Source of the DNA: Pseudomonadota bacterium
GTDB lineage: Bacteria > Pseudomonadota > Alphaproteobacteria > Rhodobacterales > Rhodobacteraceae
DNA: 34,559 nucleotides
Direction of reading: 5' to 3'
Assembly (NCBI GenBank): GCA_963205235.1
Contig: CAUJIP010000100.1
Location: 1 to 34,559, forward strand
This document shows positions 1 to 34,559 of this stretch, one piece after another (position 1 is the stretch's first letter; every line of letters begins with the position of its first letter). The translations under genes were made by a program, and so were the position numbers. The notes beneath the pieces were generated by a model. That model searched no databases, was not told the DNA's origin, and saw only the letters and a program-made list of their open reading frames with translations.

Positions 1-1
1 T

Positions 2-439
2 CTGCCGCTGGAACTGTGGCAGGCCGGGCAGGATGGGACATCGACGACAATGTCGCGGATATTGACGGCAGAAGAGCGGCAGGTGGCGGCGGGGCGGATC
101 GACTATGTGATGGTTCTGGCCAAGCCCTGGTATGCCGACACACCGGACCCGGCCGAGGCGGGCTTGCGCCAGCGGGCTGATCTGGCGGGGCTGGACGCGA
201 GAGAGCGGGTCAATCTTGCGCTTGGCCCCGTTTCGGGTGGAATGCTTGATCTGGGCGGAATGCAGCTTGATCTGATGGACCTGTGGCTGGACTGGCGGCC
301 CTTGGCGCTGATCCTGGCACCTTACAACCGGCAGGACCCCGGCAACAGCATGGCCGGGTTCGACGCGCTGGAAGCCGCCCTTTGTACAAAGGCCGCGACC
401 GAGCAGGGTGTCGATTGCGACTATGCCTTGAGCCCGTGA
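2..439 (+). CDS. Hypothetical protein, 5' end outside the window
   Basis: I do not recognise this gene. The frame is open from the first complete codon of the window (reading LPLELWQAGQDG before the first internal methionine at position 50), so the true start probably lies upstream and only the last ~145 residues are seen. The visible part is soluble and acidic, rich in Leu, Ala and Asp, with an aromatic stretch around 'VLAKPWYADTP' and a C-terminal half containing two Cys. There is no signal peptide, membrane segment or known motif. It ends with TGA about 410 bases before rne and is followed by a modest hairpin (488-513) that could end its transcript. Codon use resembles the neighbouring genes. 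It could equally start at the internal ATG at 50. Confidence 0.5.
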   Translation: MPLELWQAGQDGTSTTMSRILTAEERQVAAGRIDYVMVLAKPWYADTPDPAEAGLRQRADLAGLDARERVNLALGPVSGGMLDLGGMQLDLMDLWLDWRPLALILAPYNRQDPGNSMAGFDALEAALCTKAATEQGVDCDYALSP

Positions 440-852
440 CGCAAGACGTGATGACGCAAAGCAAGGTTTGCGGCGATTTTCGCCATTGCCCTTGGCGGCG
501 CTTTGCCGCTAGGGTCAGTTTGAGGCAGTCTGACTGCCCAAGGAATTCTCTCCCCCGCTGCCGGACGCGCCCAAATGTGTCCCTCTGGGGGAGCCGGATC
601 GACCGCAAGGTCGTGCACATTGCCCGCAAGTTCTTGGATTTGCTGGCTTGATTAGGTGGGGGGCCCGAAAGGCCCTTCAATTGTAACCGCGATGAGGCGT
701 GTAAGGTTATTGCGCACCGGAACACTCGGCCCCTTGGGCCGGAGATCCGTGCATCTGCCAGCCGCCCGCGCACAGACAAGCCGCCCTTCCCCGCATGACA
801 CCCCCTCTGGTCCGCCAGGGGACGTTGTGCGCATGGGGTGCATTGGAACAAC
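440..852. other. Gap of ~410 bases: rne upstream region
   Basis: I find no convincing gene here; the short ORFs have poor composition. It holds an imperfect hairpin at 488-513 followed by TCAGTTT (possible terminator of the upstream gene), a perfect 15-base dyad GGCAGTC-T-GACTGCC at 524-538, and a small GGGCC/GGCCC hairpin near 661-676. The rest is presumably the rne promoter and a 5' leader. RNase E leaders are often self-regulatory in other bacteria, but nothing here proves that. Confidence 0.4.
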
Positions 853-3582
853 ATGGCCAAGAAAATGCTTATCGATGCCACCCACTCCGAGGAAACTCGG
901 GTGGTCGTGGTCGACGGAAACAAGGTCGAAGAGTTCGACTTCGAGACTGTCAACAAACGCCAGCTAGCCGGAAATATCTACCTTGCCAAAGTGACGCGGG
1001 TTGAACCCTCGTTGCAGGCGGCCTTTGTGGAATATGGCGGCAACCGGCATGGCTTTCTTGCCTTTGCGGAAATCCACCCGGATTACTATCAGATCCCGGT
1101 CGCCGACCGTCAGGCGCTGATCGAGGAAGAGCGGGCGATGGCCCGTGCCGAGGAAGAGGAAGAGAACCGTCCTTCGCGCCGTCGCAGCCCCCGCCCGCAG
1201 CGCAGGTCCGAGGCGGTGAAGAATGATGATCCGGTGGCCAGCGGTCCGTCGGGCATGGATGTCGTCGATCTGGATGAAGAAGATTCGGTCGAGACAGTCG
1301 CCGTTGCGCCCGAAGCTGCGCCAGACGTGGCTGCCGATCCGGTGCAGGATCATGACCACGGCCACGATCATGGGCATGACCATGCGCATGACGATTCCCA
1401 TGACCACGATCATTCGGAAGACGGGCATTCGGAAGCCGGAGAGAACGGCACTGGTGCGCGTCCCTATCGGGCGATGGACCACGCCAGCGACACCGATGAG
1501 GAAATCGAGTCCATCGCCGAAGAGGACTTGTCAGAGGAGATCGCCGCCCCGCGCCGTCCGCGCGCCCGGCGCTACAAGATTCAAGAGGTCGTCAAGGTCC
1601 GGCAGATCATGCTGGTTCAGGTCGTCAAGGAAGAACGCGGCAACAAGGGCGCTGCGCTGACCACCTATCTGTCGTTGGCTGGACGTTACTGCGTCTTGAT
1701 GCCGAACACGGCGCGGGGCGGCGGGATTTCCCGCAAGATCACCCAGGCGGCGGATAGGAAGAAGCTGAAGGAAATCGCCAGCGAACTGTCGGTGCCGGAG
1801 GGTGCTGGCCTGATCGTGCGCACGGCAGGGGCGAACCGGACCAAGCCGGAAATCAAGCGCGACTATGAATACCTGATGCGGCTTTGGGAGCAGATCCGCG
1901 AGCTGACGCTGAAATCGGTGGCACCCGCGAAGATCTATGAGGAAGGCGACCTGATCAAACGGTCGATCCGCGACCTTTACAGCAACGAGATCGACGAAGT
2001 TCTGGTCGAGGGCGAAGAAGGCTATCGCACCGCCAAGGACTTTATGCGGATGATCATGCCGAACCATGCCCGGCAGGTGGTGCGCTATCAGGAGCCGACG
2101 CCGCTTTTCGCCAAGTATCAGGTCGAAGGCTATCTGGGCGGCATGTTCAACCCGGTGGTGCAGCTGAAATCCGGCGGCTATATCGTGATTGGCGTGACCG
2201 AAGCGCTGGTGGCGATCGACGTGAACTCGGGCCGGGCGACCAAGGAAGGGTCTATCGAAGACACCGCGCTGAAGACCAACCTTGAGGCCGCCGATGAAGT
2301 GGCGCGGCAATTGCGGTTGCGCGACCTTGCCGGGCTGATCGTCATCGACTTCATCGACATGGAAGAGCGGCGCAACAACGCAAGCGTCGAAAAGCGGCTG
2401 AAGGAAAAGCTGAAGACCGACCGTGCGCGGATTCAGGTGGGGCGGATTTCCGGCTTTGGCCTGATGGAGATGAGCCGTCAGCGGCTGCGTCCGGGGATGC
2501 TGGAATCGACGACCCAGCCTTGCCCGCATTGCCATGGGACGGGGTTGATCCGGTCGGATGATTCGATGGCCCTGACAGTGCTGCGCGCGCTGGAAGAGGA
2601 AGGCACGCGCAAGCGGTCGAAAGAGGTGCTGCTGAAAGCGCCGATTGGCATCGTGAACTATCTGATCAACCAGAAGCGCGAACATATCGCCTTGATCGAG
2701 GCGCGCTATGGCATGTCGGTGCGGATCGAGGCCGACCCGATGCTGGTCAGCCCCGATTATTCCATCGAGAAGTTCAAGACCGCGCTGCGGGTTGTGCCGG
2801 ATACGCCGGTCGTGTCGGGCCATGCCGGGCTGATGGGCGCGCTGGTCGAGGAAGAGGAAGACGAGGATATCGTCGACGATCTGGTCGAGGACGAAGCCGA
2901 AGTGGCGGAAGCTCCGGCGGCTGCCGCAGCGCCTGCTTCTGCAGCCGAGGGCGACGGTCAAGGCGGACGCAAGAAGCGTCGGCGTCGGCGTCGTCGGAAG
3001 GGCGGCCCGCGTGAGGGCGAGGCGGCGGCCAGCGAGGCCACGGCCGATGACGAGGACGACGGTGAGGATGAAGGCGAAGAGGCGGCGGATGTTGCCGTCG
3101 AAGCGCCTGTGGCCGAGCCTGTCGCGGAACCGGCGGCCAAACCCCGGCGCACGCGCAAACCGCGTGGAGCCAAGGCCGAAGCTGCAGTCGAGGCCGCGCC
3201 GGTGAGCGAGGCTGCAGTCGCGGAAGCGGTTGCTGAACCGGTGGCCGAACCGACCCCTGAACCGGTCGCCGAAGCCGCCCCCGCGCCAAAAAAGCGCGCA
3301 AGCCGTGCCAAGAAGGCCGAACCTGAGGCAGCAGAAGCGGTTGAAGCGGCCCCGAAACCTGCAAAGGGTCGTTCGCGGTCGAAGGCAACTCCTGCGGCAA
3401 CCCCGGCGGCTGAACCGGTGGTCGAGGCGGCCCCGGCTGACGAAGCCCCGGTGTTGGCGCCCGATCCGGGTATTGCCCCGGTCGCTGAAACCGTGGTGCC
3501 CGATCCGGCAGAGGCAGCCGCACCTGCGGTAGAAGACCCGGCCAAGCCCAAGCGCAAGGGGTGGTGGTCGCTGGGCCGCTAA
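853..3582 (+). CDS. rne: Ribonuclease E
   Basis: Endoribonuclease of the RNase E/G family, the core of RNA degradation and rRNA/tRNA processing. The 909-residue protein starts with the family hallmark MAKKMLIDATH, so I choose the ATG at 853 rather than the upstream in-frame ATG at 838; a TTGGA lies a few bases before it. An S1 domain (residues ~40-290) is interrupted by a long acidic insertion that includes a His/Asp tract at residues ~166-194. The catalytic metal ligands are D456 (in AIDVNSGR) and D499 (in VIDFIDM). The Zn-link cysteines C557 and C560 (CPHC) follow at the same 58-residue spacing from the second aspartate as in E. coli. The C-terminal ~270 residues are disordered Ala/Glu/Pro repeats with an Arg-rich patch (GGRKKRRRRRRRKGG), the usual degradosome/RNA-binding scaffold, ending in KGWWSLGR. 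A strong terminator follows. Confidence 0.97.
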   Translation: MAKKMLIDATHSEETRVVVVDGNKVEEFDFETVNKRQLAGNIYLAKVTRVEPSLQAAFVEYGGNRHGFLAFAEIHPDYYQIPVADRQALIEEERAMARAEEEEENRPSRRRSPRPQRRSEAVKNDDPVASGPSGMDVVDLDEEDSVETVAVAPEAAPDVAADPVQDHDHGHDHGHDHAHDDSHDHDHSEDGHSEAGENGTGARPYRAMDHASDTDEEIESIAEEDLSEEIAAPRRPRARRYKIQEVVKVRQIMLVQVVKEERGNKGAALTTYLSLAGRYCVLMPNTARGGGISRKITQAADRKKLKEIASELSVPEGAGLIVRTAGANRTKPEIKRDYEYLMRLWEQIRELTLKSVAPAKIYEEGDLIKRSIRDLYSNEIDEVLVEGEEGYRTAKDFMRMIMPNHARQVVRYQEPTPLFAKYQVEGYLGGMFNPVVQLKSGGYIVIGVTEALVAIDVNSGRATKEGSIEDTALKTNLEAADEVARQLRLRDLAGLIVIDFIDMEERRNNASVEKRLKEKLKTDRARIQVGRISGFGLMEMSRQRLRPGMLESTTQPCPHCHGTGLIRSDDSMALTVLRALEEEGTRKRSKEVLLKAPIGIVNYLINQKREHIALIEARYGMSVRIEADPMLVSPDYSIEKFKTALRVVPDTPVVSGHAGLMGALVEEEEDEDIVDDLVEDEAEVAEAPAAAAAPASAAEGDGQGGRKKRRRRRRRKGGPREGEAAASEATADDEDDGEDEGEEAADVAVEAPVAEPVAEPAAKPRRTRKPRGAKAEAAVEAAPVSEAAVAEAVAEPVAEPTPEPVAEAAPAPKKRASRAKKAEPEAAEAVEAAPKPAKGRSRSKATPAATPAAEPVVEAAPADEAPVLAPDPGIAPVAETVVPDPAEAAAPAVEDPAKPKRKGWWSLGR

Positions 3583-3587
3583 GCATC

Positions 3588-3618
3588 AAGGCCCTTCCCG
3601 CATCGGGAGGGGCCTTTT
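3588..3618 (+). terminator. Rho-independent terminator of rne
   Basis: Thirteen-pair stem (AAGGCCCTTCCCG / CGGGAGGGGCCTT with one G-T pair), three-base loop CAT, then TTTT. It sits 5 bases after the rne stop and between convergent genes, so it may also serve the minus-strand TusA-like gene. Confidence 0.9.
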
Positions 3619-3627
3619 CCTTTCCGA

Positions 3628-3858
3628 TCAGCCGCGCCGGATCAGGTGCAGAGTGACTGCGCCTTCGGTCTGGGCTTCCAGATAGGTATGACCGGCCTCG
3701 GCGCAGAAATGCGGCAGGTCGATTGCGGCCATCCCGTCGGTTGCCCGGACGCAGACCACGGTACCGCTGGGCAGTGACAAAAGCCGCTTGCGGGCGCGCA
3801 GCACGGGCAGGGGGCACAAAAGCCCCTCGCAATCGATGATTTCATCCCAATTGGTCAT
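3628..3858 (-). CDS. TusA-family sulfurtransferase / sulfur carrier protein
   Basis: Small (76 residues) cytoplasmic protein of the TusA/SirA/YeeD family, which carries persulfide sulfur on a conserved cysteine for thiolation or sulfur trafficking. The N-terminal signature DCEGLLCPLPVLRARK contains the CPxP motif with the sulfur-accepting Cys15, and the length matches the family (~75-80). The longer frame to 3945 adds unrelated Cys/Arg-rich residues, so I start at the ATG at 3858. It is divergent from the CcdA-like gene at 3978. TusA-like and thiol/disulfide membrane proteins often sit together, which suggests a role in sulfur or redox supply, but the target is unknown. Confidence 0.88.
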   Translation of the reverse strand: MTNWDEIIDCEGLLCPLPVLRARKRLLSLPSGTVVCVRATDGMAAIDLPHFCAEAGHTYLEAQTEGAVTLHLIRRG

Positions 3859-3977
3859 AGCCCGGTTTAGCCCGCAGTCCCATTGGCCACAAGGTTGCAG
3901 CCTGCCACGCGGAAGTGACACCGCGCAGAGGTGACGGCACCACACAAACCGGCTAGGACAGGGGGATCGGAGGAGCC

Positions 3978-4733
3978 ATGTTCGGAATCGAGATCATCGA
4001 CGCTGCCCTTCTGCCTGCGATGGCTGTCGCGCTGGTGGCGGGGGTGCTGTCTTTCCTGTCACCTTGCGTGCTGCCGATCGTGCCGCCTTACCTTGCCTAT
4101 ATGGGCGGGATTTCGGTCAGCGACATGACGGGTGGCAAGTCGCGGCATCGGGTCATCCTGCCGGCGCTGTTCTTTGTCATGGGCCTGTCTACGGTCTTTC
4201 TTCTGCTTGGCTTCACGGCATCTGCCTTTGCCAGCTTTGTGCTAAGCAATCAGGTGCTTCTGGCCCGAATCTCGGGCGTGATCATCATAATCTTCGGCAT
4301 TCATTTTCTGGGAATCTTCCACATTCCCTTTCTGCACCGGGAAATGCGGCTGGATGCTGGAGACCGGGGCGGATCGGCGCTGGGGGCTTATGTTCTTGGC
4401 CTTGCCTTCGCTTTTGGTTGGACCCCCTGCATCGGTCCGCAACTGGGCGCGATCCTGTCGCTGGCCGCGCAGGAGGGCAGCATGGAGCGGGGAACGCTGC
4501 TGCTTGGCGTCTATGCGCTGGGATTGGGGCTACCGTTCCTTCTTGCTGCCGTTTTCATTGAAAGCGCAATGCATTGGATGGCAAAGCTGAAGCGCTATAT
4601 GAAGCTGATCGAACGACTGATGGGCGGTCTTCTGATCCTAGTCGGGTTGGCGTTGGTGACCGGGGCCTTTACCGACTTCAGCTATTGGATGCTGGAGACC
4701 TATGACGCGCTTGGTCTGCCGGTGCCGGGATGA
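3978..4733 (+). CDS. ccdA: Cytochrome c biogenesis protein CcdA (DsbD-type thiol transporter)
   Basis: Six-helix inner-membrane protein of 251 residues, the normal CcdA length. CcdA moves reducing equivalents from cytoplasmic thioredoxin to periplasmic thiol-disulfide proteins, needed for haem attachment to cytochrome c. The two conserved membrane cysteines are present: C30 in LSFLSPCVLPIVPPYLAYMG and C151 in GWTPCIGPQLGA. These make the inter-helix disulfide pair of the family. A good ribosome site (GGAGGAG) lies just before the ATG. The gene is divergent from the TusA-like sulfur carrier. It is followed after 57 bases by an unrelated hydrolase-like gene that starts with GTG. Confidence 0.93.
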   Translation: MFGIEIIDAALLPAMAVALVAGVLSFLSPCVLPIVPPYLAYMGGISVSDMTGGKSRHRVILPALFFVMGLSTVFLLLGFTASAFASFVLSNQVLLARISGVIIIIFGIHFLGIFHIPFLHREMRLDAGDRGGSALGAYVLGLAFAFGWTPCIGPQLGAILSLAAQEGSMERGTLLLGVYALGLGLPFLLAAVFIESAMHWMAKLKRYMKLIERLMGGLLILVGLALVTGAFTDFSYWMLETYDALGLPVPG

Positions 4734-4790
4734 GGCTTTCTTCCCGCGCGGCGTTGGGCCAAGGTAGGGGCGTGACAGCGGCGGGGCAGC

Positions 4791-6011
4791 GTGGGCGCGA
4801 CGGAGAAGACAAAGGTTAAGGCGGGCGTCTTCAGGCGCCATGTCCTTTACATTCCCGGCTATGACCCGTTTCCGCCGCGTCGCTATCGTGAGTTCTACCG
4901 CAAGGAAGGCGCGGCGCAGGCCGCGATGTCGGGCTATTCGCTGACGATGCAGCCTCGGCAGGGTTCCGGCTATGGCTGGCGGGTGATGACCGGGATGGAA
5001 ACCCCGGCCGAGACCGAGATGGAAATTCTGGTCTGGTCCGATCTGGTCAAGCATTCGATGACACCGGGGATTGTGGGAACCTATCGGATGATGCTGCGGA
5101 CTGCATGGCTTTACCTGTCGTCGGGGGCGTTGGTGCGGTTGGTGGGCTTGCGCAAGGGGCCGATGATTGCGGCGCTTTATCCGGCACTGGCGCTGATCCT
5201 GCAGGCAGTGCTGGCGCTGGCCGCTGGTGGGCTGGTGGTCCGGTTCTTGCCGGGGCCGGGGGTGTTGCGCTGGGCTTTGGCGGCGGTTGTGGTCTGGGCG
5301 GTGCTGGAGGGGTTCCGGCGCATCGACCGGCGTTTGCTGGTCTATTACCTGATGCAGGACTATGGCTTTGCAACCATGGCAAAGGGGGCATGGCCGCCGG
5401 TTCTGGCGGCGCGGATGGGGGAATTTGGCGCGCGATTGCGGCAGGTCATGGGGTCGGGGGTTGATGAGGTGCTGGTGGTCGGCCATTCCTCGGGTGCGCA
5501 GATCGGGGTATCTGTGCTGGCCGACTTGATCCGCGAGGGGGTGCCGGAGCCGGGGCCGGCGCTGGGGTTTCTGAGCCTTGGTCAGGCGATCCCGATGGTG
5601 TCGTTCCTGCCTGGGGCGCAGAAGCTGCGCGGCGATCTGGCCTATCTGACGACGCGCGGGGAACTGACCTGGGTCGATGTTTCCGCGCCGGGGGATGGTG
5701 CCAGTTTCGCGCTGTGCGATCCGGTGGCGGTGACCGGGGTGGCGCCGGACGGGCAGCGCTGGCCGCTGGTCCTGTCGGCGGCGTTTTCGCAGACGTTAAG
5801 CCCCGAACGCTGGGCCAAAGTGAAGCGGCGGTTTTTCTGGCTGCATTTCCAGTATCTTTACGCCTTCGACAACCTGAAGGGCGAGCCGGGGGAGTATGAC
5901 TATTTCCGCATAACGGCGGGGCCATTGACTCTGGCGGAACGCTTCGCGGGGCGGTCGCCTTCGGCCAACCGGATCAGCCGCGCCTGCAGCCCCTACAGGG
6001 ACATCGCATGA
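4791..6011 (+). CDS. Membrane-anchored alpha/beta-hydrolase-like protein
   Basis: 406 residues, GTG start (no better in-frame start; weak ribosome site). Two hydrophobic segments (~124-147 and ~157-173) suggest a membrane hairpin in an otherwise soluble protein. After them comes VDEVLVVGHSSGAQIGV, a nucleophile-elbow GxSxG motif with candidate Ser233 behind a beta-strand, typical of lipases and esterases. The N-terminus (RRHVLYIPGYDPFPPRRYREFY) looks like the first strand and oxyanion loop of the same fold. The stop overlaps the next start (ATGA), so it is translationally coupled to the cytochrome P450. That implies a shared substrate, perhaps a lipid or fatty acyl compound, but neither the fold family nor the substrate can be named from sequence alone. 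Confidence 0.7.
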   Translation: MGATEKTKVKAGVFRRHVLYIPGYDPFPPRRYREFYRKEGAAQAAMSGYSLTMQPRQGSGYGWRVMTGMETPAETEMEILVWSDLVKHSMTPGIVGTYRMMLRTAWLYLSSGALVRLVGLRKGPMIAALYPALALILQAVLALAAGGLVVRFLPGPGVLRWALAAVVVWAVLEGFRRIDRRLLVYYLMQDYGFATMAKGAWPPVLAARMGEFGARLRQVMGSGVDEVLVVGHSSGAQIGVSVLADLIREGVPEPGPALGFLSLGQAIPMVSFLPGAQKLRGDLAYLTTRGELTWVDVSAPGDGASFALCDPVAVTGVAPDGQRWPLVLSAAFSQTLSPERWAKVKRRFFWLHFQYLYAFDNLKGEPGEYDYFRITAGPLTLAERFAGRSPSANRISRACSPYRDIA

Positions 6012-7345
6012 CCCCGCCGAAGCCCACACCCCGTGCGGACCGGGTGTCCTTGTTCACCTATCTGCGGCTGTTCCGCCGTGACATCCTGTCGGCGCAACCG
6101 GCGCGGCTGTACCGGGCCTGGATGGCGGAATTTCGCACGCCGTTCTTTCGCAGCTATCTGTGCAATGACCCGGTGCTGATCCGTCGGGTGCTGGACGAAC
6201 GGCCCGGTGATTTCCCGAAATCGGACCGGGTGACCGAAGGGCTGCGGCCGCTTCTGGGCCGGTCGGTTTTTGTGACCAATGGCGAGGAATGGCTGCATCA
6301 GCGCCGGATCATCGACCCGGCGTTTGAAGGCGGGCGGATCAAGGAAGCTTTTCCGGCGATCTGGGCGGCTTCCGAGGCAGCGGTGGCGCGGATGGTGCCG
6401 GGTGAGGTCGAGGTGGAACTGGCGGCCAGCCATGTGGCGGCGGATGTGATTTTCCGGACGCTATTTTCCATCCCGATCGAGGATGAGGTGGCGCAGGGCG
6501 TGTTCCACGAATTCCGCGCCTATCAACGATCAGCCCCGATCCTGAACCTTGCGGCTTTCCTGCCGCTGCCGCGCTGGTTTCCGCGACTGCATCGGCGGGC
6601 GACCAAAGCCTCGGCCAAGGTGATCCGGGGGTTGATTACGGGTTTGACCTCGGCCCGGGCAGAGGCGATTGCGGCGGGCACCGCCCCACCCGATCTGGCC
6701 ACCAAGATCATGACGACCCCCGACCCGGTGACGGGAGCGCCGTTTGGCACGGGCGAGATGGTCGATCAGGTGGCGATCTTCTTTCTGGCCGGGCATGAGA
6801 CAAGCGCCTCTGCCCTGGGTTGGGCGATGTATCTGCTGGCCTGCCATCCAGAGGCGCAGGAGCGGGTGGCGGCAGAGGCGGCGGAGCTGAAGCCCGAGTT
6901 TGGGACGGTTGGCAGCCTGCGGTTTACCCGCGATGTGTTCCGCGAGGCGTTGCGGCTGTATCCGCCGGTGCCGATGCTGGTGAGGGAAAATGCGGTGACC
7001 GAGGATTTCCGGGGCCGCAAGGTCAAGCCCGGCGCGCAGGTGGTGATCAGCCCCTGGCATCTGCAGCGGCATGAGCGGATCTGGGACCGGCCCGATGAGT
7101 TTGACCCCGACCGCTGGACGACCGAGTCCGGGCGCGAGGCGTCGCGCGAAGGCTATCTGCCGTTTTCACGCGGGGCGCGGGTCTGCCCCGGCGCGGGGTT
7201 CGCGATGCTGGAGGGGACCCTGATGCTGGCGCATCTGGTCCGCGCCTTCCGGTTTGAGGCAATGCCGGACCGCGTGCCGGTGCCGATGGCGCATCTGACT
7301 GTGCGGGCGAAAGATGGGATATGGCTGCGCGTCACGCGGCGATAG
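6008..7345 (+). CDS. Cytochrome P450
   Basis: 445-residue class I-type bacterial P450 monooxygenase, soluble, with all diagnostic motifs. The I-helix oxygen-activation site is AGHET (A261-T265), the K-helix ExxR is in FREALRLYP, and the haem-binding loop FSRGARVCPGAGFA carries the axial thiolate Cys393. It needs external electron donors; no ferredoxin or ferredoxin reductase gene is nearby. The start codon overlaps the stop of the upstream GHSSG protein by 4 bases (ATGA). The sequence style (AGHET, long N-terminal YLRLFRRDIL region) is closer to fatty-acid/terpene hydroxylating P450s than to the camphor type, but the substrate is inference. It converges with purS. Confidence 0.95.
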   Translation: MTPPKPTPRADRVSLFTYLRLFRRDILSAQPARLYRAWMAEFRTPFFRSYLCNDPVLIRRVLDERPGDFPKSDRVTEGLRPLLGRSVFVTNGEEWLHQRRIIDPAFEGGRIKEAFPAIWAASEAAVARMVPGEVEVELAASHVAADVIFRTLFSIPIEDEVAQGVFHEFRAYQRSAPILNLAAFLPLPRWFPRLHRRATKASAKVIRGLITGLTSARAEAIAAGTAPPDLATKIMTTPDPVTGAPFGTGEMVDQVAIFFLAGHETSASALGWAMYLLACHPEAQERVAAEAAELKPEFGTVGSLRFTRDVFREALRLYPPVPMLVRENAVTEDFRGRKVKPGAQVVISPWHLQRHERIWDRPDEFDPDRWTTESGREASREGYLPFSRGARVCPGAGFAMLEGTLMLAHLVRAFRFEAMPDRVPVPMAHLTVRAKDGIWLRVTRR

Positions 7346-7385
7346 GGGGCCGCTTTTCCGCCCTGACGGGCGTCATTGCGGTGAG

Positions 7386-7625
7386 TCAGAGAATCTCGAC
7401 CCGGTAGCTTTCGATCACCGTGTTGGCCAGAAGCTTGTCGCACATCGCCTTGACGGCAGCTTCCGCCTTGGCTGCGTCGGTCTCGGCCAGATCAAGCTCG
7501 ATCACCTTGCCCTGACGGACGCCGTTGACGCCCTGGAACCCCAGCGAGCCAAGCGCATGGCGCACGGCTTCGCCCTGCGGATCAAGGACGCCGGATTTCA
7601 GCATGACGGTGACACGGGCTTTCAT
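7386..7625 (-). CDS. purS: Phosphoribosylformylglycinamidine synthase subunit PurS
   Basis: 79-residue small subunit of the three-part FGAM synthase (PurS-PurQ-PurL), step four of de novo purine synthesis. It bridges the glutaminase PurQ and the synthetase PurL. The PurS fold is recognisable: KARVTVMLKSGVLDPQGEAV at the N-terminus, GFQGVNGVRQGKVIELDL in the middle, and a C-terminal TVIESYRVEIL strand. A clear GGAGG precedes the ATG. It lies 100 bases downstream of purC on the same strand, separated by a hairpin. purQ, which from memory usually follows purS in this family, is absent: the next gene is the convergent P450. Confidence 0.95.
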   Translation of the reverse strand: MKARVTVMLKSGVLDPQGEAVRHALGSLGFQGVNGVRQGKVIELDLAETDAAKAEAAVKAMCDKLLANTVIESYRVEIL

Positions 7626-7690
7626 CGGGGCCTCCGGGTTTTCGGGTTGCCCGGTCCATAACGAAGCACCGGGCAGGGGGCAAGGCGGGG

Positions 7691-7714
7691 TAAAATTCTT
7701 CGGCGAAGAATCTT
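7691..7714. repeat. Small AT-rich hairpin between purC and purS
   Basis: AAAATTCTTCG and CGAAGAATCTT form a near-perfect stem (one G-T) with a one-base loop, AT-rich against a GC-rich background. It resembles the two larger hairpin pairs at 10155 and 15814 and may belong to the same family of intergenic palindromes. It may attenuate purC-purS readthrough. Confidence 0.6.
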
Positions 7715-7725
7715 GTGCCCCGTCG

Positions 7726-8478
7726 TCAGTTGATCAGCGTCGGCTTCATCGCGTGGGTGACGTTCGAAGGCATGACCCCCAGACGCCGGGCAAGTTCGGT
7801 ATAGACATCGGCCATCGGCTGCGGATCGGGGATCGTGCCGTCGGGGCGTTCGGGTTGGCGCATGTCCCACAGGCGGCAGGAATCGGGGCTGATCTCGTCC
7901 GCGACGATAAGGCGCATGAAGTCGCCTTCCCAGATCCGGCCGATCTCGATCCGGAAATCGGCAAGGCGGATGCCCACCCCCATCATCACGCCCGACAGGA
8001 AATCATTGACCCGCAAGGCCAGCGCGATGATGTCGTCAAGGTCCTGCTGGTTGGCCCAGCCAAAGGCGACGATGTGCTCTTCGGCCACCAGAGGCGAGCC
8101 AAGCTTGTCGTCCTTGAAATAGTATTCCACGATCGGGCGCGGCAGTTGCGTGCCTTCGGGGATGCCAAGGCGCGCGGTCATCGGGCCGGCGGAAAAGTTG
8201 CGGACCACGATTTCAAGCGGGATGATTTCGGCCATGCGAACAAGCTGTTCGCGCATGTTGATGCGGCGGATGAAATGGGTCGGCACGCCGATCTGGTTCA
8301 GACCCGACATGAAGAATTCCGACAGGCGGTTGTTCAGCACGCCCTTGCCTTCCAGCGTGGCGGGGGCCGCGACGGTGGGGGCGCTGTCGTCCTTGAAATA
8401 CTGGATCAGGGTGCCGGGTTCCGGGCCTTCATACAGGATCTTGGCCTTGCCTTCGTAGACCTTCTTGCGCCGTGCCAT
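7726..8478 (-). CDS. purC: SAICAR synthase PurC, with a divergent active-site loop
   Basis: Phosphoribosylaminoimidazole-succinocarboxamide synthase (CAIR + Asp + ATP to SAICAR). The 250 residues start at MARRKKVYEGKAKILYEGPEPG, so the ATG at 8478 is chosen over the longer frame to 8700. Family landmarks are present: EGKGVLNNRLSEFF, VPTHFIRRINMREQL, IPLEIVVRNFSAG, GVGIRLADFRIEIGR, VADEISPDSCRLWD and the KPTLIN end typical of this bacterial family. Odd: after KDD (residues 29-31) most PurC have a Ser/Thr-Ala-Phe/Gly-Asn/Asp loop with lysines, whereas here the loop reads SAPTVAAPATL. The region after CRLWD also lacks the usual KLDKD.FRRDLG stretch. The frame is intact. It may be a second, functionally shifted PurC. 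Confidence 0.88.
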   Translation of the reverse strand: MARRKKVYEGKAKILYEGPEPGTLIQYFKDDSAPTVAAPATLEGKGVLNNRLSEFFMSGLNQIGVPTHFIRRINMREQLVRMAEIIPLEIVVRNFSAGPMTARLGIPEGTQLPRPIVEYYFKDDKLGSPLVAEEHIVAFGWANQQDLDDIIALALRVNDFLSGVMMGVGIRLADFRIEIGRIWEGDFMRLIVADEISPDSCRLWDMRQPERPDGTIPDPQPMADVYTELARRLGVMPSNVTHAMKPTLIN

Positions 8479-8649
8479 GGTGTACTCGATCAGGGGGGCC
8501 CGGCGGGATGAATGATCCTGCGGGTGCTTTCCTTGGCCTATAGTCCAAGGGGGGGGCGGTCGCAAGGCGCGAGGGGGCTTGCGGTCATGGGGCGCTATGG
8601 GCATATGGGAAGCAACGCCAGACAACACGCAGACATGTTGGGGGAGCCC

Positions 8650-8964
8650 ATGACCACGTTCGACGATCGCGAGAATGCCTTCGAGGCCAAGTTCGCCCAT
8701 GACAGCGAAATGCAGTTCCGGGCCGAGGCGCGGCGCAACAAGCTGGTCGGGCTTTGGGCCGCCGGTCTGATGGGCAAGTCGGGCGATGCCGCCGCTGCCT
8801 ATGCGATGGAAGTCGTCAGCGCTGACTTCGAAGAAGCGGGCGACGAGGATGTGGTGCGCAAGGTCGTGGCTGATCTTGCCGGCAAGGCCAGCGCCGATGA
8901 GGTTCGCGCCAAGCTAAAAGAAATGCTGCCGGTCGCCAAGGCTCAGCTGCTGAGCGAGATCTAA
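8650..8964 (+). CDS. DUF1476 protein, F1-ATPase inhibitor zeta subunit
   Basis: 104-residue cytoplasmic protein matching the alphaproteobacterial DUF1476 family, shown in Paracoccus denitrificans to be the zeta subunit that binds F1-ATPase and blocks ATP hydrolysis. The recognisable N-terminus is MTTFDDRENAFEAKFAHD, followed by EMQFRAEARRNKLVGLWAA and an alpha-helical C-terminal bundle (DEVRAKLKEMLPVAKAQLLSEI). The inhibitory segment is the N-terminal part. The ATG at 8650 with GGGGAG just upstream is chosen; the frame to 8512 has no family resemblance. It is divergent from purC, the arrangement I recall from other Rhodobacteraceae, and is ended by a good terminator. Confidence 0.95.
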   Translation: MTTFDDRENAFEAKFAHDSEMQFRAEARRNKLVGLWAAGLMGKSGDAAAAYAMEVVSADFEEAGDEDVVRKVVADLAGKASADEVRAKLKEMLPVAKAQLLSEI

Positions 8965-8991
8965 GACCGGCGTCAACGCGCAAGGCAGGGT

Positions 8992-9015
8992 CGGGGCGTC
9001 TTTGCCCCGGCTTTT
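8992..9015 (+). terminator. Terminator after the ATPase zeta subunit gene
   Basis: CGGGGC-GTCTTT-GCCCCG hairpin (six GC pairs) followed by GCTTTT, 27 bases after the stop codon. Confidence 0.8.
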
Positions 9016-9135
9016 GTCAGGGGCTGACGGCGTCGACTTGAGGTCGACCACAAGATTTCATGCGGATTATGAATTTGTTTCTTCGCCGTTGCCGTGGCAA
9101 TGGTGCGGGACGCTGCAATTTCACGGATGGCCCAG

Positions 9136-10149
9136 ATGACCGACGCACTTTCCCTTATGCTCGCTTCGCGCGACTGGCTGATGGCCGACGGGGCCACGGG
9201 AACGAACCTGTTCAACATGGGTCTGGAATCGGGCGAGCCGCCGGAATTCTGGAACACCGACAAGCCGGATAACATCCGCAAGCTGTACGGCGCTGCCGTC
9301 GCGGCGGGGTCGGATATTTTCCTGACCAACACGTTTGGCGGCAATGCGTCGCGGCTGAAACTGCATTCGGCGCAGGGCCGGGTTGCCGAGTTGAACCGAG
9401 TGGGCGCGGAACTGGGGCGCGAGATCGCCGACAAGGCCGGGCGTTCGGTGGTGGTCGCGGGGTCGGTTGGCCCCACGGGCGAGATTTTCGAGCCGATGGG
9501 CACGATGACCCATGCGCTGGCGGTGGAAATCTTCCACGAGCAGGCCGAGGCTTTGAAGGTGGGCGGGGCGGATGTCCTGTGGGTCGAAACCATGAGCGCG
9601 CCCGAAGAATACCGCGCGGCGGCTGAGGCTGCGCTGCGGGCGGGCATGCCCTGGTGCGGCACGATGAGCTTTGACACCGCAGGGCGCACGATGATGGGCG
9701 TCACTTCGGCGGCGATGGCCGAGATGGTGGAAAAACTGCCGAACCCGCCGATTGCTTTTGGCGCGAACTGCGGGGTCGGGGCGTCGGACCTGTTGCGGAC
9801 GGTCCTTGGCTTTGTCGCGACCGGGACCGAACGGCCGCTAATTGCCAAGGGCAATGCCGGGATCCCGAAATATCATGACGGGCATATCCATTACGACGGC
9901 ACGCCGGAACTAATGGCTGAATATGCGGTGCTGGCCCGCGATTCGGGGGTGCGGATCATCGGCGGCTGCTGTGGCACGATGCCGGAACATCTGCGCGCGA
10001 TGCGTGACGCGCTGGAAACCCGCCCGAAAGGCCCGAAACCCTCGCTGGAGGATATTGCGGCGCATCTGGGCGGATTCTCGTCTGCTTCGGATGGCACCGG
10101 CGATACCTCGGGCGAACCAAAGCGCGAACGGCGGGGGCGGCGGGGGTAG
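9136..10149 (+). CDS. bmt: Homocysteine S-methyltransferase (betaine-homocysteine methyltransferase-like; MetH homocysteine module)
   Basis: 337-residue zinc enzyme of the homocysteine methyltransferase barrel family (N-terminal domain of MetH; BHMT). N-terminus LMADGATGTNLFNMGL is the substrate loop. The zinc ligands are C212 (GANCGVG) and C278/C279 (GGCCGT), all present. VAGSVGPTGEIFEPMG and ETMSAPEE are further barrel motifs. There is no folate or B12 domain in the chain. The corrinoid gene 1.3 kb downstream suggests that it takes its methyl group from that partner, as I recall for the split methionine synthase of Phaeobacter inhibens; annotators usually call it betaine-homocysteine methyltransferase. 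Start is uncertain: ATG at 9136 (MTDALS) chosen, ATG 9127 and GTG 9094 possible; none has a strong ribosome site. Confidence 0.92.
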   Translation: MTDALSLMLASRDWLMADGATGTNLFNMGLESGEPPEFWNTDKPDNIRKLYGAAVAAGSDIFLTNTFGGNASRLKLHSAQGRVAELNRVGAELGREIADKAGRSVVVAGSVGPTGEIFEPMGTMTHALAVEIFHEQAEALKVGGADVLWVETMSAPEEYRAAAEAALRAGMPWCGTMSFDTAGRTMMGVTSAAMAEMVEKLPNPPIAFGANCGVGASDLLRTVLGFVATGTERPLIAKGNAGIPKYHDGHIHYDGTPELMAEYAVLARDSGVRIIGGCCGTMPEHLRAMRDALETRPKGPKPSLEDIAAHLGGFSSASDGTGDTSGEPKRERRGRRG

Positions 10150-10154
10150 GGGCC

Positions 10155-10201
10155 AAAATCCTTAAGCAAGGATTTTGACAGATTTCTTGCTTAAGAAATT
10201 T
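10155..10201. repeat. 47-base twin-hairpin repeat, copy 1
   Basis: Two hairpins separated by GAC: AAAATCCTT-AAGC-AAGGATTTT, then AGATTTCTT-GCTT-AAGAAATTT, each nine pairs with a four-base loop. Nearly the same 47 bases recur at 15814-15860. It lies between convergent genes (bmt stop, radical SAM stop) and could act as a two-way terminator. Confidence 0.85.
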
Positions 10202-10219
10202 GGGTCCAGCGGTGTCGGT

Positions 10220-11305
10220 TCAGAACAATGACAACTGGTCGCCTGCCCTTGGGGGCGGGCGGAACAGGTCGCAGCGCAACTTGGGCAGGCCTTCGGCAAG
10301 GCCCAGGCGATTGCGGGCAAGGTCGGCGCGGCGGTGGATAAGCTCGGCCCAAAGGCCCTGACCGGTCATCCGTTTGCCAAACTCCGGGTCATAGTCGCGA
10401 CCGCCGTGCAGGTCGCGGACCCGCCCCATCACCCGTGCGGCGCGGTCGGGGAAACTGGTGGCCAGCCAGTCGCGGAACAGAGCCGACACCTCCAGCGGCA
10501 GGCGCAGGGGAATGGTGTTTGCCGCCTGCGCACCCGCATCGCGGCCCGCTTGCATCACGGCCTCAAGCTCATGATCGGTCAGGGCCGGGATCAGGGGTGA
10601 GACCTGGATCCGCACCGGGATACCTGCATCCGCCAAACGTCGGATGATCTGCAACCGGCGTTTCGGGGTCGGGGCACGGGGTTCCATCTTGCGCGCCACG
10701 GTTTCGTCCAGCGTGGTGACCGAGATCGACACCGACGCCAGCCCCTGCGCCGCCAAGGGGGCGATCAAGTCAATGTCGCGTTCGATGGTCGTGCCGCGCG
10801 TGGTGATCCAGACCGGATGGTGAAACCTGGCCATGACAGCAAGGATTTCGCGCATCAGGCCATGCTCACGCTCCACCGGTTGATAGGGATCGGTGTTGGT
10901 GCCGATGGCGATGGGTTGAACCTTGTAGGCGGGGCGACGCAGTTCGGCGTCAAGCACAGCGGCAATGCCGGGGCGGGCGATCAGCCGGGTTTCGAAATCA
11001 AGCCCCGGTGACAGGTTCAGAAAGGCATGGCTGGGCCGTGCATAGCAATAGATGCAGCCATGTTCGCAGCCGCGATAGGGATTGATCGACCGATCAAACG
11101 GCAGGTCGGGTGAGCGGTTGTAGGTGATGGCGGAACGGGGGCGTTCCAGCCGGACTTCGGTTGCGATCAGACGCTCGTCCTCGGGCAGGTCCCAGCCATC
11201 GTCATAGGCATCCCGCTGGGCAGATTCGAACCGTCCGGCGCGGTTGCTTGCCGCCCCCCGCGCGCGCAATCTTTGACCGGGAAGGAAGCCGTCGCCACTG
11301 TTCAT
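10220..11305 (-). CDS. Radical SAM protein, PA0069/Rv2578c-like family
   Basis: 361-residue radical S-adenosylmethionine enzyme. The [4Fe-4S] motif CEHGCIYC (C80, C84, C87) follows INPYRG, the order typical of the PA0069 family, which is related to spore photoproduct lyase in sequence but has no established reaction. Further landmarks are IAIGTNTDPYQPVER, SVSISVTTLDE and RIQVSPLIPALTDHELEAVMQAGRDAGAQAANTIPLRLP. The ATG at 11305 is chosen; a TTG two codons earlier is possible. It lies on the minus strand between bmt and the corrinoid gene. The same intervening position is, as far as I recall, kept in related genomes, so a link to the methyltransferase system is possible but unproven. Confidence 0.88.
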   Translation of the reverse strand: MNSGDGFLPGQRLRARGAASNRAGRFESAQRDAYDDGWDLPEDERLIATEVRLERPRSAITYNRSPDLPFDRSINPYRGCEHGCIYCYARPSHAFLNLSPGLDFETRLIARPGIAAVLDAELRRPAYKVQPIAIGTNTDPYQPVEREHGLMREILAVMARFHHPVWITTRGTTIERDIDLIAPLAAQGLASVSISVTTLDETVARKMEPRAPTPKRRLQIIRRLADAGIPVRIQVSPLIPALTDHELEAVMQAGRDAGAQAANTIPLRLPLEVSALFRDWLATSFPDRAARVMGRVRDLHGGRDYDPEFGKRMTGQGLWAELIHRRADLARNRLGLAEGLPKLRCDLFRPPPRAGDQLSLF

Positions 11306-11462
11306 GCCCAAGAATAGAACGAATGAGGAACATGGTCTACAGAATTCCCGTCCGCGACGGCTTTCTGTCGGCTTTCAACTGGTGTATGTCGCTTGTCGGA
11401 AAGTGGATCACCGGCTTTGCGCCCATTCACTTCGTCAAACCCCTGCGCTTGGAGCGTGCCCC

Positions 11463-12152
11463 ATGGCCGAAGACGACATCATCCTCTCTGAACTTTCGGA
11501 CGACGAACTTGTCTTGCAGATGCATGACGACCTCTATGACGGTCTGAAGGAAGAGATCGAAGAGGGCGTGAACATCCTGATCGCGCGCGGGTGGACGCCC
11601 TATGACACGCTGACCAAGGCGCTGGTTGCGGGCATGACCATCGTCGGCGCCGACTTCCGCGACGGCATCCTGTTCGTGCCGGAAGTGCTTCTGGCAGCCA
11701 ACGCGATGAAGGCGGGGATGTTCATCCTCAAGCCGCTGCTGGTGGAAACCGGCGCACCGCGCATGGGCAAGATGGTGATCGGCACCGTCAAGGGCGACAT
11801 CCACGACATCGGCAAGAACCTTGTCGGCATGATGATGGAAGGCGCTGGCTTCGAGGTCAAAGACCTTGGCATCAACAACTCGGTCGAGAAATATCTGGAA
11901 GCGCTGGAAAGCGAAAAGCCCGATATCCTTGGCATGTCGGCCCTGCTGACCACCACCATGCCCTATATGAAAGTCGTGATCGACACGATGAAGGAAAAGG
12001 GCATGCGCGATGATTACATCGTCCTCGTCGGTGGCGCGCCCCTGAACGAAGAATTCGGCAAGGCGATTGGCGCGGATGCCTATTGCCGGGACGCCGCTGT
12101 CGCGGTGGAAACCGCCAAGTCCTTCGTCGCGCGCAAGCACAACCAGGCCTGA
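11463..12152 (+). CDS. Corrinoid (methylcobalamin-binding) protein, MtbC/MetH B12-module type
   Basis: 229-residue methyl-carrier protein. An N-terminal helical cap (residues ~15-100, LYDGLKEEIEEGVNILIARGWTP...) is followed by a B12-binding Rossmann domain with the base-off motif GDIHDIGKN, where His114 is the lower cobalt ligand. GMSALLTTTMPYMK and VGGAPLNEEFGKAIGAD are the other B12-loop motifs. The ATG at 11463 is preceded by GGAG; the longer frame to 11304 has no family similarity. With bmt it would form two of the three parts of a split methionine synthase. A methyl-tetrahydrofolate:corrinoid methyltransferase and a reactivase are not in this window. The small membrane gene and the DUF1638 gene follow in the same direction. 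Confidence 0.94.
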   Translation: MAEDDIILSELSDDELVLQMHDDLYDGLKEEIEEGVNILIARGWTPYDTLTKALVAGMTIVGADFRDGILFVPEVLLAANAMKAGMFILKPLLVETGAPRMGKMVIGTVKGDIHDIGKNLVGMMMEGAGFEVKDLGINNSVEKYLEALESEKPDILGMSALLTTTMPYMKVVIDTMKEKGMRDDYIVLVGGAPLNEEFGKAIGADAYCRDAAVAVETAKSFVARKHNQA

Positions 12153-12234
12153 GAGACGACCCCGAAGTCGTGATCTGGGCGGGGCTTGAAAAGGGCCCGC
12201 CCAAGGCGCAAATTGACTGTCAGGGAGGCAACCG

Positions 12235-12393
12235 ATGCCCTTGACGCATTTCCTTGGACTGATCGCCCTTGTGATCCTGGCCGCAGGATTGACCATCTGG
12301 CTTGCACTATGGTCCGGCCTGCCCTTCGTCGCCCTTGCCGTTGCCGCGCTTTCTGCCAGCCTGATCCTGACCTGGACCCGGGTCAGCCGCTAG
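12235..12393 (+). CDS. Small two-helix membrane protein (52 residues)
   Basis: A short gene too small for ordinary ORF cut-offs: ATG at 12235, TAG at 12391-12393, with a strong GGGAGG six bases before the start. It encodes about two membrane spans: residues 6-24 (FLGLIALVILAAGLTIWLA) and 28-46 (GLPFVALAVAALSASLILT), with a short Trp/Arg tail (WTRVSR). No family is recognised. It lies between the corrinoid gene and the DUF1638 gene, 82 and 24 bases away, so it is probably co-transcribed with them. The good ribosome site and clean hydrophobic pattern argue that it is real. Confidence 0.72.
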   Translation: MPLTHFLGLIALVILAAGLTIWLALWSGLPFVALAVAALSASLILTWTRVSR

Positions 12394-12417
12394 GCCCACT
12401 TTGTGCAAGGCCCCTTG

Positions 12418-13056
12418 ATGGATGACATCACCCTTAGCGAAACCGGCCTTGCGCCCGCCCGTTCCGGTCGCGTCCTGTTGATCGCCTGCGGCGCCTTGGC
12501 GCATGAGATCCTCGCGCTGAAATCCGCGAACGACTGGACGCATCTTGACCTGCAATGCCTGCCCGCCAAACTGCATCTCTGGCCCGAGAAGATCATCCCG
12601 GCCATGGAAGAGGCGGTGTTCGAGGCGCGGGGCCGCTATGACACGATCTTCGTCGTCTACGCCGATTGCGGCACCGGGGGTCTTCTGCAGGCCGCCTGCG
12701 ACCGGCTGGGGGTCGAGATGGTGGAAGGTCCGCATTGCTATTCCTTCTTCGAGGGCAACGCGACCTTCGCCGAAAGGTCAGAGACGGAATTCACCGCCTT
12801 TTACCTGACCGATTTCCTGGTCCGCCAGTTCGATGCCTTCGTCTGGAAGCCGATGGGTCTGGACCGCCACCCCGATCTGCGGGACATGTATTTCGGCAAT
12901 TACACCAAGCTGGTCTATCAGGCACAGGTCAACGACCCCGCGCTGGACGCCAAGGCCGAAGACTGCGCCCGACGGCTTGGGCTGGAGTATGAGCGGCGGT
13001 TCACCGGCTATGGCGATCTGGCGGCAACGCTTGGGCGCGTCGCCGCCAAGGGGTGA
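12418..13056 (+). CDS. DUF1638 domain protein
   Basis: 212-residue cytoplasmic protein of the DUF1638 family, function unknown. Features that suggest an enzyme or metal/cofactor protein: RVLLIACGALAHEI near the N-terminus, QCLPAKLHLWPEKIIPAMEEAV, VVYADCGTGG with a conserved Cys, and VEGPHCYSFFEG with a His-Cys pair. Three conserved Cys (in IACGAL, YADCGTGG and PHCYSF) could bind a metal or iron-sulfur cluster. The family is found next to corrinoid proteins and methyltransferases in many genomes, so a role in B12-dependent methyl transfer is likely by context. Start ATG at 12418 is preferred over GTG 12403. The stop codon abuts the stop of the convergent outer-membrane gene. Its last 19 codons are duplicated at 13784. 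Confidence 0.85.
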   Translation: MDDITLSETGLAPARSGRVLLIACGALAHEILALKSANDWTHLDLQCLPAKLHLWPEKIIPAMEEAVFEARGRYDTIFVVYADCGTGGLLQAACDRLGVEMVEGPHCYSFFEGNATFAERSETEFTAFYLTDFLVRQFDAFVWKPMGLDRHPDLRDMYFGNYTKLVYQAQVNDPALDAKAEDCARRLGLEYERRFTGYGDLAATLGRVAAKG

Positions 13057-13079
13057 TCAGAATTTCATCCCGACGCGCA
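12999..13079. repeat. 81-base direct repeat, copy 1 (DUF1638 3' end plus barrel gene 3' end)
   Basis: Matches 13784-13864 with an offset of 785 bases and only three mismatches. It covers the last codons of the DUF1638 gene, its stop, and the stop and last six codons of the convergent barrel gene. Confidence 0.95.
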
Positions 13080-13617
13080 ATGCGATCGTGTTGACGTCGG
13101 CTTCCAGTTCTTCGCCGCTGCTGTTCCAATCTGACTTCATATCGCGCACAAGGTATTCGGCACCGACAAAGAAATGCGATGTGACCAAATATTCGGCACC
13201 GACACCGTAAAGGAGTCCGGTACCGTCACCGGAGAACCCGCTTTCGTCCCAAGTGGAGAAGGTCGTGCCCAGTGTCCCGTATACCAGGACGTTGTTGAAG
13301 GCATAGCCACCGCGCGCCTTAAGGTCACTCCAGGATTCATAACCGAAGTTGGGGTTGCCGACCTCTTGAACGCGCCCCTTGAAATAAGCAAATTCCCCAC
13401 CGAAGACCCATGGTCCCCGAGCGAAGTTATAGCCAAGGATCACACCGGCGTTGTTGCCATCAAGATCGTAATTATTTCCGGGGTCATACGTCATGTCGCC
13501 AGAGTTGCTTGCCGTCGTAAGGCCGGCATAGACACCGGCCCATTGGCTGGCGTCTTGCGCATTTCCGGTCGAAGCGAGTGCAAGGACAATCGCTGCTGAA
13601 TTTGCTAGATATTTCAT
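13057..13617 (-). CDS. Outer-membrane beta-barrel protein, copy 1
   Basis: 186 residues with a signal peptide (MKYLANSAAIVLALASTGNA, cleavage probably before QDAS). The mature part has alternating aromatic/polar strands with Gly-rich turns (WAGVYAGLTT, AGVILGYNF, WVFGGEFAYFKG, LLYGVGAEYLV, FFVGAEYLVRDM) and ends in LRVGMKF, a C-terminal Phe typical of outer-membrane barrels. This is the 8-strand OmpA/Opa/Omp25-like porin-family architecture. A GGAGAG ribosome site precedes the ATG. It is paralogous to the gene at 13842-14417. The role is unknown; such proteins are usually structural or adhesive. Confidence 0.85.
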   Translation of the reverse strand: MKYLANSAAIVLALASTGNAQDASQWAGVYAGLTTASNSGDMTYDPGNNYDLDGNNAGVILGYNFARGPWVFGGEFAYFKGRVQEVGNPNFGYESWSDLKARGGYAFNNVLVYGTLGTTFSTWDESGFSGDGTGLLYGVGAEYLVTSHFFVGAEYLVRDMKSDWNSSGEELEADVNTIALRVGMKF

Positions 13618-13783
13618 CGGAATCTCTCCAAAAAAGACCCGCTTAGGCTAGGCAGCAAAGCCATGGACGTCAAGCCGACGGCGATTTCAGGCTGCAGGCA
13701 TGTCGTAAATTGTCACTTGGATCGTCGAGGTCGAGCAGGGTCAGCGCGTGATTTTCCGGGCGGAGTCTGGCCCAAGACTGACA

Positions 13784-13841
13784 GTTCACCGGCTATGGTG
13801 ATCTGGCGGCAACGCTGGGGCGCGTCGCCGCCAAGGGGTGA
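13784..13841 (+). pseudogene. Duplicated 3' fragment of the DUF1638 gene
   Basis: In frame it reads FTGYGDLAATLGRVAAKG and a TGA stop, identical in protein to the last 18 residues of the DUF1638 protein at 12418-13056, with only two base changes. There is no gene upstream of it: the similarity stops abruptly at 13784. The TGA abuts the TCA (stop) of the second barrel gene exactly as in copy 1. The repeat continues to 13864 inside that gene. Confidence 0.95.
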
Positions 13842-14417
13842 TCAGAACTTCATCCCGACGCGCAGGGTGACAGTGGTCACGTTGGCATCGAACGGGCTGA
13901 CACCATCGCTCAGTCCAATATCGCGGGACAGAACCTCTGCCCCGACGAACATCCGGTCGGACACAAGGTAATCGACACCCAGCCCGAAGATCGCGCCGTC
14001 GACGTCAGTCACGGACGCCTCGCTTCCCTCTTCGTATTCTGAAAACCCATAGCCAAGGACGCCATAAATCAACGCACGATCCACCGCGTAACCGACGCGC
14101 GCCTTCAGATCCAGCGTGTGGTTGAAATTCCACTCGGGATAAGAGCCACCAGAATCGGTTTCATGATAGTCCGTTCTGGCATAGGCCAGTTCGCCGCCAT
14201 AGGCCCAGGCACCGCTGGCCATCATGTAGCCGACAAAGCCACCGAACCCCTTGCCGTCAAGATCATAGCTGCCATTGGAAGGCAGGTATAGCTGCGACCC
14301 CTCACCCTTGGAGGCCTGCAGACCAAAGTTGAACCCGGACCATGCACTGGCGTCTTGCGCTTGTGCCATCGCGGGCAAGACAATGGCGATCACAGCGCCT
14401 AGAATTCGACAGTTCAT
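13842..14417 (-). CDS. Outer-membrane beta-barrel protein, copy 2
   Basis: 191 residues, paralogue of the gene at 13057. Signal peptide MNCRILGAVIAIVLPAMAQA with likely cleavage before QDAS; mature start QDASAWSGFNFGLQAS parallels QDASQWAGVYAGLTTAS of copy 1. Barrel strands alternate, and both proteins share YDLDG, GGE.AYA, DLKAR.GYA, YG.LG, G...YLVS..FVGAE and the identical end LRVGMKF. By eye they agree at roughly two residues in five. The ATG at 14417 is chosen; the frame to 14462 lacks a signal peptide. Its 3' flank carries the DUF1638 fragment, so it came by duplication or recombination. Confidence 0.85.
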   Translation of the reverse strand: MNCRILGAVIAIVLPAMAQAQDASAWSGFNFGLQASKGEGSQLYLPSNGSYDLDGKGFGGFVGYMMASGAWAYGGELAYARTDYHETDSGGSYPEWNFNHTLDLKARVGYAVDRALIYGVLGYGFSEYEEGSEASVTDVDGAIFGLGVDYLVSDRMFVGAEVLSRDIGLSDGVSPFDANVTTVTLRVGMKF

Positions 14418-14525
14418 CAATAATTTCCTATTGTTGGGATTAACGTGTGACCAAAGACCCATTCGGCGAGCAAGGTCGGCGGGAATAACTTTTGGTGCAG
14501 TTGGACTTTCAGATTTGGAACAAGT

Positions 14526-15563
14526 TCAGCGCGAAAAGTCAACAATCACAGCCACGCCGGGTGCCGTCGGCCCGTCGAAGGCGCGCAATTCTTCCGTGGC
14601 TTGCGACAGGGCGACAGTGCGGGCGACGATGGGGCTGACGTCGATCTTGCCGGTTTCGATCAGCGACAGAAGCGTCGGATAGCGCCAGGCGGGCATGCCC
14701 CTTGTCCCGAAGACGGACAGTTGGCGCATGTAGATCGCGTTCACGTCGATCTGCATCTGCGCGGTGTGACCGACGGGCAGGCCGACCTGCACATGGCGGC
14801 CAAGCGGGCGCAGGCAGCGCAGCGAATTGTTTGCGGTGACCTCGATCCCCAGCGCCTCGACGCTGACATGCGCGCCGCCGCCGGTCAGCTCCATGATCCG
14901 CGCGGCCACGTCACCGTCGCGGGCGTCAAACGCCGCCTCGGCCCCCAGTGACAGCGCATGGGCCAGCTTTTCCGGCACCACATCGACCACGATCACCCGC
15001 GCGCCAAGCGCCTTGCCGATGAGAAGGAGTGACAGGCCGACGCCACCGGTGCCATGAACGGCCAGCCATTCGCCCGCCTGCAGCGCGGCGCGGCCCGTAA
15101 GCGCGTGAAAGGCGGTGGTCACCCGGCAGCCAAGGCCAGCGGCCAGGGCGGGCGACAGGCTTTCTGGCAACCGGGTCAGGTTGTGGGCATGGGGAACCGA
15201 GACGTATTCGGCATAGGCCCCCCGATCGCCAAACCCCGGAACCCGCTGGCTGCGGCAGGTGGTGGTCTGGCCCGACCGGCATTCCGGGCAGTCGCCGCAG
15301 GCAAGGATGAAGGGCGCGATGACGCGGTCGCCCAGCTTCCACTTCGCCAAAGGTCCTGCCGCGACCACTTCGCCGCAATATTCATGGCCGGGGATATCGC
15401 CCGGCTTGACCTTGGGGTGTTCGCCGACCCAGCCATGCCAGTCACTGCGGCAGATGCCACAGGCGAGGGTCTTCAGGACGACGCCATCCGCCTCACAGGT
15501 CGGATCGGCGACCGATTCGATGGACAGGGGTTGGCGGTAGGCACGAAGGACAGCGGCGCGCAT
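14526..15563 (-). CDS. Zinc-dependent alcohol dehydrogenase (MDR family)
   Basis: 345-residue medium-chain dehydrogenase/reductase. Catalytic zinc ligands: C35 (CGICRSDWHG) and H60-E61 (GHEYCGEVV). The structural zinc lobe is complete: C89, C92, C95 and C103 (CGDCPECRSGQTTTC). The NAD(P)-binding fingerprint is GTGGVG, followed by VIVVDVVPEKL with an acidic residue at the end of the second strand, which favours NAD over NADP. Substrate cannot be told; annotators often use 'zinc-dependent alcohol dehydrogenase family'. The start overlaps the stop of the RHH protein by one base (TGATG), so the two genes form an operon, and that small regulator may control it. Confidence 0.92.
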   Translation of the reverse strand: MRAAVLRAYRQPLSIESVADPTCEADGVVLKTLACGICRSDWHGWVGEHPKVKPGDIPGHEYCGEVVAAGPLAKWKLGDRVIAPFILACGDCPECRSGQTTTCRSQRVPGFGDRGAYAEYVSVPHAHNLTRLPESLSPALAAGLGCRVTTAFHALTGRAALQAGEWLAVHGTGGVGLSLLLIGKALGARVIVVDVVPEKLAHALSLGAEAAFDARDGDVAARIMELTGGGAHVSVEALGIEVTANNSLRCLRPLGRHVQVGLPVGHTAQMQIDVNAIYMRQLSVFGTRGMPAWRYPTLLSLIETGKIDVSPIVARTVALSQATEELRAFDGPTAPGVAVIVDFSR

Positions 15564-15781
15564 CAGGAACCTCGGTAATGGTTCAGACAGAAGACCCGGA
15601 TTGCGGAAGCCAAGCCCTCCTCTCCGCGACGTGCTGCGTCGATTTCGGCTGCCAGCGCGTTGAGGGGCGTGGCCTTGTCGGCGGCGATGGCGCGGAAGGC
15701 GTCCCAGAACTCCGGCTCCAGCGAGACGCTGGTGCGGTGGCCGTGAAGGGTGAGGGAGTGTTTGGCGGGGCGGGTGGTCAT
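15563..15781 (-). CDS. Ribbon-helix-helix domain protein
   Basis: 72-residue protein of the RHH_4 / COG4321 type: KHSLTLHGHRTSVSLEPEFWDAFRAIAADKATPLNALAAEID. The ribbon strand (RTSVSLE) and two helices of an RHH DNA-binding fold are visible. The family has been annotated as an aryl-sulfate sulfotransferase-related domain in error; a DNA-binding or protein-binding regulator is more likely. The ATG at 15781 is chosen (frame to 15799 adds MASVFP). It is the first gene of the pair with the alcohol dehydrogenase, whose start it overlaps. Confidence 0.82.
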   Translation of the reverse strand: MTTRPAKHSLTLHGHRTSVSLEPEFWDAFRAIAADKATPLNALAAEIDAARRGEEGLASAIRVFCLNHYRGS

Positions 15782-15813
15782 GGGAAAGACGCTAGCCAAG
15801 CTTGCAGGAATCC

Positions 15814-15860
15814 AAAATCCTTAAGTAAGGATTTTGACAAATTTCTTACTCAAGAAATTT
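15814..15860. repeat. 47-base twin-hairpin repeat, copy 2
   Basis: AAAATCCTT-AAGT-AAGGATTTT, spacer GAC, then AAATTTCTT-ACTC-AAGAAATTT, both nine perfect pairs. It is the same as the element at 10155-10201 except in the loops and one stem base. It lies just downstream of the stop of the small gene at 15873 (minus strand) and upstream of the RHH gene. Confidence 0.9.
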
Positions 15861-15872
15861 GAATTTCAGGCG

Positions 15873-16103
15873 TCACAGGCGCAGCAAGACGTCGTCCGAA
15901 TTGCAGAAGACGACAAAGTGGCCGGCATTTTCCACCACACGATACCCGCGCTTCTTCATCGCCCAGAAAAAGGCATCGCGCCCGATCAGGCGTTCGACAT
16001 CGCTGACCTTGCGGCGGATCACCCCGCCGTCCAGCGCGGTCTTGGTGGAAAACATCTGTCGCATCCATTCCTGCGACGTGATTGGCAAGGTCAGGTCCCG
16101 CAT
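15873..16103 (-). CDS. Small conserved hypothetical protein (often mislabelled phosphoribosylanthranilate isomerase)
   Basis: 76 residues, start MRDLTLPITSQEWMRQMFSTK at 16103 with a perfect AAGGAGG before it. The family is common in Rhodobacteraceae and is carried in databases under 'N-(5'-phosphoribosyl)anthranilate isomerase', although it is far too short for TrpF. The conserved look is WMRQMF..., GGVIRRKVSDVERLIGRDAF and KKRGYRVVENAGHFVVFCN. It is the third gene of the fumC - DUF4169 - this gene run, with 46 bases before its start. Function unknown. Confidence 0.8.
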   Translation of the reverse strand: MRDLTLPITSQEWMRQMFSTKTALDGGVIRRKVSDVERLIGRDAFFWAMKKRGYRVVENAGHFVVFCNSDDVLLRL

Positions 16104-16149
16104 GGCGCACCTCCTTGGCGAAATCTGCCAAGGCAAGGTTAAGCGGGGG

Positions 16150-16329
16150 TTAATCCGGTTCGCGATGGTGTCCATCAAGGTCCCGTGCGGCCTTTTCGGC
16201 GCGAGCCTTTTCGATCTCGCGTTCCGCCTTCGTCCGCCCATGCTTCGCGGCATTGGCATCCGCCTCGGCGCGGGCGGCCTTGCGGGCCACCTGCTTTTTC
16301 GCCTGCCGCAGGTTGACGATTTCGGCCAT
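16150..16329 (-). CDS. DUF4169 family protein
   Basis: 59-residue, highly charged, helical protein: MAEIVNLRQAKKQVARKAAR, then ADANAAKHGRTKAEREIEKA and a DLDGHHRE tail. This is the DUF4169 pattern (NLR.ARK...ANAA.HG..KAER...A....LD.H). It starts one base after the fumC stop (start at 16329, fumC stop 16331-16333), with its ribosome site AAGGG inside fumC, so it is co-translated with fumC. The function is unknown; many Rhodobacteraceae keep it next to fumC. Confidence 0.85.
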   Translation of the reverse strand: MAEIVNLRQAKKQVARKAARAEADANAAKHGRTKAEREIEKARAEKAARDLDGHHREPD

Positions 16330-16330
16330 C

Positions 16331-17725
16331 TCAGCCCTTGGGGCCAACCATGTCCTCGGGGCGCACGATGCGGTCAAAGGTCTCGCCGTCGACAAAGCCC
16401 AAGGCAATCGCCTCTTCGCGCAGCGTCGTGCCGTTCTTGTGCGCGGTCTTGGCCACCTTTGTCGCGTTGTCATAGCCGATGGTGGGGGCAAGCGCCGTCA
16501 CCAGCATCAGCGATTCCTTCATCAACTTCTCGATCCGCGCGGTGTTGGCTTGCGTACCGACGACCATGTTGTCGGTGAAGCTGGACGCCGCATCGCCCAG
16601 AAGCTGGATCGACTGCAGCACGTTGTAGGACATCATCGGGTTGTAGACGTTGAGTTCAAAGTGACCCTGCGACCCGGCGAAACCGACGGCGGCGTCGTTG
16701 CCCATCACATGCGCGCAGACCATTGTCAGCGCTTCGGCCTGGGTCGGGTTCACCTTGCCCGGCATGATCGACGAGCCGGGCTCGTTTTCCGGCAGGATCA
16801 GTTCCCCAAGGCCCGAGCGGGGGCCGGAGCCGAGAAGCCGCAGGTCGCTGGCGATCTTGTAAAGGCTGGCGGCGACCGTCTTCAGGGCGCCCGAGAACAT
16901 CACCATCGCGTCATGCGCGGCCAGCGCCTCGAACTTGTTCGGCGCGGTGACGAAGGGCAGGCTGGTGATTGCGGCAATCGCCGCCGCCACGCGCTTGTCA
17001 AAGCCGACTTTCGTGTTGAGGCCCGTGCCAACGGCCGTGCCGCCCTGTGCCAGTTCATAGATATCCGGCAGGCAGGCCTTGACGCGGGCGATGCCCTTGT
17101 CGACCTGGGTGGCATAGCCGCTGAATTCCTGGCCCAGCGTCAGCGGGGTGGCATCCTGGGTATGGGTGCGACCGATCTTGATGATGTCCTTGAACTCATT
17201 GGACTTCGCCCACAGCGCCTTGGCCAGTTTCTCCAGGCCCGGCAACAGGACGTCGCGGGTGTGCATGCCGATGGCCACATGCATCGCGGTGGGGAACGTG
17301 TCGTTCGACGATTGCCCCATGTTCACATGGTCGTTCGGGTGGACGGGTTTCTTCGACCCCATCACGCCGCCCAGCATTTCGATTGCCCGGTTCGAGATGA
17401 CCTCGTTCGCGTTCATGTTCGACTGGGTGCCCGACCCGGTCTGCCAGACGACCAGCGGGAAGTTGTCGTCGAACTTGCCGTCGATGACTTCCGTGGCGGC
17501 AGCGACAATCGCATTGCCCAGTTCCGAGGAAATGTCGCCCTGCGCCATGTTGACCTGCGCGCAGGCCTTCTTGATCACGCCAAGCGCACGGATGATCGGC
17601 ACCGGCTGGCGTTCCCAGCCGATGGGGAAGTTGATGATCGACCGTTGGGTCTGCGCGCCCCAGTATTTGTTGCTGGGAACCTCAAGTGGGCCAAAGCTGT
17701 CGGTTTCGGTACGGGTGGCGGTCAT
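16331..17725 (-). CDS. fumC: Class II fumarate hydratase FumC
   Basis: 464 residues, the usual FumC length. It catalyses fumarate + water to malate in the TCA cycle as an iron-free homotetramer. The superfamily signature [13 protein letters not shown] holds the catalytic Ser loop. Other motifs are [24 protein letters not shown] near the N-terminus, [13 protein letters not shown], and [17 protein letters not shown] with the active-site His. A GAGGAGAG ribosome site precedes the ATG. It leads a three-gene run with DUF4169 and a small hypothetical. Upstream (17781-17808) lies an inverted repeat that could be an operator. Confidence 0.97.
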
Positions 17726-17780
17726 CGGACTCTCCTCGCAAGCTCTTCCCGCCCCATATCGCTGCAGGGCAGAAAAAGCA

Positions 17781-17808
17781 ATCGGTATGCAAAGGTATAC
17801 TGACCGAT
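17781..17808. promoter_or_regulatory. Possible operator upstream of fumC
   Basis: ATCGGT and ACCGAT form an inverted repeat with a 16-base spacer, and GGTAT is repeated directly inside it (GGTATGCAAAGGTATAC). It lies 56-83 bases upstream of the fumC start and downstream of the PmtA-like gene's stop. The factor is unknown. Confidence 0.3.
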
Positions 17809-17826
17809 ATTCCCTGTGGGGTGGCC

Positions 17827-18378
17827 CTATGCGCGGTAAAAGCGATAGACCCGGGCGGGGGGAAGGTTGGCCCAGACCTTGCGACCGGCCTCGACGCGAA
17901 GGCCAAGGCGCTGAATGGTCTCGGCGGGCAGGGGCGGGGTCGGGCCATAGGTGAACTGGATCAGCGGGGCATCCAGCGCAAGGATATCAAATGCCGCGTT
18001 GACGATCGCTTCGCGGATCGGAACCGGCATCGACAAAAGCGGCAGACCCGACACCACGGCCCCGACGCCCGGCTCGACCACTTCTGCGGCGCGGTCGGCA
18101 CCCAGATGGTGAACCGTGACCGATGGAAAGGCCAGGCGCAGGTGATCGACGAATTCGCGGTCCAGCTCGAAAAGCGACAGGTTCTGCGGCGATACCCCCG
18201 CCGCAAGCAGTCCCTTGGTCAGGCGCCCGGTGCCGGGGCCGAATTCGACCACCCGGCCGGTTGCGGGGCCCAGCCCTTCGGCCATCGCGGCGGCAAGATA
18301 ACGTGACGACGGGGCGACCGCCGAAATCTGTCTGGGATTGCGCAGAAGCTTGCGGCGAAACAGCGCGAGGTCGTTCAC
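17827..18378 (-). CDS. Class I SAM methyltransferase, PmtA-like (COG3963)
   Basis: 183 residues. It has the motif I fingerprint [20 protein letters not shown], an acidic second-strand residue ([12 protein letters not shown]) and [21 protein letters not shown] at the N-terminus. That combination is typical of the Sinorhizobium-type phosphatidylethanolamine N-methyltransferase group (COG3963) rather than the Rhodobacter PmtA type. The family also resembles rRNA adenine dimethyltransferases. True substrate uncertain: it may make phosphatidylcholine or methylate something else. It lies 3 bases from the sspB stop on the same strand, so the two are probably co-transcribed. Confidence 0.75.
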
Positions 18379-18381
18379 GCC

Positions 18382-18840
18382 CTAGTGCTTCCGGAACTGG
18401 TCAAGCGAGACGATCTCGGCATCGCGCCGCTCCGGCTCTTCCTCGACCTCGATATCGGTCTGGTCGTCGTCGTCCTCTTCGTCCTCGTCCTGCGTCTCGA
18501 AGCGCAGGCCGAATTCGACCGAGGGATCGACAAAGGTGCGCAGCGCGTCGAAGGGAATCACCATCGGCTCGGGATTGTTGCCGAAATTCAGCGTAATGCT
18601 AAAGCCTTCGTCGGTCACTGCCAGATTTTCGAACCAATGCTGAATGACAATCGTCATCTCGGTCGGATACCGCTCGCGCAGCCAATCGGCCAGGATCACG
18701 CCGGGATGGCGCGTGTCGAAGGTGATGAAGAAGTGATGCGCCCCCGGCAGCCCGTGTTCGGCCACATCGCTCAGCACAGACTGAATCAGGCCCCGCATTG
18801 CCCGGTGCATGAGGTTGCCATAGTCGATGCTGCGCGCCAT
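18382..18840 (-). CDS. sspB: ClpXP adaptor protein SspB (alpha-type)
   Basis: 152-residue adaptor that tethers ssrA-tagged and other substrates to the ClpXP protease. N-terminal start MARSIDYGNLMHRAMRGLIQSVL, then HHFFITFDTRHPGVILADWLRERYP and MTIVIQHWFENLAVTDEGFSITLNFG form the substrate-binding domain. A long acidic linker (EDEEDDDDQTDIEVEEEPE) leads to the C-terminal ClpX-docking tail EIVSLDQFRKH. This is the SspB-alpha form of Caulobacter and its relatives. Start ATG at 18840 with AAAGGA upstream. Its partner RNA, ssrA, is encoded 2.4 kb away at 21190-21513. Confidence 0.93.
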   Translation of the reverse strand: MARSIDYGNLMHRAMRGLIQSVLSDVAEHGLPGAHHFFITFDTRHPGVILADWLRERYPTEMTIVIQHWFENLAVTDEGFSITLNFGNNPEPMVIPFDALRTFVDPSVEFGLRFETQDEDEEDDDDQTDIEVEEEPERRDAEIVSLDQFRKH

Positions 18841-18915
18841 GTGCCATCCTTTCCCGGTTAGGCGCAGCATAGGGATTTCGAAGCCCAAGGGAAGGGGGGG
18901 CGGCGCCTTCTCGCG

Positions 18916-20190
18916 CTAGGGAAGAAGAACGGCCGCTCCGGCGGACAACGCTGCTGAAAAACCAAGCACGATCGCCAGCGGCCAATGCCATTTCAACAGG
19001 GCAAGCCCGGCCAGACCCGCAATCAAGGCGGGCAGAAGCCGCAGGCTGGTCAGGTCTGGCAGAAGTACATGCAGCGGGCCAAGGCGCAGATCCGTCAGGA
19101 CCGAAAACAGCACGTGCAGGGCAAACCACAACGACAGATTCGCGATGACCCCCACGACAGCGGCAGTAATGGCGGCCAAGGCGCCGGAAAGCCGCGGCAT
19201 ATGGGTCAGCCGGTCGATGAAGGGCGCACCGGTGAAAACGAACAGGAATGACGGCACAAAAGTCATCCAGACCGCAATCGCCGCCCCGGCCAGGCCCATG
19301 ACCCAGCCGCCGACCTGATGCGCGGCCATAAATCCCACGAACTCCGTCACCAGAATCAGCGGGCCGGGGGTGGTTTCCGCCAATCCCAGGCCGTCCATCA
19401 TCTGTGGCAGGGTCAGCCAGCCCTTGGTCTGCACCACATCCTGCGCCATCCAGGCCAGAACGGCGTAAGCCCCGCCAAAGGTCAGAACGGCGAGCTTGGA
19501 AAAGAACATCCCGATCTCGGCCAGTCGTGCAGGCGCGGTATAGACAAGTGCCGCCAATGGCAGCAGCCAGACCGCCAGCCAGATACCTGCCGCGCGCAAG
19601 GATCGGGCCAGCGCAGCGGGGGGCGGCAAGGCCGTGGGGGCCTGTTCCATGGTCGCCGGGCGCAGAAACCCCCAGAGGCCCGCTGCAAGGATGATCAGCG
19701 GGAAGGGAAGCTTGAAGAAGAACAGACCGGCAAAGGCAGCAACGGCAATGACATGCGCCTCGCGCGATTTCAGGGCGCGCTTCGAGACGCGGATCAGCGC
19801 TTCGATCACGATGGCGATGACGGCGGCCTGCACGCCGGTAAAAAGGGCGGCGATCAGGGGCAGATTGCCAAATCCTGCATAGATCAGGCTAAGTCCCAGC
19901 ACGACCAGCGCGCCGGGCAGGACGAACAGGCCGCCCGCGATCAACCCGCCGCGCAGGCCATGCAACCGCCAGCCAATCCAGGTGGCAACCTGCATCGCCT
20001 CGGGCCCCGGCAGAAGCATGCAAAAGGATAGCGCGCGCAGATAGTCGGCTTCCGCGACCCATTTCTTTTCGTCCAGGATCACCCGATGCATCAGCGCAAT
20101 CTGAGCGGCAGGGCCGCCAAATGAAAGGCAGCCGATGCAGGCAAAGGTTCGGGTCAAATCGCCCAGGCTTGGTTTGATCTCTGCAGTCAT
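18916..20190 (-). CDS. chrA: Chromate transporter ChrA (two-domain, CHR family)
   Basis: 424-residue inner-membrane protein of the CHR superfamily, which exports chromate. Two homologous halves are visible. The first has FACIGCLSFGGPAAQIALMH and LPGPEAMQVATWIGW. The second has LAVLTFGGAYAVLAWMAQDVV and LAETTPGPLILVTEFVGF, followed by several membrane spans (about ten in all). The long two-domain form is the usual transporter. It overlaps a short possible upstream ORF by four bases (ATGA). No chrB regulator is in the window, so chromate-dependent control is not evident. Confidence 0.93.
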   Translation of the reverse strand: MTAEIKPSLGDLTRTFACIGCLSFGGPAAQIALMHRVILDEKKWVAEADYLRALSFCMLLPGPEAMQVATWIGWRLHGLRGGLIAGGLFVLPGALVVLGLSLIYAGFGNLPLIAALFTGVQAAVIAIVIEALIRVSKRALKSREAHVIAVAAFAGLFFFKLPFPLIILAAGLWGFLRPATMEQAPTALPPPAALARSLRAAGIWLAVWLLPLAALVYTAPARLAEIGMFFSKLAVLTFGGAYAVLAWMAQDVVQTKGWLTLPQMMDGLGLAETTPGPLILVTEFVGFMAAHQVGGWVMGLAGAAIAVWMTFVPSFLFVFTGAPFIDRLTHMPRLSGALAAITAAVVGVIANLSLWFALHVLFSVLTDLRLGPLHVLLPDLTSLRLLPALIAGLAGLALLKWHWPLAIVLGFSAALSAGAAVLLP

Positions 20191-20306
20191 TCCGTCCGTC
20201 CCGCTGGCAAATCATGGCCTTCCGTATGCCCGTCGCGTGCCCAGTGATAAAGCGCATCGTAAAGCGCAATGCCAGCCGCAAGCTGTTGCAGGTCATCACG
20301 AAACAT
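20187..20306 (-). CDS. Possible short ORF coupled to chrA (39 residues)
   Basis: ATG at 20306, stop TGA overlapping the chrA start as ATGA. Translates as MFRDDLQQLAAGIALYDALY followed by HWARDGHTEGHDLPAGRTE. The frame stays open for a further 40 codons upstream (with CQTC and a hydrophobic run GLLALSVGLS) but has no good start or ribosome site. It could be a leader peptide, a small partner, or the remnant of a longer gene. No family recognised. Confidence 0.35.
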   Translation of the reverse strand: MFRDDLQQLAAGIALYDALYHWARDGHTEGHDLPAGRTE

Positions 20307-20395
20307 CCGTGACAACCCGACCGATAGGGCCAGAAGCCCGGCAGCTTGCGGCCAAAGAGGGATGCGACAGGTTTGGCAGCGCGATTGGTCAAGGG

Positions 20396-21046
20396 TCAGC
20401 CGATGGGCTTGACCAGCTCACGCTGCAGCTTCAGGCGCAGAGTCTCGGCATAGTCTTGCAGCCCGTGGGCCGTGAAGACAAACCCCTCGGGCGTGACGAT
20501 CCAGCGCTGGTAGTAGCTGGTGATCGGTGCCGCTGGCCCTTGCTCTTCAATCGCAATGGCATTGATGATGATGCCGGCCGCAACCGCCTCGGCCCGGGCC
20601 TTGGCATCGCTGAAGCCGGCGTTTTCCTGCCCGTCGCCCGAGACGTCGATAACGCGGCGCCCGCAGTCGGGGACGGCGTCAAACTGGTCCATGGCAAAGC
20701 GCAGACCTTCACCCACGGCGGTATCCGACCCCTTGAAGGCGCGGGGCAGGGCAAGAGCCTGGGCAGCGAAATCCGCCACGTCCTGCGGTGTCAGCATCCG
20801 CTGCCAGCCCAGCACCAGCGCCTGGTCTGCGGTGCCCGACCACTGCACGACGGCCAGCGCGACCTGGTCCTTGACCAGCGCCTCGGCGACCTCCGGGTCA
20901 GCCAGCGCGGTGGCGATACCAGCGGTCTGCAGAGTGTAGTCGCCCGCATCTATCGAGCCCGAGACATCGACCGACAACAGCAAGGCCGTCTCGCAGCGAA
21001 GGGCGGGCTGGGCGGCCATCGCAGCAAGGAGCAGGGCGCGGAGCAT
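20396..21046 (-). CDS. DUF1194 domain protein (von Willebrand factor A-like, exported)
   Basis: 216 residues. An N-terminal signal-like segment (MLRALLLAAMAAQPALRCETA) precedes a VWA fold with a MIDAS-type metal site DVSGSID and later GSDTAVGEGLRFA and VIDVSGDGQENAGFSDAKA. This is the DUF1194 pattern, common in Rhodobacteraceae, and probably acts in the periplasm. VWA domains usually bind proteins through a bound metal ion; the partner is unknown. The ATG at 21046 is chosen over the TTG at 21052. It is upstream of chrA on the same strand but about 200 bases away. Confidence 0.87.
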   Translation of the reverse strand: MLRALLLAAMAAQPALRCETALLLSVDVSGSIDAGDYTLQTAGIATALADPEVAEALVKDQVALAVVQWSGTADQALVLGWQRMLTPQDVADFAAQALALPRAFKGSDTAVGEGLRFAMDQFDAVPDCGRRVIDVSGDGQENAGFSDAKARAEAVAAGIIINAIAIEEQGPAAPITSYYQRWIVTPEGFVFTAHGLQDYAETLRLKLQRELVKPIG

Positions 21047-21189
21047 GGGCAAGGATGGTGCGAGCGGGCCGTCCTGGCAAGGGCCGCTCGTCGTGTGACT
21101 TCGTCACTCCTCGCTGCGCGCCCGCGACGAGAAGACGAAGTCGAACGAGAAGCGTGCCAGAGGGAAGGTGCCGGAGCCTTTGCGTTGGA

Positions 21190-21513
21190 AAGGGGGAAGT
21201 GCCGGATTCTGTTGCCAGGCTCCGGCGGGCCCCGCCTTACGGGGCTAACCGCAAGGACTTAGTTTTGGTATTGCGAGCCGCTTACGCGGCCAGCGCCACC
21301 GGAGCACGGTTGTCGTTGGCAACTGTGATCATGGACCGATAACGGTGGTACCTCACCGAGCGAAAGCTGGCCTCTTTGGTCGTTCGTCGATCCTATTTCG
21401 GCCCCACACGCCCCAACGAAGGGAAAGTCTGGTGGAGCCGCCGGGTACCGCCCCCGGGTCCGAGCCGATTATTACAGGTGCGTTTATCGCCATAGTCGGG
21501 GTTACCCCCGACG
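21190..21513 (-). ncRNA. ssrA: Two-piece (circularly permuted) alphaproteobacterial tmRNA
   Basis: Read on the minus strand. The acceptor piece comes first (about 21513-21430) and ends in GGCTCCACCA. A 24-base spacer (21429-21406) follows. The coding piece starts at 21405 with GGGGCCGAAATAGGATCGAC; its GGGGCC pairs with GGCTCC of the acceptor piece. The tag reading frame at 21320-21282 encodes ANDNRAPVALAA and TAA, the known alphaproteobacterial degradation tag. The 3' end carries two GC-rich hairpins (ending near CCGGCACTTCCCC). Both outer ends are approximate. A good sigma70 promoter sits immediately upstream. tmRNA with SmpB rescues stalled ribosomes; tagged proteins go to ClpXP, whose adaptor SspB is also in this window. 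Confidence 0.96.
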
Positions 21514-21518
21514 GGGCC

Positions 21519-21547
21519 AATATAGGGGGGCGGGGGGCGGGGTGCAA
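21519..21547 (-). promoter_or_regulatory. Sigma70-type promoter of ssrA
   Basis: On the minus strand, TTGCAC (21547-21542), 17-base C-rich spacer, TATATT (21524-21519), then the start of the tmRNA precursor about seven bases on. Spacing is ideal and the -10 differs from TATAAT by one base. Confidence 0.8.
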
Positions 21548-21589
21548 GGTGGGGTGTCCACGCAGGATGGCACAAACGGGCCTAAATAG

Positions 21590-21615
21590 ATCAGGGGCTT
21601 GGCTGTGGGCATTCA
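21590..21615. repeat. 26-base dispersed repeat, copy 1
   Basis: ATCAGGGGCTTGGCTGTGGG followed by CATTCA; 24 of 26 bases match 34165-34190 in the same orientation. It lies upstream of the ssrA promoter. Confidence 0.8.
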
Positions 21616-21656
21616 TCTTTCGTCAATGCTTTCCACCGGGTCGGTGCCCGGGATTT

Positions 21657-22553
21657 TCATCCGGCCTTCTGCCCGACACCCTGCAGGATCAGACCACGCA
21701 GCCAGCGCTGTGCCGGGCTGGCCTCGGTTCTGGGGTGCCAGATCATGCCGTAGGAAATGCCCGCCACCGAGAGAGGCAGAGTTGCGGTGACCAGATCGGG
21801 ACCCAGCCCCAACGTCAGGCGGGCGGGCATCGTGGCGATGAGGTCGGTTTCGCGGACGATGGCAAGGTTCCCGGCAAAGCTGTGCGACAAAAGGCCAATT
21901 GTCCTTTCCAGACCCGCACTGGCCAGGGCCGCGTCAAGCGGGCTGGTGCCAGGATCGCGCAGCGAGACCACGGCATGCGGAAAGGCCAGGTAGCTCGCCA
22001 GGTCAAGACCGGTTCCTGCACCAAGGGCAGGATGATCCCGGCGCAAGACAGCGACGAAATTGTCCGTGAAAAGTGGGGCATGGATCAGCGGCAAGGGCGG
22101 GGGAGCAGCGCCCCAGAAGGCCAGGTCCAGTGTGCCGTTGGTCAACTGCTGCAAGGTCGCGGCCCCGATGGCGGAAACGGTAACGACCGACCCTGGCGCC
22201 AGGTGCTGCAATCGGGCCACAAGGTCGGGCAACAGGGTCTGGGCGGCAAAATCGCTGGCAGCAAGGTGAAAGCGGGGCCGGTCGCGAGCGGGATCAAAGC
22301 TCTCGGGCTGCAGGAGTTGACGACCCGATTGCACCAGGTCGGCGGCGGCGCTGGCCATCGCGCGGGCGCGCGCCGTGGGCACGAGGCCCCTGCCGCTGCG
22401 GGTGAACAGCGGATCGGCCGTTGCCGCGCGCAGGCGATTCAGCGCGTGACTGACAGCAGGTTGGCTAAGCGACAAAGCGGCAGCCGCGCCGGAGACCGAG
22501 CCTGTCCTGCAGATTGCATCCAGGACGGCCAAAAGATTCAGGTCCGGTGTCAT
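21657..22553 (-). CDS. LysR-family transcriptional regulator
   Basis: 298 residues, typical LysR length. The winged HTH is at residues 3-62 (LNLLAVLDAICRTGSVSGAA, then AALSLSQPAVSHALNRLR and DPLFTRSGRGLVPTARA). The effector domain follows (FHLAASDFAAQTLLPDLVARLQ, LDLAFWG, DNFVAVLRRDHPAL). The style resembles the NodD/PcpR-like group of LysR regulators. The ATG at 22553 is preceded by AGGGAATGA. It is divergent from a small membrane protein gene (22665), the usual arrangement for a LysR and its target, with 111 bases between them for the operator. Confidence 0.93.
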   Translation of the reverse strand: MTPDLNLLAVLDAICRTGSVSGAAAALSLSQPAVSHALNRLRAATADPLFTRSGRGLVPTARARAMASAAADLVQSGRQLLQPESFDPARDRPRFHLAASDFAAQTLLPDLVARLQHLAPGSVVTVSAIGAATLQQLTNGTLDLAFWGAAPPPLPLIHAPLFTDNFVAVLRRDHPALGAGTGLDLASYLAFPHAVVSLRDPGTSPLDAALASAGLERTIGLLSHSFAGNLAIVRETDLIATMPARLTLGLGPDLVTATLPLSVAGISYGMIWHPRTEASPAQRWLRGLILQGVGQKAG

Positions 22554-22664
22554 TCATTCCCTGCATGTCAGATGGAAAAAAATTTCATTTGTCGCATGAG
22601 ATTGCAAGTGGCAGTTCAGGGTGACGCTGCGGCCCGCGCCCGCCCAACCCCAGGGACATTCAGA

Positions 22665-23081
22665 ATGACCAAACCCCAGAACCCGATTTTCCATTCAATT
22701 CCGATGCGGGCCAAAGTCTTTGGCTGGCTTCTGGTGGCAGCGGGCTGCTTCTTTGCCTGGGTTTACACTGTAGCACCGGGCGCATTCTTTCCCGGCGTCA
22801 CGGTCGAGAGCTTTTCCGAACGCTTCGGGTTGTACAGCACCGGGGTGCGCATCCTCGGGTCAGTCCTGGGGATCGGGATCGCCCTGATCCTGAACAGCGC
22901 AGCGCTTCTGGCGTTGATGCTGGCGACACGCATCTTCATCGAGCTTGGGGATGTCGGAGTCGGACTGGTGTTGAATGGCGCACCCGACGCCAACACATGG
23001 ACCTTGATCGCATTGGCCGCGGTCGAGACCTACATGCTGCTTTTCTTGGTCAGCCGGATCGCCGCAGGGCCGGCAAGGTAG
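22665..23081 (+). CDS. Small integral membrane protein (DUF4345-like?)
   Basis: 138 residues with about four hydrophobic segments: ~17-35 (KVFGWLLVAAGCFFAWVYT), ~62-82 (VRILGSVLGIGIALILNSAA), ~84-100 and ~115-132 (WTLIALAAVETYMLLFLV). ATG at 22665 with AGGGA upstream is chosen; the same frame is open much further upstream but that part runs across ssrA and the LysR gene and is not coding. The overall plan (short 4-helix protein, often beside a LysR) resembles DUF4345-type proteins, but I am not sure of the family. Probably regulated by the divergent LysR protein. Confidence 0.68.
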   Translation: MTKPQNPIFHSIPMRAKVFGWLLVAAGCFFAWVYTVAPGAFFPGVTVESFSERFGLYSTGVRILGSVLGIGIALILNSAALLALMLATRIFIELGDVGVGLVLNGAPDANTWTLIALAAVETYMLLFLVSRIAAGPAR

Positions 23082-23087
23082 TGGCGG

Positions 23088-23113
23088 GGCGCCCGAAACC
23101 GTCCCGGGCGCCC
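23088..23113. terminator. GC-rich inverted repeat between convergent genes
   Basis: GGGCGCCCG and CGGGCGCCC are perfect complements around an eight-base loop; an overlapping GAAACCG/CGGTTTC pair lies across it. It stands between the small membrane gene (stop 23081) and the tyrosine-rich gene (stop 23125). The T-runs are weak, so termination is likely but not certain. Confidence 0.5.
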
Positions 23114-23124
23114 GGTTTCAAAGG

Positions 23125-24525
23125 TCAGCCGCAGACCTCGTAGCCATTCTCGTCGACATAGCAGCCACCACCACCGCTGTCTTCGTAGGAAGGCTCTTCA
23201 TAGACCGGCTCCTCGTAGGATTCCTCATAGACCGACTCTTCGTAGGTTTCCTCATAGGCTGGCTCTTCGTAGGTCTCTTCGTAAGCTGGTTCCTCGTAGG
23301 TCTCTTCGTAAGCTGGTTCCTCGTAGGTTTCCTCATATGCGGGTTCTTCGTAGCCCGAGCCGTCGTCATAGGCTTCGGGAGCGGGCTCGTCGTAGGTCTC
23401 GTCATAGGCTTCGGGAGCGGGCTCGTCGTATGTCTCGTCATAGGCTTCGGGAGCGGCCTCGTCGTAGGTCTCGTCATAGGCCTCGGAGGCGGGCTCGTCG
23501 TATGTCTCGTCATAGGCCTCGGGAGCGGCCTCGTCGTAGGTCTCGTCATAGGCCTCGGGTGCGGGCTCGTCGTAGGTCTCGTCATAGGCCTCGGGTGCGG
23601 CTTCGTCGTAGCTTTCGTCATAGGCTTCGGGGTCGAGATAGCCGTAGGCTTCGGCGTCCTCATAGCTCAGCCCGGTTTCGGGATCGTAGGCCTCGTCCTC
23701 GTAGTAGTAGTCGGTCGACTCATACTCGGCATAGAATTCTTCGGAACTGTAGTAGGCGTCGACTTCCTCGATGTAATAGTCGTCGTCCGGCCAGTCATAG
23801 CCTGCAGCAGAGTCGTCGTAATAGAAGTAGGTCTCGCTGCTTTCGATCGAGGTGATGTAGACCTCGGTGACGATGACCTCTTCGACGTAGATCAGGGTGT
23901 AGTCGTAGACCTGATAGAAGTCGTCATAATAGCTGTCGCAGAAGTCGGAATAGTAGAAGCCGCCACCGCTATAGTAATAGCCGTCGTCGCCGCGATATCC
24001 GTTGCCGCGCTTGGCCTTGGACTTGGACCCGCCGGTATTGTAGGCTCGCCATTTCGAGACGTTCTCAAGCGCGACGGGCTTTTCATAGTCTTCGTTCGTC
24101 AGCTCGACGATCGTCTTCTTCTTCCTGTTCTTCCAGGTGCCCTCGAAGAAAAAGTAGTTCGTGCCCGCCTTCAGCTTGTAGCGGATCATGCTGTCCAGAT
24201 CGACCGGGCGGCGCAGCGCCTTGTCGTCCAGTTCGGTGATGACCTCGCCGGGTTCCAGGCCGTAAAGTTCACCTACACCGCCGGGATCGACCGAAACGAT
24301 CACCAGGCCGGCCGCCTTTTTGCCAAGCTTGAATTCCTTGCGGACCTCAGCGGTGATCGGCAGCAGGACAGCGTCCAGGGCGGGCGAAACATAGGGTTTT
24401 GGCAGACCCTTTTCGGCCAATGCGGCGCTGGCGGGCAAGACTGCGACCGAAAGGCCAAGTGAAAGGGCGCCAATTGCCCGTCGGAAGGCAAGGCCGTGTC
24501 GAATGAAGAATTGGGAAACTGGCAT
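23125..24525 (-). CDS. Secreted PDZ-like protein with Tyr/Glu/Asp-rich repeat tail
   Basis: 466 residues; no family recognised for the whole chain. Signal peptide at residues ~12-38 (AFRRAIGALSLGLSVAVLPA..., cleavage near ALA-EKG). Residues ~45-145 look like a PDZ domain (GLVIVSVDPGGVGELYGLEP, then EVITELDDKALRRPVDLDSM). Residues ~175-300 are extremely rich in Tyr, Asp and Glu, with runs such as YYYSGGGFYYSDFCDSYYDDFYQVY. Then come seven 12-residue repeats (consensus EAYDETYDEPAP, 300-383), six 9-residue repeats (consensus YEEPAYEET, 392-445) and a GGGGCYVDENGYEVCG end with two cysteines. About one residue in seven is Tyr, and the tail is strongly acidic. An AAGGA ribosome site precedes the ATG. 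It probably acts in the periplasm or outside the cell; metal binding, tyrosine cross-linking or self-assembly are guesses. Confidence 0.88.
   Translation of the reverse strand: MPVSQFFIRHGLAFRRAIGALSLGLSVAVLPASAALAEKGLPKPYVSPALDAVLLPITAEVRKEFKLGKKAAGLVIVSVDPGGVGELYGLEPGEVITELDDKALRRPVDLDSMIRYKLKAGTNYFFFEGTWKNRKKKTIVELTNEDYEKPVALENVSKWRAYNTGGSKSKAKRGNGYRGDDGYYYSGGGFYYSDFCDSYYDDFYQVYDYTLIYVEEVIVTEVYITSIESSETYFYYDDSAAGYDWPDDDYYIEEVDAYYSSEEFYAEYESTDYYYEDEAYDPETGLSYEDAEAYGYLDPEAYDESYDEAAPEAYDETYDEPAPEAYDETYDEAAPEAYDETYDEPASEAYDETYDEAAPEAYDETYDEPAPEAYDETYDEPAPEAYDDGSGYEEPAYEETYEEPAYEETYEEPAYEETYEEPAYEETYEESVYEESYEEPVYEEPSYEDSGGGGCYVDENGYEVCG
23191..23352 (-). repeat. Six 27-base tandem coding repeats
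   Basis: Encodes YEEPAYEET four times followed by two variants (YEESVYEES, YEEPVYEEP). Units are highly alike at DNA level, so copy number may vary between strains. Confidence 0.9.
23377..23628 (-). repeat. Seven 36-base tandem coding repeats
   Basis: Encodes EAYDE(S/T)YDE(A/P)A(P/S) seven times. AAP and PAP units alternate for most of the array (A-P-A-P-A-P-P), which points to growth by a 72-base double unit followed by single-unit slippage. Confidence 0.92.
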
Positions 24526-24730
24526 CTGTTATCCTTGAAGGTCGTCGGTTCTGCAGCGGCGCGTGGGTCTGGATGTATAGGAATATGACGGTGTGTCAGG
24601 CAAACATTTCCCTGCCGACATCGCAAATGACGGAACCCGTCACGATACCTTGGGGATCAGGGGAAACCTGTCGGCGCATTGCGGAAGAATTGCGGCGAAT
24701 CTCGGATGAAACACAGCCATTGCGGGCATG

Positions 24731-24767
24731 AAAATGCAAAAGGCCGCCCCCGGTTGAAGGGACGGCC
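24731..24767 (-). terminator. Terminator of the binding-protein gene
   Basis: On the minus strand GGCCGTCCC, eight-base loop, GGGGCGGCC, then TTTTGCATTTTC: nine pairs with one G-T, 33 bases after the stop. Confidence 0.88.
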
Positions 24768-24799
24768 TGAGGATTTGAAGCCGAGCGGAGTGGTCGGGA

Positions 24800-25846
24800 T
24801 CAGAAGCCCGACTTGATCATCTCGAATTCCTCGATCATGCGGTCGCGCAGTTCGGTCGAGGGCGGCGACTGGACGAACAGCGGCGTGGTCACCGGGTCGA
24901 CATAGGCGGCCTGCAGGGCTTCGAGCGGGATCTCGGCCATCGCGGCGTCGTTCGACAGCGAATAGCCGATCGCGTCCAACAGCGGTTGGGCCGAGGAATG
25001 TGCGATAAGCGAGTTGATGTGGTCATAGGCCTTTTCTTCGTTCCCGGCGCTGTCCTTGACGTTGACAAAGCCGCAATACCACGAGGCGGCCCCTTCCGCG
25101 GCCGAGCGGTTGAAGCCGACGGGGAAGTTTTCCGCCTTCAGGATGGCGACCGGGTCATTCCACGACCAGGCAACCTGCACTTCGCCCGAGGCCATCAACT
25201 GCGCCAGTTCCGAAGGGTCGGCCCAATAGGCGCGGACATTCGGATGCACCGCGCGCAGCCAGTCGGCGGCGGCCTGGAACTGTTCGTCAGTCACGTTGTC
25301 CCAGGACATGACGCCCGTGGCCATGAAGGCCAGCGACCAGATGTCATCGGTATTGTCGGGAAGCGCGATGCGCCCGGCATATTTCGGATCGGCGAAAACC
25401 TGAACCGAGGCGACGTCTTCGACGGGAACAGTCTCGGCGTTGTAGGCGATGGCGGTATAGGCATAGTCGGTCGGGATGAACCAGACGCCCTGATCATTGG
25501 TGAAGGGGGCGGTCATCCGTGCCGGGATATTGGCGAATTCCGGGATTTTCGAGACATCCCACGGCTCGATCAGGCCGGCGTCCATGTAACGCGGAACGGC
25601 AGCGGCGCAGGGGTGGACCACGTCGGCGGCAAAGCCTGAGGACATCTTCTGGAAGGCTTCGTCATCATCGGCGAAGAAGACATAGGTCGGCTTGTCACCA
25701 TTCTTGTCGACATAGGGTTGCAGCATGCCGTCGATTTCCCAGCCTGCCCAATCAAGGACGGTCAGTTCGGGATCTGCGGCCTTTGCGGCAACGGCCAGCG
25801 ACAGGATCGAAGCGGCGCTGAGAAGGGCAAGGGACTTGGCGGTCAT
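24800..25846 (-). CDS. ABC transporter substrate-binding protein, polyamine (PotD/PotF) type
   Basis: 348 residues with a signal peptide (MTAKSLALLSAASILSLAVA, cleavage after AKA). The mature protein follows the spermidine/putrescine-binding family plan: LTVLDWAGWEIDGMLQPYVDK (PotD 'WxGY' strand equivalent), GVWFIPTDYAYTAIAYNAETV, IALPDNTDDIWSLAFMATG, ELAQLMASGEVQVAWSWNDP and a C-terminal YVDPVTTPLFVQSPPSTELRD. The ATG at 25846 with GAGGA is chosen. The ligand is probably a polyamine or related amine, but this is inference. No permease or ATPase genes adjoin it, so it is an orphan here. A TTTGATCA site lies 156 bases upstream, shared with the divergent class V enzyme. Confidence 0.87.
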   Translation of the reverse strand: MTAKSLALLSAASILSLAVAAKAADPELTVLDWAGWEIDGMLQPYVDKNGDKPTYVFFADDDEAFQKMSSGFAADVVHPCAAAVPRYMDAGLIEPWDVSKIPEFANIPARMTAPFTNDQGVWFIPTDYAYTAIAYNAETVPVEDVASVQVFADPKYAGRIALPDNTDDIWSLAFMATGVMSWDNVTDEQFQAAADWLRAVHPNVRAYWADPSELAQLMASGEVQVAWSWNDPVAILKAENFPVGFNRSAAEGAASWYCGFVNVKDSAGNEEKAYDHINSLIAHSSAQPLLDAIGYSLSNDAAMAEIPLEALQAAYVDPVTTPLFVQSPPSTELRDRMIEEFEMIKSGF

Positions 25847-26236
25847 GGAGGCTCCTCTGTGGTGGCGGTCATTGCTGTCGACCGTCTGGCTGTTTTTCTT
25901 GGCAAGATTGCAGGACACCCGCCAGAAGCGGCGGTGCCGGACAATAGGAAACTGAGGATTCGCGGCGCAAAGAACAAGGGGAATCTTCGGCACGCCGGAA
26001 GATTTGATCATATTTTATGCAAGGGTTCCCCCGATCACCTGCTAATGCGTGCCGATTGGGCAGGCTTGCCGCGCAGATTGCGACGGGATATGACTTGCGG
26101 TGATGCCGGGGAAACCCGGCTCTGGTCCCGGAAGAGACAGTCCGGGGTCTGGCTGGAAGACCTGCCGCGTAACCGGGTATGACCCCGCCGCGCGCGTGGA
26201 TATCCGGTCGCGCGGCCCCAAAAAAGGAGCCGCCAC
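25847..26236. other. Gap of 390 bases: divergent control region
   Basis: Separates the binding-protein gene (minus) from the class V PLP enzyme (plus). It contains the TTTGATCA site at 26002 and a GC-rich inverted repeat CCGCGCG/CGCGCGG close before the second gene. The middle part (26005-26020) is AT-rich. No gene is seen. Confidence 0.5.
26002..26016. promoter_or_regulatory. TTTGATCA operator, divergent site
   Basis: ATTTGATCATATTTT. One of four copies of the motif TTTGATCAnAT in this window (also 31739, 32640, 32672). The site lies between the binding-protein gene and the class V enzyme and could control both. The likely factor is the GntR/FCD protein at 31803. Confidence 0.65.
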
Positions 26237-27463
26237 ATGGCGCTTGATCTGGATTTCGTCCGTTCGCAGTTCCCGGCCTTTTCGTCGCCGGTCCTGTCCT
26301 CGCATGCCTTTTTCGAAAACGCGGGCGGGAGCTACCCCTGCCAGCAGGTCGTGGACCGTCTGACCCGCTTTTACCGCGACCGCAAGGTGCAGCCCTATGG
26401 GCCCTATCCGGGGGCGCAGGCGGGCGGGGCCGAGATGGACGAGGCGCGCACCCGTCTTGCCGCGATGATGGGCGTGGCGCGGGAAGAAGTGTCGTTCGGG
26501 CCTTCGACCAGTGCCAATACCTATGTTCTGGCGCAAGCGGCGCGCAAATGGCTGGCGGGCACCGGCGGCGCGATCGTGGTGACCAATCAGGACCACGAGG
26601 CGAACTCGGGCGTCTGGCGGCGCTTGGCCGATGAGGGGATCGAGGTCCGCGAATGGAAAGTCGATCCTGACACCGGGTCGCTGGAACCGTCGACGCTGGC
26701 GGCATTGCTGGCGGATGGCATGGTGAAACTGGTGTGTTTCCCGCATTGTTCGAACGTGATCGCCGAAATCAACGACGTGGCGGCAATCTGCGCCATGGCA
26801 CGGGATGGCGGTGCGCGGACTGTGGTCGACGGGGTCAGCTATGCCCCGCACGGGTTCCCCGATATCCCGGCGCTTGGCTGCGACGTGTACCTGTTTTCCG
26901 CCTACAAGACCTATGGGCCGCATCAGGGGATCATGGTCCTGCGCGAAGCCTTTGGCATGGAACTGCCGGGACAGGCGCATTTTTTCAACCATGGCACGCT
27001 TTACAAGCGGCATACCCCGGCGGGGCCGGACCATGCCCAGATCGCAGCCTGTGCTGGCATGGCCGATTACATCGATGCCGTGGCCGCAAAGCATGGGGTC
27101 ACGGGCGATGCCGCCGCGCGGAACCGGGGGGTGCATGACCTGATGCGCGCGCAGGAAGTGGCAGTGATCCAGCCTTTGCTGGACTATCTGTCCGTCCGAA
27201 ACGATGTGCGGCTTCTGGGCCCGCGCGATGGGGCAAAGCGGGCGCCGACGGTGGCGGTGGAGTTGAACCGCCCGGCGGAACCGGTGTCGGAAGACCTGGG
27301 CCGGAACGGTATCGCCTGCTGGGCCGGGGATTTCTATGCCGTGCGCCCGTTGCAAGCCCTGGGGATCGACCTGGAGAAAGGGGTCCTGCGGATGTCGGCG
27401 GTGCATTACACCAGCGCGGCCGAAGTGACGCAGTTGATCGCGACACTGGACCGGTTGCTCTGA
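26237..27463 (+). CDS. Class V PLP-dependent enzyme, cysteine desulfurase-like (TIGR01976 type)
   Basis: 408 residues of aminotransferase class V fold. The PLP lysine is K224 in FSAYKTYGPHQGIM. Other motifs are AFFENAGGSYPCQQV at the N-terminus, FGPSTSANTYVLAQA, TNQDHEANSGVWRRL, FPHCSNVIAEIND and VVDGVSYAPHG with the Asp that holds the pyridine nitrogen. This combination marks the 'cysteine desulfurase-like' VC1184 group, which is not the NifS/SufS sulfur-donating type; the usual reactive-Cys loop is not evident. The reaction is unknown. Perfect ribosome site AAGGAG before the ATG. The divergent polyamine-type binding protein and the shared TTTGATCA site suggest work on an amine or amino-acid substrate. 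Confidence 0.85.
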   Translation: MALDLDFVRSQFPAFSSPVLSSHAFFENAGGSYPCQQVVDRLTRFYRDRKVQPYGPYPGAQAGGAEMDEARTRLAAMMGVAREEVSFGPSTSANTYVLAQAARKWLAGTGGAIVVTNQDHEANSGVWRRLADEGIEVREWKVDPDTGSLEPSTLAALLADGMVKLVCFPHCSNVIAEINDVAAICAMARDGGARTVVDGVSYAPHGFPDIPALGCDVYLFSAYKTYGPHQGIMVLREAFGMELPGQAHFFNHGTLYKRHTPAGPDHAQIAACAGMADYIDAVAAKHGVTGDAAARNRGVHDLMRAQEVAVIQPLLDYLSVRNDVRLLGPRDGAKRAPTVAVELNRPAEPVSEDLGRNGIACWAGDFYAVRPLQALGIDLEKGVLRMSAVHYTSAAEVTQLIATLDRLL

Positions 27464-27508
27464 CGCCTGCCAAGCGGAGCGCCCCTTTCAGGGTCGCACG
27501 TTCCTTGT

Positions 27509-27624
27509 CTCGTCGTCGGGGCTTGCGCCCTCCTCCTCGGGGATGGGGGCGCTTCGCCCCCCACGGCGATGGTTTGAAGGGAAACCATCGCCTTCCCCCC
27601 GAGGATATTTGGGGAAGAGAAAGG
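27509..27624. repeat. Dispersed intergenic repeat, copy 1
   Basis: CTCGTCGTCGGG-GCTTGCGCCC-TCCTCCTCGG, then hairpins GGGGGCG-CTT-CGCCCCC and CGATGGTTT-GAAGGG-AAACCATCG, ending CGAGGATATTTGGGGAAGAG. The first part and the end-block recur at 32506. Elements of this kind are scattered in Rhodobacteraceae genomes. Confidence 0.65.
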
Positions 27625-27631
27625 ACTTGGG

Positions 27632-27661
27632 TGATCCAGGGGGCGGGCTTTGGCGTATCTT
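27632..27661 (+). promoter_or_regulatory. Putative ECF sigma (RpoE/ChrR-type) promoter
   Basis: TGATCC, 18-base spacer, TATCTT, ending 18 bases before the photolyase start. From memory the Rhodobacter RpoE -35 is TGATCC and its regulon includes photolyase and cyclopropane synthase genes. The -10 is a weaker match. Confidence 0.55.
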
Positions 27662-27679
27662 TCCCGGAATGGGGAAAAG

Positions 27680-29086
27680 ATGACTGATGCGCCGTTGATC
27701 TTGTGGTTTCGCCGGGACTTGCGTCTGGCGGACCAGCCGATGTTGTCGGCAGCGATGGCGACAGGTCGTTCGCTGTTGCCCGTGGTCATTCTTGATCCAG
27801 AAACCGAGGCCTTAGGGGCCGCGCCGAAATGGCGGCTGGGGTTGGCGGTCGAGGCTTTTGCCCAAGCGCTTGCCGGGATCGGGCTGCGGCTGACCTTGCG
27901 GCGCGGTCCTGCGCTGGACGTGGTGCGCGCGTTGATGGTTGAGACCGGCGCGCGCGGGGTCTGGTGGTCGCGGCTTTACGATCCGGCTTCGGTCGCGCGG
28001 GACAGCGCGGTGAAGGCGGCGCTGAAGGGGGAGGGCCGCGAGGCGCGCAGTTTTGCCGGTCACTTGCTGCACGAGCCATGGGAAGTCGAGACCGGGCAGG
28101 GCGGGTTCTACAGGGTTTTCACGCCGTTCTGGAAGGCCATGCGGGGCCTGCCGGTGCCTGGGCCCCTGCCTGCGCCCAAGGCTGCGCGGGGGACGGAGGT
28201 CTGGCCGACAAGCGACCGCTTGACTGACTGGCGGCTGGGTGCGGCGATGGATCGCGGGGCGGCCATCGTGGCGCGGTATCAGGCGATTGGAGAGGCTGCT
28301 GCGCGCTTGCGGCTGCATCGGTTTCTGGCCGGGCCGGTTTCGGACTATGCCGAGCGGCGCGATTTGCCCGGCGAAGATGCGACATCGCGCCTGTCCGAAA
28401 ACCTGAGCTATGGTGAGATCGGCATTCGCGAGGTCTGGCATGCGGGACTTCGGCTTCGCGACGAGGGCGTGGGCGGTGCCGAAGCGTTTCTGCGCGAGCT
28501 TGCCTGGCGCGAGTTCAGCTATCACCTGATGCATCACACGCCCGAGATCACCACGCGCAACTGGAAGCCCGACTGGGACGGCTTTCCCTGGCGTGGCGAC
28601 AATCCGGATGCGGAACGCTGGCGGCGCGGCATGACGGGCGAGCCCTTTGTCGATGCGGCGATGCGCGAAATGTATGTGACGGGCACGATGCACAACCGCG
28701 CCCGGATGATCGTGGCCAGCTTTCTGACCAAGCATCTGATGACCGACTGGCGGGTGGGCTTGCGCTGGTTCGCCGATTGCCTGACGGACTGGGACCCGGC
28801 GGCCAATGCGATGGGTTGGCAATGGGTGGCGGGGTCGGGACCGGATGCCGCGCCCTATTTCCGCGTCTTCAATCCCGCGGGCCAAGCCGACAGGTTTGAT
28901 CCGGACGGGCTCTATCGTGACCGCTTCCTTGCCGAGCGTGCCCTTGGGGCCGAGGCGCTGGATTTCTTCAAGGCGGTGCCGCGGTCCTGGAGGCTTTCGC
29001 CGGGGCAGGCCTATCCGGCCAAGGTCATCGATCTGGCCGAGGGACGCGCGCATGCCCTGGCGGCTTATGCGTCACGAAAGTCTTGA
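27680..29086 (+). CDS. phr: Deoxyribodipyrimidine photolyase (DNA photolyase)
   Basis: 468 residues. N-terminal antenna domain starts with LILWFRRDLRLADQPML, the photolyase hallmark. The FAD-binding C-terminal half shows LSENLSYGEIGIREVW, ELAWREFSYHLMHH, RRGMTGEPFVDAAMREMYVTG, MHNRARMIVASFLTKHLMTDWR and DCLTDWDPAANAMGWQWVAGSG. These are class I CPD photolyase motifs, including the W-rich electron path. It repairs UV dimers with light. The ATG at 27680 (after GGGGA) is chosen; the frame to 27650 adds non-conserved residues. It leads the phr - cfa - trgA - trgB run and has an RpoE-like promoter. Confidence 0.95.
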   Translation: MTDAPLILWFRRDLRLADQPMLSAAMATGRSLLPVVILDPETEALGAAPKWRLGLAVEAFAQALAGIGLRLTLRRGPALDVVRALMVETGARGVWWSRLYDPASVARDSAVKAALKGEGREARSFAGHLLHEPWEVETGQGGFYRVFTPFWKAMRGLPVPGPLPAPKAARGTEVWPTSDRLTDWRLGAAMDRGAAIVARYQAIGEAAARLRLHRFLAGPVSDYAERRDLPGEDATSRLSENLSYGEIGIREVWHAGLRLRDEGVGGAEAFLRELAWREFSYHLMHHTPEITTRNWKPDWDGFPWRGDNPDAERWRRGMTGEPFVDAAMREMYVTGTMHNRARMIVASFLTKHLMTDWRVGLRWFADCLTDWDPAANAMGWQWVAGSGPDAAPYFRVFNPAGQADRFDPDGLYRDRFLAERALGAEALDFFKAVPRSWRLSPGQAYPAKVIDLAEGRAHALAAYASRKS

Positions 29087-29142
29087 GCGGTGGATCGGAT
29101 TTGGCGAAACTGTCGGGATCGACAGGAAGTTTGGGGGAAACC

Positions 29143-30357
29143 ATGGACGTTCTGACGACTGCCAAGGGGCAGGCCGGGTTGCCGCGCTATTTTGCGGCGG
29201 CCTTCGACGTGGCCAGCAAGCTGGGCGAGGGACGGCTGGATTTCGTCCTGCCGGACGGACGCAGGTTTCGCGCGGAAGGCAAGGCTCCGGGTCTTGCTGC
29301 CGAGATCAGGGTGGTTGATCCCGATGTCTTTGCCCGGCTGATCCGGGACGGCGATCTTGGCTTTTGCGACAGCTATCTGGAGGGGGCCTGGACCAGCCCC
29401 GATCTGCAGGCCTTTCTGGACCTGATCCAGCGCCCGGCCAACAATCACGTCAACGAAGGATTTCCCGGTCTTGCGCTGGTGCGCGCCTATGAGAGGGTGC
29501 GGTTCTGGCTGCAGTCGAACTCACGTCGGCAGGCGCGACGGAACATCTCATATCACTATGACCTTGGGAACGACTTCTACCGGCTGTGGCTGGACGAGAC
29601 GATGACCTATTCCTCGGCGATCTTCGCCAATCCGCAGGAAAGCCTGGAAACTGCACAGCGGCGCAAATACGCCAGCATGATCGACCAGATGGGGGTTCGC
29701 GAAGGCGACCATGTGCTGGAGATCGGCTGTGGCTGGGGTGGATTTGCCGAATTTGCGGCGAAAGAGCGGGGCCTGCGGGTCACCGGGCTGACCATTAGCC
29801 AAAGGCAGCATGACTTTGCGGTCGACCGAATCGCGAAGTCGGGACTGTCGGACCGGGTGAACATCAAGCTGCAGGATTATCGCGACGAGCGGGGCAGCTA
29901 TGACGGCATCGCCTCGATCGAGATGTTCGAAGCGGTGGGCGAACGCTATTGGCCTGTCTATTTCAACAGCTTGCGCGACCGGCTGAAGCCGGGGCGGAAT
30001 GCCACGCTTCAGATCATCACCATCGCTGACAATCGCTGGCATATGTACCGCAAGGGTGTCGATTTCATCCAGAAATACATCTTCCCGGGCGGCATGTTGC
30101 CAGCGCCTTCGGTGCTGCGGGCCGAGGTGGAACGGGCGGGCATGCGGGTGAAAGGCTCGATCGAATTTGGCGAAAGTTACAGCCTGACCCTGCGCCGCTG
30201 GCACGAGGGTTTCACCGCCCGCTGGGATGAGGTGAAACGAATGGGCTTTGACGAAAGATTCAAGCGGATGTGGGATTTCTACCTCGCCTCTTGCGCGGGC
30301 GCGTTTCAAGGTGGAAATTGCGACGTGACGCAGATCACGGTGACGCGTCCAAGCTGA
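29143..30357 (+). CDS. cfa: Cyclopropane-fatty-acyl-phospholipid synthase
   Basis: 404 residues. It transfers a methylene from SAM to unsaturated acyl chains of membrane phospholipids. Motifs: ISYHYDLGNDFYRLWLDETMTYSSAIF (lipid-side motif), VLEIGCGWGGFAEFAAKERG (SAM motif I), VTGLTISQRQHDFA, FEAVGERYWPVYF, FIQKYIFPGGMLPAP and YLASCAGAFQGG with the conserved C-terminal Cys. The ATG at 29143 follows GGGGG. It lies 56 bases downstream of the photolyase. In R. sphaeroides the corresponding gene belongs, as I recall, to the singlet-oxygen (RpoE) response, matching the promoter upstream. Confidence 0.95.
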   Translation: MDVLTTAKGQAGLPRYFAAAFDVASKLGEGRLDFVLPDGRRFRAEGKAPGLAAEIRVVDPDVFARLIRDGDLGFCDSYLEGAWTSPDLQAFLDLIQRPANNHVNEGFPGLALVRAYERVRFWLQSNSRRQARRNISYHYDLGNDFYRLWLDETMTYSSAIFANPQESLETAQRRKYASMIDQMGVREGDHVLEIGCGWGGFAEFAAKERGLRVTGLTISQRQHDFAVDRIAKSGLSDRVNIKLQDYRDERGSYDGIASIEMFEAVGERYWPVYFNSLRDRLKPGRNATLQIITIADNRWHMYRKGVDFIQKYIFPGGMLPAPSVLRAEVERAGMRVKGSIEFGESYSLTLRRWHEGFTARWDEVKRMGFDERFKRMWDFYLASCAGAFQGGNCDVTQITVTRPS

Positions 30358-30369
30358 GGGGGTTGCCAG

Positions 30370-30822
30370 ATGGCGACATCAATGCCGACGGCGGCCAAGG
30401 CGGTTGGCGCAATTACATTCGCGATTGTCGGCTGGCTTTTGGCCAATGCCTTCATTCCGGGCATGCCCGATGCCGCCTCGGCCGGGCATTTGCGCGAAGG
30501 CGGGGTGGTTGTCGGACTTTTCGTCGGCTGGCTGGTGATGGGCAATTCGGTCGGCCACAAGTACATTGATGCTATCGGCTATGGCTGGAAGACGGTGATC
30601 GTGCTGGCGTTCTTTTGTCTTCTGTTCCTTGGGCTTTACGAAATGCTGAAACAGTCGACACGGATGGTCTATGACGGCCCGATCGACGCGATCCTCGATA
30701 TCTTCGCGCGGATGTTTGACCGGGCAAAAGAGGCGATCACCTTCAACGTGGTCCTTACGATGTTCGTTGGCGGGGGTATTTCGGGATTTGTAACTGAAGG
30801 CGCCAGTCGGCGCTGGAGGTAA
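30370..30822 (+). CDS. trgA: TrgA family membrane protein
   Basis: 150 residues with four hydrophobic segments (~10-28, ~44-62, ~72-93, ~124-144). The start MPTAAKAVGAITFAIVGWLL follows four extra residues. The centre GLFVGWLVMG, a TRMVYDGPIDAILDIFARM segment and the end GGGISGFVTEGASRRWR match the TrgA family, named for a tellurite-resistance locus of R. sphaeroides. ATG at 30370 with GAGGGGG is preferred to the ATG at 30382, which lacks a ribosome site. It follows cfa after 12 bases and is followed by trgB after one base. Its molecular role is not known. Confidence 0.88.
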   Translation: MATSMPTAAKAVGAITFAIVGWLLANAFIPGMPDAASAGHLREGGVVVGLFVGWLVMGNSVGHKYIDAIGYGWKTVIVLAFFCLLFLGLYEMLKQSTRMVYDGPIDAILDIFARMFDRAKEAITFNVVLTMFVGGGISGFVTEGASRRWR

Positions 30823-30823
30823 A

Positions 30824-31720
30824 ATGCCCTTTGGTCGACCTAAGGATTCGGTTGCCTTGCGCGATATCGTCCTTGGCCCGAAACAATCGCCCCAGCGTTT
30901 GGCGTTCTACTGCGCAGTTCTGGGGATTGATGCGGTCGGGTCGGCGGATGACTGCGACCTTGGCCCCGGCGGGCCAGAGGCCGTAGCCTTGGCGCAGGCG
31001 ATCATGACCATGTACGGACATGCTGACGTTGCTGCGGTCCGGCGCAGGCTTTCGGCGATGAAAGTCGCGGCGGCAAGTCGGGTCCGGGCTGCACAGACCA
31101 CCATTGCGGGATTGCGGCAGGGGACTGGCGAGGTGGCCGTGCAGAAGGTCGAACAGGGCTTCGCAGGGTTCTTCGCGGTCGAGGTCGCCAATCTGTCCTA
31201 TCGGCGGTTTGATGGCGCAATGAGCCCGGTCATCCAGCGCGAGGTCTTCATTTCGGGTGACGCCGTCACCGTCCTGCCCTATGACCCCCGGCGCGACCGG
31301 GTGCTGGTGATCGAACAGATGCGCATGGGACCGATGGGCCGTGGCGATCCCTTGCCGTGGCAGATCGAAGCCATCGCCGGGCGGATCGATCCCGGCGAAA
31401 GCCCCGAGGATTGCGCGCGGCGCGAGGCGGTTGAAGAAGCTGGCCTGAACCTGGGACGGCTGGAAAAGGTGGGCGAATATTACCCAAGCCCCGGTGCGGT
31501 CTCTGAATACCTGTATTCCTACGTGGCGCTTTGCGAGCTTCCTGATGATGTCGCGGGTGTCTTTGGCGAGGCAACCGAGGCCGAGGATATCCGGGGCATC
31601 CTTCTGTCTTTTGACGAATTGATCGACGGGCTGGCGCGGGGCGACATCGCCAATGCGCCGCTGATGCTGACGGCGCTCTGGTTGCAAAGGGAACGTCGGC
31701 GGTTGCAGGGCGGGACCTGA
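30824..31720 (+). CDS. trgB: Nudix hydrolase, TrgB type (ADP-ribose pyrophosphatase-like)
   Basis: 298 residues: a ~125-residue N-terminal region (probably the TrgB-specific domain) and a Nudix hydrolase domain. The Nudix box is perfect: GRIDPGESPEDCARREAVEE then AGL (G-x5-E-x7-REVxEExG). A downstream EYYPSPGAVSEYLYSYVALC segment resembles ADP-ribose pyrophosphatases. TrgB was described with TrgA as a tellurite resistance gene in R. sphaeroides. The ribosome site GGAGG overlaps the end of trgA, with a one-base gap (TAAaATG), so expression is coupled. The substrate is likely a nucleoside diphosphate sugar, by family. Confidence 0.9.
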   Translation: MPFGRPKDSVALRDIVLGPKQSPQRLAFYCAVLGIDAVGSADDCDLGPGGPEAVALAQAIMTMYGHADVAAVRRRLSAMKVAAASRVRAAQTTIAGLRQGTGEVAVQKVEQGFAGFFAVEVANLSYRRFDGAMSPVIQREVFISGDAVTVLPYDPRRDRVLVIEQMRMGPMGRGDPLPWQIEAIAGRIDPGESPEDCARREAVEEAGLNLGRLEKVGEYYPSPGAVSEYLYSYVALCELPDDVAGVFGEATEAEDIRGILLSFDELIDGLARGDIANAPLMLTALWLQRERRRLQGGT

Positions 31721-31738
31721 TGACTCCTCGTGCGGTCG

Positions 31739-31750
31739 ATTTGATCACAT
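31739..31750. promoter_or_regulatory. TTTGATCA operator upstream of the GntR gene
   Basis: ATTTGATCACAT, 53 bases before the GntR start, close to a TTGATT/CATAAA promoter-like pair. Suggests that the regulator controls its own gene. Confidence 0.65.
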
Positions 31751-31802
31751 CTTGATTGCGCGGCAGATGCCGTCATAAAGGGGCATCTCAAGAGGGCCCT
31801 CG

Positions 31803-32459
31803 ATGGACGCCGATACCCGCAAGATCCCCAGTCACGAGGTCACCTACGCGCGCCTGCGCGACATGATCCTGTTTGGCCATCTGGCGCCGGGGCAGCCGGT
31901 CACGATTCAGGGGCTGATCGCCGATCTTGGCGCGGGCATGACCCCGGTGCGTGAGGCGATCCGCAGGCTGACGGCGGAAGGCGCGCTGTTGCCGCAAGGA
32001 AATCGGCGGGTCGCTGTGCCCGAGCTTTCGGCGGAAATGCTGGATCAGGTCGCCTTTGCCCGTCTGGCCATTGAACCGAGACTGGCCGAACTTGCCGCCT
32101 TGCGGCTGACGCCTGCCGCAATCGACCGGCTGGAACTGATTGATGCGGCCGTGTCGCGGGCCATCGATACCGGCAACCTGCCGGATTATCTGGGTGCGAA
32201 CCATGCCTTTCACTTCGCGATCTACGAAGCCGCCAATGCGCCGGTCCTGCTGGACATGGCGCGCTCGCTGTGGTTGCGGGCGGGGCCAAGCCTGCGCGCC
32301 GTGATCGACCGTTTCGGTCGCGAGGCTGCCCCCGACCTGCACCACGAGGCGATCATGGCGATGCGTGCGGGCAATGCCGGGGCGCTGGCTGATGCGATTC
32401 GGCGCGACATCCAGCAGGGCATCGACCATGTGCGCCAGGCCCTGGCCGAAGCGACCTGA
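31803..32459 (+). CDS. GntR-family regulator, FCD (FadR-type) subgroup
   Basis: 218 residues. N-terminal winged HTH at ~10-75 (EVTYARLRDMILFGHLAPGQ, VTIQGLIADLGAGMTPVREA, IRRLTAEGALLPQGNRRVAV). A C-terminal all-helical FCD ligand-binding domain follows, with the metal-site residues suggested by LELIDAAVSRAID, YLGANHAFHFAIYEAAN and LHHEAIMAMRAGNAGALADAI. FCD regulators usually sense organic acids or amino acids through a metal. The TTTGATCA motif occurs upstream of it, upstream of the following transaminase, and upstream of the polyamine-type binding protein, which marks it as the likely regulator of those genes. Start ATG at 31803 has GAGGG upstream. Confidence 0.9.
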   Translation: MDADTRKIPSHEVTYARLRDMILFGHLAPGQPVTIQGLIADLGAGMTPVREAIRRLTAEGALLPQGNRRVAVPELSAEMLDQVAFARLAIEPRLAELAALRLTPAAIDRLELIDAAVSRAIDTGNLPDYLGANHAFHFAIYEAANAPVLLDMARSLWLRAGPSLRAVIDRFGREAAPDLHHEAIMAMRAGNAGALADAIRRDIQQGIDHVRQALAEAT

Positions 32460-32462
32460 CCC

Positions 32463-32505
32463 GCGCCTGCGGAATCGAGTGCCTTGTCAGGCGCAAGTCT
32501 TTTTT
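32463..32505 (+). terminator. Terminator after the GntR gene
   Basis: GCGCCTG, 18-base loop, CAGGCGC, then AAGTC and a run of six T. It starts 4 bases after the stop codon. Confidence 0.65.
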
Positions 32506-32599
32506 CTCGTCGTCGGGCTTCGCCTCCTCCTCGGCGGCGCTTCCGCGCGGGAGTATTCTTGCCAAGAGGAAATGGAGCTTCCTCTTGGTTCAAATACTC
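32506..32599. repeat. Dispersed intergenic repeat, copy 2, with large inverted repeat
   Basis: Starts CTCGTCGTCGGGCTTCGCCT like the element at 27509. Its end forms a large hairpin (32551-32599): GAGTATT, CTTG, CCAAGAGGAA, loop ATGGAGC, TTCCTCTTGG, TTCA, AATACTC. That is 10 inner and 7 outer pairs around a 4/4 internal loop, as if two copies of the GGAGTATTCTTGCCAAGAGG end-block had met head-on. Confidence 0.75.
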
Positions 32600-32639
32600 A
32601 ATCTTCCCTTGCTTGGCGTCAGCGTCACAGGCTGCGAAT

Positions 32640-32655
32640 AAATTTGATCAAATTT
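32640..32655. promoter_or_regulatory. TTTGATCA operator 1 of the transaminase gene
   Basis: AAATTTGATCAAATTT is a perfect 16-base palindrome, the best copy of the shared motif. Its centre is 86 bases before the start codon. Confidence 0.75.
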
Positions 32656-32671
32656 CTTGATGCCCGTCGCG

Positions 32672-32683
32672 TTTGATCATATC
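32672..32683. promoter_or_regulatory. TTTGATCA operator 2 of the transaminase gene
   Basis: TTTGATCATATC, centred 29 bases after the first site, close to three helical turns apart. Two sites on one face would suit cooperative binding. Confidence 0.65.
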
Positions 32684-32733
32684 CTGCCGTCAAGTCGGGG
32701 CGTTTGGCCCTGCTGATTCCGCGAGGGCACACC

Positions 32734-34128
32734 ATGAACAAGATCACAAACCACATGCCGACCGCCGAACTTCAGGCGCTGGATGCGGCCCACCACATGC
32801 ACCCGTTCACCGACAATTCGGCCCTGGCCAAGAAGGGCGCGCGGATCATGAAGTCCGCCAAGGGCGTCTGGCTGACCGATACGGAAGGCCACAAGATCAT
32901 CGACGGCATGGCGGGCCTATGGTGCGTGAACATCGGCTATGGCCGCAAGGAACTGGCGCAGGTGGCAGCCCAGCAGATCGAAGAGCTGGCCTATTACAAC
33001 ACCTTCTTCCAGACCAGCCACATCCCGGCGATTGCTCTGGCCGCCAAGATCGCCGAGATCGCGCCTGCGGGGATGAACAAGGTGTTCTTCGCCGGGTCCG
33101 GGTCGGAAGCGAACGACACCAACATCCGCATGGTGCGGCGGTACTGGGACATCCTGGGCCAGCCGGAAAAGCGCATCATCATCGCGCGGAAGAACGGCTA
33201 TCACGGGTCGACCATCGGTGGCGGCTCGCTGGGCGGGATGTCGGGCATTCACAAGCATGGCGGGCTTCTGTCCGGGATCGTCCACATCGGCCAGCCGGAC
33301 TGGTGGTCGGAAGGCGGCGACATGACCCCGGAGGCCTTCGGTCTGGCCCGCGCGCAGGAACTTGAGGCGATGATCAAGCAGCTGGGCGTGGAAAACGTCG
33401 CGGCTTTCATCGGCGAACCGATCCAGGGCGCTGGTGGCGTGATCGTGCCGCCCTCGACCTACTGGCCGGAAATCCAGCGGATCTGCGACAAGTATGGCAT
33501 CCTTCTGATCGCCGACGAGGTCATCACCGGGTTCGGCCGCACCGGCAACTGGTTCGGGTCGGAAACCTTTGGCATCCGTCCCCATATTATGACCATCGCG
33601 AAGGGTCTGTCCTCGGGCTACCAGCCGATTGGCGGGTCGATCGTGCGTGATACGGTGGCGGAGGTGCTGGCCTCGGACGAATTCAACCACGGCTACACCT
33701 ATTCGGGCCATCCGGTCGCGGCGGCGGTAGCGTTGGAGAACCTGCGGATCATCCAGGAAGAGAAGATGATCGAGCATGTGAGGAACGTCGCCCATCCCTA
33801 TCTGAAGGAACGCTGGGACGCGCTGACCGACCACCCGATGGTCGGCGAGGCCAAGCTCGTGGGGCTGATGGGCTCGATTGCCCTGACCCCGGACAAGGCG
33901 ACGCGGGCCAGGTTCGCCAGCGAGGCCGGGACGGTCGGCTATCGGACCCGCGAGCGTTGCTTTGCCAATGATCTGATCATGCGGCATGTGGGCGACCGGA
34001 TGATCATCGCGCCGCCGCTGGTGATCACGCCCGCCGAGATCGACGTGCTGATCGAGCGGGCGAAGAAGAGCCTGGATGAAAGCTATGCCAGCCTGAAAGC
34101 GGATGGGATGTTCGTGGCGGCTCGCTGA
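32734..34128 (+). CDS. Class III omega-aminotransferase, putrescine-pyruvate (SpuC) type
   Basis: 464 residues, PLP fold type I, aminotransferase class III. The PLP lysine is K290 in MTIAKGLSSGYQPIGG. GSGSEANDTNIRMVRRYWDI, NGYHGSTIGGGSLGGM, AFIGEPIQGAGGVIVPPSTY and IADEVITGFGRTGNWFGSE are the other landmarks. The start HHMHPFTDNSALAKKGARIM and the phrase WCVNIGYGRKELAQVAAQQI resemble Pseudomonas SpuC, which transaminates putrescine and similar amines to pyruvate, but omega-amino acid or taurine substrates are possible. ATG at 32734 with GAGG upstream; the frame to 32704 is not conserved. Two TTTGATCA sites lie upstream, so it is probably controlled by the adjacent GntR protein. Confidence 0.9.
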   Translation: MNKITNHMPTAELQALDAAHHMHPFTDNSALAKKGARIMKSAKGVWLTDTEGHKIIDGMAGLWCVNIGYGRKELAQVAAQQIEELAYYNTFFQTSHIPAIALAAKIAEIAPAGMNKVFFAGSGSEANDTNIRMVRRYWDILGQPEKRIIIARKNGYHGSTIGGGSLGGMSGIHKHGGLLSGIVHIGQPDWWSEGGDMTPEAFGLARAQELEAMIKQLGVENVAAFIGEPIQGAGGVIVPPSTYWPEIQRICDKYGILLIADEVITGFGRTGNWFGSETFGIRPHIMTIAKGLSSGYQPIGGSIVRDTVAEVLASDEFNHGYTYSGHPVAAAVALENLRIIQEEKMIEHVRNVAHPYLKERWDALTDHPMVGEAKLVGLMGSIALTPDKATRARFASEAGTVGYRTRERCFANDLIMRHVGDRMIIAPPLVITPAEIDVLIERAKKSLDESYASLKADGMFVAAR

Positions 34129-34164
34129 TCTGTCCACGCTGGACAGAGAATCCAACCAAGCAAA

Positions 34165-34190
34165 ATCAAGGGCTTGGTTGTGGGCATTCA
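34165..34190. repeat. 26-base dispersed repeat, copy 2
   Basis: ATCAAGGGCTTGGTTGTGGG followed by CATTCA; matches 21590-21615 at 24 of 26 positions in the same orientation. Here it overlaps a hairpin (AACCAAGC at 34154, GCTTGGTT at 34172), which the other copy lacks. Confidence 0.8.
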
Positions 34191-34295
34191 CTGAAAATTA
34201 AGAAATGCGGCGCGTTGGTGTGTGTGGTCAGTAGGTTTGTCGATACAGTGTCAGAAGGTTTGACAGGTGCTGGCTAATATCGGGATTGGCTGAGA

Positions 34296-34559
34296 TCAGC
34301 TGATGACAGCTGATTGGGCTGCCCCGGAATGCTTGCCGTATCGGTGCCACCAGCGATGGAGAGCCGAAAGGGAAGTGTGGCGCGAGGCGGGGAAGTGATC
34401 TGCGATTTCGGCCAGCACCTGTTTATAGGTCTGCGTCTTGATCCGGGCAATGATGAAGCTGCGCAGCTCTTCGTCGGCTTCGATCCTGGACCGAATTTCG
34501 GTCCTTCGTTCGTGGGTTTGGGCAGCGTGTGAAGGGGCATTCAACGGCCCGTTAAGCGA
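34296..34559 (-). CDS. Hypothetical protein with HTH-like C-terminus, possibly phage-derived; 5' end may lie outside the window
   Basis: Open on the minus strand from the window edge to 34296. A TTG at 34544 gives an 82-residue protein (MNAPSHAAQTHERRTEIRSR...); no ATG start is in frame. The middle (FIIARIKTQTYKQVLAEIAD then HFPASRHTSLSALHRWWHRY) has a helix-turn-helix look with an SALHR..RYG end, which resembles the small DNA-binding proteins of Mu-like phages (Gp27/DUF3486), but the match is weak. The alternative frame with an ATG at 34540 has shadow-like composition. The preceding 100 bases are AT-rich relative to the window and carry two CAGCTGAT repeats, which suggests foreign DNA. Confidence 0.4.
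   Translation of the reverse strand, partial: SLNGPLNAPSHAAQTHERRTEIRSRIEADEELRSFIIARIKTQTYKQVLAEIADHFPASRHTSLSALHRWWHRYGKHSGAAQSAVIS

Follow-up and report, generated by a model that had tools for sequence, protein, structure and literature searches.

The window, a stretch of 34,559 nucleotides from a Rhodobacteraceae genome assembly, carries on its minus strand a complete gene for a 466-residue protein (23125..24525, reading from an ATG start codon at 24525 down to 23125), delimited by its open reading frame and by its homologues. The gene is real and far from a product of chance. The chain opens with a putative signal peptide (residues 1–38; 24412..24525), in which an AxA site precedes EKGLPKPY and cleavage probably occurs after AALA. 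This assignment was made by eye from the sequence and from an alignment of four homologues, all of which display a hydrophobic stretch and then A-x-A shortly before an invariant LPKPY; dN/dS comparison marks the region as fast-evolving. An HtrA-type PDZ domain follows (residues 41–163; 24037..24405), with an invariant Trp (W159) near its end, and behind it lies a conserved Tyr/Asp/Glu-rich segment (residues 173–296; 23638..24009), defined by alignment and dN/dS. Tandem Repeats Finder then delimits two arrays on the same strand, comprising 7.5 copies of a 36-nt unit encoding EAYDETYDEPAP (23363..23631, 91% matches) and 5.8 copies of a 27-nt unit encoding YEEPAYEET (23198..23353, 86% matches). 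The protein closes with a GGGGC-YVDENGYEV-C end (residues 450–466; 23125..23178 including the stop codon), and a third, invariant Cys (C196) is contributed by the Tyr/Asp/Glu segment.

Tyr accounts for 66 of the 466 residues (14.2%), and 121 Asp and Glu against 29 Lys and Arg give a net charge of −92. Lys, Arg, and His are all absent from residues 179–466. Both arrays are in frame, forming seven 12-residue copies with variants and six nine-residue copies, four of them exact. Codon differences summed over all pairs of the seven 12-mers amount to 46 synonymous and 24 non-synonymous; the corresponding values for seven nine-residue steps, the last of which lies outside the array, are 59 and 70. 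These counts agree with the first-pass annotation, which had described seven and six repeats, Tyr at roughly one residue in seven with a large negative charge, and a short end with two Cys. Its proposed signal peptide is likewise matched by the signal-peptide-like N-terminus, and its PDZ-like domain by the profile searches described below.

No family in Pfam or NCBIfam reaches its cut-off on the 466-residue protein. The best match is Pfam PDZ_6, just under its threshold (E 1.4e-5, 25.2 bits; cut-off 27), and over the PDZ part the NCBIfam model degP_htrA_DO scores 23.9 bits against a cut-off of 416.2. Two further matches fall below cut-off and were attributed to composition or chance: YL1_C to the Tyr segment (E 0.0062, over 16 residues and in one of four members) and Cuticle_3 (E 0.019). 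A phage or defense origin was rejected, as PHROGs, PADLOC, phage records, and viral contigs contained no match. AlphaFold prediction of residues 39–307 from four alignment rows was too unreliable to use (mean pLDDT 37, pTM 0.24). Literature searches of open-licence PMC articles, judged by titles and opening abstract lines, yielded no paper on such a protein. The chain places a familiar domain in a novel context, and no curated family covers it as a whole. The earlier statement that the protein belongs to no known family thus stands for the complete chain, which matches no family in full and has homologues of the same layout, and fails for the head, which is identifiably an HtrA-type PDZ.

The kinship of this head was traced with sequence and structure profiles. 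A profile of six PDZ rows (A5) matches 109 of 385 genomes of the class at E ≤ 1e-9. The 466-residue protein scores 227 bits against at most 58.7 bits for the other 108; in the family-level search described below, two relatives from other genera, L113 and L114, reach 107 and 74.4 bits. The 29 foreign loci among the matches listed all contain a serine-protease motif, and the profile matches best at 0.80–0.84 of their chains, corresponding to the last PDZ of HtrA. Five further matches lie in frames shorter than 300 residues that begin at a contig start and end within approximately 30 residues past the PDZ; these had been candidates for stand-alone PDZ genes, but they are cut by the contig, lack an acidic tail, and are likely truncated proteases. 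Several weaker-matching frames (domain E 4e-10 or worse) have no serine-protease motif, and other PDZ proteins are also within reach of the profile at low scores. With the Rhizobium protein P0002 as query, the 466-residue protein scores 80 bits (E 3.6e-22), and the next best among the 385 class genomes, a 530-residue frame carrying the protease motif, 49.1 bits. Judged by these search scores, the PDZ domains of the family appear nearer to one another than to the HtrA PDZ. Two Rhizobium relatives match PDZ_2 at 32.2 and 33.2 bits, above its cut-off of 27.

Among solved structures, the PDZ profile identifies DegP and DegQ, their first PDZ equally well as or better than their second, which leaves descent from the last PDZ uncertain; tandem PDZ domains of a zinc metalloprotease reach similar scores. 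By profile similarity, the domain is of the HtrA type without a protease. It shares this type with HtrA, DegP, and DegQ, and differs from them in having no protease domain (Pfam detects no trypsin-like domain in the 466 residues, and the GNSGG motif is lacking), a single PDZ, and an acidic, Tyr-rich tail.

Within the genus, the first 167 residues match four of 32 genomes at E ≤ 1e-10. A scan of public genomes yielded three records, L037, L038, and L039 (Rhodobacterales or Rhodobacteraceae metagenome assemblies), whose frames are those of the three other genus matches and are 70%, 70%, and 64% identical to the 466-residue protein, respectively; the L037 frame stops at a contig end inside the repeats. 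A tail query matched three of the 32 genomes, each at this gene or its homologue, so that no other protein of the genus was found with such a tail; the homologue in genome G013, which is cut inside the repeats, escaped the query. A profile of the Tyr segment searched against 394 genomes of the family, nearly one per genus, matched the source genome alone, and no relatives of the segment were found in plasmid DNA.

The Tyr/Asp/Glu segment is almost as constant as the domain preceding it. Among the four homologues, 73 of 118 columns are invariant in residues 179–296, and 81 of 123 in the PDZ part. Conservation is concentrated in Tyr (21 of 29 invariant), Asp (13 of 18), Gly (8 of 8), Phe (5 of 5), and the single Cys; only 4 of 16 Glu are invariant. 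The segment also contains an alternating Y/V/I/T stretch, YDYTLIYVEEVIVTEVYITS. Nei-Gojobori dN/dS values against L038, L037, and L039 are 0.26, 0.37, and 0.28 for residues 173–296, and 0.26, 0.15, and 0.27 for the PDZ. Both parts are under purifying selection. The first-pass annotation was therefore right that approximately 125 residues here are rich in Tyr, Asp, and Glu, and wrong to class them as low complexity.

Behind this segment the repeats are replaced from one homologue to the next. Unit lengths are 36 and 27 nt in the 466-residue protein, 45 and 15 nt in L038, 27 and 15 nt in L039, and 27 nt (also seen as 54) and 15 nt (also seen as 30) in L037. All four repeat tails nevertheless have Asp and Glu fractions of 0.38–0.43, Tyr fractions of 0.13–0.22, and no Lys, Arg, or His. 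That composition is kept while the units differ points to selection acting on overall composition, which would be expected of a polyelectrolyte. Tail dN/dS values against L038, L037, and L039 are 0.24, 0.36, and 0.24, calculated on a doubtful tail alignment. The 466-residue protein and L038 share the CYVDENGYEVC end; L039 lacks it and terminates in EEPVYYE, and L037 is cut before this point.

Relatives outside the genus were sought with tblastn of residues 39–307 against 72,556 plasmid records. Six Rhizobium plasmids match, over the PDZ part only (33.6–37.2% identity, E 1e-17 to 1e-15). The four Rhizobium proteins that were read have a signal-peptide-like start, a PDZ, and a Ser/Asp/Glu tail. 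Existing records (WP_260299732.1, UIY27773.1, WP_183608991.1) name them PDZ domain-containing proteins, an annotation without function. They resemble the 466-residue protein in this start, the conserved Trp, and the acidic tail (0–3 basic residues in the four counted), and differ in a C-terminal part of 54–82 residues that is Ser-rich with 2–6% Tyr, and in the neighbors of their genes. In a sample of 275 genomes of the family, nearly one per genus, the A5 profile matches three at E ≤ 1e-12: the source genome and two from other genera. L113 (315 residues) has a PDZ followed by SYSYESFSYEEFYSEYSETIIESYESSESYIEE and SYEEPVAEE repeats, and lacks the C-terminal Cys pair. L114 (414 residues) has a Lys/Gly-rich insert in the PDZ, YSEYSYNYSEYMTSYSSQ and EEPPAEEYTDEAAVE repeats, and a C-x5-C pair near its end. 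The L114 insert, KKGNATSSTGKKTKAKAGKSGKGKS (L114:568-1812, minus strand, in genome G076), is opposite in charge to the tail of that protein.

Counted after the invariant Trp, nine proteins have Asp and Glu fractions of 0.32–0.45 and 0–6 basic residues (Lys, Arg, and His); the count covers four of the six Rhizobium records and leaves out L037, truncated where its contig stops. Tyr makes up 0.16–0.21 of this part in the three genus members counted and drops to 0.10 in L113, 0.07 in L114, and 0.02–0.06 in Rhizobium (four counted). L113 matches the Rhizobium locus L108 (E 7e-7 for the pair, partly over the PDZ end), and the Tyr segment of the 466-residue protein gave no significant match to L113 (E 1.6). 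On these alignments, all members of the family share the head and the layout, and the Tyr segment as it stands here is seen only in this genus. The 466-residue protein stands alone, is probably exported by the Sec pathway, and belongs to a small family of which we found no description.

The gene lies downstream of a solute-binding-protein gene (PF13343) that 31 of the 32 genomes of the genus contain (E ≤ 1e-80). Three of the four carriers (the source genome, G013, and G020) have it directly 3′ of that gene; in the fourth, G002, the two are on separate contigs, and the contig of the solute-binding gene ends 183 bases past it. In the source genome and L038, ssrA lies beyond the PDZ/tail gene with a LysR gene in between, whereas in L039 ssrA begins 195 bases downstream of the PDZ/tail gene and the sequence breaks off on its upstream side. 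The tmRNA gene of the window (21191..21522, minus strand) is of the ARAGORN tmRNA* kind. ARAGORN also places ssrA within 1.5 kb downstream of the solute-binding gene at six of 30 loci in genomes without the PDZ/tail gene (L050, L052, L056, L066, L071, and L073; in three, ssrA runs past the end of the stretch), and detects none in the downstream stretch covered, up to 1.5 kb, at the other 24. Given its presence in four of 32 genomes and this proximity of ssrA in six non-carriers, the PDZ/tail gene is an accessory insert, or has been lost repeatedly, in a variable stretch near ssrA. The distance from the solute-binding gene to ssrA varies within the genus, and genes may be gained and lost in this stretch. 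A tree built from the solute-binding protein alone, with 30 of its 32 matches, puts carriers in three places and requires three changes, a value reached or undercut by 73 of 500 shuffles. Of its 27 inner branches 16 are open, and the tree does not decide between loss and transfer.

A terminator-like hairpin of 11 pairs with a T-run (24741..24768, minus strand) separates the solute-binding gene from the PDZ/tail gene. It is one of two such sites in the window, against 1.2 expected in shuffles, and no promoter-like site was found in the window. The hairpin hints, weakly, at a separate transcription unit. Outside the genus the neighbors change: L113 is flanked by serA-like and FAD-oxidoreductase-like frames and L114 by a nusG-like frame (by eye), and the Rhizobium genes by hpa genes, by GGDEF, lyase, and LysR genes, or by GntR and LysR genes. 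An operon partner was therefore rejected, and the differing neighbors together with the upstream hairpin suggest a gene working alone.

Elsewhere in the window, the product of an RNase E/G gene (PF10150; 838..3582, plus strand) has a run rich in His and Asp, HDHGHDHGHDHAHDDSHDHDHSEDGHSE, within its N-terminal quarter, and Glu/Ala-rich sequence near its C-terminus; the His run appears suited to metal binding. A cluster at 9094..13056 (plus strand) contains a homocysteine S-methyltransferase-like gene (PF02574), a corrinoid-protein-like frame recognized by eye, and a DUF1638 gene (PF07796), and resembles a set of genes for methyl transfer.

PDZ domains of the HtrA type recognize hydrophobic C-termini, and a study of DegP gives a model in which peptides with such ends bind PDZ1 (PMC8654288). 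The explanation we favor, while giving it somewhat less than an even chance, is that the protein is an exported polyanion brush tethered by its PDZ, binding cations, with a length set by repeat recombination. The PDZ would anchor the protein on an envelope partner through the C-terminus of that partner. The approximately 290 residues behind it, with a charge near −100 and no basic residue, would stretch out as a hydrated polyelectrolyte brush, taking up cations (Ca2+, Mg2+, Fe3+) either in the periplasm or on the cell surface. Stickiness, metal ligands, or cross-links could come from Tyr, and recombination between DNA repeats could tune the tail length. Other observations strain this model. 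Within the genus, the Tyr segment is too conserved for a plain brush and could have a particular fold or binding partner; chemistry based on Tyr would not be family-wide, given the Tyr fractions of 0.02–0.10 outside the genus; and the nearest PDZ domains are mostly the last of HtrA, whereas the DegP study describes PDZ1 as the peptide-binding domain and PDZ2 as taking part in assembly and inhibition (PMC8654288).

The protein may instead be a self-assembling or cross-linked envelope or matrix protein, a reading to which we would give perhaps one chance in five. Here the conserved Tyr segment would stack as β-structure or be joined by dityrosine and the terminal Cys pair, the acidic repeats keeping the protein soluble until deposition. 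The invariant Tyr and single Cys of residues 179–296, the alternating stretch noted above, and the Cys pair of the 466-residue protein and L038, which has a counterpart of different sequence close to the L114 terminus, are all consistent with such a role. Relatives outside the genus, however, have few Tyr, the pair is missing in L039 and L113, and no adjoining peroxidase gene was noticed by eye. The strong negative charge would also oppose self-association unless cations are present.

The type of the PDZ suggests a different role, which we consider rather unlikely, as a periplasmic holdase or quality-control accessory. A relative of HtrA without a protease would bind unfolded outer-membrane proteins or the HtrA cage, and the acidic tail would keep the complex soluble. 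Matching to the last HtrA PDZ in all 29 foreign loci listed favors this, as does the assembly of DegP cages, in which, according to the same study, PDZ1 of one subunit binds PDZ2 of another (PMC8654288). Quality control is a core function, however, whereas this gene is accessory in its genus; the equal or better match to the first PDZ of DegP and DegQ makes the underlying descent uncertain, and solubility needs no tail so large.

Periscope proteins are surface proteins with variable tandem repeats, in which folded repeats project a ligand domain. The present family shares tandem repeats with them and differs in its short acidic units of 5 to 15 residues. A comparable surface spacer, in which the PDZ or Tyr segment binds and repeat number sets the distance from the cell, is improbable: each protein has at least two kinds of in-frame array, with species-specific units and copy numbers in collections that contain a single genome per species, but the repeats are C-terminal, no anchor motif is apparent by eye, and the arrays differ in sequence and not in number alone. 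Acidic repetitive proteins also include the tandem-repeat proteins of Ehrlichia and the magnetosome protein MamJ with its acidic repeat part. Neither is known to contain a PDZ, and the 466-residue protein matches no family of the Ehrlichia or MamJ type in Pfam or NCBIfam.

A bolder form of the polyanion brush, to which we would assign only a small likelihood, is a PDZ-docked tyrosine polyanion that responds to metal or oxidation by condensing or cross-linking at the envelope. Its tail would be selected for charge and Tyr content only, the repeat sequence drifting freely, and it would found an undescribed kind of envelope protein. Should the favored explanation hold, four related species whose tails stay acidic and Tyr-rich despite replaced repeat units would be a clear-cut natural example of selection for bulk composition, and an HtrA-type PDZ without a protease would head a predicted exported polyanion across two alphaproteobacterial orders. 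Natural variants, short and long, Tyr-rich and Tyr-poor, would then be available within the family for functional tests of the tail.
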